DNA of 64,000 bases from Anaerolineaceae bacterium (GTDB lineage: Bacteria > Chloroflexota > Anaerolineae > Aggregatilineales > Phototrophicaceae). Positions 1-64,000 of the stretch are shown piece after piece (positions within the stretch are counted from its first letter, which is position 1; each line of letters starts with the position of its first letter). The stretch lies in assembly GCA_028818375.1 (NCBI GenBank), contig JAPPOB010000005.1, forward strand, positions 1 to 64,000, in the 5' to 3' direction. Below the pieces are notes generated by a model. The model worked only from the letters and a program-made list of their open reading frames with translations, ran no database searches and was not told the origin of the DNA. Position numbers and translations under genes: made by a program.

Positions 1-882
1 TGTCCCCTTTTTTCCCCTGTCATTGGTCGTTTGGCCGGCTCGCCAAAATGGGGGGGCCGGGGGGGGGTTGGGGGGGGGTGCCCCCCCCCCCCCGCCACCC
101 CCCCCCCCCCCCCTCACAGACAAGATGAGATTTGACCCGCCAATGCAATTGACTCTCAGGGTTCCGGTGGAGGGAATGTGAATGGCAATCAGGTAACCAA
201 GTAGCACGGTCAGACATCCGGCCCCCAGTGAAGCAAAGGCCAGAAACCTTTGCCGGAACGGGATGGCTTTCACAAGGAGGAGCAAGGCTCCGGTCACCAA
301 AACGACGGGCGCGAGATTGAAGCGGCCAAGGGTTGCGATTCCCAATACGCCACCGGCTGCACAAAGGCCGGTGGCGAGCGAGGCTCCGCTGAAATGCAGC
401 GATCTGTTCATGATCCAGATCGCCAGGACAATACAAAACGCAACCATCCAGACGGGATAATAGAGATGCGCCCATTGCAACCCGAAGACGTCCAGCAAGG
501 CAGCCAGGGCGACAATCAGGGCAACCCGTCTGGAGTGATGCCGTCGCACGGTGTCGTAAAGCAGGAAAGGGATGCAGGCGCACAGGGTCACCTGGACCAG
601 CAACAGGAAGCGTTCCTCGAAGGCGCCCAGGTGACGCGCGATGGCGGCCGCCGGCGCCATCACCAGGGCGTAACCGGTCGGGTAACGCAAATTGCCAATG
701 AGCAGATCTCCCTCCACCACCTGATTGATCAGGGAGGCGTGGAAAGCCTGTATGTCGTCAAGTTTCACCTGCAGTGGATAGCCCAGATACATCCCGCCGC
801 GGACCAGCAGGGTCAACAAAAGCAACAGGCGGATGTGCGCATGCATCCGCCTCATGACATTCGGGACCGAAAGAACGCTCAT
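1..882 (-). CDS. Membrane glycosyltransferase-like protein, partial (3' end beyond window)
   Basis: Reading on the minus strand from the ATG at 882, an open frame runs off the left edge without a stop. It starts MSVLSVPNVM and carries several hydrophobic segments separated by short basic loops, such as LLLLLTLLVRGG near residues 19-30. Residues ~36-60 (YPLQVKLDDI followed by the GNLRYPTGYA region) resemble the first periplasmic loop of GT-C glycosyltransferases. The start overlaps the stop of the upstream gene as ATGA, so the two are co-translated. Sequence after residue ~254 (below base 120) is G/P-rich translation of homopolymer runs and should not be trusted. Family assignment is by architecture only; the product could be any polytopic membrane enzyme. 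Confidence 0.6.
   Translation of the reverse strand, partial: MSVLSVPNVMRRMHAHIRLLLLLTLLVRGGMYLGYPLQVKLDDIQAFHASLINQVVEGDLLIGNLRYPTGYALVMAPAAAIARHLGAFEERFLLLVQVTLCACIPFLLYDTVRRHHSRRVALIVALAALLDVFGLQWAHLYYPVWMVAFCIVLAIWIMNRSLHFSGASLATGLCAAGGVLGIATLGRFNLAPVVLVTGALLLLVKAIPFRQRFLAFASLGAGCLTVLLGYLIAIHIPSTGTLRVNCIGGSNLILSVRGGGGGGGGGGAPPPNPPPAPPFWRAGQTTNDRGKKGT
51..115. other. G/C homopolymer block, probable assembly artefact
   Basis: A run of poly-G tracts (51-78) is followed by poly-C tracts (81-112), broken only by single T, A or G bases. It lies inside the frame of the partial membrane-protein gene and turns its predicted protein into glycine/proline runs. Nothing else in the window has this composition. 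Together with the gene cut-off at base 1 it suggests a low-quality contig end. Confidence 0.65.
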
Positions 883-2399
883 GCCTCCGCGATCCCGTAG
901 AGACGCGAATGACTGCTGCGGCCCAGCAGGGGCAGACGCTCGTCGCTTTCACTGCCGTCGTAAAGCGGCCACAGGGCGTCGCGCAGGGCCGGCATGAGGA
1001 TGAAATCCGCCGCATGGCGACGCGCCACCTGGAGGATAGTGTCGCGGTCGTCACTGGGGATCATGACCGCCTTGTAGCCCAGCCAGTTCATGAAGAAGGG
1101 GGCATCCGTCATCAGGATGATCTGTCCGTCCTCGTTCTGGTCGCCCAGCAAGTCCACGATGGCGGCGACCTTCCGCCTTTCCTCAAGTCGGCCCGCCACC
1201 AACGTATATTCCGAACGCACCAGTTCGATGGCCTGCAGCAGCATAAAACCGGCGATGAGGATGGCGGCAACCTGACCCATTCGCCGCGGCCGCAGGTATG
1301 CGTCCAGCGCCCAGGCGCCCGCCACCGCCAGAAAGGGGATTAGTGCCAGCCAGCTCTTTTTGAACGAGCCGCCCATCGAGTGAAAGGGAAGAATGACGCT
1401 GTAAACGCCATAGAGGGCCAGCAGGAAAAGCAGGGGCGTCCACAGCAGTTGCAGGCGACTGCGATGTCGCTGGCGCAGCCATCCTCCCAGGCCGAGCAGC
1501 GCCAGCAAGGGCAGGGCAAAGCCCTGGGTTGTGACCATCACCTTAAGATTGGCCAGGGCGTGAAACACGATGTTGTTCAGGATATTGGCAGGGCCCCAGG
1601 CGAGGAAGGACTCAAGATTGTGCTCCTGACTGTAGCTAAACTGATCGTCAAAACTGGTCAGGAAAGGCGTGTTGCCCGGGCCGGAGGGCCAGAGAGCGCC
1701 CAGGTCCTGCTGGTTTCGCCACAGCCAGGGGCCGAGCACCAGGGCCCACGCCAGTGGCAGCGCCAGCAACCAGCGCCAGGGCACTGGCCTTTCGCCGAAG
1801 CGTCGCAGCAGTGTGGCCCCGATCAACAGCGCCGGTAGCAACAGGATCCCGTCCAGGCGCGTAAGCTGCGCCAACCCGCCACAGGCGCCCGCCAGCGCCA
1901 GCAACCAGGGTCGGCCCTGCATCCCCCGATACAGACACAGCAAGGCCATCCCGCAAAACAGGGCGTAGCTGACGGTCGTGTCCGTGCGCACCGCGCCCAG
2001 CACGAAGTCCGGCAGAAAGAGAATCAGGGCCATGGCCATCAGTTCAGCGCTGCGCGAAAGACGCGCGACGCGCGCGATCAGGCCGGTCAGCGCCACCAGG
2101 GCCGTGCTGAACAGGATGTTGGGCAGCAGGGCCGGCAGCAGGGCAATGCCCAGCACCCGCATGGACAGGGCCGGCCACACGGCAGCCAACGGCATCCAGT
2201 AATCGACGGGATGGGTGACGTCAGCCGGTCTCTGGTGAAACTGCCAGATGTAATCGACGACGAAGCCGCGTCCCTCAGCCAGGTTACGCGCAAGGTTATA
2301 ATAGTGATTGGGATCGAACAGGCCGGGATGTTCGGCCAGCAACCCCAGTACAAGCCTCACCAGCAGGCCCGCAACCAACAGGGGGACATAAAGCCGCAT
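879..2399 (-). CDS. GT-C / PMT (GT39-like) membrane glycosyltransferase
   Basis: 506 aa from the ATG at 2399 (MRLYVPLLVAG). A signal-anchor-like first helix is followed by a loop with D29 and the segment NHYYNLARNLAEGRGF, the pattern of GT-C enzymes that take sugars from polyprenyl-phosphate donors outside the membrane. About ten further hydrophobic segments follow, then a soluble tail of ~100 residues (from about ERRKVAAIVDL). The likely role is adding a sugar to a glycan or protein outside the membrane; acceptor unknown. The frame stays open upstream of 2399, but that stretch has no membrane segment and lies inside the divergent gene. Its stop overlaps the start of the following minus-strand gene, indicating an operon. 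Confidence 0.72.
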   Translation of the reverse strand: MRLYVPLLVAGLLVRLVLGLLAEHPGLFDPNHYYNLARNLAEGRGFVVDYIWQFHQRPADVTHPVDYWMPLAAVWPALSMRVLGIALLPALLPNILFSTALVALTGLIARVARLSRSAELMAMALILFLPDFVLGAVRTDTTVSYALFCGMALLCLYRGMQGRPWLLALAGACGGLAQLTRLDGILLLPALLIGATLLRRFGERPVPWRWLLALPLAWALVLGPWLWRNQQDLGALWPSGPGNTPFLTSFDDQFSYSQEHNLESFLAWGPANILNNIVFHALANLKVMVTTQGFALPLLALLGLGGWLRQRHRSRLQLLWTPLLFLLALYGVYSVILPFHSMGGSFKKSWLALIPFLAVAGAWALDAYLRPRRMGQVAAILIAGFMLLQAIELVRSEYTLVAGRLEERRKVAAIVDLLGDQNEDGQIILMTDAPFFMNWLGYKAVMIPSDDRDTILQVARRHAADFILMPALRDALWPLYDGSESDERLPLLGRSSHSRLYGIAEA

Positions 2400-3759
2400 G
2401 CGTCGGGTGACCCCGCGTGCCAGGGCAATAGCAGGCGATGGTAGCGGCCTGGCGCAGCTGGTGCCAATGATCTTTCTGCTGGCCCTGCTACTGCGTCTGG
2501 CGGCAGTCTTCGGCGAGCAGCATGACATCGGCTACGTCAGCGATGGCGGAGACAGCCCCTGGTATCTGGCGCACGGCTACGCCCTGGTCACCGGCTTCGA
2601 CGAGGGTCGACTCCCGGGATTCGCCATCGATGAACACCCTGAGGGCATGGTCATTTCCCTGCGCGGGCTGACGACGCCGCCGCTCTTCCTGCTCTTCATC
2701 GGTGTGCCGCAGGCCCTGCTCCCGCGCGAGGCCGCGATACTGCTCCTGCGGCTCATGCAGGCCCTCGTGGGTACCCTGTCGGTCTGGCTGGTCTGGCGCC
2801 TGGCGCGCGCCGTCGCGGGGAACGAACGCGCCGCCTTCATCGCCGCGCTGGCCATCGCCATCTCGCCGGCCTTCATTGTCGAAGTCACCCGCGTCACCAG
2901 CGAATCACTTTACGTTTTCCTGCTGCTCGCTGCCCTGGCGCACCACAGCCATCGACGCGAGCAGGTCACCGTAACCGGAGTGCTGCTCGGCCTGGCGACG
3001 CTGACGCGGGCTGTTCTGTTGCTTTTCCCCCTTGCTCTGGCCCTGCACCTGCTCATGGTCGATGGCCGCCGCCGCGGCCTGCGCCGGGCGCTGCTGCTGC
3101 TGGCAGTTTACAGCCTCGTCGTCGGCAGCTGGACGGTCTACAGCCTGGCGCGCTGGGACCGTTTTGTCATCGCCGGCGAGGGCGCAGCGGCCTTTCTTTA
3201 CATCGGCGCGTTGGAACAGGGCTGGCGTGGACCGCAGGAGACGGACAGGCAACTGATTGAGGACACCGGAGCCTTGCCTGAAGAACCCCTTGCCCGTCAG
3301 GCCAGCTACCTGCAAGGCGCGCAGCAGCGAATCGCAGCTGACCCCGCCGGCTACCTGCTGCGCCGCCTGCAGGAACTGGCGGACGCCGCCCTGCAACCCC
3401 ACGGAACAGCTTACATCGATGGCCCACCGCTGCGTCTCATGGCACAGGAGTGGTGGCGCGAAGGCCGCTCACCCTCTGAAGTGCTGCGGTGGATCACTTC
3501 AGAGGGCTTCTGGCCCCGGCTGTTGATCTACGTCCTTCATTTCGTCGGCCTGTCGGCAGGGCTGGCCGGCATCTGGCTCAGCCGCCGGCGCTGGCGCCGG
3601 ACCCTGCCCCTGGCCGCGTGCATCGCCTACACCCTGTCGCTGCATCTGGCGCTGCTCGCCAACCCCCGCTACCTGTTTCCGATACTGCCCCTGTGCCAGG
3701 TCTTTGCCGGCATCGCGCTCCAGCAGACCTGGGAGAAACTGAAGGCATCGCGGACGTGA
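2398..3759 (+). CDS. GT-C / PMT-like membrane glycosyltransferase
   Basis: Up to 453 aa from the ATG at 2398; a shorter start at 2467 (MIFLLALLLRL) fits the usual N-terminal helix equally well. After the first helix comes VSDGGDSPWYLAHGYAL, an acidic periplasmic loop like that of PMT/ArnT-type transferases, followed by multiple hydrophobic helices and a short cytoplasmic C-terminus. It is divergent from a similar gene on the other strand, and with the 2398 start the two start codons share two base pairs, leaving no separate promoter space. Its TGA stop overlaps the GTG start of the MerB-like gene (GTGA), so it heads that overlapping chain. Donor and acceptor cannot be read from the sequence. 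Confidence 0.7.
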   Translation: MRRVTPRARAIAGDGSGLAQLVPMIFLLALLLRLAAVFGEQHDIGYVSDGGDSPWYLAHGYALVTGFDEGRLPGFAIDEHPEGMVISLRGLTTPPLFLLFIGVPQALLPREAAILLLRLMQALVGTLSVWLVWRLARAVAGNERAAFIAALAIAISPAFIVEVTRVTSESLYVFLLLAALAHHSHRREQVTVTGVLLGLATLTRAVLLLFPLALALHLLMVDGRRRGLRRALLLLAVYSLVVGSWTVYSLARWDRFVIAGEGAAAFLYIGALEQGWRGPQETDRQLIEDTGALPEEPLARQASYLQGAQQRIAADPAGYLLRRLQELADAALQPHGTAYIDGPPLRLMAQEWWREGRSPSEVLRWITSEGFWPRLLIYVLHFVGLSAGLAGIWLSRRRWRRTLPLAACIAYTLSLHLALLANPRYLFPILPLCQVFAGIALQQTWEKLKASRT

Positions 3760-4436
3760 GCCAGGACAACCCGCTTGACGTGGACCAGGCCTTGCGCCTG
3801 CACATTTACCGCTTCTGGTGCGAACAGGGACGGCCGCCCACGGTAGCGGAAAATGCGCGCGCCTGCGGTCTGTCCGATGCTGCCGCGCTGGCCGCCTGGG
3901 GCCGCCTGCACGACGCCCACCTTATTCTGCTGGAGGCCGACGGCGAACGCATCCGTATGGCCAACCCCCTGTCAGCCCTGCCCACCGATTTCCGTGTGCG
4001 GGTCGGCCGGCACTGGGTGTTCGCCAATTGCGCCTGGGACGCGCCGGGCATTCCCGCCATGCTGCAGCAGGACGCCGTCATCGAGGCGCGCTGCAGCCCG
4101 CGCGGCGAACGCTTGCGCTTCAGCGTGCGCGCCGGCGAGCTGCTGGCGGAAGAAGCGCTGGTGCATTTCGCCCTGCCCTTCCGTCAGTGGTACGACGACC
4201 TGGTGGAGACCTGAGCGACCATCCTGCTCTTCCGGTCGGAGGAGGACATTGACGACTGGTGTGAGCAGCGTGGCCGGGTCCGCGGCGCCGTGCTGACCCT
4301 GCAGCACACCTGGGAGCTGGCGCAGGCCTGGTACCACAACCGTATGTCAACGACGTTTAAAGGTCGCAGCCCTGCCCAGGCGCAGGAACTGTTTGCATCT
4401 CTCGCTTTGCGAGGTCCCTTCTGGGAGATGCCATGA
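3756..4436 (+). CDS. MerB-like organomercurial lyase, probable selenoprotein (Sec153 encoded by TGA)
   Basis: 226 aa if TGA 4212-4214 is read as selenocysteine, from the GTG at 3756 that overlaps the previous stop. Known family: MerB splits carbon-mercury bonds using Cys96, Asp99 and Cys159. Seen here: N-terminal helical region, then NCAWDAPGIP with C92 and D95 matching C96/D99, C113 matching C117, and U153 in ETUATILLF matching C159. Spacings are 61 and 40 residues against 63 and 42 in the plasmid enzyme. After TGA the frame stays open for 73 codons with family-like sequence (EEDIDDWCEQRG, WELAQAWYHNR) and ends at 4434-4436, overlapping the next ATG. A SECIS-like hairpin follows the TGA. Alternative: a Cys codon miscalled or mutated to TGA, giving a truncated 152-aa protein. 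Confidence 0.82.
4212..4247 (+). promoter_or_regulatory. Candidate bacterial SECIS element after the in-frame UGA
   Basis: Bases 4227-4233 (CTCTTCC) pair with 4238-4244 (GGAGGAG) in seven consecutive pairs, one of them a T-G wobble, closing the tetraloop GGTC at 4234-4237. The loop lies 20-23 nt after the UGA. Bacterial SECIS hairpins sit immediately downstream of UGA with a G among the first loop bases, and the E. coli fdhF element (from memory) has GGUC at almost the same distance. SelB recognition is inferred, not shown. Confidence 0.72.
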
Positions 4437-5533
4437 CCCTGAAGATCGATCCCGCCCAACTCCGACATCTGCGTTTGCGCGCCCAGGGGCTGGCCGCGCC
4501 GGTCAATGACCTCAGGCAGTTGCTGACCGGGGCCGTCAGCCTGCAGGCCCACGACTACAACGCGGCCGTGCTTGGCGTACGGGCGCGCAGTTGCGGACTG
4601 GTTGATGAGGACGTCCGGGAGGCCTTGATCGGCGGTGACTTGTGCTGGACCTGGTTGATGCGCGGCACGCTGCATCTCGTCACCATGGCGGACCTCTCCT
4701 GGCTGTTGCCGCTCTTCGGCCCGCAATTTATCCGCCTGACGGCCCGTCGCTATCGCGAACTGGGTCTCGACGAAGAGGCGCGCCGACGCGCGACGTCGCT
4801 GCTGCGGCAAATCCTGGCGGATGGCCCGCAAACCCGCGCAGCCCTAAAGGACAAACTGGCGGCCGAAGGTCTGCCGGTGGAGGGCCAGGCCTGCCCGCAT
4901 TTGCTGCGTCATGCGGCGCTGGAAGGCGCTCTGGTCTGCGTACCCCTGCGCAACAGCCGCCCCGAATACCGCCTGCTCGACGACAGGGCTATGGACGGGT
5001 GGCCCGGTAGCGATGAGGCGGCGGCACGTCTCTCGCGTCGCTTTCTGCGCGCCTTCGGCCCGGCCAACGCGGCGGACCTGGCGCGCTGGTCCGGCCTGCC
5101 GATGCAACTGGCGCGTGTCGGCCTTGATGCGCTGGCGGACGAGGTCACGGCGGTGAACGCCGCAGGCCAGAAGGCCGTGATGGCCAACGATCAGCTGCCC
5201 TGGCTGAAGGACGAGACGGAGCACAGCCTGTTCCTGTTGCCGGCATTCGACGCCCTGCTGCTGAGCCACGTGGACCGCGACCTGGTCCTGCTACCAGAGG
5301 TCAGTCGCGCCATTCACCCGGGCGGCGGAATCATCCGCCCTTCCCTGCTCATCGATGGCGTCGTGCGCGGTCGCTGGCAGCTCAAACGTGGCCGCCGCTC
5401 GCTGACCGTCATCGTGACGCCCTTCGTCCTGCTGCCGCAGGCGCGCCGGCCACAACTGGAGGCGGAAGTCGCGGACATCGGGCGTTTCCTTGGCCAGGTT
5501 TCAGTCCTGAAGCTGGAGGAGGTCGCAGCATGA
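4433..5533 (+). CDS. Winged-helix DNA-binding / AlkZ (YcaQ)-like DNA glycosylase family protein
   Basis: 366 aa with the layout of the HTH_42/AlkZ family, whose characterised members remove alkylated bases or unhook interstrand crosslinks. Recognisable blocks are MRGTLHLVTMADLSWLL near 75-91, LLPAFDALLLSHVDR near 268-282, and GIIRPSLLIDGVVRGRW in the C-terminal third. The catalytic motif is QxQ in AlkZ; here residues 38-40 read Q-A-H, so glycosylase activity is uncertain. The ATG overlaps the preceding stop (ATGA) and the stop overlaps tsaD's ATG, so the gene depends on translational coupling from the UGA-containing gene upstream. Confidence 0.8.
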   Translation: MTLKIDPAQLRHLRLRAQGLAAPVNDLRQLLTGAVSLQAHDYNAAVLGVRARSCGLVDEDVREALIGGDLCWTWLMRGTLHLVTMADLSWLLPLFGPQFIRLTARRYRELGLDEEARRRATSLLRQILADGPQTRAALKDKLAAEGLPVEGQACPHLLRHAALEGALVCVPLRNSRPEYRLLDDRAMDGWPGSDEAAARLSRRFLRAFGPANAADLARWSGLPMQLARVGLDALADEVTAVNAAGQKAVMANDQLPWLKDETEHSLFLLPAFDALLLSHVDRDLVLLPEVSRAIHPGGGIIRPSLLIDGVVRGRWQLKRGRRSLTVIVTPFVLLPQARRPQLEAEVADIGRFLGQVSVLKLEEVAA

Positions 5534-6561
5534 GCCTCCTGCTGGGCATCGAAACATCCTGCGACGAGACGGCGGCGGCCGTCGTGCGCGACGGACGGGA
5601 GATCCTCACCAACGTCGTCGCCTCGCAAGTCGACCTGCACGCCCAATATGGCGGCGTCTTCCCGGAGCTGGCCTCACGCGCTCACGTGGAGGCCATCACG
5701 GCGGTCGTCGACGAGGCCCTGGCGCAGGCCAGGACGTCGCTGGCGCATTTGGACGCCGTCGCCGTGACAAGGGGCCCGGGACTGGTCGGGTCGCTGCTGG
5801 TCGGCGTGAATTACGCCAAGGGTCTGGCGCTGGGCGCCGGACTGCCGCTGCTGGGTATCAACCACCTGGAGGGACACGTCTATTCGCTGTGGCCGGGCAT
5901 GCAAACGGACCCTGACTTCCCGCTGCTGGTGTTGATCGTTTCGGGCGGGCATACCGAGTTGCTGCTGATGACCGGACACGGCTGCTGGCAGCGTCTGGGC
6001 GGCACGCGTGATGACGCCGCCGGCGAGGCCTTCGACAAGGTCGGGCGCATCCTGGGCCTGCCCTTCCCCGGCGGGCCGCACGTCGAACGCGTTGCCCGTG
6101 ACGGTGACCCCGGGGTCTGGCGCTTCCCCCGCGCCTGGCTGGAAGACAGCGATGATTTCAGTTTCTCCGGCCTGAAGACGGCCGTGCTGCGCGCCGCCAC
6201 CATAGACCCTAACGACCGTCAGCCACAATTGCGCGCGGAGGTCTCCGTCGCGGACCTGGCGGCAGGGTTCCAGGCGGCTCTGGTCGAGGTGTTGGCGCGC
6301 AAGACTGCGCGCGCGGCGGAGCGTTGCGGCGCCGGCGCCATTCTGGTGGCCGGCGGCGTCAGCGCCAATCAGGCCCTGCGGACGGCGCTGCGCCAGGCCG
6401 GCACGCTGCCCCTGCTGGTTCCGCCGCCGGAGCTGTGCACGGACAACGCGGCCATGATCGCAGCGGCGGCGCACTGGCGCTGGCAGGCCGGTCAGCGCGA
6501 TGGACTGGACATGGAGGTATTGCCCCGCTGGCCGCTGGGAGCGCCTCACTCCTTCTCGTAG
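5530..6561 (+). CDS. tsaD: tRNA N6-adenosine threonylcarbamoyltransferase TsaD
   Basis: 343 aa, the usual bacterial TsaD length. The protein transfers the threonylcarbamoyl group to A37 of ANN-decoding tRNAs together with TsaB and TsaE, in the cytoplasm. The N-terminus GIETSCDETAAAVV is the family signature; the metal ligands H112 and H116 lie in NHLEGH; VSGGHTEL and the glycine-rich FPGGP segment follow, as in the ASKHA fold. A GGAGG SD site precedes the ATG at 5530, which overlaps the upstream stop. No tsaB or tsaE is present in the window. It converges with the importer genes ending at 6546, overlapping the last permease by 16 bp. Confidence 0.97.
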   Translation: MSLLLGIETSCDETAAAVVRDGREILTNVVASQVDLHAQYGGVFPELASRAHVEAITAVVDEALAQARTSLAHLDAVAVTRGPGLVGSLLVGVNYAKGLALGAGLPLLGINHLEGHVYSLWPGMQTDPDFPLLVLIVSGGHTELLLMTGHGCWQRLGGTRDDAAGEAFDKVGRILGLPFPGGPHVERVARDGDPGVWRFPRAWLEDSDDFSFSGLKTAVLRAATIDPNDRQPQLRAEVSVADLAAGFQAALVEVLARKTARAAERCGAGAILVAGGVSANQALRTALRQAGTLPLLVPPPELCTDNAAMIAAAAHWRWQAGQRDGLDMEVLPRWPLGAPHSFS

Positions 6562-7889
6562 GGCGTGCCGATGGCCGCTGGCGCCCGCGCCCTGCCCACA
6601 AGACCGGCGAGAACGACGATCGTCACGATATAGGGCGTCATTTGCAGGAACTGCGGCGGCAGGGTCACCCCCAGAATTTGGAAACGGGTCTCCAGCGCGC
6701 TGGAAAAACCGAAGAGCAGGCCGCCGCCAAAGGCGCCAAAAGGCAGCCACTTGCCGAAAATCATGGCCGCCAGCGCAATGAAGCCGCGACCGGCCGACAT
6801 GTTGTCGTCGAAGGTGCCGGTCGTCTCCAGCGACAGCCAGGCGCCGGCCAGCCCCGCGATGAAGCCGGCGATGATGACGTTGACCCAGCGTGTGCGAATG
6901 ACGTTGATGCCCAGCGTATCGGCGGCGCGCGGATTCTCGCCCACGGCGCGGGTCCGCAGGCCCCAGCGCGTATAGAAAAGGATCAGGTTCGTTAACAGCA
7001 GCAGCACGAACATCATATAGAAAATGGGCTTGCCGCTGAAGAACACCTCCTCCAGCGTGGGAAACAGGAAGTCGCCGAAGAAGGGTAACGCGGCCAGCTG
7101 GTCCAGCAGGCTGCGCAGGGGCGGAAAGGCGGCGATCCGCTCGAAGGGCACCGCCTGCAGCGTCTCCCGGCCGGCATCCTGGGCATCGAGCAGAATCTCG
7201 CGGCGCATAAAGCTGGTCAGGCCCAGGGCCAGAATGTTGATCACAGTGCCGCTGACGATCTGGTCGGTGCGGAAGGTGATCGAGAGCCAGGCGTGCAGCA
7301 TGGCCATGACGCCACCGGCCAGCATCGAGATGATGACGCCGATGAAGAGCGCCGTGCTGTTTTCCATATTCGGGGCGATCAAGGAAAAGGCCACGAAACC
7401 GAAGGCCGCCCCGGTCAACATCATGCCTTCTATGGCGATGTTGATGACTCCGGAACGTTCGCACCAGATGCCCGCCATCGAGCCGATGACGATCGGCGTG
7501 GCGAGGCGCAGGCTGGAGGCCAGCATGCTGACGGCGTTGGTGCTGCGTCCGGCCGCCGCCAGAATGAGGATGGTGGGGAAAAGCAGCAGGGCGGCCAGCA
7601 GCATGGCGCGGAAGTGAAAGCGCTGTAGCCGGTCGCCGGGCAGGAGACCGGGGGCGCCGGCGATGACGTACCAGACGCCGACCGCGAGCAGCCACGGCCG
7701 AACGGCGATCTCCAGGCCGGCCTGACGCCCGGCGGTGAGGCGGGTGATGGTATCCGGCGCCACCTGCGGCGCGGAGAGCAGCAGCCACAGGCCCAGCAGC
7801 ACGAAGACCAGCGAAAAGATGTCGCTGCGGGTGATGCGGATGCGCTCGCGCCAGCTGGCGACCGGCGCGGCGAGGTCCATCGTCGTCAC
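6546..7889 (-). CDS. Nucleoside-type (BMP family) ABC transporter permease, second subunit
   Basis: 447 aa of the BPD_transp_2 permease family, related to NupC/YufQ of nucleoside importers. Family features visible are GIWCERSGVINIAIEGMML near the middle, LRTRAVGENPRAADTLGI and GGGLLFGFSSALETRFQ toward the C-terminus, with about ten hydrophobic helices. The GTG at 7889 was preferred because GGGGAGG lies five bases upstream; ATG 7880 is an alternative. It begins one base after the stop of the larger permease, so both are made from one mRNA with the ATPase gene. Substrate (nucleosides or a related base) is inferred from family only. Confidence 0.85.
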   Translation of the reverse strand: MTTMDLAAPVASWRERIRITRSDIFSLVFVLLGLWLLLSAPQVAPDTITRLTAGRQAGLEIAVRPWLLAVGVWYVIAGAPGLLPGDRLQRFHFRAMLLAALLLFPTILILAAAGRSTNAVSMLASSLRLATPIVIGSMAGIWCERSGVINIAIEGMMLTGAAFGFVAFSLIAPNMENSTALFIGVIISMLAGGVMAMLHAWLSITFRTDQIVSGTVINILALGLTSFMRREILLDAQDAGRETLQAVPFERIAAFPPLRSLLDQLAALPFFGDFLFPTLEEVFFSGKPIFYMMFVLLLLTNLILFYTRWGLRTRAVGENPRAADTLGINVIRTRWVNVIIAGFIAGLAGAWLSLETTGTFDDNMSAGRGFIALAAMIFGKWLPFGAFGGGLLFGFSSALETRFQILGVTLPPQFLQMTPYIVTIVVLAGLVGRARAPAAIGTPYEKE

Positions 7890-7890
7890 G

Positions 7891-10092
7891 TCAGCCTCCC
7901 CAGCCCTTCGAGAACATCGCCGCTTCCTGCTCCTCAATGCTGGCATGCGGCACACGCCACAGGTAGCGGATGATGGCGTCCGCGGCGATGAACATGATGA
8001 TCAGCGCCTGAATGATGATGACGAGGTCGATGGAGATATTGGCGTTGACCTGCATCAGCGGCGCGCCGGTCAGCAGGGCGCCCCACAGGAAGCCGGCCGG
8101 AATCATGTTGCGCGGGTCGGTGCGCGCCAGCAGCGCCACGGCGATACCCTGGAAGCCGAGCCCCGCGAAAAATTCCGGCTGAAGGTTGAACTGCACCCCC
8201 GTCACCTGAATCGTGCCGGCGATGCCCGCCAGCATCCCGCTCAGCGCCATGGCCAGCACAATGTTGAGACGCACGTTCATGCCCGCGTAGCGCGCTGCGT
8301 CGGGGTTGGCGCCGACCGTGCGTAACTCGAAACCCGGTGTGGTGCGAAAGAGGAACCAGTCCGCAAACAGCACCGCGAAAACCATGATTACCAGGCCGAG
8401 ATGCAGGTTGTCGCGCACCGTCAGCCAGGAAAGGAGGAGACCCCCGACCAGCAACAGGGCGCCGGCAAACAGCGGGCGCAGCAGGGTTCGACGATTGTCC
8501 GCCAGCGCGTGACGGCGGCGCCAGAGCAGCCAGCCCGTAAGCAGCAGGGCGGCCAGCAGAAACCAGCCTGCGCCGACCTGGCTAAAGGCCGGCAGCTGCG
8601 CCGAGTCACTGATGTAGGGTGTGCGCGGCAGACTGGCCTCGGGGTCGCGCAGCAGGCCGGGCGTCTTGATCAGCCAGTCCACTGTGAGGATGGCGATGAA
8701 GTTCAGCATGATCGTGGTGATCACTTCGTGGGCGCCCGTCCAGGCGCGCAGGACGCCCGGAATGGCGCCCCAGAGAAAACCGCCCAGCATGCCGCCCGCC
8801 AGCACCAGCGGCAAATGCAGAAAGCCCGGCAACTCCGTCAATGGCGCCGTGAAACCCAGCACCACCGCGATAATGGCGCCGGCGTAGAGCTGGCCTTCCG
8901 CGCCGATGTTGAACAGGCCGGCCTTGAAGCCCAGCGCCACCGCCAGCCCGGCGATGACGTAGGGAATGGAGCGCACGAACATGCTCTCCAGGTTGGGGAT
9001 GATGAGCATCAGCACCCGTTCGCCCAGTCGCAGCCAGAGGATTTCGGGCCGGTCATCCGTCGGATCGTCGGGCGTGAGGGCGCTGTCCTCCAGAATCAGG
9101 CCGCTGGCGCCCTGCGGCGCGCGGTCCAGCAACAGTCGGTTGCCGGGACGACGCACGACTAGGGTGTTGGCCAGCGCAGCGGGCAACTCATCTTCCAGCG
9201 CGGCGCGCGCGCTGTCGCTGTTGAGCAGGACTTCCTCGTCAAACAGGCGGCGCAACAGCGTCAGTTGCTCGCTGGCCGCGACGGGGTCGTCGACGCCCGC
9301 CCGGTCCAGGGTCTGCAGCGTCGCCAGCAGGTCCCGCACGTCCTCCATGGATTCTTCCGCCATGCGGATGACGAGGTCAGCCTCCGCGCCCGCGGGGTCC
9401 AGACCAAGGTCACGGGCCATGTCCAGTTGCGCCAGAATGCGTTGCAGGGTGACGAGTCCCTCGCTGTCCACCAGGCGCATTTGCTTGACAAGTTGCCCGT
9501 CGCCGATGTCAGCCGCTGCCGGCGCAAGCGGCTCCAGCTGCGCGCGCAGGGCCGTCATGTCGGGGTCGGAAGCGGCCCAGTCGGCAGCCATTCGCCGCAG
9601 GTCGGCGCGAGGCAGCGCCTCCTGATCGCCGAGCAGGGGTCGCAGGTCATCCAGCGACACCTCGCCGATGCTGCGGATGGCGGGCAGTCGGGCGCCGAGG
9701 GCATCGACGGCCTCATCGTCCAGGGCGAGGCGTTCCAGCAGGTTGGCCATGGCGCGCAGTTCGTCGATGTCGGCGTTGGCGAGGCGGGCGCTGGCACGCG
9801 CCAGGCGCCCAAGGCCGCGCTGATCGAGGTCACCCTGCGCCAGCACCTGCCGCGCCAGCTCCAGATGCTCCGGGCGCGCCAGATCATTGATGACGATGCC
9901 GGTCGCGCCCTCGATGAGCGCGCTGTAGGCCACGCCGGCGATGCGCAGGCCCTCCGTCAGGCTGCCGCCGGCGCCGGTAAAAATGATGAAGGGGATGCCG
10001 ATGATGAAGGCCGTGATGACGGCCATTACCGGCACCAGGCGCGGCGAGATCCGGGCCCAGGCGCGCAGCGGCGCCGGACGGGCTTCAGTCAT
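7891..10092 (-). CDS. Nucleoside-type ABC transporter permease with a ~290-residue soluble insertion
   Basis: 733 aa, about twice the usual length of this permease type (NupB/YufP-like). Helix 1 (LVPVMAVITAFIIGIPFIIF, residues 19-38) and SALIEGATGIV are followed by a charged, largely helical insert at ~68-355 rich in Leu, Ala, Asp and Arg. The canonical permease resumes at RSIPYVIAGLAVALGFKAGL with the signature FNIGAEGQLYAGA. The insert falls in the first extracytoplasmic loop by family topology. The start overlaps the ATPase stop by eight bases. The permease core is certain; the role of the insert, perhaps substrate capture given that no binding protein is adjacent, is speculation. Confidence 0.85.
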   Translation of the reverse strand: MTEARPAPLRAWARISPRLVPVMAVITAFIIGIPFIIFTGAGGSLTEGLRIAGVAYSALIEGATGIVINDLARPEHLELARQVLAQGDLDQRGLGRLARASARLANADIDELRAMANLLERLALDDEAVDALGARLPAIRSIGEVSLDDLRPLLGDQEALPRADLRRMAADWAASDPDMTALRAQLEPLAPAAADIGDGQLVKQMRLVDSEGLVTLQRILAQLDMARDLGLDPAGAEADLVIRMAEESMEDVRDLLATLQTLDRAGVDDPVAASEQLTLLRRLFDEEVLLNSDSARAALEDELPAALANTLVVRRPGNRLLLDRAPQGASGLILEDSALTPDDPTDDRPEILWLRLGERVLMLIIPNLESMFVRSIPYVIAGLAVALGFKAGLFNIGAEGQLYAGAIIAVVLGFTAPLTELPGFLHLPLVLAGGMLGGFLWGAIPGVLRAWTGAHEVITTIMLNFIAILTVDWLIKTPGLLRDPEASLPRTPYISDSAQLPAFSQVGAGWFLLAALLLTGWLLWRRRHALADNRRTLLRPLFAGALLLVGGLLLSWLTVRDNLHLGLVIMVFAVLFADWFLFRTTPGFELRTVGANPDAARYAGMNVRLNIVLAMALSGMLAGIAGTIQVTGVQFNLQPEFFAGLGFQGIAVALLARTDPRNMIPAGFLWGALLTGAPLMQVNANISIDLVIIIQALIIMFIAADAIIRYLWRVPHASIEEQEAAMFSKGWGG

Positions 10093-11620
10093 CCGAAGTC
10101 TCGCCAGCCTGTACGCCGGCCATCAACAGGCCGACGTGCTCGCGATCGGCCTGCTCCACCGGCAGGGTGTCGATGATGCGGCCGTTATAGATCACGGTCA
10201 CGCGGTCGGAGAGCGAGAGCACCTCGTCCAGTTCGGCAGAGACCAGCAGGACCGCCGTACCCTCGTCGCGCATGCGCACGATCTGGCGGTGGATGAACTC
10301 GATTGAACCGACGTCGAGGCCCCGCGTTGGCTGCGCCACAATGAGCAGGCGGCTGGGGCGCGAGAACTCGCGGGCGACGATGGTCTTTTGCTGGTTCCCG
10401 CCGGAGAGGCTGCCGAGCCGCGTGTAAATGCCGGGTGTGCGCACGTCAAAGCGCTCCACCAGGCGTCGCGCGAAGTCGTCGCGCTCACCCTCATCGATGA
10501 CGATGCCGCGCGCGAAAGGACGTTGCCAGTAGGTCTGCAGCGCCAGGTTGTCATTGACCGGGAAACTGATGACCATGCCGTCTTTTTGCCGGTCTTCGGG
10601 CACGTGCGCCACGCCTTCCGCGGTGATCTGGCGCGGCGTGTCGTCGGTGACCTCGCGGCCTTCCAGCAATACCCGGCCGCCACTGACCGCGCGCAGGCCG
10701 GTGATGGCTTCCACCAGTTCGGTCTGACCATTGCCCTGCACCCCGGCCACGCCCAGAATCTCGCCGGCGCGCAGTTCCAGCGAAAGGCCGTTGACGGCGG
10801 GCAGGCCGCGGTCGTCCAGCACACTGAGCTGCTTGATGGCCAGCACCACCTCGCCGGGCTGCGCCTCCTCCTTCTCCACCTGCAGGATGACGTCGCGACC
10901 GACCATCATCGACGCCAGCGACTGCTGTGTGGAGGTCCCGGGGTCGGCATGACCGGCGACGCGTCCGTTGCGCAGCACCGCAATGTGGTCGCAGATTTCC
11001 AGCACTTCCTTCAGCTTGTGCGAGATGAAGATGATGCTCACGCCTCGCGCCGTCAGGGTGCGCATGATGGCGAACAGGCCCTCGGCTTCCTGCGGCGTCA
11101 GCACCGAGGTCGGCTCGTCGAGAATCAGGATGTCGGCGTGACGGTAAAGCGCCTTGATGATTTCGACGCGCTGCTGCACGCCCACCGGCAGGTCCTCGAC
11201 CATGGCGTCCGGATCAACCGCCAGGCCGTATTGCCCGGAAATCTCGAGAATGCGCTCGCGCGCCGCGGGCCGGTCCAGAAAGAGGCCGCGCACGCTCTCG
11301 TTCCCGAGCATGATGTTCTCTGTGACGCTGAGCACCGGCACCAGTTGAAAGTGCTGGTGTACCATGCCGATACCGAGGGCGATGGCGTCGTTGGGGTCGC
11401 GTATGCTGGCCAGTTCACCGTTGACGAGAATCTCGCCCTCGTCCGGGCTGTAGAGGCCGTAGATGATGTTCATCAGGGTAGACTTGCCGGCGCCGTTCTC
11501 GCCCAGCAGGCCCAGCACCTGTCCCTTGCGCAATTCCAGGCTGATGCGGTCGTTGGCCAGCACGCCGGGGAAGCGCCGCGTCAGGCCGCGCACCTCAAGT
11601 ACTGGCGTTGCCTCATCCAT
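10085..11620 (-). CDS. Nucleoside-type ABC importer ATPase with two ABC domains
   Basis: 511 aa with tandem ABC cassettes, as in NupA/YufO and RbsA-type importers. First domain: Walker A GENGAGKST at 40-48, degenerate signature VGVQQRVEI, Walker B ILILDEPTSVL. Second domain: a non-canonical Walker A region (GVQGNGQTELV), an intact signature LSGGNQQKT and LLIVAQPTRGLDVG. Such one-sided degeneration is normal for this family. It energises the two permeases encoded just downstream on the same strand. A minus-strand -10-like TATACT lies ~33 bases ahead of the ATG. No BMP (PnrA-like) binding protein gene lies in the divergent region upstream. Confidence 0.93.
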   Translation of the reverse strand: MDEATPVLEVRGLTRRFPGVLANDRISLELRKGQVLGLLGENGAGKSTLMNIIYGLYSPDEGEILVNGELASIRDPNDAIALGIGMVHQHFQLVPVLSVTENIMLGNESVRGLFLDRPAARERILEISGQYGLAVDPDAMVEDLPVGVQQRVEIIKALYRHADILILDEPTSVLTPQEAEGLFAIMRTLTARGVSIIFISHKLKEVLEICDHIAVLRNGRVAGHADPGTSTQQSLASMMVGRDVILQVEKEEAQPGEVVLAIKQLSVLDDRGLPAVNGLSLELRAGEILGVAGVQGNGQTELVEAITGLRAVSGGRVLLEGREVTDDTPRQITAEGVAHVPEDRQKDGMVISFPVNDNLALQTYWQRPFARGIVIDEGERDDFARRLVERFDVRTPGIYTRLGSLSGGNQQKTIVAREFSRPSRLLIVAQPTRGLDVGSIEFIHRQIVRMRDEGTAVLLVSAELDEVLSLSDRVTVIYNGRIIDTLPVEQADREHVGLLMAGVQAGETSDD

Positions 11621-11652
11621 GGCGTCCGGCTCCGGTGGCTACTACCCTCGCG

Positions 11653-11658
11653 AGTATA
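11653..11658 (-). promoter_or_regulatory. -10-like element for the nucleoside importer operon
   Basis: TATACT on the minus strand in the 139-bp divergent gap, about 33 bases before the ATPase ATG. No convincing -35 is seen at 17 bases. The plus strand of the same site reads TATAGC (11655-11660), ~100 bases before the DinB-like gene, so the region may serve both directions. Confidence 0.4.
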
Positions 11659-11759
11659 GCGAATTGTCCCCCTGGCGGAAAAAGGGCCCGCTCTTGCGGA
11701 TTGACGCGGACGCGGTCGGCGGATAGCCTGCTGCACCGCCTGACCCCGGGGATACCACC

Positions 11760-12278
11760 ATGCAACAGCGCGAACGCGACGCGTGCATCGAACGCATCCG
11801 CATATTGCCGTCGCTACTGCGCGCACTGGTCGCCGACCTGGACGAGGAGCAACTCACCGTCCATTCCATCCCGGGCGAGTGGAATATCGCCCGGATCGTC
11901 CACCACCTTGCCGATTCGCACATGTACGCCTTTCTGCAGGTCAGGTCCGGGCTGACCGCCAACAACCCCCTGATCGGCAACTACGAGCAGGACCGCTTCG
12001 CCGCGCTGGCCGACTCCAAAGGGCCGCCGGTGACGGACTCACTCGACTTGCTGGAGGCGCTGCACGCCCGCCGGGTCGTCCTGTGGCGCTCGCTGGACGA
12101 TTCACAGTTTGCGCGCAGGACGCGCCTGATGCCGGATGCGAGGTCCGCCGCAGCGGGCGGACAGGCCCGCACCCGCACCCTGGACGGGAATCTGGCGTCC
12201 TGCGCGCAGCACGGCGACGACCACCTCGACCAAATTCGAAGAACGATTCAGGCCGGTCAGGCAGCGACAGAGGCCTGA
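11760..12278 (+). CDS. DinB/YfiT-like metal-binding four-helix protein
   Basis: 172 aa matching the DinB superfamily: cytoplasmic four-helix bundles that bind a divalent metal through three histidines, some acting as thiol-dependent S-transferases. The first ligand is in IVHHLADSH (H49), preceded by EWNIARI in the position of the usual WS(I/V)xE segment; the other two are H151 and H155 in HGDDHLDQI. No thiol partner or substrate can be inferred. The gene starts about 140 bp from the divergent importer operon and is followed after 52 bp by the SRPBCC gene on the same strand. Confidence 0.75.
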   Translation: MQQRERDACIERIRILPSLLRALVADLDEEQLTVHSIPGEWNIARIVHHLADSHMYAFLQVRSGLTANNPLIGNYEQDRFAALADSKGPPVTDSLDLLEALHARRVVLWRSLDDSQFARRTRLMPDARSAAAGGQARTRTLDGNLASCAQHGDDHLDQIRRTIQAGQAATEA

Positions 12279-12330
12279 CTCACGACATCCACAGACCAAT
12301 GACAAAAAGGGCACAGGGCAGGAGGACAGC

Positions 12331-13266
12331 ATGGCACTCGAGCCCATCGTACGCATGCAGGTGACCGTCAACGCGACGGCGCAGCGCGCCTGGTCCGCGC
12401 TGAGCGACGGCGACGCGCTGCAGGGCTGGTACGCGGAACACGCCCAGGTCGACCTGGCAGCGGGTCGCTACGATTTCTGGGGGCAGTTCACCGCCGGCAC
12501 GCCAGACCGCGAGGGCGGCCGCCATGGCCTGCTCGACTGCCAGGCGGGGCGTAGCCTGGCCTTCGCCTGGCGTCGCGGCCGACACGACACTGTCGTGCGC
12601 ATTGAGTTGCACCCGCGCGGCGAGCGCTGCATCGTCGCCCTGGAGCACAGCGCCGGCAGCAACCGCCAGGACGACGACATCGCCCCCTATACCTACGCCG
12701 ACGAATGGTTCATCGCGCTTGAGAACCTGCGCCGCTGGCTGGATGGCCGCCCGGCGGGCATCCGCATCCCCTGGTCCGCGGACATGCGCGGAAACATCGG
12801 CGTCGACTGTCTGGTCGACGCGCCCGCCAGCCGCGTCTGGGCCGTGCTCTGCGACGAGCGCGAACTGGAACGCTGGATGGCGACGGCGGCCACCATCGAC
12901 CTGCGCGTCGGCGGCGACTACGACCTTGGCTGGCCGGGCATGCAGCCCATGCGCATCCGTGAACTGGAGCCGGAGCGGCGGCTGCTCTACAGCATGAGCG
13001 ACGAGGGTGGCCCGGAGAACAACGCGCGCTGGACTCTGCAACCCGAAGCCGGCGGCACGCGCCTCGCCCTGCTCAACAGCGGCTACGCCCCCGACGACGA
13101 CACGGCCGGCCTGCACGTTGGCTGGCGCAACTTTCTCGGCTGGGCGCGCTCCGCGGCCGAATACGGCGCGGACTGGCAGCCGCCGCTGCTGAAGCTTTCG
13201 CCCGATGCCATCGCCTTCCCGCGCCTGATGCTGGAGCTGCAGGACGAACTGGTCTGGCAGGACTGA
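12331..13266 (+). CDS. Tandem SRPBCC (AHSA1-like) domain protein
   Basis: 311 aa made of two START/AHSA1-type domains. Domain 1 (about 1-140) opens with VTVNATAQRAWSALSDGDALQGWY; domain 2 (about 160-305) opens with VDCLVDAPASRVWAVLCDERELERWM, the typical beginning of SRPBCC folds, and both carry the later GW/FW-rich helix (DEWFIALENLRRWL; GWRNFLGWARS). These domains bind hydrophobic ligands or act as Hsp90-activator-like modules. Start chosen at ATG 12331 because AGGAGG lies five bases upstream; the frame continues upstream without a good site. It converges with tag six bases after its stop. Confidence 0.75.
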   Translation: MALEPIVRMQVTVNATAQRAWSALSDGDALQGWYAEHAQVDLAAGRYDFWGQFTAGTPDREGGRHGLLDCQAGRSLAFAWRRGRHDTVVRIELHPRGERCIVALEHSAGSNRQDDDIAPYTYADEWFIALENLRRWLDGRPAGIRIPWSADMRGNIGVDCLVDAPASRVWAVLCDERELERWMATAATIDLRVGGDYDLGWPGMQPMRIRELEPERRLLYSMSDEGGPENNARWTLQPEAGGTRLALLNSGYAPDDDTAGLHVGWRNFLGWARSAAEYGADWQPPLLKLSPDAIAFPRLMLELQDELVWQD

Positions 13267-13272
13267 AGCGGC

Positions 13273-13833
13273 TCAGCAACGGTAGCGAAAACAGCCGGCC
13301 ACGTGGTCGTTGACCAGGCCGCAGGACTGCATCCAGGCGTAGCAAATGGTCGGCCCGACGAAGCGGAAACCGCGCCGCTTCAGGTCCCTCGCCATGGCCC
13401 GCGACTCTTCCGTCTCGGCGGGGACGTCCTCCATCCGCTGGAAGCAGTTTAGACGCGGCTCGCCGTCGACGAAGGCCCAGAGATAGCGATCGAAGCTTCC
13501 GTACTCGTCCTGCACCTGCAGGAAGGCCCGGGCGTTGCTGACCACGCTGCGGACCTTGGCGCGGTTGCGGATGATGCGCGCGTCGGTCAGCAAGGTCTCG
13601 ACCTTCGCCTCGTCGTAGCGCGCCACGATCTCCGGCTCGAAGTTGTCGAAGCGTTCGACGTAGGCCGCGCGCCTCTGCAGGATCGTGTGCCAGCTGAGAC
13701 CGGCCTGCGCGCCCTCCAGCGACAGCATCTCGAAGAGCATCCGCTCGTCGTGCACCGGGACGCCCCACTGTTCGTCATGGTAGGCCTGCATCAGCGGGTC
13801 GCTGCCGGCCCAGGGGCAGCGTCGGACGCTCAT
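13273..13833 (-). CDS. tag: DNA-3-methyladenine glycosylase I
   Basis: 186 aa, the family length. Tag removes 3-methyladenine from alkylated DNA as the first step of base excision repair. The structural zinc site is complete: C6 in RCPW, H19 in YHDEQWG, and H177 and C181 in NDHVAGCF, all offset by two from the E. coli numbering. The block AQAGLSWHTILQRR forms the base pocket and the helix-hairpin region follows. The ATG overlaps the stop of the upstream reductase gene (ATGA), so they share a transcript. Confidence 0.96.
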   Translation of the reverse strand: MSVRRCPWAGSDPLMQAYHDEQWGVPVHDERMLFEMLSLEGAQAGLSWHTILQRRAAYVERFDNFEPEIVARYDEAKVETLLTDARIIRNRAKVRSVVSNARAFLQVQDEYGSFDRYLWAFVDGEPRLNCFQRMEDVPAETEESRAMARDLKRRGFRFVGPTICYAWMQSCGLVNDHVAGCFRYRC

Positions 13834-14672
13834 GCCCCGTCGTCGCCCTTAAGGGATGCCAGTACGTCCTCCAGCGCCGGCAGTTCCGATGCGTCCTTGA
13901 AATCCGCCATGCGCCGGTAGACCTCGGCCGCGCCCTGGTGGAAGTCCCCCGGCAGGCCGACGCCGGCGAAGGTCGCGCTGATCTCCTCCATCTCGCCGAC
14001 GAAACGCCAGGCCTTGCCCGTCACGACGCGTGTGCGTTGCGGCCCGCTCTCGGCCAGTTCCATGCCACTGCGGGCCCACTGCTGCGTCAGTTCGTCGCGT
14101 ACGCCCAGCGCTTCGGCCGTGCCCAGCACCGCGGCCAAAAGGGCCGACGTGCCCTTGGTCCAGCCGGCGAAGACCATTTTCAGCGCGGAGGCGCGACCGA
14201 CCTCACCCTCAAGGATGCGCGTCTCCAGCGGCCCGGCGGCGAGAAGCGCCGCAGCGTCGTCGGACGCGTCACCACTGAGGATCATCCAGGTCTTGCCGGG
14301 TTGCCAGGCCGGCCCGCCGATGATGCTGCCATCGACGAAGGTGGCCCCCTCCGCTTCCATGGCTGCCGCCATGCGCTGCGCGCGCTGCGGCGCGATGGCG
14401 TTGGCGTCCAGGTACAGACCGCGGAATCCCGCAGCCAGCGCTTCCATGGCGACACCCTCTGCGGCGGCCGGCGGACAGACGCTGACCAGCGCGTCGGCTT
14501 CCGCGCAGATCGTCGGCAGGTCGGGCAATGCGCGCAGTTTGTGCTCCACGGCGCGCTCCCGCGTGGCGGCGCTGCGACCCTCCGGTACCCAACTGACCTC
14601 ATGACCGCTGTTTTTCATCGTGGCCGCGATGGAGATTCCCATTTCACCGGGATGCAAAATTCCTGTGTTCAC
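13830..14672 (-). CDS. NAD(P)-dependent oxidoreductase of the 6-phosphogluconate dehydrogenase superfamily (DUF1932-type)
   Basis: 280 aa from a GTG at 14672, chosen because GGAGGG lies seven bases upstream; ATG 14687 is possible but has no such site. The N-terminal Rossmann fold starts NTGILHPGEMGISIAATM, where the dinucleotide motif reads H-P-G-E-M-G, as in a subgroup of this superfamily. The central DGSIIGGPAW and the segment ASALKMVFAGWTKGTSAL match the catalytic and linker helices of beta-hydroxyacid dehydrogenases (the Lys of KMVFA is the expected catalytic base), followed by a helical DUF1932-like C-terminal domain. Substrate unknown. Confidence 0.8.
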   Translation of the reverse strand: MNTGILHPGEMGISIAATMKNSGHEVSWVPEGRSAATRERAVEHKLRALPDLPTICAEADALVSVCPPAAAEGVAMEALAAGFRGLYLDANAIAPQRAQRMAAAMEAEGATFVDGSIIGGPAWQPGKTWMILSGDASDDAAALLAAGPLETRILEGEVGRASALKMVFAGWTKGTSALLAAVLGTAEALGVRDELTQQWARSGMELAESGPQRTRVVTGKAWRFVGEMEEISATFAGVGLPGDFHQGAAEVYRRMADFKDASELPALEDVLASLKGDDGA

Positions 14673-14722
14673 GTTTGTTCCCTCCATTCTGGCCGTCCAG
14701 CCGAAAGATCCCTGCTGCAAAG

Positions 14723-15619
14723 TTATCCCTTGCGCGCCCTGCCCCCCGTCAGCAACAGGCTGCCGAGCCTTTCATCGCAGGCAGCCGGCAGCAGGCGTCC
14801 AAATGCGCCCTCCGGACAGTTGGTCAACTCGCCAACCCGAATGTCGTCGCCGTTGACATAAAGGTCCACGCGCATGAAATCAAAGGGCGCAGCCAGCCTT
14901 GAGGCAATCACCAGCATCCGCGCCAGTGGCCCCGGCCGCGCATCATCTTCCTCCCTGGCGGGATAATGAATGCTGCAGGGCAACCTGCGCCAAGACGTAT
15001 CGTACAGGTTGCGCGTGTGCGACGTGAAGCGGCCGCTGTCCACCTGAATGAAGCGGGGCTCGCCACGAAAGCAAAAAATCTTGTAATCGTCCGGCACAGG
15101 TGCGCCGGAAACGTCGAAGTACTCCTCAACCATGATACGGGGCCGCAACCAGCGGTAATTCTGTTCGCTGGACTCCCGGTAAAGGTTGGCGCCAAACCAG
15201 CCTTTCAGTCGCTCGCGGTCGAGAGCGCCATCGTCTTCCCTGACAAACAGGACCTCACCGCTCAGATGCGTGGGTTTCACCACGCAGGGGAAATGCGTCA
15301 GCCGCAGCCGGTCCACCTCTTCGACGCGGTTGAGAATCGCCAGCGTCTTCAACGTGTAGCGCTCACCTGCGGTCGCGGAGACATACCATTTGGCGTATTC
15401 CTTGTCCGTCACAAACTGGCGCAGCGGATCCAGCAGATCGCCATCCACCCGGACGTGGTACAGCAGGTCATTCAGGCGGCCGGATTCCCTGGATCCTGGC
15501 GTTCGGCGGTGCGTGGCAAGAAAGTGAAACCAGGCGTAGATGGCGTCGCCGCGGGGGCTTTTGGGCAACACGGCTCGCATGAATTTGTAAACCAGTTGGT
15601 CAACAAGGTTTGTGCGCAA
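14723..15619 (-). CDS. TupA-like ATP-grasp protein
   Basis: 298 aa resembling the TupA-like ATP-grasp family, proposed amidoligases of teichuronopeptide or capsule assembly. Visible parts are FVTDKEYAKWYV near 87-98, PCVVKPTHLSGEVLFV near 130-145 (nucleotide-binding lysine and glycine loop), RIMVEEYFD near 181-189, DDYKIFCFRGEPRFIQVD, and the metal-binding end FDFMRVDLYVNGDDIRVGELT. No signal peptide is seen, so it is likely cytoplasmic. It faces the ArsA-like gene divergently with ~180 bp between starts. No neighbouring polysaccharide genes support a specific substrate. Confidence 0.75.
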   Translation of the reverse strand: MRTNLVDQLVYKFMRAVLPKSPRGDAIYAWFHFLATHRRTPGSRESGRLNDLLYHVRVDGDLLDPLRQFVTDKEYAKWYVSATAGERYTLKTLAILNRVEEVDRLRLTHFPCVVKPTHLSGEVLFVREDDGALDRERLKGWFGANLYRESSEQNYRWLRPRIMVEEYFDVSGAPVPDDYKIFCFRGEPRFIQVDSGRFTSHTRNLYDTSWRRLPCSIHYPAREEDDARPGPLARMLVIASRLAAPFDFMRVDLYVNGDDIRVGELTNCPEGAFGRLLPAACDERLGSLLLTGGRARKG

Positions 15620-15718
15620 GAGCTATCGGGCCGGGCGCCTGGTGCCGGTACAGAGGCGTTCACCCCTGCGCGCGCGTTGCGCGTGCATTGCATGTTTTCC
15701 GACGCCGGCGGAATCAAG

Positions 15719-15724
15719 TATAGT
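15719..15724 (+). promoter_or_regulatory. -10-like element upstream of the ArsA-like gene
   Basis: TATAGT, 79 bases before ATG 15803, in the divergent gap between the ATP-grasp and ArsA-like genes. No good -35 at 16-18 bases. The same hexamer precedes murJ. Confidence 0.35.
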
Positions 15725-15802
15725 CACTGGCGCCCCGATTTTGAAACTCAGGCCCCGATTCCACGTAACATAATGAAATCCCGACCGGCAAGGGAAGCCG
15801 AC

Positions 15803-16990
15803 ATGCGCATCATCGTTCATACCGGCAAGGGCGGCACCGGCAAGACCAGTATCTCCGCCGCCACGGCCCTGCGTTGTGCGCAGGCCGGCCTGAAGACCCT
15901 GGTCCTCAGCACCGACGCGGCACACAGCCTGGCCGACGCCTTCGAGCGCGACATCGGCCCCGAACCGGTCGCGCTGGCCTGTAAGCTCTGGGCCCAGGAG
16001 GTCGACCTGCGACACTCCATGGAGCGATACTGGGGCGACATACAGCGTCGATTGCTGGCCATGTTTCACCATCCGGAGCTGGAAGACCTGGTCGCCGGCG
16101 AGGTCACCCTTCTGCCCGGCCTGGAAGAATGCGCTCATCTTCTGTGGCTGCACCACTATCACCAACAGGGCGACTACGACGTGCTCGTTGTGGACGCCGC
16201 TCCCACGGCCGAGACCCTGCGTCTGCTCAGCCTGCCCGACGTCACGCGCTGGTGGTTCAACCGCATGGTCACGCTGGCCCGCGGCGCAGGCCGTGTGCTG
16301 GGGCCACTCAACCGGGCCATGGGGAAAGACCAGGACGGCGGCGATGCCGTCGCCCAGCTGGAGACGCTCTTCGCGACGCTGGACCGTGTGCGCGAGTTAC
16401 TGGCCGACCCGCAGACCAGCAGCATGCGCCTGGTCGTCAACCCCGAACGCATGGTCATTCGCGAAACGCAACGCACCTGGACCTGCCTCAACCTCTACGG
16501 CTACTCCGTCGACGCCATTCTCTGCAACCGCGTTCTGCCGGAGGAGGTACGCGATCCCTGGTTTGCGGGTGCGAAGCAGCGCCAGGCCGAAAATCTGGAA
16601 CTTGTCCGCGAATCCTTCGGTGAATTGCCCCTGCTGACGGCGCCCTTACTGGGCGTCGAGGCGGGCGGTCTGGCCTCGCTGCAGCAACTCGGTGACGCGC
16701 TCTATGGGCAGCGCAACCCGGCAGAGCCCATGCATGACGGCGCAACCCATCGCATCAGCCGCGCGCCCGACGGCGGTTACCTGCTGAGCGTCCCCCTGCC
16801 CTTCACGCGCCATGATGACCTTGACCTGTTCCGTGAGCGTGACGAATTGACCCTGCACGCAGGCCGCTGGCGCCGCAACTTCGTGCTGCCGCATACCCTG
16901 GCCGGGCTGGACATCGGCGTCGCCCGCTTTGAGGACTCCTGTCTGAAGATTCACTTCCCTGCGGCGGACAGGACGCACGCCGCGCGCTGA
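15803..16990 (+). CDS. ArsA/Get3-like anion-transporting ATPase with HSP20-like C-terminal domain
   Basis: 395 aa with one ATPase domain, unlike the duplicated ArsA of E. coli. The deviant Walker A (P-loop) GKGGTGKTS is at residues 8-16, STDAAHSL is the switch I region, and VVDAAPTAETLRLL replaces the DTAPTGHT signature. The C-terminal ~80 residues (RISRAPDGGYLLSVPLPF to CLKIHFP) form the HSP20-like domain seen in photosynthetic and Chloroflexota-type ArsA homologues. It lacks an adjacent ArsB or arsenic regulator, so a role in arsenite export is unsupported; membrane-protein targeting or pigment chemistry are alternatives. Start chosen at ATG 15803 (GGGAAG upstream); ATG 15773 is in frame. 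Confidence 0.85.
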   Translation: MRIIVHTGKGGTGKTSISAATALRCAQAGLKTLVLSTDAAHSLADAFERDIGPEPVALACKLWAQEVDLRHSMERYWGDIQRRLLAMFHHPELEDLVAGEVTLLPGLEECAHLLWLHHYHQQGDYDVLVVDAAPTAETLRLLSLPDVTRWWFNRMVTLARGAGRVLGPLNRAMGKDQDGGDAVAQLETLFATLDRVRELLADPQTSSMRLVVNPERMVIRETQRTWTCLNLYGYSVDAILCNRVLPEEVRDPWFAGAKQRQAENLELVRESFGELPLLTAPLLGVEAGGLASLQQLGDALYGQRNPAEPMHDGATHRISRAPDGGYLLSVPLPFTRHDDLDLFRERDELTLHAGRWRRNFVLPHTLAGLDIGVARFEDSCLKIHFPAADRTHAAR

Positions 16991-17005
16991 ACCCGACCGC
17001 CTTGT

Positions 17006-17344
17006 TCAGTCCCCGTTGACCCGGACCCGCACTCGCACGCCATGGCTTCCGCCAGTGGCAGGCCCTTCCTCCGGGTCCTGCCGGTCGACGCCGCTGTCAG
17101 CATCGCCGCCACAATAGCCGGCAGCTTCACAGTCAGCCGCGACGTCGGCGACGTTGCGTATCAGCAGCCGCAAACCCGCCAGACTGGTGGCCCCGGCCAC
17201 CCGGGCATAGCTTTCAAATGCCGGCGTGCCCCAGGCATCGCAGGCCCGGCCGGCGGCCGTCAGTGCGCGTTGTTGATGGTCAATAAAGTCCGCCAGCGAC
17301 GCTTTCAGCTCCGCTTCCAGGTCTGCCTGATGCTCTTCGTTCAT
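17006..17344 (-). CDS. Small uncharacterised helical protein
   Basis: 112 aa, not recognised. The N-terminal two thirds is predicted helical and polar (HQADLEAELKASLADFIDHQQ, then RLLIRNVADVAADC), and the last ~30 residues are disordered-looking and Gly/Asp/Arg-rich (ending in RVRVRVNGD). The ATG is preceded by AAGGGG at seven bases, which favours this frame over the overlapping open frame on the plus strand. It sits between the convergent ArsA-like gene and the dehydrogenase on its own strand. No membrane segment or signal. Confidence 0.5.
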   Translation of the reverse strand: MNEEHQADLEAELKASLADFIDHQQRALTAAGRACDAWGTPAFESYARVAGATSLAGLRLLIRNVADVAADCEAAGYCGGDADSGVDRQDPEEGPATGGSHGVRVRVRVNGD

Positions 17345-17425
17345 GTCATGGCCCCTTGCATCCGCAATGGAATTGTAGAATTGCCCCGCCCTGAGTCATG
17401 ACTACGTGCAGCGCCACGCCGCGGT

Positions 17426-18430
17426 TCAATAGCCGCGACCGCGGTCGTAGAGGTTGAACAGGGCTTCGTTGTTCAGATAGCGTCGCAGGTTTTCGCCGAA
17501 GAGCGTCGCCGCCTTCTCATGATAACGCCGGGTGTTGCCGGCGACGTGTGGCGTGATGATCACGTTGTCCAGGCTCCACAGCGGGCTGGTGGCGGGTAGC
17601 GGCTCCTCTTCAAACACGTCCAGCGCGGCGCCGGCGATGCGTTCCGCTGCGAGCGCGGAGATCAGCGCCGCCTCATCCAGCACGGCCCCGCGCGAAACGT
17701 TGATGAGTACGGCGCCGGGTTTCATGGCCGCCAGCATGCTCTCGTCCAGCAAGTGTTGGGTCTCGCCCGTCAGTGGCAGGGTGAGCGCCACGTAATCACA
17801 GATGGCCAGCATTGAGGCCAGCGCCTGCGGCGGGTACAGGCGAGTCGGGATTTCGGCCTGCGGGTCGCCGACGCCTGGCTCCATATAGCTGCCTTCGTCC
17901 ACCGGATGCCGCAGGTCGCGTCTGGTGGCCACGACGGTCATGCCGAGGCTGTCCGCAAGGCGCGCCAGTTCGCGGCCGATGCTGCCGTAACCGACGATAC
18001 CCAGGGTCTGCCCGCGCAGGGTGTCCGAAGCCCGACCCGAGCGGTCCCAGTTCGTATCGGCCTGCAGGCGAAAGTAATGCGGCAGAAGGCAGGCAAAGGC
18101 CAGCATCATGGCCAGACAGTGCTCGGCAATTGGCGTGGCGTGGATGCCGCTGGCGGAAGTGATGGCGACGTCCTCGGCATCCAGGATCGGCAGCCCCTGC
18201 AGGTGATTGGCGCCGGCGCCATGCAGTTGGATCCAGCGCAGGCGCGGCGCCTGTTCCGGCTGCGGAATGACCCCCGCGGCATACAGGATCTCTACGTCGG
18301 TCCAGGCGCTGGCCGGTACCTGCGGGAAGTGGCGTTCCACCTGCAGGCGCGGCGAAATCGCGGCCAGCTCCTCGATGAGTCCCTCCGCAAAGTCCATCGC
18401 CACGACGACCCTGATGCGCTCTCCGGCCAT
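17426..18430 (-). CDS. D-2-hydroxyacid dehydrogenase family protein
   Basis: 334 aa, NAD-dependent reduction of 2-oxoacids or oxidation of D-2-hydroxyacids in the cytoplasm. The nucleotide-binding motif is GIVGYGSIGRELARLA near the centre; catalytic residues are the Arg in NVSRGAVLDE, the Glu in DVFEEEPLP and the His in ITPHVAGNT. A loop of ~15 extra residues (HPVDEGSYMEPGVGDP) sits after the Rossmann arginine. Such a loop occurs in a subgroup of this family. Substrate is not predictable; the next genes are unrelated. Confidence 0.88.
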   Translation of the reverse strand: MAGERIRVVVAMDFAEGLIEELAAISPRLQVERHFPQVPASAWTDVEILYAAGVIPQPEQAPRLRWIQLHGAGANHLQGLPILDAEDVAITSASGIHATPIAEHCLAMMLAFACLLPHYFRLQADTNWDRSGRASDTLRGQTLGIVGYGSIGRELARLADSLGMTVVATRRDLRHPVDEGSYMEPGVGDPQAEIPTRLYPPQALASMLAICDYVALTLPLTGETQHLLDESMLAAMKPGAVLINVSRGAVLDEAALISALAAERIAGAALDVFEEEPLPATSPLWSLDNVIITPHVAGNTRRYHEKAATLFGENLRRYLNNEALFNLYDRGRGY

Positions 18431-18465
18431 CCCTGACCTCCACCGCTACGCCTGCCGCGCCATGC

Positions 18466-18471
18466 TATAGT
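18466..18471 (+). promoter_or_regulatory. -10-like element upstream of murJ
   Basis: TATAGT, 55 bases before the murJ ATG, in the short divergent gap with the D-2-hydroxyacid dehydrogenase gene. No clear -35 partner was seen. Confidence 0.35.
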
Positions 18472-18526
18472 AGGATGCCATGAGGCGCCAGGCAAGCGTC
18501 CGGCTGGCAGGCGCAAGGTCCCACCC

Positions 18527-20143
18527 ATGGCCCAACCCGCTCCCGTGAGCGCACTGAGCAACCGTCAAATCCTGCGCGCCGCCCTGGTTGTGCTGCTGGG
18601 CTTCGTGGCCAGCGGTGTCCTCGGCGTATTGCGCACGGCCATCATCGCCGCCCGCTTTGGGGCAGGCGACGCGCTCGATGCCTTCTTCCGCGCCCAGCAA
18701 CTGCCGGAGATGATTTTTGTGCTGGTGGCGGGCGGGGCGCTGGGGTCCTCCTTTATTCCGGTCTACGCCCGCGCGCGCGCGCAGGACGAGACAGGCGCAT
18801 GGCGCCTGGCCAGCGCCGCAATGACCCTCTCGGCGCTGGCGGCGGGAGCGCTGGGCGCACTGGTCTTCCTGCTGGCGCCGCTGATCACGGGTCACATTCT
18901 GGCGCCGCAGGTCACGCCGGAACTGCAGGCGCTGACCAGCGACCTGATGCGCGCCATGATGCTGACGCCGCTGGTTTTCAGCATCAGCGGCCTGCTGATG
19001 GGTCTGCTGCACGCGCACCAACGCTTCCTGCTGCCCTCGCTGGCGATCAGCATGAACAGCATCGGCCTGATCATCGGCGCCCTGCTGATCGCCCCGGCCC
19101 TGCCGCCGGTCCCGGGCGCGGCCCAGGTCGGCGACGCCAACGTGCACGGCCTGGCCTGGGGCGCCGTGCTCAGCGCCCTGCTGCACCTGCTGGTGCAGTT
19201 GCCCGGTCTGCGCGGACTGGGCGCGCAACTGCGCCCCCTGGCGGACTGGAGCAGCCCCGCCCTGCGCGACGTCCTGCGTCTGATGGGCCCGCGCGTGCTG
19301 GGTCTGGCCGTGGCGAGGGTTAATTTCCTCGTCAACGCCGCCTTCACCTCAGCCATGATTGCCGGCAGCCTTACCGCCCTGTCTACCGCCTTCACGCTGC
19401 TTTTCTTCGCCCTGGGCGTCATCGGCCAAAGTTTGGGGTCGGCGTTGTTTCCCACGCTCTCGACGCTGGCGGCCGGGGGCGACATGGACGGCTTTCGCGA
19501 CCGCCTGGTGAGCGCCCTGCGCGGCGCGCTGTTCCTCGCCTTTCCGGCCATGCTGCTCCTGATTCTGCTGGGCGAGCCGCTGGTGAAGACGCTCTTTGAA
19601 CGCGGCCAGTGGAGCGCGGAAAGCAGCGCGGCCACGGCCTGGGCGCTGGCCTTCTACGCCTCCGGCATGGCCGGCTTCGTGTTGCTGGAGTTGCTCTCGC
19701 GCGCCTTCTACGCGCTGGAGGACAGTCGCACGCCGGTGCTGGTGGGGGTGGCCACCATGCTGGCCAACATTCTGCTCAGCCTGATCTTCATCCGCCTCAT
19801 CGGCGAGCCGGGCAACCTCGCGCGCGGCCCTTTCGCCGGCCTGGCGCTGGCCAACGCCCTGGCGACCAACGTGGAAGCGCTGGTGCTATGGTGGCTGCTG
19901 CGGCGCCGTCTGGGCAACCTGGATGAAGCGGGTTTCCTGCGCAGCGCGCCGGCCTTGTTGCTGGCCTGCGCCGGACTGGGTATCGCCGTCGGGCTATGGC
20001 TGGGTCAGGCACAGTCGCCGCTGACGCAACTGCTCGGCGGCGGCGGCATCGGCCTGGCGGTCTTCCTCGGCCTAGGGATGCTGCTGCGCCTGGAGGAGGC
20101 GCGCGCCCTGCCGCGTCTGCTGCCGGCGCGCCTGCGGGACTGA
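18527..20143 (+). CDS. murJ: Lipid II flippase MurJ (MviN)
   Basis: 538 aa, polytopic inner-membrane protein of the MOP superfamily that flips lipid II for peptidoglycan synthesis. The start region LGFVASGVLGVLRTAIIAARFGAGDALDAFFRAQQLPEM is the MurJ signature, with the conserved Arg of the first helix pair, and about 14 hydrophobic helices follow. GQWSAESSAATAWALAFYASGMAGF near residues 360-390 matches helix 9-10 of the family. It converges with xseB four bases after its stop. A murJ homologue suggests a peptidoglycan-type wall, which is notable because wall composition varies in Chloroflexota. Confidence 0.93.
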   Translation: MAQPAPVSALSNRQILRAALVVLLGFVASGVLGVLRTAIIAARFGAGDALDAFFRAQQLPEMIFVLVAGGALGSSFIPVYARARAQDETGAWRLASAAMTLSALAAGALGALVFLLAPLITGHILAPQVTPELQALTSDLMRAMMLTPLVFSISGLLMGLLHAHQRFLLPSLAISMNSIGLIIGALLIAPALPPVPGAAQVGDANVHGLAWGAVLSALLHLLVQLPGLRGLGAQLRPLADWSSPALRDVLRLMGPRVLGLAVARVNFLVNAAFTSAMIAGSLTALSTAFTLLFFALGVIGQSLGSALFPTLSTLAAGGDMDGFRDRLVSALRGALFLAFPAMLLLILLGEPLVKTLFERGQWSAESSAATAWALAFYASGMAGFVLLELLSRAFYALEDSRTPVLVGVATMLANILLSLIFIRLIGEPGNLARGPFAGLALANALATNVEALVLWWLLRRRLGNLDEAGFLRSAPALLLACAGLGIAVGLWLGQAQSPLTQLLGGGGIGLAVFLGLGMLLRLEEARALPRLLPARLRD

Positions 20144-20147
20144 GGGC

Positions 20148-20375
20148 TTACTCCGTCGGCGCCGCGCCCCCGTTTTCCTCCGCCATCCCGGAGAGTTCCC
20201 GCACGCGCAGCTCGGCCTGGTCCAGCAGTTGCTGGCAATGGGCCGCCAGGGCCCGTCCGCGTTCGAAGAGCGCCACCGACTCGTCCAGCGTCAGATCGCC
20301 GCGCTCAAGACGCTCCAGGATGCCCTCCAGTTCGGCCCAGGCCTCCTCAAAAGAGCGTTCTGCCATATCGCTCAT
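20148..20375 (-). CDS. xseB: Exodeoxyribonuclease VII small subunit
   Basis: 75 aa of the XseB family, which binds several copies to the coiled-coil of XseA to form the exonuclease VII complex. The body FEEAWAELEGILERLERGDLTLDESVALFERGRALAAHCQQLL is the characteristic two-helix hairpin, with G-D-(L)-T-L-(D)-E-S at the turn. Its ATG lies within the end of xseA (29-bp overlap), so expression is coupled; an alternative ATG lies nine bases later. Confidence 0.95.
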   Translation of the reverse strand: MSDMAERSFEEAWAELEGILERLERGDLTLDESVALFERGRALAAHCQQLLDQAELRVRELSGMAEENGGAAPTE

Positions 20376-21576
20376 GTTTGTCCCTGTCCTCCACGCGCAA
20401 GGGCAAGTCGCCGTCGCGCAACTGCGCCAGCAGCGCGTCGCCGACCTGCGCCTCTTTGACGCCGGTCACGCGCTTCCCGTCTCCCGCTTGCGTCAAAATG
20501 GCGTAGCCGCGCTGCAATATGGCCCGGGGGTCGGCCGCGCCCAGCGCCGCCCGCGCCTGCGCCAGGCGCGCCGCCAGACGCCCCTGCGCGCCCGCCCACG
20601 CCCGCTGCAAACGCAGCTCCTGGTCATCCAGGCGCTGGCGCTGCGTCGCCAACTCGCGCTGCGGCGACAGCAGGGCAAGGTTGCGTCGTCCGGAGTCCAG
20701 GCATCCCTGCAATTGGGCCAGACGCCCCCGTTGCAGTTCCGTAAGGCGGGCCCGGGCGAGCCCGATGGTCTGGTCGAGCTCCGCCAGGTCCGGCGCGACC
20801 AGTTCGGCGGCGGCCGAGGGCGTCGGCGCGCGCAGATCGGCCACGAAGTCCGCGATGGTGAAGTCCGTTTCATGGCCCACGCCGCTGACCAGGGGCAGGC
20901 GGCTGGCGACGATGGCCCGCGCCAGGGCCTCGTCGTTGAAGGCCCAGAGGTCTTCGATGCTGCCTCCGCCGCGAATCAACAGGATGACGTCGACTTCCTC
21001 CTCCGCGTTGAGCCGCGCCAGCGCCGCCCGCAATTGCGCCGGTGCCTCCAGACCCTGTACGGCGGCCGGGCTCAACCAGACCTGCGCCAGCGGGAAACGA
21101 CGGCGCAGCACGTTGCAGACGTCCTGGAAGGCGGCGGCCTGCGGCGAGGTCACAACGCCAATCACGCGCGGGAAGGCCGGCAGCGCTCGTTTGCGATCGG
21201 GGTCAAAGAGCCCTTCGGCCTCCAGCGCGGCCTTTAGCGCCTCGAAGCGCGCGTAGAGGTCGCCGACCCCCAGGGGCCGCAGCGCTGTGGCGTAGAGCTG
21301 GTACTCGCCGCGCGGCTCGTAGACGCCGATGTGACCGAGGGCCTGCACGGCGTCGCCCTCCTGCGGCAGGAAGCGCTGGCGAGCCGCGGCCGAGCGCCAC
21401 ATGACGCAGCGCAGACTGGCGCTGGCGTCCTTGAGCGTGAAGTACCAGTGTCCGGAGCGGGCGCGCGTCAGGTTCGAAATCTCCCCGCTGACGTCTACGT
21501 CCTGCAACTCTGCGTCGCCTTCCAGCAGCAGGCGAATGCGGGCCGTGATTTCGGCCACGGTCCAGGCGCTGGTCAT
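20347..21576 (-). CDS. xseA: Exodeoxyribonuclease VII large subunit
   Basis: 409 aa catalytic subunit that degrades single-stranded DNA to oligonucleotides in both directions. An N-terminal OB fold (VDVSGEISNLTRARSGHWYFTLKD, residues ~27-50) is followed by the catalytic core IGVVTSPQAAAFQD, LLIRGGGSIEDLWAFNDE and VGHETDFTIADFVADLRAPTPSAAAEL, then a long coiled coil (~250-345) and a C-terminal tail with ILQRGYAIL. ATG 21576 has AAGGGGAGGG just upstream; the frame stays open for 62 more codons but without family sequence. A minus-strand TATCAT at 21609-21614 could be its -10. Confidence 0.95.
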   Translation of the reverse strand: MTSAWTVAEITARIRLLLEGDAELQDVDVSGEISNLTRARSGHWYFTLKDASASLRCVMWRSAAARQRFLPQEGDAVQALGHIGVYEPRGEYQLYATALRPLGVGDLYARFEALKAALEAEGLFDPDRKRALPAFPRVIGVVTSPQAAAFQDVCNVLRRRFPLAQVWLSPAAVQGLEAPAQLRAALARLNAEEEVDVILLIRGGGSIEDLWAFNDEALARAIVASRLPLVSGVGHETDFTIADFVADLRAPTPSAAAELVAPDLAELDQTIGLARARLTELQRGRLAQLQGCLDSGRRNLALLSPQRELATQRQRLDDQELRLQRAWAGAQGRLAARLAQARAALGAADPRAILQRGYAILTQAGDGKRVTGVKEAQVGDALLAQLRDGDLPLRVEDRDKHERYGRTLF

Positions 21577-21750
21577 GCCCTCCCCTTCCACATCGAAGCG
21601 CTTTCGATGATACCATCGGACCGGGATTCGCGTTTCGCCGCCTGGAACCCTCGTCAGTTCCACGCCGGAGCCTGACATGCCAGGTTGTGCCAACAGGCAA
21701 CAGACCGCTCCCCACCCGGCCGACGCACCTTTGCGCAGGCGCTTTTGGTT

Positions 21751-21756
21751 TATAAT
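21751..21756 (+). promoter_or_regulatory. -10 element upstream of the family-3 binding protein gene
   Basis: A consensus TATAAT, 75 bases before the GTG at 21832. TTGCGC at 21731-21736 could be the -35, although the 14-base spacing is short. Confidence 0.45.
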
Positions 21757-21831
21757 CGTCACCGTGACCTTGCCGTGCCCGCCATTCGTGTGATTCAGCC
21801 GGAAGCGGGCAACTGTCTCAGGGGAAAGTCC

Positions 21832-22884
21832 GTGATCGTGTTTCGTCTGAAAACCTCAGTCCGCAGTAATTTGTTGTTGATCGGGGCGTTGCTGGCCATT
21901 TTTGCCGTCGCTGCACCTGTCGCCGCCGACGATCCGCAGACCTGCGCCGACGGTGTTCTCAATGCGGGTTTCTATGCCTACTTTGCACCAGTCAGCTACA
22001 GCGCCGACGACGACAGGGACTCGGAGGAATTCAACGCTCACCTCGGCTATGAAGCCGATTTGCTGAGCGCGCTGGAGGCCATGGAAGGCGCGGGACTGTC
22101 CTTCAACCGCCGTGCCATCGCCATTTGGGATGACATTTGGCTGCTGCCGGCCGGGCCGCAATTCGATCTTGTTGGTGGCGGCATCACCATCCTCGACTCC
22201 CGCACCCGCGACGAGACCGGTGAAACCCTGGTCTCCTTTACCTCGGGCCATATCACCTTTCGCCAGTCACTGCTCGTGCGCAGCGACGAGGCAGAACGCC
22301 TAGACAGCTACGACAAACTGACCAGCGACCTGCGTGTCGGCGCGCTTGCCAACACAACCGGCGAATTTCGCCTCTTGCAACTGACGGGGCTCGTCGATGC
22401 CGATGGAGTTCTGACGGCCGGGGTGCGCATCGACACGCCGGATGGCACGGTGGTTGCCGACGGCAGCGCGGATTACGTCATCACCGCTGCCGGCGAATCG
22501 CCGCCAGTTGCCGGTCGGCTGCAGCTTCACCCGCCTGTGGCAAACATGCCCCAGGTCATTTACCTGGGTGACGAGAGCGGCGAGACAGAGCTTCTCGCGG
22601 CCCTTGCTGCCGGTGAGATAGACGCCATCGCCAGGGGGGAAATCGGCAACCGCGACGCCGGCAGTAACTCCGACGGAGCCTTTGTCGTGGCCGTCCTCGA
22701 TGATTCAGTAGAATACGGCGGCTTTACCCTCGCTGCCGATGACGGGCGGGCGGGCTGCATTGACGGGAAGATCAACTGGCTGACCGACAACCGGACTATT
22801 GGCTATGCTGAGTGGGTAGAGGACCCTGGGGTCTTCATGCAACGGGCCCTGCTGTGGAACAACCGCGAGGGACAGGAACGTTGA
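21832..22884 (+). CDS. Secreted family-3-like solute-binding protein
   Basis: 350 aa from GTG 21832, preceded by AGGGGA at optimal distance. An N-terminal signal peptide (SNLLLIGALLAIFAVAAPVAADD, cut near residue 31) is followed by a periplasmic binding protein type-2 fold, seen in YEADLLSALEAMEG, DLVGGGITI, SFTSGHITFRQSLLV and DVVAGEIDAI-like segments (AALAAGEIDAIARG). This resembles extracellular amino-acid or cyclic-compound binding proteins. An insertion with D-rich turns (SYSADDDRDSEEF) sits near the N-terminus. No permease or ATPase is adjacent, so it may be an orphan receptor or sensor subunit. Confidence 0.65.
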   Translation: MIVFRLKTSVRSNLLLIGALLAIFAVAAPVAADDPQTCADGVLNAGFYAYFAPVSYSADDDRDSEEFNAHLGYEADLLSALEAMEGAGLSFNRRAIAIWDDIWLLPAGPQFDLVGGGITILDSRTRDETGETLVSFTSGHITFRQSLLVRSDEAERLDSYDKLTSDLRVGALANTTGEFRLLQLTGLVDADGVLTAGVRIDTPDGTVVADGSADYVITAAGESPPVAGRLQLHPPVANMPQVIYLGDESGETELLAALAAGEIDAIARGEIGNRDAGSNSDGAFVVAVLDDSVEYGGFTLAADDGRAGCIDGKINWLTDNRTIGYAEWVEDPGVFMQRALLWNNREGQER

Positions 22885-23000
22885 CAGGCTCCTTAAGGGA
22901 GGAGACATCGATCAATGAATTGTAAAGTCTACCGGATTGCACCAGACACCCCGCGCTGCGCTTGTACCGTACACCGGAGCAGCAGAGGGAGCGCAGTACG

Positions 23001-23297
23001 ATGGCTTATCTGACCGCCAGCCAGCGGGCCGACCTGCAGCGCGAGCTGGAGCAACTGAGCTTCCGCCGCGCCAACGGCCGCCTCAAGCGCATGGACCCCA
23101 TGGGGCGCATGGCGTACTACCGCAACGCCCAAAACACCGGCCAGTGGACGACCAGGCACGTGCTGGCCGGACTCGGCACCCAGGTCACCCTGGTCGAGGT
23201 CAACCTGGCGAAGCAGACCGGCCGGCCGGATCGCGTGCGCAACGAATACACCCTCGCCGAAGTCATCGTCGAAGCGACGCCCGACAACCGCAACTGA
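23001..23297 (+). CDS. Small conserved-looking cytoplasmic protein, function unknown
   Basis: 98 aa, not recognised. It is rich in basic and aromatic residues: LTASQRADLQRELEQLSFRR (residues 4-23), then RMDPMGRMAYYRNAQNTGQW and ATQV-like strands ending in EVIVEATPDN. No signal peptide or membrane helix. GAGGGAG nine bases upstream supports ATG 23001. It lies between a binding protein gene and bioY, 18 bases ahead of bioY, so the two are probably co-transcribed. Confidence 0.6.
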   Translation: MAYLTASQRADLQRELEQLSFRRANGRLKRMDPMGRMAYYRNAQNTGQWTTRHVLAGLGTQVTLVEVNLAKQTGRPDRVRNEYTLAEVIVEATPDNRN

Positions 23298-23315
23298 GTC
23301 AGCACAGGAGAACGC

Positions 23316-23867
23316 ATGCTCCACGCCCTCCCCGGCAAAAGAGAACTGACGCTGACGCAGCGCCTGCTGGCAATCCTCGCGCTGACGGCCCTGACCGCCA
23401 TCGCGGCGCGCGTGACCATTCCGCTGGAGCCGGTGCCCTTCACCTTCCAGGTGCTGGCCGTATTGCTGGCCGGGATGCTGCTGGGCGCGCGCGATGGCGC
23501 CCTCAGTCAACTGGCCTACGTCGGCCTGATCGCCCTCAACCTGCCGCTGGACGCCCGCGCGTCGGGCGCGGCCGCCCTTTTGGGGCCAACGGCCGGCTAT
23601 CTCTACGGCTTTATCCCCATGGCCTTCGTGGCCGGCCGGCTCGTCGAGCGTTTCGCGGAAGACGCCTGGCAGCGCTGGCTGGCCGGCGCGGCGGGTGTGG
23701 TCGTGCTCTATGCCTGTGGCGTGGCAGGGCTGATGGTCAGCACCGGCATGGACCTTGAGGCTGCCTGGGCGGCCGGCGTGGCGCCCTTCCTCGTCTTTGA
23801 CCTGGTCAAGGCCGCGCTGGCGGTCTCGCTGCTCTACGCCGGTCGACGCCTGCTGCTGCCCGACTGA
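23316..23867 (+). CDS. bioY: BioY family biotin transporter S component
   Basis: 183 aa with about six hydrophobic helices. BioY is the substrate-binding membrane subunit of ECF-type biotin importers. Family features: ARVTIPLEPVPFTFQVLAVLLAGMLLGARDGALSQLAYVGL at ~31-71, and GPTAGYLYGFIPMAFVAGRLVER at ~90-112, containing the conserved glycine-rich turn. AGGAG lies six bases ahead of the ATG. No ECF ATPase or T component is nearby, so it either acts alone or shares an energising module encoded elsewhere. It converges with fabI. Confidence 0.93.
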   Translation: MLHALPGKRELTLTQRLLAILALTALTAIAARVTIPLEPVPFTFQVLAVLLAGMLLGARDGALSQLAYVGLIALNLPLDARASGAAALLGPTAGYLYGFIPMAFVAGRLVERFAEDAWQRWLAGAAGVVVLYACGVAGLMVSTGMDLEAAWAAGVAPFLVFDLVKAALAVSLLYAGRRLLLPD

Positions 23868-23874
23868 GCCTGCA

Positions 23875-24672
23875 CTAAAGGGTGGCCAGGTCTTCTTCCG
23901 TCAGGGTCAAGCCGAGGATGTTGTAGCCGGCGTCGACGTGCACCACCTCGCCGGTGACCGCGCTGCCGAGGTCCGAGGCCAGCCACAGCGCCGTGTTGCC
24001 GACGTCGTCGGCGCTGACCGTGCGCCGCAGCGGCGCAGCCTGCTCCGAATAACGCAGCATCGTGCGGAAGCCGGGCACGCCGGCGGCCGCGAGGGTCTTG
24101 ATCGGGCCGGCGCTGATGGCGTTGACGCGGATGCCCTGCGGCCCGAGGTCGTTCGCCAGATAGCGCGTGATATTCTCCAGCGCCGCCTTGGCGACGGCCA
24201 TCACATGGTAGCGCGGCATCACCTTCTCGGAGGCGAAGTAGGTCATGCTGAGGATGCTGCCACCCTCCGTCATCAGCGGCGCGGCGCGCCTGGCCATGGC
24301 GATCAGGCTGTAGGCGCTGATGTCCAGCGCCATGCTGAAGCCCTCGCGCGAGATGTCCACGAAGCGGCCGCCGAGGTCCTCGCGGTTGGCGTAGGCCACC
24401 GAATGCACCAGAACGTCGATGCGGCCCTGTCGCCGGCGCACCTTGTCGAAGACCTCATCAAGCTGCCCGTCGCTGGTGACGTCGCAGATCTCGACGAAGT
24501 CGCAATCGACCTGCTGCGCCAGCGGCCGCACGCGCTTCTCCAGCGCCGCGCTGGCGTAACTGAGCAGTATGGTCGCGCCCTCCTCGTGCAGGCGGCGCGC
24601 GATGCCCCAGCCGATCGAGTTGCGGTTGGCCACGCCGAAGACCAGCGCGACCTTGCCGTCCATCAGACCCAT
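23875..24672 (-). CDS. fabI: Enoyl-[acyl-carrier-protein] reductase FabI
   Basis: 265 aa SDR enzyme that reduces trans-2-enoyl-ACP in the last step of each fatty-acid elongation cycle. FabI-type nucleotide motif GVANRNSIGWGIARRLHEEGA at 14-34, the Y-x6-K catalytic pair in RYHVMAVAKAALE (after the conserved upstream Tyr in SMTYFASEK), and NAISAGPIKTLAAAGVPGF in the substrate loop. ATG 24672 gives the normal length and has GGAG seven bases upstream; further upstream the frame is repeat-rich non-coding sequence. Confidence 0.95.
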   Translation of the reverse strand: MGLMDGKVALVFGVANRNSIGWGIARRLHEEGATILLSYASAALEKRVRPLAQQVDCDFVEICDVTSDGQLDEVFDKVRRRQGRIDVLVHSVAYANREDLGGRFVDISREGFSMALDISAYSLIAMARRAAPLMTEGGSILSMTYFASEKVMPRYHVMAVAKAALENITRYLANDLGPQGIRVNAISAGPIKTLAAAGVPGFRTMLRYSEQAAPLRRTVSADDVGNTALWLASDLGSAVTGEVVHVDAGYNILGLTLTEEDLATL

Positions 24673-24721
24673 GTGTCTGCTCCGTTTCGCTGTGTGGCCC
24701 TGCGGGCAGGGCACCGCGTTC

Positions 24722-24750
24722 ATCATACCCGCTTTTGCCCGCCCTGTCGC
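24722..24750 (-). promoter_or_regulatory. Candidate sigma-70-type promoter of fabI
   Basis: On the minus strand GCGACA (24750-24745) and TATGAT (24727-24722) are separated by 17 bases, about 50 bases before the ATG. Confidence 0.5.
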
Positions 24751-24867
24751 CAGGGACGGGTCGCCACACGCCTTGAAGTCCTCGCGGGAGCTCCATGGCG
24801 TTCCGACGGAGGAAGGTGGTTTTCCGGATACAGGAACCGGAGGCGGCGAGCGACCTGGTGCGCCCGC

Positions 24868-24935
24868 GGGCGACTTGATATGTCGCCCGTACAATAATCC
24901 GAAATCCCTGTAGGGGCGACATATCAAGTCGCCCG
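24868..24935. repeat. Pair of inverted 21-bp palindromic repeats (REP-like, GGGCGA family)
   Basis: GGGCGACTTGATATGTCGCC with one more C occupies 24868-24888 and its exact reverse complement occupies 24914-24934, 25 bases apart. Each copy is itself a near-dyad (GGGCGAC...GTCGCCC), so the block can fold as one long hairpin or two short ones. It lies in the 554-bp divergent gap between fabI and the sugar-binding protein gene. Degenerate related pieces continue to ~25080. No gene was found in the gap. Confidence 0.8.
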
Positions 24936-25226
24936 TCCCATCGGCATGTACCGCAGGGGCAGCGAGAGCCCAAACTCGAAGTATCCCGCAAGGGCAATTC
25001 ACCAAATCACCCGTCTTGCCCGACACAGAGATGTGTCCGTCCATTCGGACACTCCCCCGCACTGTAGGTTTGCGGGGGGGGGGCTCGCTACAATGCCATC
25101 CCGTAGCATCATGGCATCACGTTGGGCAGGTCGCTACACTGTATCGTCACAGCGCTGGACCAGAGGAGAGAGCCAACAGAACAACCTCAATCCCTTTCGT
25201 TTCGCATGACAAACATGGAGAAGAGA

Positions 25227-26489
25227 ATGCGCAAGGTACTTTCAGTAGTTCTGCTCGCGCTGCTGCTTTCCGGCGCAGCGACCGCCCAGGACGCCACCCC
25301 CGTCACGCTGATGCACGGCTGGACCGGCGCCGACAATACCGAGATGCTCAACACCGTCTTCGACCGTTTCAATATGGACAATCCAGACGGCCTGGTCATC
25401 GAGCCGACCGCGCTGGGCTGGGATGACCTGTTCACCCAGTTGACGCTCACCGCCGCCACCGGCAATCCGCCCGACGTGGTGATGTTCCATAACACGGAAG
25501 TGACCGAGTTCGTCAGAAAGGGCGTGTTGCTGCCGGTTGACGATCTGATGGCGGAAGCCGGTGTTGACCTCACCGGTGTGCCGGAGAACGTCATCGAACT
25601 GAGCAAGATCGACGGCCAGTTTTACTGCCTGCCCGGCGACTTGCACCCGATGAACCTGTATTACAACAGAGATCTGGTCGAAGCGGCCGGCCTGGACCCG
25701 GACAGCCCGCCCACCACCGGCGAGGAGTTCATGGCCTGGGCGGAGGCGATGACGATCACCGATGACGACGGCATGGTGACCCAGTACGGCCTTGACCAGC
25801 CCCTGGGCGGCTCCCTCGGTCGCTGGTTCTTCCACACCTTGCTCTACCAGTTTGGCGGCAGCTGGCTGGGCGACGACGGCCTTTCGGCGGTCGACAGCGA
25901 AGCGGCCCATCAGGCGCTGCAGTACCTGGTGGATTTGCAGACGAGCGGCGTTTCGAGCATGGGCTCGGGTGTCGGCGACATCAGCGCTTTCCAGAACGAG
26001 CGCGCGGGCATGGTTTTGGTTGGGCCCTGGATGGTCAATTCATATATCCGGGAGGGCAAGAACCTCGGCACGGCCGTGATGCCAACCTTCGGCAGTATGC
26101 CGGCCACCTGGACGAACACTCACTGCCTGGCGCTTACGGTGCAGGAAAGCGACGCGAACTACCTCAATTCCATGAAGGTGGTGAAGTGGTTCCTGGAGAA
26201 CTACGCCGAGCCCGGGATCAAGGTCGGCATCGTTCCGGTCCTGCCGGTCGCGCTGGCAGATCCTTTCTGGACCGATCATGAATTCGCCCAATACTACGCG
26301 CCCTTCGTCGAATCACTGTCCATCGCCGTGATGGAGCCGGCCATCGAGAAGTACACCTCCGTCTTCGCCTTTGGCGGTCAGTCCCCGATCCTGCGCAATA
26401 TCGAGGCGGCCCAGGCCGGTGACAAGAGCGTCGAGGAAGCCCTGGCTGACATGAAGGCGGGCATCGACGAGCTGCTGCTGGACGAGTAG
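25227..26489 (+). CDS. Carbohydrate ABC transporter substrate-binding protein
   Basis: 420 aa, family-1 extracellular solute-binding protein. Signal peptide MRKVLSVVLLALLLSGAATA is cut after an AxA site with no lipobox cysteine. The mature part has VTLMHGWTGADNTEML, LPGDLHPMNLYYNRDLVEAAGL (typical hinge strand) and GKIDGQFYCLP-like segments, and a C-terminal helical lobe. GGAG seven bases upstream favours ATG 25227 over ATGs at 25206 and 25215. It is the first gene of the sugar importer operon; the permeases follow after 258 bp of palindromic repeats. Confidence 0.88.
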   Translation: MRKVLSVVLLALLLSGAATAQDATPVTLMHGWTGADNTEMLNTVFDRFNMDNPDGLVIEPTALGWDDLFTQLTLTAATGNPPDVVMFHNTEVTEFVRKGVLLPVDDLMAEAGVDLTGVPENVIELSKIDGQFYCLPGDLHPMNLYYNRDLVEAAGLDPDSPPTTGEEFMAWAEAMTITDDDGMVTQYGLDQPLGGSLGRWFFHTLLYQFGGSWLGDDGLSAVDSEAAHQALQYLVDLQTSGVSSMGSGVGDISAFQNERAGMVLVGPWMVNSYIREGKNLGTAVMPTFGSMPATWTNTHCLALTVQESDANYLNSMKVVKWFLENYAEPGIKVGIVPVLPVALADPFWTDHEFAQYYAPFVESLSIAVMEPAIEKYTSVFAFGGQSPILRNIEAAQAGDKSVEEALADMKAGIDELLLDE

Positions 26490-26504
26490 GCTTGACCGCC
26501 CTCA

Positions 26505-26577
26505 ATCCCCCAATAGCCATGGGGGAGCAACTTTCGAGACAGCCAAACACCCATTCCCCGACATGTCGGGGAATGGG
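26505..26577. repeat. Hairpin plus perfect 28-bp palindrome after the binding protein gene
   Basis: TCCCCCA at 26505-26511 can pair with TGGGGGA at 26519-26526. Bases 26550-26577 then form a perfect palindrome whose left half is CCCATTCCCCGACA. They lie 16-90 bases after the binding-protein stop and may attenuate transcription into the permeases, which are usually needed at lower levels. No T-run follows, so classical termination is not supported. Confidence 0.7.
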
Positions 26578-26601
26578 TCAAGAGATGGCGAAGAAGGCCC
26601 T

Positions 26602-26719
26602 GGGGGCGACACCTGTGTCGCCCTCTGCCTGGATCCATTGCACGATGCAGGGGCGACCCATGGGTTCGCCCGCTCAATCCAGAGTGAAGGTCCGGGCGAT
26701 TTGATAGATCGCTCCTGCA
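26602..26719. repeat. Three palindromic GGGCGA-family repeats
   Basis: Unit 1: GGGCGACAC-CT-GTGTCGCCC at 26604-26623, a perfect dyad. Unit 2: GGGGCGACCCATGGGTTCGC and following bases at 26650-26672. Unit 3: degenerate GGGCGATTTGATAGATCGC at 26694-26712. All share GGGCGA/TCGCCC arms around a variable centre with the pair at 24868-24935. Confidence 0.75.
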
Positions 26720-26747
26720 AGAATTCATACATGGTGGAACCTGCATT

Positions 26748-27656
26748 ATGACCAGCGTGGCAAAGACAATGGATCGGCCTGTCACATCAAGCCGGGCCAG
26801 CGTCAGGAACGACCTGGTCGCCTACGCTTTCATGGCACCCTATCTGGTTTTGTTCATCCTTTTCCTGCTTCTGCCGGCCATCGTCGGTATCTACGCCAGC
26901 TTCACCAAATGGGGCATCATCGGCGAACCCCAATGGGTCGGGTTAAGAAACTACGACAAGCTCATCAACAGCGAAATCTTCATCGAGTCGCTGCAAAATA
27001 CGCTCTACTTCGTCATCCTGGCGGCCATTCCCCTGATCGTTCTGGGTTTCCTGCTGGCGCTGCTGGTGCACCAGAAGCTGCGCTTCCGCAACATCGCCCG
27101 CGCCATCGTTTTCCTGCCGCACGTCGTCAGCGTGGCAGCCGTGGGCATTATCTTTCAGTGGATCCTGGAACGCAGCTCGGGTCTGTTGAATTACTATCTG
27201 GGCGTGCTGGGCGTTAATCCGCCGATCAACTGGCTGGGTGAACCCGAGTCGGCCATGCCGGCCATCGCCATCACCACCATCTGGTGGACGGTCAACGGCA
27301 ACATGATCATTTACCTGGCCGGCTTGCAGGACATCCCGGAAACGCTTTACGAATCGGCCAGAATCGACGGCGCCAGCGGCTGGCAACTGACGCGCCATAT
27401 CACCATCCCGATGCTCTTGCCCATCAGCGCCTTCGTCATCCCGCTGACGGTCATCGCCTGCTGGCGCGTCTTCGGGCAGGTTTTCGTCATGACCCGCGGT
27501 GGGCCGCAAGGCGCCACCTTCACCGTCGCCCAGTTCATTTACGAGACCGCCTTCGTGCGATTTAACATGGGCCTGGCCTCGGCCGCCGGCGTCATCCTGA
27601 TGCTCATCACCCTCGGCTTCACCGTCGTACAACTGCGCGCGATGAAAGTGATTTGA
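26748..27656 (+). CDS. Sugar ABC transporter permease, MalF-like
   Basis: 302 aa with six hydrophobic helices of the BPD_transp_1 family. The N-terminal ~25 residues are polar, then YAFMAPYLVLFILFLLLPAIVGIYASF forms helix 1. The EAA loop that docks the ATPase is ETLYESARIDGASGWQLTRH near 198-217. The region VNPPINWLGEPESAMPAIA is typical of disaccharide or oligosaccharide permeases. One base separates its stop from the partner permease start. No ATPase gene is present in the cluster, so a shared MsiK/MalK-type ATPase elsewhere is inferred. Confidence 0.92.
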   Translation: MTSVAKTMDRPVTSSRASVRNDLVAYAFMAPYLVLFILFLLLPAIVGIYASFTKWGIIGEPQWVGLRNYDKLINSEIFIESLQNTLYFVILAAIPLIVLGFLLALLVHQKLRFRNIARAIVFLPHVVSVAAVGIIFQWILERSSGLLNYYLGVLGVNPPINWLGEPESAMPAIAITTIWWTVNGNMIIYLAGLQDIPETLYESARIDGASGWQLTRHITIPMLLPISAFVIPLTVIACWRVFGQVFVMTRGGPQGATFTVAQFIYETAFVRFNMGLASAAGVILMLITLGFTVVQLRAMKVI

Positions 27657-27657
27657 C

Positions 27658-28521
27658 ATGAGCCAGTCCTGGCGCAACGACAGCCTCTACCGCGACGGTT
27701 CCCTCAACCCGGGACGCCTGGCACTCTACGCCATCCTGTTCTTCGTCGCCATCGTCTGGGGCGTGCCCTTCATCTGGATGTTCGTCACTTCCATCAAGCC
27801 GGATACCGAGGTCTTTCGCTATCCGCCCACCTGGTGGCCCGAGCAGCCGACTCTCGAGTTTTACACGCGGCTTTTCGAGTCCTTCCCCATGTTGGCCTGG
27901 TTCCGCAACAGTCTCATTGTGGCGGTCATCACCACCTCGCTGACCCTCGTCACCAATGTCCTGGCGGGCTATCCGCTGGCGCGCATGCGCTTCCGCGGGC
28001 GCAGGATTATTCTGCTGATCATATTGTCCACCTTCCTGCTGCCGGGCGAGATTCTGCTGGTGCCGCTCTTCCTCGGCATGGTCAATTTCAAGCTGGCCAA
28101 TACCTATTTCAGCATCGCCGTGCCGGCGGCGGCCAATGCCTTTGGCGTCTTCCTGATGACCCAGTTCTTCCTGACCATCCCTGTCGAACTGGAAGAAGCC
28201 GGGCGCCTGGACGGCTGCAGCCGCCTGGGCCTGCTGTGGCGCATCTTCATCCCGCTTTCCGGGCCGGCCATCGCCACCGTGGCCATCTTCACCTTCGTCC
28301 GCAGCTGGAACGACTTCTTCTGGCCGCTGGTCATCAGCAACACCGACGCGACGCGCACCGTGCCGGTCGGCCTGGCGATCTTCGTCGGGCGCGGGCTTTC
28401 GATGCGCTTCGGCGTCATCATGGCCTCGGCGGCAGCCGCCACTATACCGGCGGTGATCTTCTTTTTGATGCTGCAACGCTATTTCGTGCGCGGCATTTCC
28501 ACCACCGGCCTGCGCGGCTGA
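27658..28521 (+). CDS. Sugar ABC transporter permease, MalG-like
   Basis: 287 aa, six helices, partner of the preceding permease. Helix 1 is YAILFFVAIVWGVPFIWMFVTS, followed by the usual periplasmic motif KPDTEVFRYPPTWWPEQPTL. The EAA loop is PVELEEAGRLDGCSRLGLLW with the conserved Gly-Cys in place of Gly-Ala. The end RYFVRGISTTGLRG is characteristic of MalG-type subunits (Y-x-x-x-G-x-x-x-G-x-x-K/R-G). The next gene begins six bases after the stop. Confidence 0.93.
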   Translation: MSQSWRNDSLYRDGSLNPGRLALYAILFFVAIVWGVPFIWMFVTSIKPDTEVFRYPPTWWPEQPTLEFYTRLFESFPMLAWFRNSLIVAVITTSLTLVTNVLAGYPLARMRFRGRRIILLIILSTFLLPGEILLVPLFLGMVNFKLANTYFSIAVPAAANAFGVFLMTQFFLTIPVELEEAGRLDGCSRLGLLWRIFIPLSGPAIATVAIFTFVRSWNDFFWPLVISNTDATRTVPVGLAIFVGRGLSMRFGVIMASAAAATIPAVIFFLMLQRYFVRGISTTGLRG

Positions 28522-28526
28522 GCGCC

Positions 28527-29780
28527 ATGGCTGCGCGGCTCACGCCGGTCGTCTTTCAGGGCCAGGATGCCTTGCGCCTCGACAACGGCCTGGTCACGGC
28601 CCATCTGGCGCCGGAAATCGGCGGGCGACTGCTGCAGTTCGCTCTGGGCGGGCATCCCTTCCTCTTCACCAACCGGGAGCTGGACGGTCAACGCTTCACG
28701 CCGGAAGAGCACCAGGGCGACGGCAGCCTGCTCAGCTGGAAGAACTACGGCGGCGACAAGACCTGGCCGGCGCCCCAGGGCTGGGACGGCGCAGGCCAGT
28801 GGCCCGGCCCGCCCGACAACGTGCTCGACAGCGGCCCTTACCAAGCGAGCAACAAGGAAGCGCATGGTAGCGCCAGCGTCACCATGCGCAGCGCTGCAGA
28901 CGCGCGCACGGGCCTGCGCATCGAACGCAAGCTAGGCCTGGCGACAGGAAGTTCGCGGCTGCAACTGGACCTGGCCTTCGAAAACATCTCGCAGCGCGAG
29001 ATCCGCTGGTCCATCTGGGACATCGCCCAGCTGGATTGCGAGGCTTCCGGGGACGATTGCTGGCTCTACGTACCGGTCGACCCGGACGATAAGCGCCCCT
29101 GGCACGTCCTCTTCGGGGAGGAGAACAGCCAGTTGCAACCCGACTTCCGGCCCGGCCTTTTCGCGCTCAACTACCAGGGCATCGTCGGCAAGATCGGCCT
29201 GCGCAGTCCCGGCGGCTGGCTGGCCTTTGTTGACCAACGGACGGAGTACGTGCTCTGCATGCAGTTCCCGCATGAGCCGGACGCGGCTTACCCGGACGGC
29301 GGCGCGACGGTCGAGTGCTGGACCGAGATGCCCGGCGTGCCCACGCCGGTCCCCATCGACTCGCCCGGTCACATCCTTGAGGCCGAAGTGCTGGGGCCCC
29401 TGCGCAGCCTGCAGCCCGGCGAACGCAGCGAGTTGCGCATCACCTGGTCGGCGGCGCGCTGTCCCGGCCCCGTGCTGGCGGTCGTGGACGCCGGTTGCGT
29501 ACATCAGTCACTCTCCGCACGAAGAGAGGGAGTAGCGCTGCGCCTGGTCGGTGTGTTCGGCGTCTTTCATGAGGGACGTGCCGAACTGGCCTTGTTGGAC
29601 GGCGACGGCGCGACCCTGTCAATGCAGGAAGTCGGCGCCGTAAGCCCCCTGGCGCCGCTCCTCATCGACACCCTTGTTTCAGCGTCGGATGGCGCGCGGT
29701 CACTGCGCCTGCAATTGCGCCTCGCCGATGACGAAACGCTCGAACTGGAGCGCTGCACCCTACCCACCACGGAAGGATGA
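28527..29780 (+). CDS. DUF4380-like protein with galactose-mutarotase-type features
   Basis: 417 aa. The N-terminus DALRLDNGLVTAHLAPEIGGRLLQFALGGHPFLF looks like the opening strands of mutarotase-type beta-sandwich proteins, where GGR-(L/I) marks the domain. Middle segments SLLSWKNYGGDKTWPAPQGW, RWSIWDIAQLD and ECWTEMPGV resemble DUF4380 proteins. No signal peptide, so it probably acts in the cytoplasm on the imported sugar or an intermediate. It lies inside the importer operon, six bases after the MalG-like gene and one base before the glycosidase gene. The family call is from memory; enzymatic role unknown. Confidence 0.6.
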   Translation: MAARLTPVVFQGQDALRLDNGLVTAHLAPEIGGRLLQFALGGHPFLFTNRELDGQRFTPEEHQGDGSLLSWKNYGGDKTWPAPQGWDGAGQWPGPPDNVLDSGPYQASNKEAHGSASVTMRSAADARTGLRIERKLGLATGSSRLQLDLAFENISQREIRWSIWDIAQLDCEASGDDCWLYVPVDPDDKRPWHVLFGEENSQLQPDFRPGLFALNYQGIVGKIGLRSPGGWLAFVDQRTEYVLCMQFPHEPDAAYPDGGATVECWTEMPGVPTPVPIDSPGHILEAEVLGPLRSLQPGERSELRITWSAARCPGPVLAVVDAGCVHQSLSARREGVALRLVGVFGVFHEGRAELALLDGDGATLSMQEVGAVSPLAPLLIDTLVSASDGARSLRLQLRLADDETLELERCTLPTTEG

Positions 29781-29781
29781 C

Positions 29782-30789
29782 ATGAGCGAGATCTGGAGCC
29801 CGCAAGAGGCCAGCGACTGGTACCAGGGCATCAACCCCATCGTCGGCTGCAACTACCTGCCGCGAACGGCGGTCAATTCCACCGACATGTGGCAGGCACA
29901 GACATTCGACCCCGCCACCATCGACGAGGAGCTGGGCTGGGCCGCCGCCGCCGGCTACAACAGCCTCCGCGTCTTCCTGCAGTACATCGTCTGGCGCGAC
30001 GACCCGGAGGGCTTGTTGCAGCGCATCGATCGCTTCCTGTCGATCGCCGCGGGCCACGGCATCACGGCGGCCTTCATCCTCTTCGATGACTGCGCCTTCG
30101 CCGGCCGCGAACCCTACCTGGGAGTCCAGGACCCGCCGAAGCCCGGCATTCACAACAGCGGCTGGACGCCCAGTCCGGGCCTGAAGCTGGTTGAAGACCG
30201 GGCCGTCTGGCCGCAGCTGGAAGCCTACGCCCGCGCCATCGTCGGCGCTTTCGGCCAGGACGAGCGCGTGCTACTCTGGGATCTCTACAACGAGCCGGGC
30301 AATAGCGAACTGGGCGAGCGCAGCACCCCGCTGGTGGAGGCCGCCTTCGCCTGGGCGCGCATGGAAAGCCCGCGGCAACCCCTGACGATCTCCGTGTGGC
30401 GCGGCAACCGCGAGGCCGGTTACCAGGACCCCATGTCGCAGGTGCTCTTCAACAGTTCAGACGTCGTTTCCTTTCACTGCTACGATCCGCAGACCCTCAA
30501 GGTGGCGATTGACCAATGCAAGGCGTACGGTCGCCCCGTGATCTGCACCGAGTGGCTGCACCGCCCTTTCGGCCAGACGGTGCAGACCACGCTGCCGGTC
30601 TTTGCGCGGGAGCAGATCGGCTGGTACCAGTGGGGGCTCGTCGCCGGGCGCACCCAGACCTACCTCGACTGGCGGCCGGAGCGAAACGGCGTCCCCCTGG
30701 GCCGCTGGCAGCACGACGTCTTCCACCCCGACGGGCGGCCCTACGACGAGGCCGAGATCGAGTTGATTCGCAACTTCGCTTTCGGTTAG
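29782..30789 (+). CDS. Glycoside hydrolase (clan GH-A, cellulase/xylanase-like)
   Basis: 335 aa (beta/alpha)8-barrel. The acid/base candidate is E171 in LWDLYNEPG, matching the NEP motif of clan GH-A, and the nucleophile candidate is E257 in VICTEWLHRP. GYNSLRVFLQYIVWRDD near 58-74 is the usual strand-2 block. There is no signal peptide, so it would hydrolyse an imported oligosaccharide or glycoside in the cytoplasm. ATG 29782 follows GGAAGGA closely. It is the last gene of the importer operon, and a strong hairpin follows its stop. The exact GH family and substrate are not determinable here. Confidence 0.75.
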   Translation: MSEIWSPQEASDWYQGINPIVGCNYLPRTAVNSTDMWQAQTFDPATIDEELGWAAAAGYNSLRVFLQYIVWRDDPEGLLQRIDRFLSIAAGHGITAAFILFDDCAFAGREPYLGVQDPPKPGIHNSGWTPSPGLKLVEDRAVWPQLEAYARAIVGAFGQDERVLLWDLYNEPGNSELGERSTPLVEAAFAWARMESPRQPLTISVWRGNREAGYQDPMSQVLFNSSDVVSFHCYDPQTLKVAIDQCKAYGRPVICTEWLHRPFGQTVQTTLPVFAREQIGWYQWGLVAGRTQTYLDWRPERNGVPLGRWQHDVFHPDGRPYDEAEIELIRNFAFG

Positions 30790-30795
30790 CGCAGA

Positions 30796-30825
30796 GGCGG
30801 GTCAACCGTACCCGATTGGCCCGCC
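30796..30825. terminator. Hairpin between convergent operons
   Basis: GGCGGGTCAA (30796-30805) pairs with TTGGCCCGCC (30816-30825) with one G-T wobble and a 10-base loop, starting seven bases after the glycosidase stop and before the convergent sulfatase end. No T-run follows, so Rho-independent termination is only suggested. Confidence 0.5.
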
Positions 30826-30917
30826 TGGTCACGCGGCCGAACCAGGGACTGCAACACAAGGGGCCAACTGTGGCAGCCCCGACCTTCCCGGCCGCCGCGC
30901 CATGGCGAAAATGGACC

Positions 30918-32387
30918 CTACAACCCCAGACGCTCGTATTGCTCGGCCGGCGCTTCGCTCTCCTCCATCAGCGCGCGCATCTGCTGCGCCAGACGCGCCT
31001 CCAGCGCCGTGTCCTGCAGCGGCTGCGTTTGCAGCGGGTCCGTTTCCACGTCGTAGAGCAACGTCTCGAAGGCGGGAGGCGAGGCCACCGGCGGACGCCG
31101 CGACGGAATCTTCAGCAGCGCGCAGCCCTTGCTGAAGTCGAAGGCCGGCGCCAGCGACGTGTCCTGCAGTTCCTCCGTCGGGAAGCGACCGCGCATGTGG
31201 GTCGGCATCAGGGTGTAGTTGTAGAGTGGGCTGTTATCTTCGTTGACCGGCCCGCGCATGTAGACGTAACGCCCGTCCGTCAGGTTGACGTGTGCGCCGT
31301 GCAGGCCAAAGATCAGCGCCTCGTGCACCGCCGCGCCCGTCGCCAGCGTCTCACGCAGCGGGCGCCCCTGCACGTGGACCGGCAGGTCCATGCCGAAGTA
31401 CTCCAGCAGCGTGGCCGGCAAATCGATGGTCTGCACCAGCGCATTGTTGCGCTCCCCCCGTTTGCCGCAGCGCGGGTCCCAAATGAAGAGCGGCGTATGC
31501 GCCACTTCCTCGTAGAAAGGCATCACCATCTTGCCCCACCAGTCGTGCTCGCCCAGCATGAAACCGTGGTCGGTGTTCACGATCAACATCGTGTCCTGCC
31601 ACAGGTCCAGTTCATCCATCAGATCGATGACCTTTCCCATGTAGTGATCGCACATGCTCAGCAGCGCCGCGTACTCCATGCGCAAGTGATGCGCCTCCTC
31701 CGGCGTCTCCTGCACCACCCCGTAGTTTGGCCAGTCAAAATGCGGCCCGTCGTAACGATGCGGGTAAAGCGCCTTGTAGTGCTCCTGCGTGAAGAAAGGC
31801 TCGTGCGGGTCGAAGGTCTCGATCTGCAGGAACCAGTTGTCCTCCGCCTGGTTTCGCCGCAGGAAGTCTTCAGCCATGGCGAAGGTCTTCGCCTGCGGTT
31901 GCCGACTTTCTTCCTGCATGAAGGCCCGGTTGACCCAGTCCTGGCGCCACATCGGTCCGTGCACCCTCGTGTTGGGCATCGTTTCCGGAATGTCCGGCTC
32001 GGCCACCTGACCCATCCAGGGGTCTCCCTCCTGGCCGCGCGCGAACTGCCAGCTGTTGTAACGCTGGTGATAGGTCGCGCCGCCATCCTCGAAGTAATGG
32101 TAGTGGTCGGTGACCAGGTGCGTGTACACGCCCTTGTCCTTCAGCAACTCCGGCATCGAGTCGTCGAAGGGCTCCAGCGGACCCCAGCTGCGGTGCAGAA
32201 AGTTGTAGCGCCCGGTGTGCAGTTCGCGCCGCGCCGGCATGCAGGGCATGCTGCCCACGTAGCAGCGGTCGAAGGTCACCGAGCGCTGCGCAAGACGCGC
32301 GAAGTTGGGCGCGTGCGTCCAGTCGCAGCCGTAGGGCGGCAGCATGTGCCGGTTGAGCGTGTCAAACATCACCATGATGGCTTTCAT
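30918..32387 (-). CDS. Type I sulfatase (alkaline-phosphatase superfamily)
   Basis: 489 aa. Sulfatases hydrolyse sulfate esters using a formylglycine made from Cys or Ser in a C/S-x-P-x-R motif; here C49-M-P-A-R53 within GSMPCMPARRELHTG. Metal ligands are expected at D9 in MVMFDTLNRH and in NTDHGFMLGEHDWWGK, with ETFDPHEPF in between. No signal peptide, so a cytoplasmic substrate is likely. ATG 32387 has CAGGAG seven bases upstream; the frame upstream is not family-like. It follows glpD on the same strand after 79 bp, and faces the sugar importer operon. A Cys-type site would need an FGE or radical anSME maturase, not found in the window. Confidence 0.88.
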   Translation of the reverse strand: MKAIMVMFDTLNRHMLPPYGCDWTHAPNFARLAQRSVTFDRCYVGSMPCMPARRELHTGRYNFLHRSWGPLEPFDDSMPELLKDKGVYTHLVTDHYHYFEDGGATYHQRYNSWQFARGQEGDPWMGQVAEPDIPETMPNTRVHGPMWRQDWVNRAFMQEESRQPQAKTFAMAEDFLRRNQAEDNWFLQIETFDPHEPFFTQEHYKALYPHRYDGPHFDWPNYGVVQETPEEAHHLRMEYAALLSMCDHYMGKVIDLMDELDLWQDTMLIVNTDHGFMLGEHDWWGKMVMPFYEEVAHTPLFIWDPRCGKRGERNNALVQTIDLPATLLEYFGMDLPVHVQGRPLRETLATGAAVHEALIFGLHGAHVNLTDGRYVYMRGPVNEDNSPLYNYTLMPTHMRGRFPTEELQDTSLAPAFDFSKGCALLKIPSRRPPVASPPAFETLLYDVETDPLQTQPLQDTALEARLAQQMRALMEESEAPAEQYERLGL

Positions 32388-32466
32388 GCGAATGCTCCTG
32401 TAGTCATTTTGGCCAGTTGGGGGGAGTGGGCGGCGTGTGAACTTTGAGGCAACTGATGCCCTTGCC

Positions 32467-34158
32467 TCACAATCGCACGCCATGCCGCTCCCGCAGTAGA
32501 CGTTCCGCCCGCGCGCGTTCCCCTTCTACCCGCGCTGCATTCCAGCCCAGCGCCGCGCCCAGCGTCTCGGCAAGCTGCGCCAGTCCCATCGCCGTCACCC
32601 GCCCGCACATCGCCAGCAGGGTGCGTCGCAACAGCAGGTCGTCCAGATGCATGACCGCTTCCTGTTGCGCGATCCAGACGAGTTCGCGGCGACTGTAACC
32701 CGGTACGTGTTGGAGCGCTTCGTCAGTCTCCGCCGCCAGAAAGGCGGCCACGTCTTTCGCCAGCGTGCCGTAACGGTCCAGCAGCAGCGCCAGACGCGCG
32801 GCGGGCAGACTCGTGTCCGCGCCAACCCGCGCCAGCCAGGCCGCACGCGCCGCTTCCTGCCCCGGCCACTCGCGGCCACCGCCGATGGCCAGCTCATGCG
32901 TGGCGAAGCGCCGCTCCCGCCCCAGACGGCGCAGCGCCTCGTCCGCCGCCTGCTCGCCAAAGGCGCGGAAGGTCGTCCACTTGCCGCCGATCAGCACCAG
33001 CACCGGGAAGTCGAGCCCCGCCTCCCCCGCCTCGATCGTACGGATACTGTGATCGCGACTGATCTGACCGGTCGTCGCCGTGGAGCTGTCCGGCAGGGGC
33101 CGGATGCCGCTGTACTGAAAGACGATGTGCTCGCGGCCCACCGCCAGGTCCGGGAACACTGTGCGAAGCGACCCCAGCAGGTAGTCGGTCTCTTCCTCGC
33201 TGACGGCTACAGCGTCGGGATCGTCGGCCGGGATATCGGTCGTGCCCAGCAAGACCCGCTCCTCCAGCGGGAAGAACAGCACGATGCGTCCATCCGGCGT
33301 CTCGAAAAAGATCTCGTGGCCCGCGCAGGCAACGTGCAATTCATCGTGCGCCAGCACCAGGTGCGCGCCCTTTGTGCCACCGATCCAGCGGGTAGCAGCG
33401 CCCAGTCGCCGGTTGACCCCGTCGATCCACGGGCCTCCGGCGTTAATCACCAGGCGCGGCCGGATTTCCAGTTCCTCGCCCTTCTCCTCGTCCCGCAGGG
33501 TCACCGTCGCCCCCTGCCCTGCCTGCGCCGACACATAGTTGAGCGCAAAGGCCTCCTCGTGCGCCGCCACGCCGTCGCCGACGAGCTCAATGCACAGGCG
33601 CTCGGGGCTGGCCAGCCAAGCGTCGTTCCAGGTCGCCGTACACAGAACGTCGGGGTTCAGCGCCGGTCGCAGACGCAGCGCCTCCGCCCGACTGTTGAAG
33701 CGATGGGTCGACAGGGCGCGCCCCTCGCGCGTGAACCAGTCGTAGACCAGCAAGCCGATGCGCACGACAAGCGCTCCGCGCGTCGATGGCCGCCGCGCCA
33801 GGCCCAGAAAGTTCAACGGAGCGTTGAGCAGGCCGGAAAAGCGCCGAAACAGGGGCATCGTCGTGGGCAGCGGTTTCACGTGATGCGGCGCATTGCGCAA
33901 CAGACGGTTGCGCTCCAGCAGCGCCTCGCGCACCAGGCGAAACTCGCCATTCTCCAGATAGCGCAGACCACCATGCATCATGTGCGAGGACGCAGCGCTG
34001 GCGCCGGAGCAGAAATCGCCCTTGTCCACCAGCAGCACGCGCAGGCCCTGCAGCGCCAGTTCGCGAAAGACGGCGATGCCGTTCGCGCCCGCCCCGATAA
34101 TCAGGACGTCGACGTCCGGCCGCTCCCGCAAGGCCTGCAGCGTCGCTCCCCGCTTCAT
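32467..34158 (-). CDS. glpD: Glycerol-3-phosphate dehydrogenase (aerobic, FAD-dependent)
   Basis: 563 aa membrane-associated flavoenzyme that oxidises glycerol-3-phosphate to dihydroxyacetone phosphate and passes electrons to quinone. FAD motif GAGANG at 22-27, then DKGDFCSGASAASSHMMHGGLRYLE, the classical GlpD/GlpO signature; GGTKGAHLVL and GIRPLPDSS follow, and the C-terminal DAO_C helical domain ends in RERHGVRL. Start at ATG 34158 excludes an upstream in-frame stretch that is palindromic repeat DNA. It lies downstream of glpK, giving a complete glycerol to DHAP route. Confidence 0.93.
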   Translation of the reverse strand: MKRGATLQALRERPDVDVLIIGAGANGIAVFRELALQGLRVLLVDKGDFCSGASAASSHMMHGGLRYLENGEFRLVREALLERNRLLRNAPHHVKPLPTTMPLFRRFSGLLNAPLNFLGLARRPSTRGALVVRIGLLVYDWFTREGRALSTHRFNSRAEALRLRPALNPDVLCTATWNDAWLASPERLCIELVGDGVAAHEEAFALNYVSAQAGQGATVTLRDEEKGEELEIRPRLVINAGGPWIDGVNRRLGAATRWIGGTKGAHLVLAHDELHVACAGHEIFFETPDGRIVLFFPLEERVLLGTTDIPADDPDAVAVSEEETDYLLGSLRTVFPDLAVGREHIVFQYSGIRPLPDSSTATTGQISRDHSIRTIEAGEAGLDFPVLVLIGGKWTTFRAFGEQAADEALRRLGRERRFATHELAIGGGREWPGQEAARAAWLARVGADTSLPAARLALLLDRYGTLAKDVAAFLAAETDEALQHVPGYSRRELVWIAQQEAVMHLDDLLLRRTLLAMCGRVTAMGLAQLAETLGAALGWNAARVEGERARAERLLRERHGVRL

Positions 34159-34174
34159 GATTGCCTCTGGCCCG

Positions 34175-34254
34175 CCCTCACCCTCAGTCCCTCTCCCTGA
34201 GGGAGGGGTTCCCGCGACTGAGCGGGACAAGGGGGCGTGGGGGGGGGTGAGGGC
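34175..34254. repeat. REP-like palindromic repeat (CCCTCTCCCT family) between glpK and glpD
   Basis: Two modules: CCCTCTCCCTGAGGGAGGGG at 34189-34208 and the small hairpin TCCCGC-GACTGA-GCGGGA near 34209-34226, then G-rich GGGGTGAGGG. The same arrangement recurs at 36793-36880, 45797-45957, 47850-47915, 48988-49023, 57084-57121 and 62434-62591. Confidence 0.8.
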
Positions 34255-34281
34255 CAGCCAACGATTACTCCCCCGCAGAGT

Positions 34282-35778
<1,497 letters not shown>

Positions 35779-35860
35779 ATCCACTCTCACCTTCAGCGGA
35801 TGCACAATGCGCACGGACTATGATAGCCTTGACGCGTACCTCACGCGACCTGGAGGTCTC

Positions 35861-36676
35861 GTGCGCTTGCTGGCTCGACTTCTGCTGACCCTGTTGCGGC
35901 TTGCCCTGCTGGTTGGCCTCGTCTACGCCATCGTCGCCGTCGCCTGGAACGACCTGCTGAACCGCCGCGAGACCTTTGCCATCACCCTCGGCGACCGCGA
36001 ACGCCCGGCCAACGCCCGCTGCGGCGCGCCAGGCACAGCCCTGGAACTGGTCGAGTTGCCCGGGCTACCCCGCAACCACGTCGTCGTCGCCGGCGGCCCA
36101 AACGCCATCAGCCACGACGCCTGGCCCGCATTTCAGCCCTCCCTGCCCTGGAGCAAGAACAGCGAGCGGCATCTGCTCTTCGACGAAAGTTGCTTCCACG
36201 GCTCGCCGCCGATAGGTGTGGCGCCGGCGCGCAATGACCTCGGCTGCACAGGGGACGACTGCTTTCGTTTTCGTGAGATCGACGGCTACAACTGGATGGA
36301 TCTGGCCATCATCGCCGCGACGGACTGCCACCCCTCCAGCCTCGGCTGCCTTGGGCCGCTGGTGCTGCCCGGCCACGTCAGCCTGAACGTCATTCGCAAA
36401 TGCCACGATATCGGCTTCAGCGGCGAGGTCCATGTCCTCAGCAGCGACAACGGGGCCCGCTTTGTCATGCACGCCACCGCCAGCGGCCGTCCCGATATCA
36501 GCGGGCCCACGTTGCCGGGCGGCTGGTCCCTGTCAACCGTCGTCCTCGAGGAATCCCTCAGCGTCGCGCCCCAGGGCGACGCCTGCTATCACTTCATCCT
36601 GCGCGACAACCTCGGCCAGAGTTACCATCAGTTCGCCTTCCGCGACACGGTCTACGTCACGGGTGAGGAACTGTAG
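35861..36676 (+). CDS. Membrane-anchored protein of unknown function
   Basis: 271 aa from GTG 35861, chosen because GGAGG lies four bases upstream; ATG 35807 is an in-frame alternative adding 18 residues. The N-terminus LVRLLARLLLTLLRLALLVGLVYAIVAVAW is one strong membrane segment, and the rest is a soluble domain outside the cytoplasm with nine cysteines (for example DESCFHG, LGCTGDDCFRF, TDCHPSSLGCLG), suggesting disulfides or metal sites. I recognise no family. It is divergent from glpK and converges with the aldo/keto reductase genes. Confidence 0.6.
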   Translation: MRLLARLLLTLLRLALLVGLVYAIVAVAWNDLLNRRETFAITLGDRERPANARCGAPGTALELVELPGLPRNHVVVAGGPNAISHDAWPAFQPSLPWSKNSERHLLFDESCFHGSPPIGVAPARNDLGCTGDDCFRFREIDGYNWMDLAIIAATDCHPSSLGCLGPLVLPGHVSLNVIRKCHDIGFSGEVHVLSSDNGARFVMHATASGRPDISGPTLPGGWSLSTVVLEESLSVAPQGDACYHFILRDNLGQSYHQFAFRDTVYVTGEEL

Positions 36677-36792
36677 GTTTCACCCGGACTGCGACAATTC
36701 AGGTCAGGCACCAGGCTTCCGGCGCGGGACCGCCCGGGACCGGCCAGATGGCATCAAGCGTCAAATGGCTTCCCGGTAATTTGAGAAAGAGT

Positions 36793-36880
36793 CCCCCCTC
36801 TCCCTCAGGGAAGGGCCCCCGCGACTGAGCGGGAAAGGTGTTGGGGGAGGGCTCCCGTCCCCCAGGGCAGGAAAAGGGAG
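36793..36880. repeat. REP-like palindromic repeat between convergent genes
   Basis: CCCCTCTCCCTCAGGGAAGGG, then CCCGCGACTGAGCGGGAAAG at ~36818-36837, then GGGGGAGGGCTCCCGTCCCC. Same two-module structure as at 34175-34254. The rest of the 205-bp gap (36677-36792) shows no gene. Confidence 0.75.
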
Positions 36881-36881
36881 C

Positions 36882-37862
36882 CTACCACGCCCAGGCTTCG
36901 GGCGCGGGACCGCCCGGCCCCGGCCAGATCGCGTCCAGCGCTGCCATTTGCTCCGCATCCAGCTGAATCTCCAGCGCGCGCAGACTGCCCTCCAGCTGCT
37001 CAAGATTGCGCGGGCCGATGATCGGCGCCGTCACCGCCGGCTGCGCCAGCAACCAGGCCAGGGCCACGTCCGCCGGCGCTTCGCCCGCCTCGCTGCAGAA
37101 ACTCTCGTAGCGCTCAAGCTGCGGCCGCAGGGCGTCAATGCGCGCCTGCATGCCCGCCGCGGCGCGTCGACCCTCTTCGATCTTGCGCAACACGCCGCCC
37201 AAAAGGCCGCCACCCAGCGGGCTCCAGGGAATCGTCCCCACGCCGTAGTCCTCGCAGGCCGGCAGGAGCTCCATTTCGGCCGTCCGCTCGTTCAGGCTGT
37301 ACTTGCATTGCTCGGTGATCAGCCCCATGAAGTTGCGCCGCTGCGCCGCTTCCTGGGCCTTCGCGATATGCCAGCCGGCGAAGTTGCTGCTGCCCACGTA
37401 GAGGATCTTGCCCTCGCGTTGCAGCTGCTCCATCCCCTGCCAGATCTCCCCCCAGGGCGTTTCGCGGTCGACGTGGTGCATCTGGTAAATGTCGATGTGG
37501 TCGGTCTGCAGCCGCCGCAGGCTGGCTTCACAGGCCCGGCGGATGTTGAGCGCCGACAACTTGCCCTCGTTGGGCCAGTCGCCCATCGCGCCATAGAGCT
37601 TGGTCGCCAGCACCACCTTCTCGCGCCGACCGCCGCCCTGGGCCCACCAGCGCCCGATGATCTCTTCGGTGAGGCCGAGGTGGCCCCGGCCTTCGCGCAA
37701 GCCGTAGCGGTTGGCCGTGTCGAAAAAGTTGATGCCCAGGTCCAGCGCCCGGTCCATGATGACCTGGCTGTCGTCCTCGCTGGCGTGCGGGCCAAAATTC
37801 ATGGTGCCGAGGCACAGCCGGCTGACGCTCAGGCCGCTGCGGCCGGGATGTGTGTATTGCAT
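36882..37862 (-). CDS. Aldo/keto reductase (copy 1)
   Basis: 326 aa (beta/alpha)8 NADPH-dependent oxidoreductase. The catalytic tetrad can be placed: Asp and Tyr in INFFDTANRYG, Lys in VLATKLYG, His in DIYQMHHVDRETP. ITEQCKYSLNERTAE and IPWSPLGGGLLGG match the cofactor-binding strand region of the YghZ-like subgroup, which reduces small aldehydes such as L-glyceraldehyde-3-phosphate. It is a close paralogue of the gene at 37911-38891, and the pair lies head to tail with 48 bp between them. Confidence 0.88.
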   Translation of the reverse strand: MQYTHPGRSGLSVSRLCLGTMNFGPHASEDDSQVIMDRALDLGINFFDTANRYGLREGRGHLGLTEEIIGRWWAQGGGRREKVVLATKLYGAMGDWPNEGKLSALNIRRACEASLRRLQTDHIDIYQMHHVDRETPWGEIWQGMEQLQREGKILYVGSSNFAGWHIAKAQEAAQRRNFMGLITEQCKYSLNERTAEMELLPACEDYGVGTIPWSPLGGGLLGGVLRKIEEGRRAAAGMQARIDALRPQLERYESFCSEAGEAPADVALAWLLAQPAVTAPIIGPRNLEQLEGSLRALEIQLDAEQMAALDAIWPGPGGPAPEAWAW

Positions 37863-37910
37863 GGTGTTCTCCTGTTTGCCCTGTCCCTTGCTATTTCAGT
37901 CTGTTTTCCG

Positions 37911-38891
37911 CTACCAGGCTTCCGGCGCCTCTCCGCCCGGCCCCGGCCAGATGGCGTCCAGCGCCGCCAGTTGCTCCGCATCCAGGCGGACCTCCAGCGC
38001 GCGCAAACTACCCCGCAATTGCGCCGCGTCCGCCGGCCCGATGATCGGCGCCGTCACCGCCGGCTGCGCCAGCAGCCAGGCCAGCGCCACGTCCGCCGGT
38101 TCCTCGCCCAGTTCGCTGCAAAAGGTCTCGTAGCGCTCCAGTTGCGGCCGCAGGCCCCCGATCTGCCCCTGTGCCTCGGCCGAGGCGCGCCGCCCCCCTT
38201 CCAGCTTGCGCAGAACACCGCCCAGCAGGCCACCATGCAGGGGACTCCAGGGGATCACGCCCACGCCGTAGTCCTCGCAGGCCGGCAACAGCTCAAACTC
38301 GACACGCCGTTCGGCGAGGCTGTACTTGCACTGTTCGCTGATCAGGCCCAGGAGGTTGCGGCGCTGCGCGCCCTCGTTGGCCTTGACGATGTGCCAACCG
38401 GCGTGGTTACTGCTGCCCACATAGAGAATCTTCCCCTCGCGGACCAGCTGCTCCATCGCCTGCCAGATCTCATCCCAGGGCGTTTCGCGGTCGACATGAT
38501 GGACCTGGTAGACGTCGATGTAGTCGGTCTGCAGCCGCCGCAAACTGGCCTCGCAGGCGCGACGGATGTGCAGGGCGGAGAGTTTGCCCTCGTTGGGCCA
38601 GTCGCCCGTCGGATTGTAGACCTTGGTTGCCAGCACCACCTTCTCGCGCCGCCCGCTGCCCTGCACGAACCAGCGCCCCATGATGTCCTCGGTCAGGCCG
38701 CGGTAGCCCGGCAGGTCGCCACCATAAGCGCCGTAGATGTTGGCCGTATCGAAGAAGTTGATGCCGACTTCCAGCGCTGCGTCCATGATGGCGCGGCTTT
38801 CCGCCTCGTCCGTGCGCGCGCCGAAGTTCATCGTGCCCAGACAGAGACGACTCACCAGCAGTCCACTGCGTCCCGGATGTGTGTACTCCAT
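37911..38891 (-). CDS. Aldo/keto reductase (copy 2)
   Basis: 326 aa, same length and architecture as the downstream copy; both start M(Q/E)YTHPGRSGL and end near WPGPGG(x)APEAW. The tetrad is in INFFDTANIYG, VLATKVYN and DVYQVHHVDRETP. The main difference in the N-terminal third is an insertion (IYGAYGGDLPGYRG versus RYGLREGRGHLG), in a loop that shapes the substrate pocket, so the copies may differ in substrate. It begins 84 bp after the end of mrpG on the same strand. Confidence 0.88.
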   Translation of the reverse strand: MEYTHPGRSGLLVSRLCLGTMNFGARTDEAESRAIMDAALEVGINFFDTANIYGAYGGDLPGYRGLTEDIMGRWFVQGSGRREKVVLATKVYNPTGDWPNEGKLSALHIRRACEASLRRLQTDYIDVYQVHHVDRETPWDEIWQAMEQLVREGKILYVGSSNHAGWHIVKANEGAQRRNLLGLISEQCKYSLAERRVEFELLPACEDYGVGVIPWSPLHGGLLGGVLRKLEGGRRASAEAQGQIGGLRPQLERYETFCSELGEEPADVALAWLLAQPAVTAPIIGPADAAQLRGSLRALEVRLDAEQLAALDAIWPGPGGEAPEAW

Positions 38892-38974
38892 GCCCTGCCC
38901 TCCTGTCTTTCCCCTGCATTCGCATTGTGGAGGTCTGCGCCCCTCGCGGCGCGACTTGCGTGGGCGCGCCGCCG

Positions 38975-39373
38975 TCAGTCTTCCGGCTCGCCCTGCGGCG
39001 GCGCCATGGCCGGCGTGCCACTCTCCAGTTCGCCCGTCTCCATGTCATAGCGACCCTGCAACTCGTCGCTGATGGTCCCCTGCCACAGGCTGACCCCCCG
39101 CAGGTAACCGGCGCGCGCGATCATGTGCGCTGCGATCGGCGCCGTCAGGAAGACAAAGAGAATCGTCGCCAGCGCCCGCGCGCCGATGGCGAGGTCGTTG
39201 AAGTGCAAGGCCACCGCCAGCATCATGAAGCTCACGCCGAGCGTGGCCGACTTGGTGGTGGCCGACATGCGCATGAACAGGTCCGGCATGCGCACAATAC
39301 CTACGGCGCCCATCAACATGAAGAAGGCGCCGGTCAGCAGCAGCAGCGCCGTCAGGCCCTCGATCAGGGTCAC
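38975..39373 (-). CDS. mrpG: Na+/H+ antiporter subunit MrpG
   Basis: 132 aa, three helices, last subunit of the Mrp complex. LLLLTGAFFMLMGAVGIVRMPDLFMRMSATTKSATLGV is the PhaG_MnhG signature. The C-terminal 35 residues are polar and longer than usual, ending in GTPAMAPPQGEPED. Start overlaps the mrpF stop by four bases (ATGA). Confidence 0.95.
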   Translation of the reverse strand: MTLIEGLTALLLLTGAFFMLMGAVGIVRMPDLFMRMSATTKSATLGVSFMMLAVALHFNDLAIGARALATILFVFLTAPIAAHMIARAGYLRGVSLWQGTISDELQGRYDMETGELESGTPAMAPPQGEPED

Positions 39374-39642
39374 GCTTCCGGCCTCCTCTGCAGATAGTAG
39401 GCGAAGGCTGTCGTCCCCAGAAAGGAAATCAGCGCCAGCACCAGCGCCACGTCCAGCAGGGCCGCCTGGTCGGTGGCGATGGCGTAACCGGCGATCGTGC
39501 CCAGGCCCAGCGTCACCATCAGGTCCAGCGCCACAACGCGGTCGGGCGTGCGCGGCCCGCGCAGCAAGCGCCAGAGCGCCAGCAGCAGGGCGATCCCCAG
39601 TAGCGGCAGCACCAGATAAAGCGCCAAATCATGCAGAGTCAC
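39370..39642 (-). CDS. mrpF: Na+/H+ antiporter subunit MrpF
   Basis: 90 aa with three hydrophobic helices. LLRGPRTPDRVVALDLMVTLGLGTIAGYAI is the MrpF/PhaF signature, including the conserved R-x-P-D-R. ATGA overlaps with both neighbours, as throughout the operon, imply fixed stoichiometric synthesis of the membrane complex. Confidence 0.95.
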   Translation of the reverse strand: MTLHDLALYLVLPLLGIALLLALWRLLRGPRTPDRVVALDLMVTLGLGTIAGYAIATDQAALLDVALVLALISFLGTTAFAYYLQRRPEA

Positions 39643-40112
39643 GTGAACACGTCCTGCACGCGCTGCTCCAGCCCGTCCTTGATCTCGAGCCGGAAGGCTT
39701 CCACGTCGGTGACGAACATGGCGTGTACGTAAAGCACGCGCCGGTCGCTGGAGACGTCCAGCGAAAGCGTGCCCGGCGTCAGGGTGATCAGGTTGGCCAG
39801 CGTGGTGATCGCCACCTCGTCGCGGATGTCCAGCGGCACAGCCACGATCGCCGGGCGCGCCTTGTAGTTCGGGGTCAACACCTCCAGCGTCACGCGCAGG
39901 TTGGCCTGCACCAGCATCACAACGAAGTACAAGGCAAAACGCAGCACGCGGGGCACGCGAGTCACGTAGCGCTGGCTGCCCATGGCCCTCCGCGCCAGCA
40001 GGAGCACGAGAAAGCCCACCACGAAACCGCCAGCGACGTTAATCGGTGTCAGTTCGCCACTCAACGCCGCCCACACCAGCGCCAGCAGGACATGCACAAG
40101 CAGCCAGTTCAC
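39639..40112 (-). CDS. mrpE: Na+/H+ antiporter subunit MrpE
   Basis: 157 aa. An N-terminal pair of helices is followed by the conserved cytoplasmic core LTPGTLSLDVSSDRRVLYVHAM, typical of MNHE subunits. It is required for assembly and stability of the Mrp complex in other bacteria. Start overlaps the mrpD stop (ATGA). Confidence 0.94.
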   Translation of the reverse strand: MNWLLVHVLLALVWAALSGELTPINVAGGFVVGFLVLLLARRAMGSQRYVTRVPRVLRFALYFVVMLVQANLRVTLEVLTPNYKARPAIVAVPLDIRDEVAITTLANLITLTPGTLSLDVSSDRRVLYVHAMFVTDVEAFRLEIKDGLEQRVQDVFT

Positions 40113-41608
40113 GAGCCCTCTCCCAGCACTGCCGCGATGTAACCCGCCGGATCAAGCAACTGTTCCGATGCCCGCTCGGCCAGTTCAAACGCCGGACCGG
40201 CGAAGAGACTCAGCGCAAGTGTAAGCGTCACCAGCGCCAGCGTCGAACCGTAGAGTGCGCGCCGTTCCCCCGCCCGCATTGGCGTGACGGACGCCGCCGC
40301 AGGGCCGGGCGGACCCCAGAACGCGCTCAGCCAGATGCGGACCATGGAGAACAGGGTCAGCAAACCGACCAGCAAGGCTATCGCAGCTACCAGCCACAAC
40401 TCCTGTGCCAGCGTCACCCGCAGCAAGGTCAGCTTTGCCCAGAAACCGGACAGCGGCGGCACGCCCGAAAGCGACAGCGCCGGCACCAGGAACAGGAGCG
40501 CCAGCAGTGGCCTGGTCCCGTACAGCCCGCCCAGTTGCGCCTTGAAATACGAGCCTCCTGCTCTGGCAATGAGCCCGCTAACCAGAAACAGCGACACGAT
40601 GACAAGGATGTGATGCACCATGTAAAAGATCGTGCCCGCCAGGGCCATGGGCACAAACAGCGCCAGCCCCAGCACCATGTAGGCAATCTGGCTAATGATG
40701 TGAAAGGCGAAGATGCGCCGAATGTCGTCGAAAGCCATGGCCCCCAGCACGCCGCTCAACATCGTAAGCGCGGCGCCCGCCAGCAACAGCCCGTGGGTCC
40801 ACGCCGTATCCTGCACAAACAGCAACGTGAACACACGGATCAGGGCGAAAACGCCAACCTTGGTCAGCAGGCCTGCGAATATGGCCGAGACGGCCACCGG
40901 TGGCGTGTGATAGGAAGCCGGCAACCAGAAGTAGAGGGGAAACATGGCCGCCTTGATGCCGAAGGCGATCATGAAAAAGATGGCCACCGTCGTCACCGGT
41001 TGCTCCGGCCCTGCCGCGCGCAAGGTTTGCGCCAGCGCCGCAAGGTTCAGGGATCCTGTCATGCCATAAAGCAGACCGATGCCCGTCAGCATGAAGGCCG
41101 AGACCAGCAGATTCAGCGCGAAATACTTGACCGAACCCTCCAGTTGGGCCCGGCTGCCCCCCAATGCCAGCAGGGCGAAGGAGGCGATCAGCATGATTTC
41201 GAACCACACGTAGAGATTGAAAAGGTCGCCAGTCAGGAAGGCCCCGCACATCCCCATCAGCAATAACAGGATCAACGGATAGTAGCCGAAGCGCTCGCGG
41301 CCCTTGTCCATGCTGGCGGTGGCATACACCAGCACTGCCAGGCCGACGATGGCCGCCATCAGTATCATGATGGCGGCCGGCAGGTCCGCCACCAGAACGA
41401 TGCCGAAAGGCGCCGGCCAGTCACCGATGTTGCTGCTCAGGATTCCCTGCTCGTTCACTGTCGTTAGCAGGGCCAGCGCCGCAAAGAGCAAGCCGACGCT
41501 GCCCGCCAGCGCCAGAAAACGGTGCAGTACGCGGTTGCCCCAGTTGATGATCGACAAAATCGCCATCAGGAAGGGGATCAGGATCGGCAGCACCAGCAGC
41601 GTGTTCAG
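40109..41608 (-). CDS. mrpD: Na+/H+ antiporter subunit MrpD, probable CTG start
   Basis: 499 aa NuoN/NuoL-like ion-translocating subunit with about 14 helices. Visible family blocks are YVWFEIMLIASFALLALGG (conserved glutamate of the proton path), KYFALNLLVSAFMLTGIGLLYG, and KAAMFPLYFWLPASYHTPP with the central Lys. Conventional starts are missing at the expected place: GTG 41593 begins inside helix 1 with no SD, whereas CTG 41608 directly follows a TGA and has AGGGGG five bases upstream, giving the family-like N-terminus (M)NTLLVLPILIPFL. A degenerate repeat occupies the gap after mrpC (41609-41688). Confidence 0.92.
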   Translation of the reverse strand: MNTLLVLPILIPFLMAILSIINWGNRVLHRFLALAGSVGLLFAALALLTTVNEQGILSSNIGDWPAPFGIVLVADLPAAIMILMAAIVGLAVLVYATASMDKGRERFGYYPLILLLLMGMCGAFLTGDLFNLYVWFEIMLIASFALLALGGSRAQLEGSVKYFALNLLVSAFMLTGIGLLYGMTGSLNLAALAQTLRAAGPEQPVTTVAIFFMIAFGIKAAMFPLYFWLPASYHTPPVAVSAIFAGLLTKVGVFALIRVFTLLFVQDTAWTHGLLLAGAALTMLSGVLGAMAFDDIRRIFAFHIISQIAYMVLGLALFVPMALAGTIFYMVHHILVIVSLFLVSGLIARAGGSYFKAQLGGLYGTRPLLALLFLVPALSLSGVPPLSGFWAKLTLLRVTLAQELWLVAAIALLVGLLTLFSMVRIWLSAFWGPPGPAAASVTPMRAGERRALYGSTLALVTLTLALSLFAGPAFELAERASEQLLDPAGYIAAVLGEGS

Positions 41609-41688
41609 TCAGTCCCCCTCTTCAGCATCGCAGCCCGCAAACCCGGTCCCTTATCCTGCCCGGGGAAAGGGGTTGAGCTCCACAGTCT

Positions 41689-42051
41689 TCACTGCTGCAG
41701 GTCCGGCCGGTCGCTGGCCGTCACCTGGTCAAGGTCGTCGTTGTTGACCGCCTGGTAGGCGCGGCGGACCAGCACCAGCGCGAAGGCCTGCAGGCCGAAA
41801 CCGATCACGATGGCCGTCAGAATCAGCGCCTGCGGCACGGGGTCGGCGAAGGGTTCAGCGATGCCCTGCGCGCCCTCCGGCACCAGCGGCGGCCTGGCCC
41901 GCGTCAGGCGGCTGACCACGAAAATCAGCAGATTGCTGGCGTAACCCAGCAGCACCAGGCCGGCGATCAGCTTGACCATGCTGCGACGCAGCATCATGTA
42001 CAGACCGGCCGCATAGAGCGCGCCGATCACGATCGCCAGCGCCACTTCCAC
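41689..42051 (-). CDS. mrpC: Na+/H+ antiporter subunit MrpC
   Basis: 120 aa, NuoK-like, three helices: [41 protein letters not shown] and [22 protein letters not shown], the last with the conserved DP-(x)[11 protein letters not shown] block. GTG 42051 begins one base after the mrpB stop and has GGAGG six bases upstream, which fixes the start. Confidence 0.95.
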
Positions 42052-42052
42052 C

Positions 42053-42478
42053 CTATTCCTCCTCTTCCTCGTCCGCCTCGGCCATCGCAAACACGATGGT
42101 CAGCGTCACACCCACCACCACCAGCAGGACGCCCGTATCAAAGAGCAACACGCTGCTCAGCTTGCCGATGACCGGTAGCTCGGTCGAGGTCCACAGGGCC
42201 CTGAGAAAGGGGCTCCCGGCGAAGAGACCTGGCAGGCCGCTGACGAAGGCGAAGAGCAGACCGATGCCGATCAGGCGAAAGGTGCTGCGCCGCAGCGCGT
42301 CCCGCGCCCGCGTCACGCTGGTGGCGAGGGCAAAGAGCGCGAAGGCGGAAGCGGCCATCAGGCCGCCGACGAAACCGCCGCCCGGAGCGTCGTGGCCGCG
42401 CAGGAGTAGGAAAAGTGAGAACATCAGCATGAGCGGAAAAATCAGCCGCGTCGCGACCACCAGAATGATTGAGGTCAT
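42053..42478 (-). CDS. mrpB: Na+/H+ antiporter subunit MrpB
   Basis: 141 aa, MnhB-type. [30 protein letters not shown] is the diagnostic motif (GH-x-x-PGGGFxGG). The C-terminus ends in a run of glutamates (EADEEEEE). ATG overlaps the mrpA stop. Confidence 0.95.
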
Positions 42479-44799
42479 GGCCCGTCCTTTCCCTCCGCCA
42501 CCTTCCTTCCGGGACGCAACTTGAGCAGGGCGAAAATGCCAATGGCCGCGATGCCCAGCACCGTGATTTCACCCAGGGTATCAATGGCGCGAAAGTCGAC
42601 CAGAATGACGTTGACGACGTTGTGACCGTGACCCAGGGGCTCGCTGGCCCCGGCGAACCAGGTCTTCAGCGGTGAGACCAGCGGCAGGTCGGTGATGATC
42701 AGAATCATCAGCGTGATGACGGCGCCGGCCAGACCCGTCAGGATGCTGTCACGCAGCACCGTGCGCCGCGGCGACAGACGGACCACGCCCGGCAGGCGGT
42801 AGAGCACGAGAACAAAGAGAATGACCCCCAGGGTCTCGATCGAGAATTGCGTCATGGCCAGGTCCGGCGCGCCGAAGAGGATGAAGACGATTGCTGTGCC
42901 GATGCCCACCACGCCCAGGGACACGATCAGCGTCATCAGGGTGTTGGCCAGCATCACGCTGGCCAGGCCTGCCAGAATTACCAGCACCAGAATGAGTTCG
43001 TGAAAACGCAGGTCCGACAGACGAACCAGCAGGTTGGCAGGCAGTCCCGGCCCCCCGCGCAGCGCCCAGGTCAGGCCCAGCAGCAGCAGCCACGTGCCCA
43101 CTATCCACAGGACGTAGGAGCGAAGACGCCCGTTTTGCTGCAGCGCCGTCACCCGTGCCGCAAAATGTGGCAGCCCCTCTACCAGGCGTTGGAAAGCGCC
43201 CTCCGGCCCCAGTCGCGCGCCCTGGTCCAGCCAGTTCAACCAGGGCTCAAGCTGCACGCGGCGCCGGTAAAGCAGAATGCCGGCGGCAATGGTCAGCGCG
43301 CTCAGCAACAACATCGGCGTCACGCTGCCCGGCAGCACGAAGAGGTGAATCGTCACCGGCGCGCCGTAAATGGCGCGCGCGGCCGCGCCGGCCAGCGTCG
43401 CCGTGACATCCGGCAAGAGACCCAGCGCCAGCCCCAGCGCGCCCGGCACCAGGGCGGCCAGCCACAAGGGGATAGCAGGCGCATGAAAACTTTCGAAACT
43501 CAGCGACGCGCCGGCAAAGATTCGTAGCGTCATTTGCTGGGCCACCACCACGAAAGCGACGTTGCCCGCCAGCAGCAACAGGGTCAGTATCCATACGCCG
43601 CCGCCGCTGAAGAGCGCCGCCTCGTAGATGAACTCCTTGGCCGCAAAGCCCGCCAGCAGGGGCAACCCGGCCATCGAAAGACCTGCCAGCCCTGCCGCCA
43701 GCGCGCTCGTCGGCAGGGCGCCGGCCAGTCCCCGCAGACGGCGCAGGTCGCGCGTGCCGGTGGCATGGTCGATGGCGCCCGCCACCATGAACAACGCGCC
43801 CTTGAAGAGTGCGTGCGCCAGCAGATAGAGCGCCGCCGCCTCAGTCGCCAGTTTTGTGCCAAGCCCCAGCAGGGTCACCAGCAGGCCCAGCGAACTCACC
43901 GTCGAGTAGGCCAGCATGCGTTTCATGTCGTTCTGCTTCAGGGACAGCCAGCCACCCAGCAGCAGCGTCACCAGGCCCGTGACCATGAATAGCAGGCTCC
44001 ACTCGCTCGTACCGCCCAGGGCCGGGCTCAGGCGCGCCAGCAAATACACGCCGGCCTTGACCATGGTGGCCGAGTGCAGATAGGCGCTGACCGGCGTGGG
44101 CGCCACCATGGCGCCCGGCAACCAGAAGTGGAAGGGGAACTGGGCCGACTTGCTGGCCGCGCCCAGCCATAACAGCAGCAGGATCGGCAGGTAGACCACG
44201 CTGTCCTGCAGGGTTCCGGCCTGCGCCGACAGTTCCGCAATCTCCCAGGTGCCGCCGACCAGGCCGATGAGGACGAAGCCGGCCAGCAGCGCCAGCCCGC
44301 CGCCGCCCGTGACGATCAGGGCCTGCAGCGCCGCCGCGCGCGAGCGTTCCTCCTGGAAATGCCAGCCGATTAACAGGAAGGAGGTGATGCTGGTCAGTTC
44401 CCAGAATACGAAGAGCGCGATCAGGTTATCCGCCAGCACCAGACCCAGCATTGAGGCCATGAAGGCCAGCAGCAGCGCATAAAGCCGACCGGCCTGGGCC
44501 TGCCCATGCATGTATGCGCCGGCGTAGAACAGGATCAGCGCGCCGACGCCGCTGATGATCAACGCCATCAGCAGCGACAGGCCGTCCAGACGGAAGGTCA
44601 GGGCGACGCCGGGCAGCGGAGACCAGGGCCAGCGCTCCACAACGCCCGGCCCCAGCGCCATTTCCGCCTGATTGAGCAGCCACACGAAGATTCCCGCCGG
44701 CAACAGCGCCGCGATGGTTCCCACCTGGCGCGGCATGTGCCGCGCCACCAGGGGCGCCGCAAAGGCCAGCACAAAGGCTGCCAGCACCGCGTTCAACAT
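42475..44799 (-). CDS. mrpA: Na+/H+ antiporter subunit MrpA
   Basis: 774 aa, the largest Mrp subunit, with a NuoL-like half (about residues 1-500) and a C-terminal MrpB-like/DUF4040 region (about 590-774). Key blocks are FVFWELTSITSFLLIGWHF (proton-path glutamate), SKSAQFPFHFWLPGAMVAPTPVSAYLHSATMVKAGVYLLAR (conserved Lys and His), and FGAPDLAMTQFSIETLGVILFVLVLYRLP. GGAG lies six bases upstream of ATG 44799. First gene of a complete mrpABCDEFG operon that would exchange Na+ for H+ and serve pH and sodium homeostasis. Confidence 0.96.
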   Translation of the reverse strand: MLNAVLAAFVLAFAAPLVARHMPRQVGTIAALLPAGIFVWLLNQAEMALGPGVVERWPWSPLPGVALTFRLDGLSLLMALIISGVGALILFYAGAYMHGQAQAGRLYALLLAFMASMLGLVLADNLIALFVFWELTSITSFLLIGWHFQEERSRAAALQALIVTGGGGLALLAGFVLIGLVGGTWEIAELSAQAGTLQDSVVYLPILLLLWLGAASKSAQFPFHFWLPGAMVAPTPVSAYLHSATMVKAGVYLLARLSPALGGTSEWSLLFMVTGLVTLLLGGWLSLKQNDMKRMLAYSTVSSLGLLVTLLGLGTKLATEAAALYLLAHALFKGALFMVAGAIDHATGTRDLRRLRGLAGALPTSALAAGLAGLSMAGLPLLAGFAAKEFIYEAALFSGGGVWILTLLLLAGNVAFVVVAQQMTLRIFAGASLSFESFHAPAIPLWLAALVPGALGLALGLLPDVTATLAGAAARAIYGAPVTIHLFVLPGSVTPMLLLSALTIAAGILLYRRRVQLEPWLNWLDQGARLGPEGAFQRLVEGLPHFAARVTALQQNGRLRSYVLWIVGTWLLLLGLTWALRGGPGLPANLLVRLSDLRFHELILVLVILAGLASVMLANTLMTLIVSLGVVGIGTAIVFILFGAPDLAMTQFSIETLGVILFVLVLYRLPGVVRLSPRRTVLRDSILTGLAGAVITLMILIITDLPLVSPLKTWFAGASEPLGHGHNVVNVILVDFRAIDTLGEITVLGIAAIGIFALLKLRPGRKVAEGKDGP

Positions 44800-44879
44800 G
44801 GCGTACTCCGCCCGCGGCAATCCGGCATGAGACGCAGGTCAGAAAGTTTCATCGACGAGATTTCACGGGACACGGCGCG

Positions 44880-44885
44880 ATTATA
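44880..44885 (-). promoter_or_regulatory. -10 element of the mrp operon
   Basis: Consensus TATAAT on the minus strand, 81 bases before the mrpA ATG. No good -35 at 16-18 bases. It lies in the 283-bp divergent gap shared with the metallo-hydrolase-like gene. Confidence 0.45.
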
Positions 44886-45019
44886 GCAGCATTGCCCCGC
44901 AGCCATAGCAGCAGGTCTACTGAAACGGCATCCCTGGCGGGAAGGCAGGGGGTCGATCGTCCGGCGCATGCCGCGAGCGCCCATTGACCTGGATAACTCG
45001 CCCTCGTTCAAAAGCGGGT

Positions 45020-45049
45020 TTGGGAGCCGGCCGGAAAAGCCTGTACAAT
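45020..45049 (+). promoter_or_regulatory. Candidate promoter of the metallo-hydrolase-like gene
   Basis: TTGGGA (45020-45025) and TACAAT (45044-45049) are 18 bases apart; the gene's ATG is 34 bases after the -10. Confidence 0.5.
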
Positions 45050-45082
45050 CGGGGTGGACGACGATCTTCCGGGGAGAACGAG

Positions 45083-45763
45083 ATGAAGCTCAAATGGTAC
45101 GGCCAGGCCTGCTTCCTGATTACCGCCGACGACGGCACAATGATCGTGACCGACCCCTACACCCCGGAAACCGCCGGTTACTGCCCGGTGGAGGAAGCGC
45201 CCGATATCGTCATCCGCTCTTCCGACAACGATGACTTCCACTGCCGCGCCGATCTCGTTCCCGGCGAGCCGGAAGTGCTCACCGCGCTGGACGTGGCCCG
45301 CGCCGGCGGCGAGCAGGCCTCCCATGGCATCAGCTTCCATTGCATCGAGGCCATGGAAGCGCTCAATCACCGCTTTCACGACCCTGACCAGAACGGCATG
45401 TACCGCTTCGACGTCGACGGTGTCAGCATCGGCCACATGGGCGATGTCGGCAACCCGCTCACGGAAGCGCAAATCGACTTCTTCCGCGATCTCGACGTCC
45501 TGCTGGCCCTCACCGGCGGCCACCCTACCATCGAGCTCGACGACCTGATGACCGTGATTCGGGTGGCGCAGCCGAAACTGGTGGTGCCGATGCACTTCCG
45601 CACGCTCAGTTACCGCCCGCGCGGCATCTACTGGATTTCCAGCTTCCTCGAGCACTTCAACGAGGAGGAGGAGGTCGACTTCGCCCTCGATTACGAGGCG
45701 GTCATCACCCAGGGCTCCCTGCCCGACAGCACCCGCGTCCTCGTGCTGGACTATGTGAAATAG
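45083..45763 (+). CDS. UlaG/YtkL-like metallo-beta-lactamase-fold protein with degenerate metal motif
   Basis: 226 aa. The start MKLKWYGQACFLITADDGTMIVTDPYTPE is the UlaG-like opening of MBL-fold hydrolases, and VDGVSIGHMGDVGNPLT (His and Asp ligands) and LVVPMHFRTL (His) are in place. The central H-x-H-x-D-H motif, however, is replaced by RSSDNDDFHCR, losing two or three histidines. It may bind a single metal or be catalytically inactive. GGGGAG upstream supports ATG 45083. It converges with the Rieske gene across 240 bp of repeats. Confidence 0.75.
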   Translation: MKLKWYGQACFLITADDGTMIVTDPYTPETAGYCPVEEAPDIVIRSSDNDDFHCRADLVPGEPEVLTALDVARAGGEQASHGISFHCIEAMEALNHRFHDPDQNGMYRFDVDGVSIGHMGDVGNPLTEAQIDFFRDLDVLLALTGGHPTIELDDLMTVIRVAQPKLVVPMHFRTLSYRPRGIYWISSFLEHFNEEEEVDFALDYEAVITQGSLPDSTRVLVLDYVK

Positions 45764-45796
45764 GACAGGGCTTACCCCCGGACCTGCACCTGCTCT

Positions 45797-45957
45797 GCCC
45801 TCACCCCTAAACCCTTTCCCGCTGAGCCGCGGGAGCCCTTCCCTGAGGGAGAGGGACTTCTTCGGCACACTACATCGTCAACAGGTAAATTCACGAAATA
45901 CCAGGAGCTTCTCGACTCCCCCTCTCCCTGGGGGAGAGGGGGTTGGGGGGTGAGGGC
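45797..45957. repeat. Two REP-like palindromic repeats in a convergent gap
   Basis: Copy 1 (45797-45856) contains TTTCCCGCTGAGCCGCGGGA and CCCTTCCCTGAGGGAGAGGG, in inverted order relative to 34175-34254. Copy 2 (45918-45957) is CCCCCTCTCCCTGGGGGAGA followed by GGGGGTTGGGGGGTGAGGG. No gene in 45764-46003. Confidence 0.8.
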
Positions 45958-46003
45958 CATCCGGCGCCCTCATCCTTGTGGACAGGGATCCGTAAGCAGC
46001 CCC

Positions 46004-47746
46004 CTACCCCTCAAACAGGCTCTCGCCGCGGTGCAGACGCCGCGCCACGCGCCAGGTCTGGCCCTGCGCGCGCGCCGTGGGCGCATGCGCTGCCAGATAA
46101 CGGGCCGCCGCCACCAGCACATGCGTGCCTTCCTCGCCCGGCCCCAGCAAACGATACTGCCGCATGGCCGCCTCCACCATCTGGATGGTGTGGAAGTCGC
46201 GGTCCTCGCGCAACAGCAGCCGGCCCAGCATCGCCAGCATGGACCCCGGCTCGCCACCCGCGTGGAAGTACTCCGCCACCAGCGCGCCGGCCTCGTTCAC
46301 CTGCTGCTGGTTGTTGAGCAGGTCCGGCAGGGCCGCCAGGGACTCCGCCGCCGGGGACCCGCCTTTCGGCTGCGGCAAGCGGGCCGCCGGGATGTTCAGG
46401 AAACGATCCAGATAGACGCTCATGGCGGCGTCCAGCGCGCCACGCAGCAGTTCGACCGAGGGCGCGCGCCGCAGACCCTGCTCGATGGCGTTGGCGAAGG
46501 TGAAGCTGTGCAGCGCCGTGTCCCAGTCGCCGAATTCGTTGCTGGTGTGGAAGCGGGCGATTCGCAGCGCCGCCGCGTATGAAACCGTCGAGGCCAGTTC
46601 CACCATCGTCGCGCCTTCGCGCAGGGCCGTCAGCATGGCCTCCAGCGTGGCCGCCGGGTCGTCCTCGAGAATCATGGCGGCCAGTTCCGCGCGGCCCGTC
46701 CAGGTCTGTCCCTGCCCCGCCGCCAGCGCCTGCGGCAATTGCCCGAAGGCCGTTTCCAGCAGGGCCACCAGGTCAATCGGGTAGCGCCAGGCGTTGTCCT
46801 CTTCCATGCGTCGCGCCTGCGCCTGGCCCCGCACCAGGCAGGTCAGCACTGGCGCGGCGTACTCGTCGCCGACGTGGTCCAGCGCCTCGAAAGCCTTGTT
46901 GGTGAAGTCCGCCGAATGGCCGACGTCGATGTAGCGATGGTCGGTCACGGCGGCAAAGAGCATGTCGGCTATTTGCTGGCGCGTGGCGCCGGCCTCCAGC
47001 GCCGAGATGACGCAACGCTCCGCGCCCTGCTCGTCGCGCACCTCGACGAATTGCCTCAGCCAGCCCTTCAGCGTGTCGATGTCGCGGCCGGCGCCCGGCA
47101 GCGGGCGGATGGCGAAGCGGGGCGGCTCGCCATTGACCTCGTTGGCCAGCGCGGACAGGCCCTGATACAGCGCCCGCGGCCGCTCATCGGCCTCCAGCTG
47201 CGGCAGCATGTTTTGCATGCAGGTCAGAATCGTCAGACCCTGACCCCAGCCATCCAGGCGGTTTTCCGTGCCAAAGGCCAGGCCCCTGCGGAAAGGCCCG
47301 ACCGGATCGTCCTGCGCCTCCTGCAGCAGCACCGCCTTGGCGATGACCAGCGAGAGATTGCGTTTCAGCCCCACGCCCAGCCGTTCGCACTGCCGGGCAT
47401 GGTCAGATCCCCTGGGCCGCACATCGACCCATACGCCGCCGTCCCGCACTTCAACCGGGAAGGCCGGCACGTCGTCAGCCCAGAGGTCGAAGGTGCCGCC
47501 GCTGGCCAGATCGAAGCGGGCGTGGTGCCAGTGACAGGTAAGAATGCCGTCGCGCACGGTGCCGCGGTCCAGCGGGAAGCCCATGTGGGGGCAACGGTTG
47601 TCGATGGCAAATACCCGTTCTTCGTGCAGGACAAGCGCCAGGGTCTGGTCGCCCGCCTGCACGGTCAGTTGACCCGCGCCACGCAGTTCATCGAAACGGG
47701 CGACCCGCTGCCAGCCGTTCTCCGTCCCGTTCATCGTCGTCTTCAT
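46004..47746 (-). CDS. Rieske [2Fe-2S] domain fused to a large helical C-terminal domain
   Basis: 580 aa. Residues ~10-110 form a Rieske domain: C52-P-H54 in NRCPHMGFPLD and C71-H-W-H74 in LTCHWHHARFDL bind the cluster, as in Rieske ferredoxins. The remaining ~460 residues are mostly helical with scattered histidines (LFAAVTDHRYIDVGHSADFTNKAFEALDH, RFHTSNEFGDWDTALHSF, AEYFHAGGEPGS), reminiscent of questin-oxidase-like (DUF4243) proteins, but that match is uncertain. The fusion suggests a self-sufficient oxygenase or oxidase receiving electrons through the N-terminal cluster. ATG 47746 has GGGAGA five bases upstream. No reductase gene is adjacent. Confidence 0.75.
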   Translation of the reverse strand: MKTTMNGTENGWQRVARFDELRGAGQLTVQAGDQTLALVLHEERVFAIDNRCPHMGFPLDRGTVRDGILTCHWHHARFDLASGGTFDLWADDVPAFPVEVRDGGVWVDVRPRGSDHARQCERLGVGLKRNLSLVIAKAVLLQEAQDDPVGPFRRGLAFGTENRLDGWGQGLTILTCMQNMLPQLEADERPRALYQGLSALANEVNGEPPRFAIRPLPGAGRDIDTLKGWLRQFVEVRDEQGAERCVISALEAGATRQQIADMLFAAVTDHRYIDVGHSADFTNKAFEALDHVGDEYAAPVLTCLVRGQAQARRMEEDNAWRYPIDLVALLETAFGQLPQALAAGQGQTWTGRAELAAMILEDDPAATLEAMLTALREGATMVELASTVSYAAALRIARFHTSNEFGDWDTALHSFTFANAIEQGLRRAPSVELLRGALDAAMSVYLDRFLNIPAARLPQPKGGSPAAESLAALPDLLNNQQQVNEAGALVAEYFHAGGEPGSMLAMLGRLLLREDRDFHTIQMVEAAMRQYRLLGPGEEGTHVLVAAARYLAAHAPTARAQGQTWRVARRLHRGESLFEG

Positions 47747-47849
47747 CGCAGTCTCCCTGTTTCGGCAACCGCCTGCCTCAAGTGTATCCCGAAAAGCAGG
47801 GCTGCAGGTCACCCGGTTGCCTGCCCGCTGACGACCGGGTTGCGGTCCT

Positions 47850-47915
47850 CACCCCTAATCCTTACCCGTCACGGGGGACGGGAGCCGGAACCAGGCGCGC
47901 CCTCTCCCCAGGAGA
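47850..47915. repeat. REP-like palindromic repeat in a divergent gap
   Basis: CCTCACCCCTAATCCTTACC, then CCCGTCACGGGGGACGGGAG, then CCCTCTCCCCAGGAG; a degenerate copy of the CCCTCTCCCT family between the Rieske and permease starts (47747-47965). Confidence 0.65.
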
Positions 47916-47965
47916 CCACGGCCCCGATTGCGCATCCAAAGCGGCAACGCTACATTCGCAGCCCC

Positions 47966-48931
47966 ATGCCCCGCTATCTGGCCCGTCGTCTGCTCGCCCT
48001 GCTGCCCACCCTGCTGGGGGTCTCCATCCTGGTCTTCGCGGCCATGCGCCTCATCCCTGGCGACATCATCACGGCCACTCTCGGCACCGAGGCCGGCATG
48101 CTCACCGAGACCCAGCGTGCAGCCCTGGAGCGCTACTACGGCCTCGACAAGCCGCCCGTCGAGCAGTATTTCGTCTGGTTCGGCGAAGCGCTGCGCGGCA
48201 ACCTCGGCCACAGCGTGCGCCACGGTCAGCCCGTGCTGCAACTCATTCTTGGCCGCTTCCCGCTGACTCTGGAGCTGGCCGCCCTGTCCATGCTGCTGGC
48301 CCTGCTGACCGGCCTGCCGCTGGGGTTGCTGGCCGCGCTGCGCCACAACTCCTGGCTGGATTTCGCCGGTCGCCTTTTCGCACTGCTGGGCCTCGCCATC
48401 CCCAACTTCCTGCTCGGCACGCTGATCATCTTCGTCCTCTCCGTGGTCTTCCGCGTGCTGCCCAACGCCGGTGACTACGTCCATTTGCACGAAGACCCCC
48501 TGCGCAATCTGCAACAGCTCTTCTTTCCCGCCCTGACCCTCGGCTTCGCCTTTGGCGGCTCCATCATGCGCATGACCCGCTCGTCCCTGCTGGAAGTGCT
48601 GCGCGAGGACTACATACGCACCGCCCGCAGCAAGGGCCTGGCGGAGCGCCGCGTCATTCTGCGCCACAGCCTGCGCAACGCCCTGATTCCCGTGCTCACT
48701 CTCGTCGGCATCGAGTTCGGTTATCTGCTCGGCGGCGCTTTCATCGTCGAGCAAATCTTCGCCCTGCCCGGCCTCGGCCGCCTGACCATCAACGCCATCG
48801 GCCAGCGTGAATACGCCCTGGTGCAGGGCGTGGCCCTGTTCGTGGCGCTGGTTTTCCTGCTGCTGAATCTCGCCATCGACCTGCTCTACGCGCTGGTCGA
48901 CCCGCGCATCGCCCTCGCCGACCATGACTGA
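47966..48931 (+). CDS. Peptide/nickel-type ABC transporter permease (DppB-like), first pair
   Basis: 321 aa. YLARRLLALLPTLLGVSILVFAAMRLIPGD is the standard N-terminus of DppB-type permeases, and the EAA loop reads YIRTARSKGLAERRVILRH near 213-231, followed by helices with FIVEQIFALPGLG. Six helices in total. Its stop overlaps the next permease start by eight bases. No binding protein or ATPase accompanies this pair, so subunits must come from elsewhere, possibly from the second peptide system 3 kb downstream. Confidence 0.93.
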   Translation: MPRYLARRLLALLPTLLGVSILVFAAMRLIPGDIITATLGTEAGMLTETQRAALERYYGLDKPPVEQYFVWFGEALRGNLGHSVRHGQPVLQLILGRFPLTLELAALSMLLALLTGLPLGLLAALRHNSWLDFAGRLFALLGLAIPNFLLGTLIIFVLSVVFRVLPNAGDYVHLHEDPLRNLQQLFFPALTLGFAFGGSIMRMTRSSLLEVLREDYIRTARSKGLAERRVILRHSLRNALIPVLTLVGIEFGYLLGGAFIVEQIFALPGLGRLTINAIGQREYALVQGVALFVALVFLLLNLAIDLLYALVDPRIALADHD

Positions 48932-49886
48932 GCAGCACTCCCGCAGGACTGGAAATGACTCTCGAGAAGCTAAAGAAGCTGTTAAAACCCCTCTCCCTGC
49001 GGGAGAGGGGTTTGGGGTGAGGGACCAGGCGACTCGCAGAAACGGCATGCTGCGCCGCCTCTCCCGCAACCGCAGCGGGGCCGCCGGTCTGCTGCTGGTG
49101 CTGGCCTTCCTGCTGGTGGCCCTCGCCGGCCTGCTGGGCCTCACGCCGCGCGCCCCGGCCCAACAATTCATGGCCAACCGACTGGCGGCTCCCTCCGCGG
49201 AATTCCCGCTCGGCACCGACCTTTTTGGGCGCGACATCGCCAGCCGCCTGATCAGCGGCGCCGCCGTCTCGCTGCGTGTGGCCATCACGGCAGTGGCCAT
49301 GGCCGGCGGCCTGGGCGCCGCGCTGGGCATCCTGGCCGGCTACGCCGGAGGCCGCGTCGACCATCTGCTGATGCGCCTGATGGACGTCCTCTTCGCCTTC
49401 CCGGCCCTCTTGCTGGCCCTGGTGGTCGTCACCGTGCTGGGCCCCGGCCCCTCCAACAGCGCCCTGGCCATCGCCATCGTGTACCTGCCGATCTTCGCCC
49501 GTGTCGCGCGCGGACCGGTGCTCTCGGTCAAGGAACTGGACTTCGTGCTGGCCGCCCGTTGCCTCGGACTGCGGCCGCAGTCCGTCCTGCTGCGTCACGT
49601 CCTGCCCAACATCACCGCACCCCTGATCGTGCAGGTCAGCCTGGCCCTCTCCTGGGCCCTGCTGACCGAGGCCGCGCTTAGTTACCTCGGCCTCGGTACG
49701 CAACCGCCCGCCGCCAGCTGGGGCGTCATGCTCAGCGAGAGCCGCCCCCTTGCCGAGCGCGCCCCGTGGATGATGGTGTTCCCGGGCCTGGCCATCATGG
49801 CCGGTGTGCTGGGCTTCAACCTGCTGGGGGACGGCCTGCGCGACGTGCTCGACCCCCGCCTGCGCGGTCGCTACGCCGCCGCCTGA
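48924..49886 (+). CDS. Peptide-type ABC transporter permease (DppC-like) with in-frame palindromic repeat
   Basis: 320 aa from ATG 48924 (overlapping the DppB-like stop). Residues ~1-20 are polar, residues ~22-34 (KTPLPAGEGFGVR) are the translation of a palindromic repeat at 48988-49023, and the normal DppC sequence starts at MLRRLSRNRSGAAGLLLVLAFLLVALAGL. FPLGTDLFGRDIASRLISGA and the EAA loop DFVLAARCLGLRPQSVLLRH follow. ATG 49047 would exclude the repeat but gives up the coupling overlap. Function of the permease core should be unaffected because the insertion is in the cytoplasmic N-terminal tail. Confidence 0.88.
   Translation: MTEQHSRRTGNDSREAKEAVKTPLPAGEGFGVRDQATRRNGMLRRLSRNRSGAAGLLLVLAFLLVALAGLLGLTPRAPAQQFMANRLAAPSAEFPLGTDLFGRDIASRLISGAAVSLRVAITAVAMAGGLGAALGILAGYAGGRVDHLLMRLMDVLFAFPALLLALVVVTVLGPGPSNSALAIAIVYLPIFARVARGPVLSVKELDFVLAARCLGLRPQSVLLRHVLPNITAPLIVQVSLALSWALLTEAALSYLGLGTQPPAASWGVMLSESRPLAERAPWMMVFPGLAIMAGVLGFNLLGDGLRDVLDPRLRGRYAAA
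48988..49023. repeat. REP-like palindromic repeat inside a permease gene
   Basis: CCCCTCTCCCTGCGGGAGAG and following GGGTTTGGGGTGAGGG, same family as the intergenic copies. Here it keeps the frame open across 12 codons in the 5' part of the DppC-like gene. Confidence 0.8.
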
Positions 49887-50045
49887 GAGTCTTCATGTCC
49901 TCCCTTGCCTGTCCGGTTCTCCGGACGCGAAAGGGGCCGGGGGACAGGGCCGTCCCCGACTGTGCCCCGGTAACCGGTCGCCACCCGCGTTGGCAGCATC
50001 CCGGGAAAGGAAGTAATGTTGTGGCAAGGTACAGGGAGCGCTGCC

Positions 50046-50594
50046 ATGCCAGGTCTGTCCGACAAGGAGCGGCCGGTCTTCCGCGGTCTCAGGTGGCACC
50101 GCCATGAAAACTTTTCCTTTTTCATCCCCATTGACTGGAAGGAATTCAGCTGGAACGACGGGCGCGAGGGCGTGGTCTATGGCCCGGACGCCGAAGACGA
50201 CCAGACGATCTTCGCCGCCTGGCTCGTCGATCTGGGATTCGAGATTACCAAAGACGATGAAGATGCCGTCGCTGATGGATTTTTCGGCGCCATTGAGGCC
50301 TTGCCCGCCGTCGAGATTGAAGAACGTGAGCAGGAAGTTCTCTATGGCCCGCGCATTCATTTGCAGGCGCGCTTCTGCTTCGATGACGGTGACCGGCGAC
50401 GCAAGCGCTGGGTTCGCGGCCTCTACCGCCACAACTTCCAGGTGCTGCTTACCGCCCAGGGCGCCACGCCGGAGAAGTTCCAGTACTGGCTGCCCATGTT
50501 CTACGAGGCCATGTTGACCGCCGGCGTGCACCTGACGAAACCACAGGAAGCCGACCTCGAAGCCGGTAATATTTCGGGCTTGCCACAACCCTGA
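50046..50594 (+). CDS. Uncharacterised soluble protein
   Basis: 182 aa from ATG 50046 with AGGGAG seven bases upstream; ATG 50016 (ten residues longer, AAGGAA nearby) is also possible. Not recognised. Aromatic- and acid-rich: RGLRWHRHENFSFFIPIDWKEFSW (18-41 or so), VVYGPDAEDDQTIFAAWLVDLG, ALPAVEIEEREQEVLYGPRIHLQARFCFDDG and FQYWLPMFYEAMLTAGVHL. It looks like a PsbP/LpqN-type lipocalin-like fold without signal peptide, but this is only an impression. It ends exactly where the binding-protein remnant begins, so it was probably encoded just upstream of an intact gene before decay. Confidence 0.6.
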   Translation: MPGLSDKERPVFRGLRWHRHENFSFFIPIDWKEFSWNDGREGVVYGPDAEDDQTIFAAWLVDLGFEITKDDEDAVADGFFGAIEALPAVEIEEREQEVLYGPRIHLQARFCFDDGDRRRKRWVRGLYRHNFQVLLTAQGATPEKFQYWLPMFYEAMLTAGVHLTKPQEADLEAGNISGLPQP

Positions 50595-51440
50595 ACCGGC
50601 CATCCGATGACGCCCGTTTTCGTGAAGCCATGTCGATTTCCATCGATCGCGAGGAAATCAACGACCTGGTTTACGACGGCCTCGCCGAACCACGGCAGGC
50701 ATCGCCGGCCAGCGGTTCGCCCAACTATGACCCGGAATTCGAATCCGCTGGACTGAATATGACCCGGCCAGGGCCGCGGCCCTGCTGGACGAGATCGGCC
50801 TCGCCATGGATGCCGATGGCTTCCGCCTGCGGCCGGACAACGGCGAGCGCATCCGTTTCGCCATCCTTCATCGGGCCGGGACCGGAACGCCCGCCGCTGA
50901 CGAGGCCGGCCTCGTCGAGAACTACTGGCGCGCCATTGGCCTGGAAGTCAGCCAGGATGTCGTCGAGCGCTCACTCTACGAAGAACGCGTACGCAGCGGC
51001 GAGGTGGACGTCGGAGTCTGGGGCGTCGACCGCAGTTCCATTGTCATTGCCGACCCGGGCCGCATGCCGGGAACCGTCGATGACGGCCCCTGGGCCCCCA
51101 TTACGGCCACTGGTTTCTGGGTGAAGCCAGCAAACGCAAAAAGGAAGAACCGCCGGCCGACCATCCCATCCGTGATATCTGGCGCCTCTGGGTCCAGGCG
51201 CGCATCGAACCGGACGAGGAGCAACGCAATGCCCTGTTCCAGCAGTTGCTGGATATCCACAAGGCCCATCCCTGCCAGATTGGCACGGTAGGGGAAGGCA
51301 CCACCATCGTCATCGTCTCCAAGACCTGTACAACGTGCCCGACGGCTACATCAATGACGATACGCTGCGCAGTCCGGGCTCCGACCGGGTGGCGCATTGC
51401 ACCCCTGGCCGTCAGGCCGGGGCAAGTTGGCGCCGTCAGG
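50595..51440 (+). pseudogene. Decayed family-5 peptide-binding protein (C-terminal remnant)
   Basis: Three consecutive frames carry one continuous family-5 solute-binding protein tail. Frame 1 (about 50595-50755): FREAMSISIDREEINDLVYD then GLAEPRQASPASGSPNYDPE. After a one-base loss, frame 2 (about 50757-51105): EYDPARAAALLDEIGLAMDA up to DDGPWAPITATG. Frame 3 (about 51100-51330): YGHWFLGEASKRKKEEPP and RDIWRLWVQARIEPDEEQ up to GTTIVIVS, then a further shift before DLYNVPDGYINDDTLRSPGS. The N-terminal half is absent. It is the expected receptor of the permease-ATPase genes that follow. Sequencing errors could create single shifts, but three plus truncation argue for decay. Confidence 0.8.
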
Positions 51441-51450
51441 CCGGACGGGT

Positions 51451-51480
51451 TTGGCCCGGCGGTGTCCTGTGCGCTACAAT
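51451..51480 (+). promoter_or_regulatory. Candidate promoter of the peptide importer operon
   Basis: TTGGCC (51451-51456) and TACAAT (51475-51480), 18 bases apart, 28 bases before the TTG start at 51508. It lies just past the decayed receptor gene, so the permeases can still be transcribed. Confidence 0.5.
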
Positions 51481-51507
51481 CGCTGCGCCTTACCAAGGGA
51501 GATCCCT

Positions 51508-52494
51508 TTGTTTCGCTTTATCGTGCGGCGAATCCTGACCGCTGCCTTAACCATGGTCGCCATCTCGGTTGTCGCCTTCCTCATCATTGAGTTGCCGCCT
51601 GGCGACTATCTCACCTCCTACGCAGCCACCCTTGCCGAACAGGGCGACATACTCTCCGAAGAGCGACTCGAACAAATGCGCGTGTCCTTTGGCCTCGGCG
51701 AACCGCTGCCCACGCGCTATTTCAAATGGGTCGGCAACATCGTGCTGCGCGGCAACTTCGGCCGCTCCCTGGAATGGCGCATTCCCGTCAACCAGATCAT
51801 CTGGCATCGCATCGGTTATACGGTGCTCATTAATATTTCCACCATTCTCTTTGTCTGGACCGTCGCCATTCCGATCGGCGTGTATTCCGCCACCCGACAA
51901 TATTCCCCCGGCGACTACATCGCGACTTTCTTCGGCTTCCTCGGCCTCGCCATTCCCAATTTCATGCTGGCCCTAGTGCTCATGTGGATCGGCTTTTCCG
52001 TCTTCGGGCAGCACGTCGGCGGTCTGTTCTCTCCGGAGTATCGCGACGCGCCCTGGGACCTGAACAAGTTCATCGACCTCCTCAGCCATCTCTGGATCCC
52101 CATGGTGGTGGTCGGCACGGCCGGCACAGCCGGCCTGATCCGCACCATGCGCGCCAACATGCTCGATGAAATTACCCAGCCCTATGTGGAGACGGCGCGG
52201 GCCAAGGGCCTCGCCGAATGGCGCCTGATCTGGAAGTACCCGGTGCGCGTCGCCCTCAATCCCTTCATCAGCACCATCGGTTACGCCCTGCCCGAGCTTG
52301 TCGGCGGCGTCGTGATCGTTGCCGTGGTCCTCAACCTGCCGACCATTGGGCCCATTCTGCTGCGTTCCCTGCTCTCGCAGGACATGTTCCTCGCCGGCGC
52401 CATCATTCTCATCGTCAGCGTCCTGACCATCATCGGCACCTTTATCTCCGACATCATGCTCGCCCTCATCGATCCCCGTATTCGTCTCGAATAG
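51508..52494 (+). CDS. Peptide-type ABC transporter permease (DppB-like), TTG start
   Basis: 328 aa from TTG 51508, giving (M)FRFIVRRILTAALTMVAISVVAFLI, the usual N-terminus; AGGGAG lies six bases upstream and no ATG exists nearby. EAA loop: YVETARAKGLAEWRLIWKYP near 229-248. Long cytoplasmic/periplasmic loop SPEYRDAPWDLNKFIDLLSH as in large-substrate peptide permeases. 13 bases separate it from the DppC-like gene. Partner of the following four-gene unit. Confidence 0.93.
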   Translation: MFRFIVRRILTAALTMVAISVVAFLIIELPPGDYLTSYAATLAEQGDILSEERLEQMRVSFGLGEPLPTRYFKWVGNIVLRGNFGRSLEWRIPVNQIIWHRIGYTVLINISTILFVWTVAIPIGVYSATRQYSPGDYIATFFGFLGLAIPNFMLALVLMWIGFSVFGQHVGGLFSPEYRDAPWDLNKFIDLLSHLWIPMVVVGTAGTAGLIRTMRANMLDEITQPYVETARAKGLAEWRLIWKYPVRVALNPFISTIGYALPELVGGVVIVAVVLNLPTIGPILLRSLLSQDMFLAGAIILIVSVLTIIGTFISDIMLALIDPRIRLE

Positions 52495-52507
52495 GCCGGA
52501 GCCCGCC

Positions 52508-53662
52508 ATGGCCACCAAGGACATTCAGCTGACCGTATCCGGCGCTCCCCTGGAGGAGCGCGAACAGGTTGCCATCGCCACGCCGCGCCAACTGATGTGG
52601 TGGAAGTTCCGCAAGCATCGGGTCGCCCTTGCCAGCATGGTCATCCTCATCATTTTTTACCTGCTGGGCATGGTCTTCCCGAAATTTGTCTCCCACCTGG
52701 ACCCCAACGGTGTCAATGCCTCCTACAAGAATGTGCCACCCCAATCGATCTCCTTCATCGACGCCGACGGGAACTTTTCTCTGCGGCCCGGCGTTTATGG
52801 CCTGAATACGGTGCGCGACCCCGAGACCCTGCGCCGCAGCTACGAGGTCGATACCAGCGTCTGGCACCCCCTCTACTTTTTCACGCACGGCAGGCCCTAC
52901 AAACTTTGGGGGGTTATCGAGTCCGACATCCATTTGTTTGGCCTCGGGCCCGACGCCGATCCCGCGGCGACCTACTTTCCGCTGGGCACGGACCGCCTCG
53001 GCCGTGACATGTTTTCGCGCATCGTCACCGGGGGCCGCATATCGCTCTCCATTGGCCTGGTCAGCGTCTTTCTCAGCCTGATTCTGGGTGTGATTCTCGG
53101 GGGCATTTCCGGCTACTACGGTGGCCAGGTGGACAACGTCATTCAGCGCGTCATTGAGTTCATTCGCTCCATCCCCTCCATTCCGCTCTGGATGGCGCTC
53201 AGCGCCGCGCTGCCACCCGAATGGCCCCAGGAATGGCGCTACCTGGGCATTACCATGATCCTCTCCGCGATTGGCTGGACCGGCCTCGCGCGTCAGGTGC
53301 GGGGTCGCTTCCTCGCCCTGCGTACCGAGGACTTCGTCCTGGCCGCGCGTCTTGGCGGCGCCAGCGACCGGCGCATCATCCTGCGACACATGGTGCCTTC
53401 CTTCACCAGTCATCTCATCGCCTCGCTGACGCTCTCCATCCCCGGCATCATCCTCGCCGAGACCGCGCTCAGCTTCCTCGGTCTGGGACTGCGGCAACCA
53501 GTCATCAGTTGGGGTGTGTTGCTGCAGGAAGCGCAAAACGTCCGCACCGTCTCGCTCACCCCCTGGCTGTTGATCCCCGGCCTGGCCGTCGTCATATCCG
53601 TGCTGGCCTTTAACTTCCTGGGCGACGGCCTGCGTGACGCCGCCGACCCCTTCAGCCGATAA
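52508..53662 (+). CDS. Peptide-type ABC transporter permease (DppC-like) with long N-terminal extracytoplasmic loop
   Basis: 384 aa, ~80 longer than the first-pair DppC. Helix 1 (VALASMVILIIFYLLGMVFP) is followed by a ~115-residue loop containing DPNGVNASYKNVPPQSISFI and PLYFFTHGRPYKLWGVIESD, then the canonical YFPLGTDRLGRDMFSRIVTGGRISL. EAA loop DFVLAARLGGASDRRIILRH. A similar loop is known in permeases for oligosaccharide or large-peptide importers. Operon continues 20 bases later with the ATPases. Confidence 0.92.
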   Translation: MATKDIQLTVSGAPLEEREQVAIATPRQLMWWKFRKHRVALASMVILIIFYLLGMVFPKFVSHLDPNGVNASYKNVPPQSISFIDADGNFSLRPGVYGLNTVRDPETLRRSYEVDTSVWHPLYFFTHGRPYKLWGVIESDIHLFGLGPDADPAATYFPLGTDRLGRDMFSRIVTGGRISLSIGLVSVFLSLILGVILGGISGYYGGQVDNVIQRVIEFIRSIPSIPLWMALSAALPPEWPQEWRYLGITMILSAIGWTGLARQVRGRFLALRTEDFVLAARLGGASDRRIILRHMVPSFTSHLIASLTLSIPGIILAETALSFLGLGLRQPVISWGVLLQEAQNVRTVSLTPWLLIPGLAVVISVLAFNFLGDGLRDAADPFSR

Positions 53663-53682
53663 ACCAGCCACGGGAGCAAACC

Positions 53683-54702
53683 ATGGGAGACACGCTGCTG
53701 GAAGTCCGTGACCTGCACGTCAGCTTCTACCTGACCGAGGGCATCGTCCGCGCCGTTTCCGGCGTCAATCTCACCCTGCAGGCGGGCAGGACGCTCGGCG
53801 TCGTCGGTGAAAGCGGTTGCGGCAAAAGCGTCACGGCGCGCGCCATTCTCAACATGGTGCAGCGGCCGGGTCGGATCGATCAGGGCGAGATTCTGTGGTA
53901 TGGCGACCCGGACTATCCGGTCGACATCGCCCAACTCGATTCCCGGGGGCCTGACATCCGCAATCTTCGCTGGGGCGAAATCGCCATGATTTTCCAGGAG
54001 CCGATGACCTCGCTCAGCCCTGTGCACAGTATCGGCAACCAGATGATCGAGGCCATCCGCCTGCATCACAACGCCACTGACGCGGAAGCCACCCAACAGT
54101 CCGTCGAGTTGCTGAACCGCGTCGGTCTGTCGCAGCCGGAGCGTCTGCTGGGCGCCTATCGCCATGAACTCAGCGGCGGCATGCGCCAGCGGGTCATGAT
54201 CGCCATGGCCCTCACCTGCAGCCCGCGCCTGCTGATCGCCGACGAGCCCACCACCGCCCTCGACGTCACCACCCAGTCACAAATCCTGGACCTGATGCGT
54301 GACCTGCAGGACGAATTCGGCATGGCCATCCTCTTCATCACCCACGACCTGGGCGTCATCGCCGAAATGGCCGACGACGTGGCCGTCATGTACCTCGGCA
54401 AGGAAGTCGAGATCGCTGACGTGGATACGATTTTTCACCAGGCCGCCCATCCCTACACCCAGGCCCTGCTGCGTTCCATCCCGCGCCACGACGTCGTCAC
54501 CGAACGCCTCGAATCGATCGTTGGCAACGTGCCCGACCCCTACAACATTCCGTCAGGCTGCGCCTTCCATCCCCGCTGCCACCATTACCTTCCCGAAGAG
54601 TGCGCCGACCCGGAACTGGTCGAGGTGCGGCCTGGTCAGTGGGCACTCTGCGCGCGCACCCCTGAATTCCTGCCGGCTTCCGGCGAAAGGACGAACGCAT
54701 GA
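53683..54702 (+). CDS. Peptide-type ABC transporter ATPase (DppD-like)
   Basis: 339 aa. Walker A GESGCGKS near 45-52, the DppD-type Q-loop [11 protein letters not shown], signature [15 protein letters not shown], Walker [14 protein letters not shown] and the switch His in FITHDLGV. The C-terminal oligopeptide-transporter domain is present, with the cysteine cluster [15 protein letters not shown] that often binds an Fe-S cluster. Overlaps the DppF-like start by four bases. Confidence 0.95.
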
Positions 54703-55742
54703 CTGCTGCCGACGACAGGCTGCTTGGCGTTCGCGACCTGCGCAAGTACTTCCCCATCTGGAAGCGCGGCGTCTTTGCCCGCCACGTTACCGGCCAGGTG
54801 CGCGCCGTGGATGGCGTCAGCTTCGACATCGCGCGCGGCGAGGTGTTGGGTCTGGTTGGTGAATCCGGCTGCGGCAAAACCACGACCGGCCGAGTCATCC
54901 TGCGCGCCGATACGCCCACCGGCGGCGAAATCCACTTCACGCACAGTGAACTGGGCGAGATCGACCTCGCGCAACTCGACCGCGAGCAGTTGCGACCCGT
55001 CTGGCAAAACATCCAGTTGATTTTCCAGGACCCCTACTCCTCGCTCAACCCGCGCATGACGCTGGAGCAAATCGTCAGCGAACCGCTGCGCAACTACAAC
55101 GTGCTGGAAGGCAGCGCCCTGCGCGACCGCGTGGCGGAATTGCTGCTGCTGGTCGGGCTGCGACCGGAGGTCATGTCCCGCTATCCGCATGCCTTCAGCG
55201 GCGGCCAGCGACAACGCATCGGCATCGCGCGGGCCCTGGCGCTCAACCCGCAATTGCTCATTTGTGATGAACCGGTTTCCGCCCTCGACGTCTCCATCCA
55301 GGCGCAAATCCTCAATCTGCTGAAAGACCTGCAGCAGGAATTTGAACTGACCTACCTTTTCATCTCCCACGACCTGAGCGTTGTGCGTCACCTCTGTGAC
55401 CGCGTGGCGGTCATGTACGTCGGCAAAATCGTCGAGATTTGCGACACGGATGACCTCTTCAACGACACCCGGCACCCCTACACCGAAGCCCTGCTCTCCT
55501 CCGCCCCTACCCCGGATCCCCGCGTGCGACGCCGCCACGTGCAACTGCAGGGTGAGGTGCCCGACCCGGCCAACCCGCCCTCCGGCTGTTACTTCCATCC
55601 GCGCTGCATCCACGCCCGCGAACGCTGCCAGACGGAGACGCCCCTGCTGCGCGAGACGCGGCCGGGTCACTGGTCGGCCTGCCACTTCGCCGAGGAACTG
55701 GAGCTCAACGTTGCTGCCTCCGCCTCCGACGGCACCACCTGA
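54699..55742 (+). CDS. Peptide-type ABC transporter ATPase (DppF-like)
   Basis: 347 aa. Walker [14 protein letters not shown]-loop [13 protein letters not shown], signature [15 protein letters not shown], Walker [14 protein letters not shown], switch His in FISHDLSV, and the C-terminal domain with [14 protein letters not shown]. It pairs with the DppD-like subunit to energise the two permeases upstream. The only missing part of this importer is the binding protein, which is a pseudogene at 50595-51440. Confidence 0.95.
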
Positions 55743-55821
55743 CCAACCTGCTCCGGGCGGCAAGACCAGTCTCCGCCGCTCAAAGTCATTACGGCATTCG
55801 TAAAGGGAGAAGCGCAGGACC

Positions 55822-56973
55822 ATGAATTCGAAACCCTGGGATGTCATCGTCCTTGGCGTCGGCGGGATGGGCAGCGCCGCGCTCTACCACCTCGCCCGTC
55901 GCGGCCAGCGCGTCCTCGGCCTCGAACAGTTTGACCTGGCCCACGAGATGGGCTCCTCGCACGGCCTGACGCGCATCATCCGCCTGGCCTACTACGAGGA
56001 CCCGGCCTACGTGCCCCTGCTGCGCCGCAGCTACGAGCTCTGGCGCGAACTGGAAAGAGACTCCGGCGAACACCTGCTTCATATCTGCGGCTCGCTGGAC
56101 ATCGGCCCGCCGGACAACGAGGTCTTTGCAGGGTCCCTGCAGTCCTGCCTGGAGCACGACCTGAGTCATGAAGCCCTGACCGGCGCGGAGATCAACGCGC
56201 GCTGGCCTGCCTGCCGTTTCCCCGCGGAAACCATGGGCCTGTACCAGCCGGAGGGCGGTTTTTTGCTCCCCGAGGCCGGCATCCGGGCCTTCGTGCAGGT
56301 AGCCTGCGAGCAGGGCGCGACCTTGCGTACGGGCCAACGCGTTCTCAACTGGCAGGTCAACGCGGACGGACTGCTGCAAGTGAGCACTGAGACGGAAACC
56401 CATCTCGCGCAGCGACTGGTTATCACGGCCGGCGCCTGGGCCGGAAAGCTACTGCCGCGACTCGGGTCAGTCGCCCTGCCCGAGCGTCAGGTGCTGGCCT
56501 GGATGCAGCCCCTGGATCCGCCAAATTTCACACCGGAGCGCTTCCCGGTTTTCAACTGTTTGGTCGATGAGGGCCGCTACTACGGCTTCCCGGACTTTGC
56601 GGGGCAGGGCTTCAAGATCGGCCGCTACCATCATCTGGAGGAGGCCGCCGACCCGGACACGCTCGACCGCGATTGCGTGAGGGATGAGGACAGGCGGATA
56701 CTGCGCGACTTTGCGGAGTGTTACTTTCGGGGTGGCGCCGGACCGGACCTGCTGCACAAGGTCTGCATGTTCACCAACACGCCCGACGAGCACTTCATCA
56801 TCGATCGCCATCCGGAGTATGAGCAGGTCCATTTCGCCGCCGGCTTCAGCGGTCACGGCTACAAGTTCGCCAGCGTCATCGGCGAAATCCTGGCTGACCT
56901 CGCCTTGAAGGACACCACGCGCCACGACATCGCCTTCCTGCGCTCGGACCGCGAGATGATCCCTCTCTCCTGA
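55822..56973 (+). CDS. Monomeric sarcosine oxidase / N-methyltryptophan oxidase-like flavoenzyme
   Basis: 383 aa, FAD-dependent oxidase of N-methylated amino acids, releasing formaldehyde and H2O2. The dinucleotide motif is G12-V-G14-G-M-G17, followed by SSHGLTRIIRLAYYEDPAYVPL, the substrate-side region of MSOX. C314 in KVCMFTNTPDEHFIIDRHP matches the cysteine that binds FAD covalently in this family, and GFSGHGYKFASVIGEILADLAL closes the FAD site. It follows the peptide importer after 79 bp on the same strand, so it may oxidise a product derived from the imported substrate; this link is inference. Confidence 0.88.
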   Translation: MNSKPWDVIVLGVGGMGSAALYHLARRGQRVLGLEQFDLAHEMGSSHGLTRIIRLAYYEDPAYVPLLRRSYELWRELERDSGEHLLHICGSLDIGPPDNEVFAGSLQSCLEHDLSHEALTGAEINARWPACRFPAETMGLYQPEGGFLLPEAGIRAFVQVACEQGATLRTGQRVLNWQVNADGLLQVSTETETHLAQRLVITAGAWAGKLLPRLGSVALPERQVLAWMQPLDPPNFTPERFPVFNCLVDEGRYYGFPDFAGQGFKIGRYHHLEEAADPDTLDRDCVRDEDRRILRDFAECYFRGGAGPDLLHKVCMFTNTPDEHFIIDRHPEYEQVHFAAGFSGHGYKFASVIGEILADLALKDTTRHDIAFLRSDREMIPLS

Positions 56974-57083
56974 GGCCTTTACCCTTGTTCTGAACGAGGG
57001 GGGGGGAAGAATCAGGAAATCGGGTAGATCAGGCCTGACAAGGCCAGGCCGGCCGACAGAGTTTCCCGTGAGCGTGAATCAAA

Positions 57084-57121
57084 GCCCCTCTCCCGGGGGA
57101 AAGGGGTTTGGCGTGAGGGCC
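57084..57121. repeat. REP-like palindromic repeat between convergent genes
   Basis: AGCCCCTCTCCCGGGGGAAA followed by GGGGTTTGGCGTGAGGGC, one hairpin module only, between the flavoenzyme and MalG-like gene ends. Confidence 0.75.
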
Positions 57122-57140
57122 GGTAGCAAGCGGAAGGCGT

Positions 57141-58040
57141 TCAGCCCTTCAAACCGCCCACCATCAGGCCCTCGATCAGGTAACGCTGACCGAAAATGTA
57201 GACGATCACCACCGGCAGCGTGGCCATGACGATGGCCGCCAGCACCACCGAGATGCTGCCGGTCATCATATATCGCTGCAGGTCGTTGATGCCCAGCGTA
57301 ATCGGGAAGCGGGATGTCGTGTTCATAAAGATCAGCGGTGTCAGGAAGTCGTTCCACTTGCCGTTGAAAGCCAGCACCGCCAGGATGGCCATGCCCGGCG
57401 CCACCATCGGCAGATACACGCGGCGGAAGATCTGGAACTGGTTGGCCCCGTCCATCATCGCCGCTTCTTCGTACTCGACCGGGATCTGCAGGAAATACTG
57501 TCGCAGCAGGAAGGTGCCGAAGGCCGTCGGCAAGGCCGGCAAAATCAGCGACCACAGCGTGTCCGCCAGCCCAAAGACCTTCGAAATAATCACGAAGAGC
57601 GGGATCAGCGTCGCCTGATAGGGAATCATCAGCGTGGCCAGCACCACCCAGAACAAGGCGTCGCGCCCGGGGAAGTAAAGCCGCGCGAAGGTGTAGCCCG
57701 CCAGGGTGGCCGTCGTCAACTGCCCGACGACCGTCGAAAGCGTCACAAAGAAACTGTTGCCCATCTGGTAGACGAAGGGGATCTCGTCAAAGACCTGCAG
57801 GTAGTTGCCGAAATACAGGTCCTCCGGCAGCCACTCCGGCGGCACGGTGAAGGATTCCGCCGGCGTGCGCAGCGACGTGGTCATCACCCACACGATCGGC
57901 ATGATCGTCAGCATGCCGATGGCTACCATAAAGGCCATGGCCAGCCAGTCGGCAGCATTGCGCGGCATCCAGTCCGGGATGCGTTCCACTACCTCCTCAT
58001 CACCGCGACGACGGGTGGAGAGCCGGTTGATGACCGTCAT
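57141..58040 (-). CDS. Sugar ABC transporter permease, MalG-like (second system)
   Basis: 299 aa, six helices. Helix 1 WLAMAFMVAIGMLTIMPIVWVMTTS, then TPAESFTVPPEWLPEDLYFGNY. EAA loop PVEYEEAAMMDGANQFQIFR near 196-215. The C-terminus IYIFGQRYLIEGLMVGGLKG-type ending matches MalG/UgpE subunits. It follows the MalF-like gene after 16 bp and is translated from the same mRNA. Confidence 0.93.
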   Translation of the reverse strand: MTVINRLSTRRRGDEEVVERIPDWMPRNAADWLAMAFMVAIGMLTIMPIVWVMTTSLRTPAESFTVPPEWLPEDLYFGNYLQVFDEIPFVYQMGNSFFVTLSTVVGQLTTATLAGYTFARLYFPGRDALFWVVLATLMIPYQATLIPLFVIISKVFGLADTLWSLILPALPTAFGTFLLRQYFLQIPVEYEEAAMMDGANQFQIFRRVYLPMVAPGMAILAVLAFNGKWNDFLTPLIFMNTTSRFPITLGINDLQRYMMTGSISVVLAAIVMATLPVVIVYIFGQRYLIEGLMVGGLKG

Positions 58041-58056
58041 GATCGTCTCTCCTCCC

Positions 58057-59010
58057 CTACTGGTAGAAGACCCAGCGTTTGCTGAGCAGGAACTGGAAAC
58101 CGGTCACCGCCAGAATGATCAGGAACAGGACCACCGAAATACTTGAGGCATAACCGAACTCGAGGTTGGCGAAGGCCGTATCGTAGACCATCATCACGGC
58201 CGTGCGGCTCGAATCGCCCGGTCCTCCCCGCGTCATCACGTAGGGCTCGTCGAAGAACTGCAGCAGGCGAATCACGTCGATCACCGTCGCAAAGAGGATC
58301 GTCGGGCTTAGCAGCGGCAGCGTGATCAGCCACAATCGCTTCAGCCCGCGCGCCCCGTCTACCGTGGCGGCTTCCAGGATCTCCTGCGGCAGCGCGCTCA
58401 CGCCGCCCAGATAGATGATGAAGGTGAAGCCCAGATTGCGCCAGACCGTCGCCAGTGAAACGCTGAAACGCACCACGTCGCTGGAGACCAGCCAGGGCAC
58501 CTTGTCGATGCCGAGGACCCCAAGGTAATAGTTGACGACGCCGAAATCCGTGTGAAACATATAGGACAGGGTGACGGCCACCGAAACACCCGAGAGCAGC
58601 ACCGGCAAAAACCAGACCGTCCGAAAGAAGTAGGCCAGGCGACTGCGCGCGAATCGATGGACCGAGAGCGCCAGCGCGATCGCGAAGACTTCAAGCATGC
58701 CCACTGTCATCGCCATCATGACGAAGGTGTTGCCGAAGCTGTTTCCCACCAGATCATGTCGAAACAGACGCGCAAAATTCTTGAGCGCGACAAACTCGGG
58801 TGGCCGGAACACGTTCCATTTCATGAAACCCATCGCGACGGCCACAACGATAGGTCCCAGCACGAAAAGAATCAGGCCGATTAGCGTGGGCAGAAGGAAC
58901 AGAACGCCCAGCACCATGCGCTGGCGGCGGATGCCCTGCACCGTGTCTCCGGCCAGCCATGCGGGCAACCAGTTGCGTCGACCGCTGCCCAGGGTCGCTT
59001 CGGATGCCAC
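58057..59010 (-). CDS. Sugar ABC transporter permease, MalF-like (second system)
   Basis: 317 aa. MVLGVLFLLPTLIGLILFVLGPIVVAVAMGFMKW forms helix 1, and the EAA loop is PQEILEAATVDGARGLKRLW near 217-236, with YVMTRGGPGDSSRTAVMMVYDTAF after it. A -10-like TATACT lies 33 bases upstream, so the permeases can be transcribed apart from the binding proteins. No ATPase gene is in the cluster. Confidence 0.93.
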   Translation of the reverse strand: MASEATLGSGRRNWLPAWLAGDTVQGIRRQRMVLGVLFLLPTLIGLILFVLGPIVVAVAMGFMKWNVFRPPEFVALKNFARLFRHDLVGNSFGNTFVMMAMTVGMLEVFAIALALSVHRFARSRLAYFFRTVWFLPVLLSGVSVAVTLSYMFHTDFGVVNYYLGVLGIDKVPWLVSSDVVRFSVSLATVWRNLGFTFIIYLGGVSALPQEILEAATVDGARGLKRLWLITLPLLSPTILFATVIDVIRLLQFFDEPYVMTRGGPGDSSRTAVMMVYDTAFANLEFGYASSISVVLFLIILAVTGFQFLLSKRWVFYQ

Positions 59011-59042
59011 GCCGAGCCCTCCCGTTTAATGCCTGACCAAAA

Positions 59043-59048
59043 GTATAG
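59043..59048 (-). promoter_or_regulatory. -10-like element upstream of the second-system permeases
   Basis: TATACT on the minus strand, 33 bases before the MalF-like ATG, in the 99-bp gap after the first binding protein gene. No -35 of good quality. Confidence 0.35.
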
Positions 59049-59109
59049 CGGCTGCACAGTCTCCTGACGAATCCCTGTGCAGCCGCCTGCTGTTCTGGCG
59101 CTTTCGACC

Positions 59110-60486
59110 CTATGCGTTGCGCGCGTAGAGGTCCTCCAGCTCGCGCTGCATGGCATCCAGCGTATCCTGCGGCGATTGTTCCAGGCTGACGGCCACTTCG
59201 GTATAGCGCGTGAAAATGTTCGTCAACTCGATCGAGAAGACCGGCGCCGGGATGGGCCCCGTGTCCGGCCGCGCGTCCACGGTATCGTAGAAAATGTTCC
59301 AGTTGCTCACGTTTGGAAAGCGCTCTGCCGTGCACATTGAGCGCCGCGCCGGCGTCGTCCGCGTCACCCTGAAGAAACCGATCATCTCCATCACGTCGCG
59401 GCCCGTATGCCACTTGACGAAATCCCAGGCGGCATCTTCACTGCCGCCGATCAGGATCCAAAGCGCGCCCACGCCCAACTGGTGCCGCTGGGACTGCCAT
59501 CGCGGCCAGAACTGGGCGTCGTATGTGCCCGGCTCCATACCCGCGTCCTGCAGGAAGCCCGTAAAGAAGCCCCCGCCAGGGTACATGCCTATCTTGTCGG
59601 CGGCGAAAAAGCCCGACAGGTTCTCGGCGAAACCGCGTTCGACCGATGGCGCATGGCCATCTCGCGTCAGCGCCACAACGTGCTCCAGCGCCTCCACGTT
59701 GGCCGCGTTGTTGGCCTGTGGTTCCGGCCAGCGGAAGCCGCCGCCACGCCCCTCGGCGTTGGGGTCATCGGCGTAGAAAGTGTCCCACAGCCACTCGCCG
59801 CCCCCCACGCGTTCCTCGCTGAGCAGGTTGCTCCCGTTGACGAAGATCCAGGGCAGCCAGCCACCCCAGAGCCCGTTGTTCCAGGCGAAGCCGAAGGAAT
59901 CGCCTTCCGGGCCCAGGCCGGTCAGGGCCCTTGCGTATTCGTTGAAGTCGTCCTTCGTCCAGTCCTCGCCGGGCAACTCCAGACCGGCCTCCCCCAGCAG
60001 TTTGGTATTCAGCCACATGTTGGCGGCATTGAAATCGCGCGGCAACTGATAAAGGTCGCCTTCATAAAAGTCGGTTTCGACCAGCACCGGGCTGACGTCC
60101 GAGAAATACTCCATCAGGTCATCGGCCTGGTCCAGCAGGCGGTCCTTCATGCCCATGGCCAGGCCCTCGCCGGCGTAAAGCTGCGTCGCTTCCGTGGCCG
60201 CGAAGCCGATATCCACCGGCGTGCCGGCGGCCAGCGAAGCCAGAATCTTGGTCGCGACCTCTGCATGGTCAATGCCGGTCACGCTGACCGGCTCCACGGA
60301 CACGTTGGGCGCGACGCCGGCGTAGGCATCGATCACTTCCTGATAGTCCCGCGGGTCGGCCTGCAGGCGCAAGGTGATGTTGTCCTGCGATGGCGCCGAT
60401 GCGAGCGTCACGCTTGCCGGTAACGCGGCAGCGGCCATCGTGGCCGCGCTCGCCTGGAGCATTTCCCGTCGACTTAAAGCACTCAT
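59110..60486 (-). CDS. Tat-type sugar ABC substrate-binding protein, tandem copy 1
   Basis: 458 aa family-1 solute-binding protein. The N-terminus MSALSRREMLQASAATMAAAALPASVTLASA contains a twin-arginine motif (S-R-R-E-M-L) and an AxA cleavage site but no lipobox. The mature protein keeps the paralogue-specific blocks AGEGLA, GEWLWDTFYADDP, FRWPEPQANNAANVEAL and the C-terminal EDLYARNA. ATG 60486 has GGGGAG eight bases upstream. It is one of three tandem paralogues upstream of a single permease pair. Confidence 0.9.
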   Translation of the reverse strand: MSALSRREMLQASAATMAAAALPASVTLASAPSQDNITLRLQADPRDYQEVIDAYAGVAPNVSVEPVSVTGIDHAEVATKILASLAAGTPVDIGFAATEATQLYAGEGLAMGMKDRLLDQADDLMEYFSDVSPVLVETDFYEGDLYQLPRDFNAANMWLNTKLLGEAGLELPGEDWTKDDFNEYARALTGLGPEGDSFGFAWNNGLWGGWLPWIFVNGSNLLSEERVGGGEWLWDTFYADDPNAEGRGGGFRWPEPQANNAANVEALEHVVALTRDGHAPSVERGFAENLSGFFAADKIGMYPGGGFFTGFLQDAGMEPGTYDAQFWPRWQSQRHQLGVGALWILIGGSEDAAWDFVKWHTGRDVMEMIGFFRVTRTTPARRSMCTAERFPNVSNWNIFYDTVDARPDTGPIPAPVFSIELTNIFTRYTEVAVSLEQSPQDTLDAMQRELEDLYARNA

Positions 60487-60602
60487 TTCTGTCTCTCCCC
60501 AAACCATCCCTGGGCTTCAATGACCTGGATGCAGGGCCGCCGCAGCAAGGCAGCGACCCGAAATCCTGTCATGACCCTTGTCGTCGTTTCTGTGTAATGG
60601 TC

Positions 60603-60648
60603 GTCAGCTGAGTGGCTGACAGTAAAATGCGCCGTATTCCTGATGCAA
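60603..60648 (-). promoter_or_regulatory. Promoter with overlapping dyad upstream of binding protein copy 1
   Basis: On the minus strand TTGCAT (60648-60643) and TTTACT (60626-60621) are 16 bases apart. Directly after the -10, arms GTCAGC and GCTGAC (60620-60615 and 60608-60603) flank a six-base centre, at the expected start of transcription, which looks like an operator. The 317-bp gap 60487-60803 otherwise holds a GCAGCG-T-CGCTGC hairpin near 60693-60705 and no gene. Confidence 0.45.
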
Positions 60649-60803
60649 TGTAACTGTCGGCCGGCGCATCGCTGTGGATTGGCCGGGAATTCGCAGCGTC
60701 GCTGCGACCTATTTTTTCTGGAATTCTTATGCCGCCAAATAAAGTCAATCGAATGCGGGACAGCGTCCTGCCGGCCGCCGTCCCGCAACCAGTCTCGCAG
60801 ACC

Positions 60804-62195
60804 TTACGCGTTGCGCGCGTAGAGGTCTTCCATCTCCGCCTGCATGTTGTCCAGCGCTTCCTGCGGCGTCTGCTCGCCGTTGACTGCCAGACTGGTGTAG
60901 CGCGTGAAAATGTTCGTCAGTTCCACCACGAACACCGGCTGCGCGATCGGACCCGTGTCCGGCCGCTCGTCGATCGTCTCGTAGAACACGCGCCAGTTCT
61001 CCACGCCCGTCGGGCCGAAGCGCTCCTCGTTGTTCAGCGAACGCCGCGTCGGCGTCGTCAAGGGCAGGGGCGTGAAGTGACCCAGGTTGTCCTGAATCTC
61101 GCGCTTCTTGTAGTGCTTGAGGAAGTCCCAGCACTGGTCTTCCTGGCCACCGCCATCCAGAATCCAGGGGCCGCAGACGCCCAGCTGGTGCCGTTGCGAC
61201 TTCCACTCCGGCCAGAACTGCGTGTCGAAGGAGCCCGGTTCCAGACCCGAGTTGATCAGCCCGCCGGACCAGAAACCGCCCGCCGGCGTCATGCCCAGCT
61301 TGTTGGCGCTGAAGAAGCCCAGCAGGGTGGTGCCGCCGCCGATCTGCACCGCCGGCGTCAGTCCCTCCTCGGTCAGCGACACCACGAATTCCAGCGCCTC
61401 GACCATCTTCGGGTTGTTGGCCTGCGGCGCCGGCCAGCGCCAGCCACCACCGCGCCCCACGGCGCGCTCGTCACCTGCATAGAAGGTGTCCCAGAACCAC
61501 TCGCCACCGGGCGCCCGCTCTTCCTCCAGCACGTTGGTGTCATTGACGAAGATCCAGGGCATCCAGCTGCCCCAGAAGCGATTGATCCAGCCATAGCCGA
61601 AGGAGCCGTCAATGCCGGTCATGGCCTGCGCCATGCCGTAGAAGTCGTCCTTGGTCCATTCCTTGCCCGGCATCTCCAGCCCGGCCTCGGCCAGCAGATT
61701 CTTGTTGAAGAACATGTTGGCCGCGTTGAAGTTGTCCATCAGCTGGTAGACGTCGCCCTCGTAGAGCATGGTCTCCGAAAGCGCCGCGCTTGTGTCGGCG
61801 TAATACTCCATGAACTCTTCCGCATCGTCCATCAGGCGCGCGGTCAACGGCTGCGCCAGACCTTCACCGGCGTAGAGGTGCGTCACTTCCGTGCAGGCGA
61901 AGCCGACGTCCACCGGGTTGCCGGCGGCCAGGGTGGCCAGAATCTTGGTGGCGACTTCCTGATGATCGACGCCGGTGACGGAGATGGCCTCGATGTGCAC
62001 ATGCGGGTTCAACTCCATGTAGGTGTTGAGCATGTGCTGGACAGTATCGATGTTAAAGACCTGATAACGCATCGAAATCTGGTCCTGCGACGGCGCCGAG
62101 GCCAGCGACACGCTTCCCGGCAACGCGGCGGCGGCGGTACCGGCGATACCGGCTGCGCTCGCCTGCAACATTTCCCTTCGACTTAGGTTGCCCAT
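60804..62195 (-). CDS. Tat-type sugar ABC substrate-binding protein, tandem copy 2
   Basis: 463 aa, clearly paralogous to its two neighbours. Signal region MGNLSRREMLQASAAGIAGTAAAALPGSVSLASA with the same twin-arginine motif. Shared blocks: ACTEVTHLYAGEGLA, GEWFWDTFYAGDE, WRWPAPQANNPKMVEALEFVV, GVCGPWILDGG, EDLYARNA. GGAGG seven bases before ATG 62195 fixes the start; the open frame upstream lacks family sequence. A promoter with 17-base spacing lies at 62311-62339. Confidence 0.9.
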   Translation of the reverse strand: MGNLSRREMLQASAAGIAGTAAAALPGSVSLASAPSQDQISMRYQVFNIDTVQHMLNTYMELNPHVHIEAISVTGVDHQEVATKILATLAAGNPVDVGFACTEVTHLYAGEGLAQPLTARLMDDAEEFMEYYADTSAALSETMLYEGDVYQLMDNFNAANMFFNKNLLAEAGLEMPGKEWTKDDFYGMAQAMTGIDGSFGYGWINRFWGSWMPWIFVNDTNVLEEERAPGGEWFWDTFYAGDERAVGRGGGWRWPAPQANNPKMVEALEFVVSLTEEGLTPAVQIGGGTTLLGFFSANKLGMTPAGGFWSGGLINSGLEPGSFDTQFWPEWKSQRHQLGVCGPWILDGGGQEDQCWDFLKHYKKREIQDNLGHFTPLPLTTPTRRSLNNEERFGPTGVENWRVFYETIDERPDTGPIAQPVFVVELTNIFTRYTSLAVNGEQTPQEALDNMQAEMEDLYARNA

Positions 62196-62310
62196 TTCCC
62201 TTCCTCCATTTTTTCCTGCCAAAAAGTGACCATTCTTGTCCCGAAGCAGCAGAACCCCGGGCCCTTCGGCCAGCCCCTTGCGGGCATGCCCGCGCAACTA
62301 CGCAGGCCAG

Positions 62311-62339
62311 AGTGTAGCCACCTGCCATCCACTCCGCAA
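62311..62339 (-). promoter_or_regulatory. Candidate promoter of binding protein copy 2
   Basis: TTGCGG (62339-62334) and TACACT (62316-62311) on the minus strand with 17 bases between, ~115 bases before the ATG. Confidence 0.5.
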
Positions 62340-62433
62340 CAGGAGCGGCAGCCGATTGAAGCTCACATTGGACTCACCTGAAACAGCTAAGGGGGACAGT
62401 GGCCCGCCGGTCACTGCGTCAACTGCGACAAAA

Positions 62434-62591
62434 CACCCCCTCTCCCTGAGAAGGGCTCCCGCGACCAGGCGGAAAGGTCCCGTCCCCCTGGACGGGAAAG
62501 GGGCCGGGGTCGGTTGCCCGCTTAACGAGTCACCCCCTCTCCCTTGGGGAGAGGGGGCCGGGGGAGGGCTCCTGCGACTGAGCGGGAAAGA
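62434..62591. repeat. Two REP-like palindromic repeats between binding protein genes
   Basis: Copy 1 (62434-62512): CCCCCTCTCCCTGAGAAGGG, then CCGTCCCCCTGGACGGG. Copy 2 (62531-62591): ACCCCCTCTCCCTTGGGGAG, then CCTGCGACTGAGCGGGAAAG. They fill much of the 438-bp gap between copies 2 and 3 of the binding protein; no gene otherwise. Confidence 0.8.
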
Positions 62592-62633
62592 GGCCAAATA
62601 CCTGGCCGTCAACCCGCTGTGTCTCACCAACCC

Positions 62634-64000
62634 TTACGCGTGGCGCGCGTAGAGGTCCTCCAGTTCCGCCTGCATTCCATCCAGCGCCTCCTGCGCGGAC
62701 CGCTCCTGACTGACCGCCAGACTGGTGTAGCGGGTGAAGATGTTGCTCAACTCAACCGAGAACACCGGCGCCGGGATGGGCCCCGTGTCGGGGCGCTCGT
62801 CCGCCGTGCCGTAGAAGACGTGCCAGTTGGCAGGGCCCGTGTTGGCAAAACGCTCGGCGTTGTTCATCGATCGCCGAATCGGCGTCGTGCGCGTCGTGCC
62901 GCTGAAGAATGCCAGCAACTCCATCACCTCACGTTGCTTGCTGAAATTGGCGAAGTCCCAGGCCTGATCGATGTTCGGGCCGTCGTTCAGGAGCCAGGGG
63001 CCGCAGACGCCCAGTTGATGACGCTGCGAGGCCCAGGCCGGCCAGTACTGCACGTCGAATTCGCCCATTTCCATACCATTGGCCAGGAGGAAGCCGGTGA
63101 AGAACCCACCTGCCGGGAACATACCGATCTTGTTGTTGGTAAAGAAACCGGCCATGTTCTCACTGAAGCCAAGTTCGGCCGTTGGCGCCAAACCGTCAGC
63201 CGTCAGCGAGACGACGAATTCCAGCGCCTCGACCACGGCCGGATTGTTGGCCTACGGCTCCGGCCAGCGATAGCCGCCGCCGCGCCCCTCGGCCTTCGGT
63301 TCATCGGCATAGAAGGTGTCCCAGAACCATTCACCGCCCGGCGCCCGTTCCTCGGTCAGGATGTTGGTCTCGTTGACGAAGATCCAGGGCATCCAGCCGC
63401 CCCAGAGCCGGTTGGGCCAGGCAAAGCCGAAGGAGTCGCCGGCCTCGCCGAGGCCGGTCATGGCCTGCGCGTAGGCCACGAAGTCCTCGCGGGTCCAGGT
63501 CTCTTCCGGCACCTCCAGGCCCGCCTCGTTGAGCAGGTTGACATTGAGGAACATGTTGGCCGCGTTCCAGTCAACCATCAACTGGTAGTAGTCGCCTTCC
63601 CAGAACATGGTCTCCGACAGCACGGGGCTGATATCGGCGAAGTACTCCTTGAAATCGTCCGCGTTGTCCAGCAGACGATCCTTCAGTGGCGCCGCCAGAC
63701 CTTCACCGGCGTAGAGTTGGGTCGCCTCGGTGCAGGCGAAACCAATGTCGATTGGCGTGCCCGCCGCCAGCGAGGCCAGAATCTTGGTCGCCACTTCCTG
63801 ATGGTCCGTCCCGGTCACGCTGATAATCTCCAGGGTGACGTTCGGTCTGGCTTCACTGTAGGCCGCCAACACAGCCTCGTAATCCGAAGGCCAGGCGACC
63901 TGATAGCGCAGCGTGACGTCGTCCTGCGATGGCGCCGAGGCCAGCGACACGCTACCCGGTAAGGCGCTGGCGGCGACCCTTCGGTAACTGCCCCGCACCG
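62634..64000 (-). pseudogene. Third tandem sugar-binding protein, interrupted by an amber codon and cut by the window end
   Basis: A family-1 binding protein paralogous to copies 1 and 2 runs from the right edge (ALPGSVSLASAPSQDDVTLR) to EDLYARHA. At 63252-63254 the frame reads TAG in YRWPEP-stop-ANNPAVVEAL, where both paralogues have Gln in WP(E/A)PQANN; CAG to TAG is a single change. The same frame continues with full family sequence on both sides. The N-terminal signal is altered (RGSYRRVAASALPG) and runs out of the window, so its start is not visible. It may be a recent pseudogene, a sequencing error, or a read-through gene. Confidence 0.8.

Follow-up and report, generated by a model that had tools for sequence, protein, structure and literature searches.

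The MerB-family gene and the conservation of its internal TGA

We refer to the whole analysed stretch of 64,000 nucleotides as the window. Near its beginning, a MerB-family gene starts with a GTG at position 3756, in the gene order GT-C glycosyltransferase, MerB, AlkZ-like protein and TsaD. The sole internal stop of its frame is the TGA at residue 153 (4212-4214), after which the frame stays open for 73 codons up to the TGA at 4434-4436; this terminal TGA shares nucleotides with the start codon of the following gene, an ATG at 4433. The features of the locus are as follows.

3756..4436, plus strand: MerB-family gene with an internal TGA, a predicted selenoprotein of 226 residues; stop codon TGA 4434-4436
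4029..4031, plus strand: codon of C92, in the column of MerB Cys96 (sequence and alignment)
4038..4040, plus strand: codon of D95, in the column of MerB Asp99 (sequence and alignment)
4092..4094, plus strand: codon of C113, which fits MerB Cys117 by spacing only
4212..4214, plus strand: in-frame TGA in the Cys159 column (alignment), the predicted selenocysteine (Sec) codon of residue 153
4227..4244, plus strand: predicted SECIS hairpin, with stem 4227-4233 pairing with 4238-4244 and loop GGUC 4234-4237, 19 nt after the UGA

With a Cys placed at residue 153, a profile search suggested by the original prediction gives 99.9 bits against Pfam MerB (PF03243; cut-off 27), so that the protein passes the gathering score of the MerB superfamily, and it conforms to the MerB fold. 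In phmmer alignments to solved MerB chains, residue 153 lies opposite the catalytic Cys, which bears out the earlier claim that the TGA sits at Cys159; C92 and D95, proposed as the remaining catalytic residues, both fit Cys96 and Asp99 by spacing, and the 73 open codons leading to an ATGA junction were found as described. At the extreme start of the contig (C11), window positions 50-115 consist of long G and C runs, probably a contig-end assembly artefact.

Among 200 genomes, the own genome included, we found 51 matches in 49 genomes. Exactly one TGA and no TAA or TAG is present in 38 of these matches (39-100% identity), and the TGA of all 38 falls in one alignment column. Just two further matches exceed 39% identity, namely a decayed piece in G087 (46%) and a weak 55-residue piece in G062 (42%), each with two TGA and one TAA. 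A lone nonsense mutation is ruled out by the 38 one-TGA matches, and the identical TGA in G001 and G002, the two further genomes of its genus that were searched, argues against a sequencing error. In a wider set of 400 genomes of the phylum, MerB occurs in 59, with 72 matches, of which 18 have one TGA, seven have two TGA, one has a TAG, one has a TAA and 45 have no stop; in two of the stop-free matches (G551 and G576), the matched stretch ends shortly before a TGA that occupies the catalytic column. The in-frame TGA at the Cys159 column is a family trait, and the look-up of this column proposed earlier gave TGA in the 38 of 51 matches and Cys in other MerB relatives. A TGA at the same column was also seen in L149 (G263) and in L076 and L172 (G576 and G551), which belong to MerB groups distant from the clade of the window gene and probably represent separate Cys-to-Sec changes.

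Of the best 120 of 1927 database relatives, 117 stop just before the Cys159 column, one has a Trp there (P0022) and two have Cys; most of those listed are 144-181 residues long. The 117 short relatives presumably end at a TGA, and annotation likely mistakes the predicted Sec MerB for a cut-short protein. Since the source names among these best 120 include an Anaerolineae and a Vicinamibacterales bacterium, the Sec-type MerB probably extends outside Chloroflexota. A MerB copy of the same clade lies on the Rubrobacter radiotolerans plasmid NZ_CP007515.1 (L182:4926-5420), where the annotation gives it as merB with 90 residues; the TGA is present at its catalytic column, and beyond this codon the frame is disrupted.

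For the comparison of Sec and Cys forms, 103 MerB genes were retained from 174 HMM matches in all loci, 64 with a TGA at column 159 and 39 with a Cys. Copies from named records (L032-L041), sequences contained in others, and pieces of <500 nt (including the decayed G087 copy, L130, L135 and L136) were left out, as were three Cys genes, one each in L092, L122 and L128, because one gene was kept per locus strand. The tree was built by a quick method without bootstrap from 85 of the 103 rows, omitting 18 near-copies of one genus, and its long branches meet at the L064/L067/L074 group. On this tree, Sec at position 159 requires seven changes and Sec at position 96 requires two. The residues C-D-U are present in 55 of the 64 Sec genes, that is, C92 and D95 are kept together with Sec153 in the single-Sec clade. 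In nine pairs of Sec genes, dN/dS is 0.20-0.51 before the TGA and 0.15-0.48 after it, and the corresponding values for one Cys pair, divided at its Cys codon, are 0.22 and 0.41; the frame downstream of the TGA is under purifying selection.

The SECIS hairpin, the selenocysteine machinery and the reading of the UGA

The window hairpin, CUCUUCC-GGUC-GGAGGAG, has 7 bp, a 4-nt loop and -11 kcal/mol, and is located 19 nt 3' of the UGA. It falls within the bSECIS limits given in the available part of a review (PMC13188914), namely a loop of 3-9 nt with a G in the first two places, 4-16 bp, a spacing of 16-37 nt and <= -7.5 kcal/mol. On its own, the hairpin does not surpass dinucleotide shuffles in stability (z -0.07, with 90 of 200 equally good), and Rfam gave no match at gathering score. 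Comparison of the 103 genes shows GGTC at +22 in 54 of the 64 Sec genes versus 1 of the 39 Cys genes. Of the two codons that make up the GGTC, the Arg codon is CGG in 53 of 60 genes (21% elsewhere in the same genes) and the Ser codon is TCG in 51 of 55 (29% elsewhere). As a counterpoint, the residues flanking the loop, F159 and S161, also show conservation at the protein level. A branch with Trp for Arg retains the loop as UGGUCA, with the closing pair changed from C-G to U-A, and the loop variant CGUGA in L084 and some genes of genus g18 also has G then U. The SECIS loop of E. coli fdhF also contains GGUC.

We asked whether a qualifying hairpin follows the codon, in comparison with shuffles that preserve the codons. 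Such a hairpin follows 52 of the 64 Sec codons (25% in shuffles) versus 3 of the 39 Cys159 codons (12%), leaving 12 Sec genes that fail the test. After the Cys96 codon, it is found in 2 of the 56 Cys96/Sec159 genes (11% in shuffles) and in 3 of the 39 Cys genes (10%). In the alignment of 54 hairpins (50 distinct), 89.1% of the cells are paired, sliding the partner lowers the pairing to 43-61%, and two-sided changes occur in 13 cells against a shuffled mean of 2.7, with 0 of 500 shuffles as high. Of the five measures of covariation, two stand little or no higher than in the shuffles (number of further pair types, 330 of 500; number of pairs changed on both sides, 30 of 500). In 23 of 50, the outermost pair does not form.

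The own genome (3.04 Mb in 12 contigs, 96.75% complete) contains every part of the machinery that the original prediction had named for checking: selA (540 bits), selB (348 bits), the selC product tRNA-Sec (74 bits; called tRNA-SeC(tca) by ARAGORN) and selD (363 bits). The SelD itself (G000:C7:624133-625068, L181) has one in-frame TGA, in AGUASKCG, so the genome holds at least one further predicted selenoprotein. All 24 of 24 TGA-MerB genomes have selA over cut-off, versus 26 of 32 Cys-only genomes, in a contrast that covers 55 of the 59 MerB-positive genomes of the phylum plus G054 and leaves out G206, G277, G361 and G467 with weak matches. Because selA is common in this phylum, the association is weak, and selA alone was rejected as proof of Sec. 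In addition, selD is over cut-off in 29 of the 30 TGA-MerB genomes tested, the exception being G348, which is 85% complete. A Cys clade of family f57 (G219, G237 and G280) has neither selA nor selD over cut-off; on the quick tree, it branches beside the single-Sec clade, within a larger Sec-bearing branch.

We thus predict that selenocysteine is inserted at UGA 4212-4214, in the Cys159 column, as originally proposed, on the combined strength of its conservation, the SECIS hairpin, the purifying selection after the TGA and the complete machinery. The expected marks of a bacterial selenoprotein are present: a UGA aligned with the Cys of homologues, a bSECIS, and selA, selB, selC and selD. If the TGA were instead a true stop, the product would be a truncated protein of 152 residues or the gene would be decaying, in line with the 117 of the best 120 of 1927 relatives that end just before this column and with the one G087 copy that has truly decayed. 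This is very improbable in view of the low dN/dS (0.15-0.48) past the TGA, the 38 matches with a single TGA and no other stop, and the SECIS signature. Still less probable is an altered genetic code or a suppressor that assigns another residue (Trp, Gly or Cys) to the UGA, for which the Trp of P0022 might speak; TGA terminates three of the four window genes checked, tRNA-Sec(tca), selA, selB and selD are present, and a SECIS hairpin follows the codon.

Relation to MerB and SaoL, and the proposed chemistry

Compared with MerB and MerB2 (PF03243; PDB 3f0o and 5c17), the window protein shares the fold, with C92 and D95 corresponding to Cys96 and Asp99, at 18-24% identity to the crystal structures over 179-190 residues. 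It differs in the predicted Sec where MerB has Cys159, and in a gene placed without a mer operon in a genome without MerA over cut-off (best 323 of 454 bits). Both NCBIfam MerB models score below cut-off (46.7 of 193 and 39.9 of 200 bits). Set against the residues Cys96, Asp99, Cys159 and Cys117, by which Christakis 2021 screens MerB according to the available text (PMC8261052), the protein has the Cys, the Asp and the Cys117 equivalent and a TGA at the Cys159 column, and falls outside the screen.

SaoL is the MerB-like organometallic lyase of the SAO system (NF040728), reportedly described by Haft and Gwadz in 2023. In the part of the review available (PMC13188914), it is a MerB-like selenoprotein with the motif CU; the window protein is likewise MerB-like and a predicted selenoprotein. 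The 159-position SaoL model matched L068 up to position 157, approximately two residues before the catalytic Cys by hand count, from which the Sec of SaoL would probably occupy the same column as that of the window gene. These likenesses favor the view that the window protein is itself the SaoL of a Sec-assisted organometal system, a view that we regard as highly unlikely, because the protein scores 39.7 bits against a cut-off of 140 with NF040728 (the ground on which membership was rejected), a Thr precedes Sec153 where SaoL has Cys, and 0 of the 400 phylum genomes exceed the cut-off. No SAO partners were seen and the window gene stands alone; SaoB was matched in 0 of 30 genomes, which proves little, since its model matched nowhere, controls included. 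The question left by the original prediction, whether the protein belongs to SaoL or is separate, is hence partly answered: it fails the SaoL model, as does every genome of the phylum set. When six SaoL-nearest Cys proteins were used as queries, none of the 120 listed of 164 matches was named SaoL, and all 120 were C-D-C.

An alkylmercury lyase MerB-like selenoprotein, WP_238493467.1, appears in the available parts of two catalogues (PMC9312934 and PMC13188914), and the latter, a 2026 review, lists it as SaoL with one Sec. Neither MerB nor mercury is mentioned in the main texts of deep-Sep (PMC12013277) and Peng 2016 (PMC5029168), and in GOS 2008 (PMC2398784), mercuric transport proteins are present and MerB is absent. 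Sec in this column is of a known kind, given that the Sec of SaoL probably sits there. What is already in print is a Sec MerB-like family (SaoL); what is new is a separate stand-alone clade and the two-Sec forms.

We consider it rather probable that the gene encodes a MerB-fold selenoenzyme, with UGA 4212-4214 as Sec at Cys159, that cleaves C-Hg or similar C-metal bonds by selenolate/thiolate-assisted protonolysis, C-Hg cleavage being the likely role. SelB with Sec-tRNA(Sec), whose genes are present, would recognize the GGUC-loop hairpin past the UGA and insert Sec153. By residue identity and fold, C92 and Sec153 would hold R-Hg+ between them in the way that Cys96 and Cys159 do in MerB; D95 would then relay a proton, as in MerB, and R-H would be released. 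With no MerA over cut-off in the genome, the Hg(II) on the Se-Hg bond would be handed over to thiols or dithiols of the cell. Selenolate would be the tighter ligand of Hg, and Se-Hg bonds should hinder product release. Even in MerB, it is difficult for thiols to take the Hg away, and Asp99 assists in this step, according to the available part of a computational study (PMC4525700); together with the tighter Se-Hg bond that is expected, this suggests that release rather than attack may be the price of selenium.

No mer genes were recognized beside the window gene, and MerA is over cut-off in 4 of the 28 TGA-MerB genomes tested, leaving 24 without. Across 54 loci, the largest neighbor cluster spans 16, and the clustered neighbors of the window gene are common only to loci of its own genus; a mer operon is ruled out by the non-mer neighbors in the window and by this 54-locus comparison. 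Given the 24 of 28 genomes without MerA over cut-off and the lack of recognized mercury neighbors, only homology ties the gene to mercury. Judging from its neighbors, it would act in stand-alone detoxification or scavenging outside any mer operon, and its role looks like a constitutive one of this kind.

These same absences, of MerA over cut-off and of recognized mer neighbors, lend themselves to a different chemistry with unchanged Sec decoding, in which the protein would be a tight, non-catalytic binder of a soft metal or organometal, as a scavenger, chaperone or sensor, or would act on another organometal such as organotin, organolead or organoarsenic. The hindered release expected of Se-Hg bonds and the demanding Hg removal in MerB also point that way. 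We regard this as possible but rather unlikely, since the full lyase set of C92, D95 and Sec153 is kept (C-D-U in 55 of 64 Sec genes), and cleavage by a MerB-fold selenoenzyme is the reading that we prefer.

In loci of genus g18 (L096, L106, L079 and others), the genes for ribosomal protein S2 and EF-Ts precede a Sec-type MerB, and an amino-acid kinase gene that is probably pyrH follows it. This arrangement, an odd place for a mercury gene, is found in up to 14 of the 54 loci, some of which are copies of one genome.

Two-Sec and other variant forms

In 8 of the 103 genes, TGA is present at both columns 96 and 159, with Asp or Glu at 99. They comprise one gene each in G209, G525, G583, G543 and G054 and three copies in G331 (loci L064, L067, L074, L075, L091, L137, L139 and L140), and they form two separate branches of the quick tree. 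A qualifying hairpin follows the first TGA in 8 of 8 (41% in shuffles), compared with only 2 of 56 at the same place in Cys96/Sec159 genes, and follows the second TGA in 7 of 8. The model of the L074 two-Sec form has a pLDDT of 93.7, and all 11 structure hits at E<=0.001 are MerB or MerB2. No two-Sec MerB was among the listed results of searches of the open-licence literature, nor in the available parts of the catalogues PMC9312934 and PMC13188914, the latter containing one MerB-like selenoprotein, with one Sec.

It is quite conceivable, and we suggest it tentatively, that selenium organometal lyases outside the SAO system form a large overlooked class, in which Sec replaces one of the Hg-coordinating Cys residues, or both in two branches, and each UGA has its own SECIS. 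The members would lack a mer operon and mostly MerA, and would be annotated as ~150-residue fragments and filtered from mercury-demethylation surveys that demand Cys159. A 2026 ocean survey, for instance, drops any MerB without the four residues screened by Christakis 2021, according to its available text (PMC12874090). If this is true, some share of the microbial breakdown of methylmercury or other organometals is performed by selenoenzymes that are invisible to current inventories. The natural series Cys-Cys, Cys-Sec and Sec-Sec, in which the acid position is Asp, Glu or Cys, would let one ask why selenium is used in a non-redox metal enzyme although the Se-Hg bond is expected to slow release.

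An all-Cys form, C-C-C (NCAWC...YTCSTMLLF), with no TGA and a Cys at the Asp99 column, was observed in L087, L088 and L089 (G053, G057 and G103); G103 is without selA, and G053 and G057 have it. A further two-TGA MerB-like frame in L156 (G270:C110), VPUAID ... GGGURDNTLLRSEAHL, was found only by the SaoL model; it is a possible ninth two-TGA form and is included in no count. The two-Sec MerB of G209 (L138:2346-5645) is located directly downstream of an ECF-type transporter consisting of an ATPase, a CbiQ-like protein and a substrate component.
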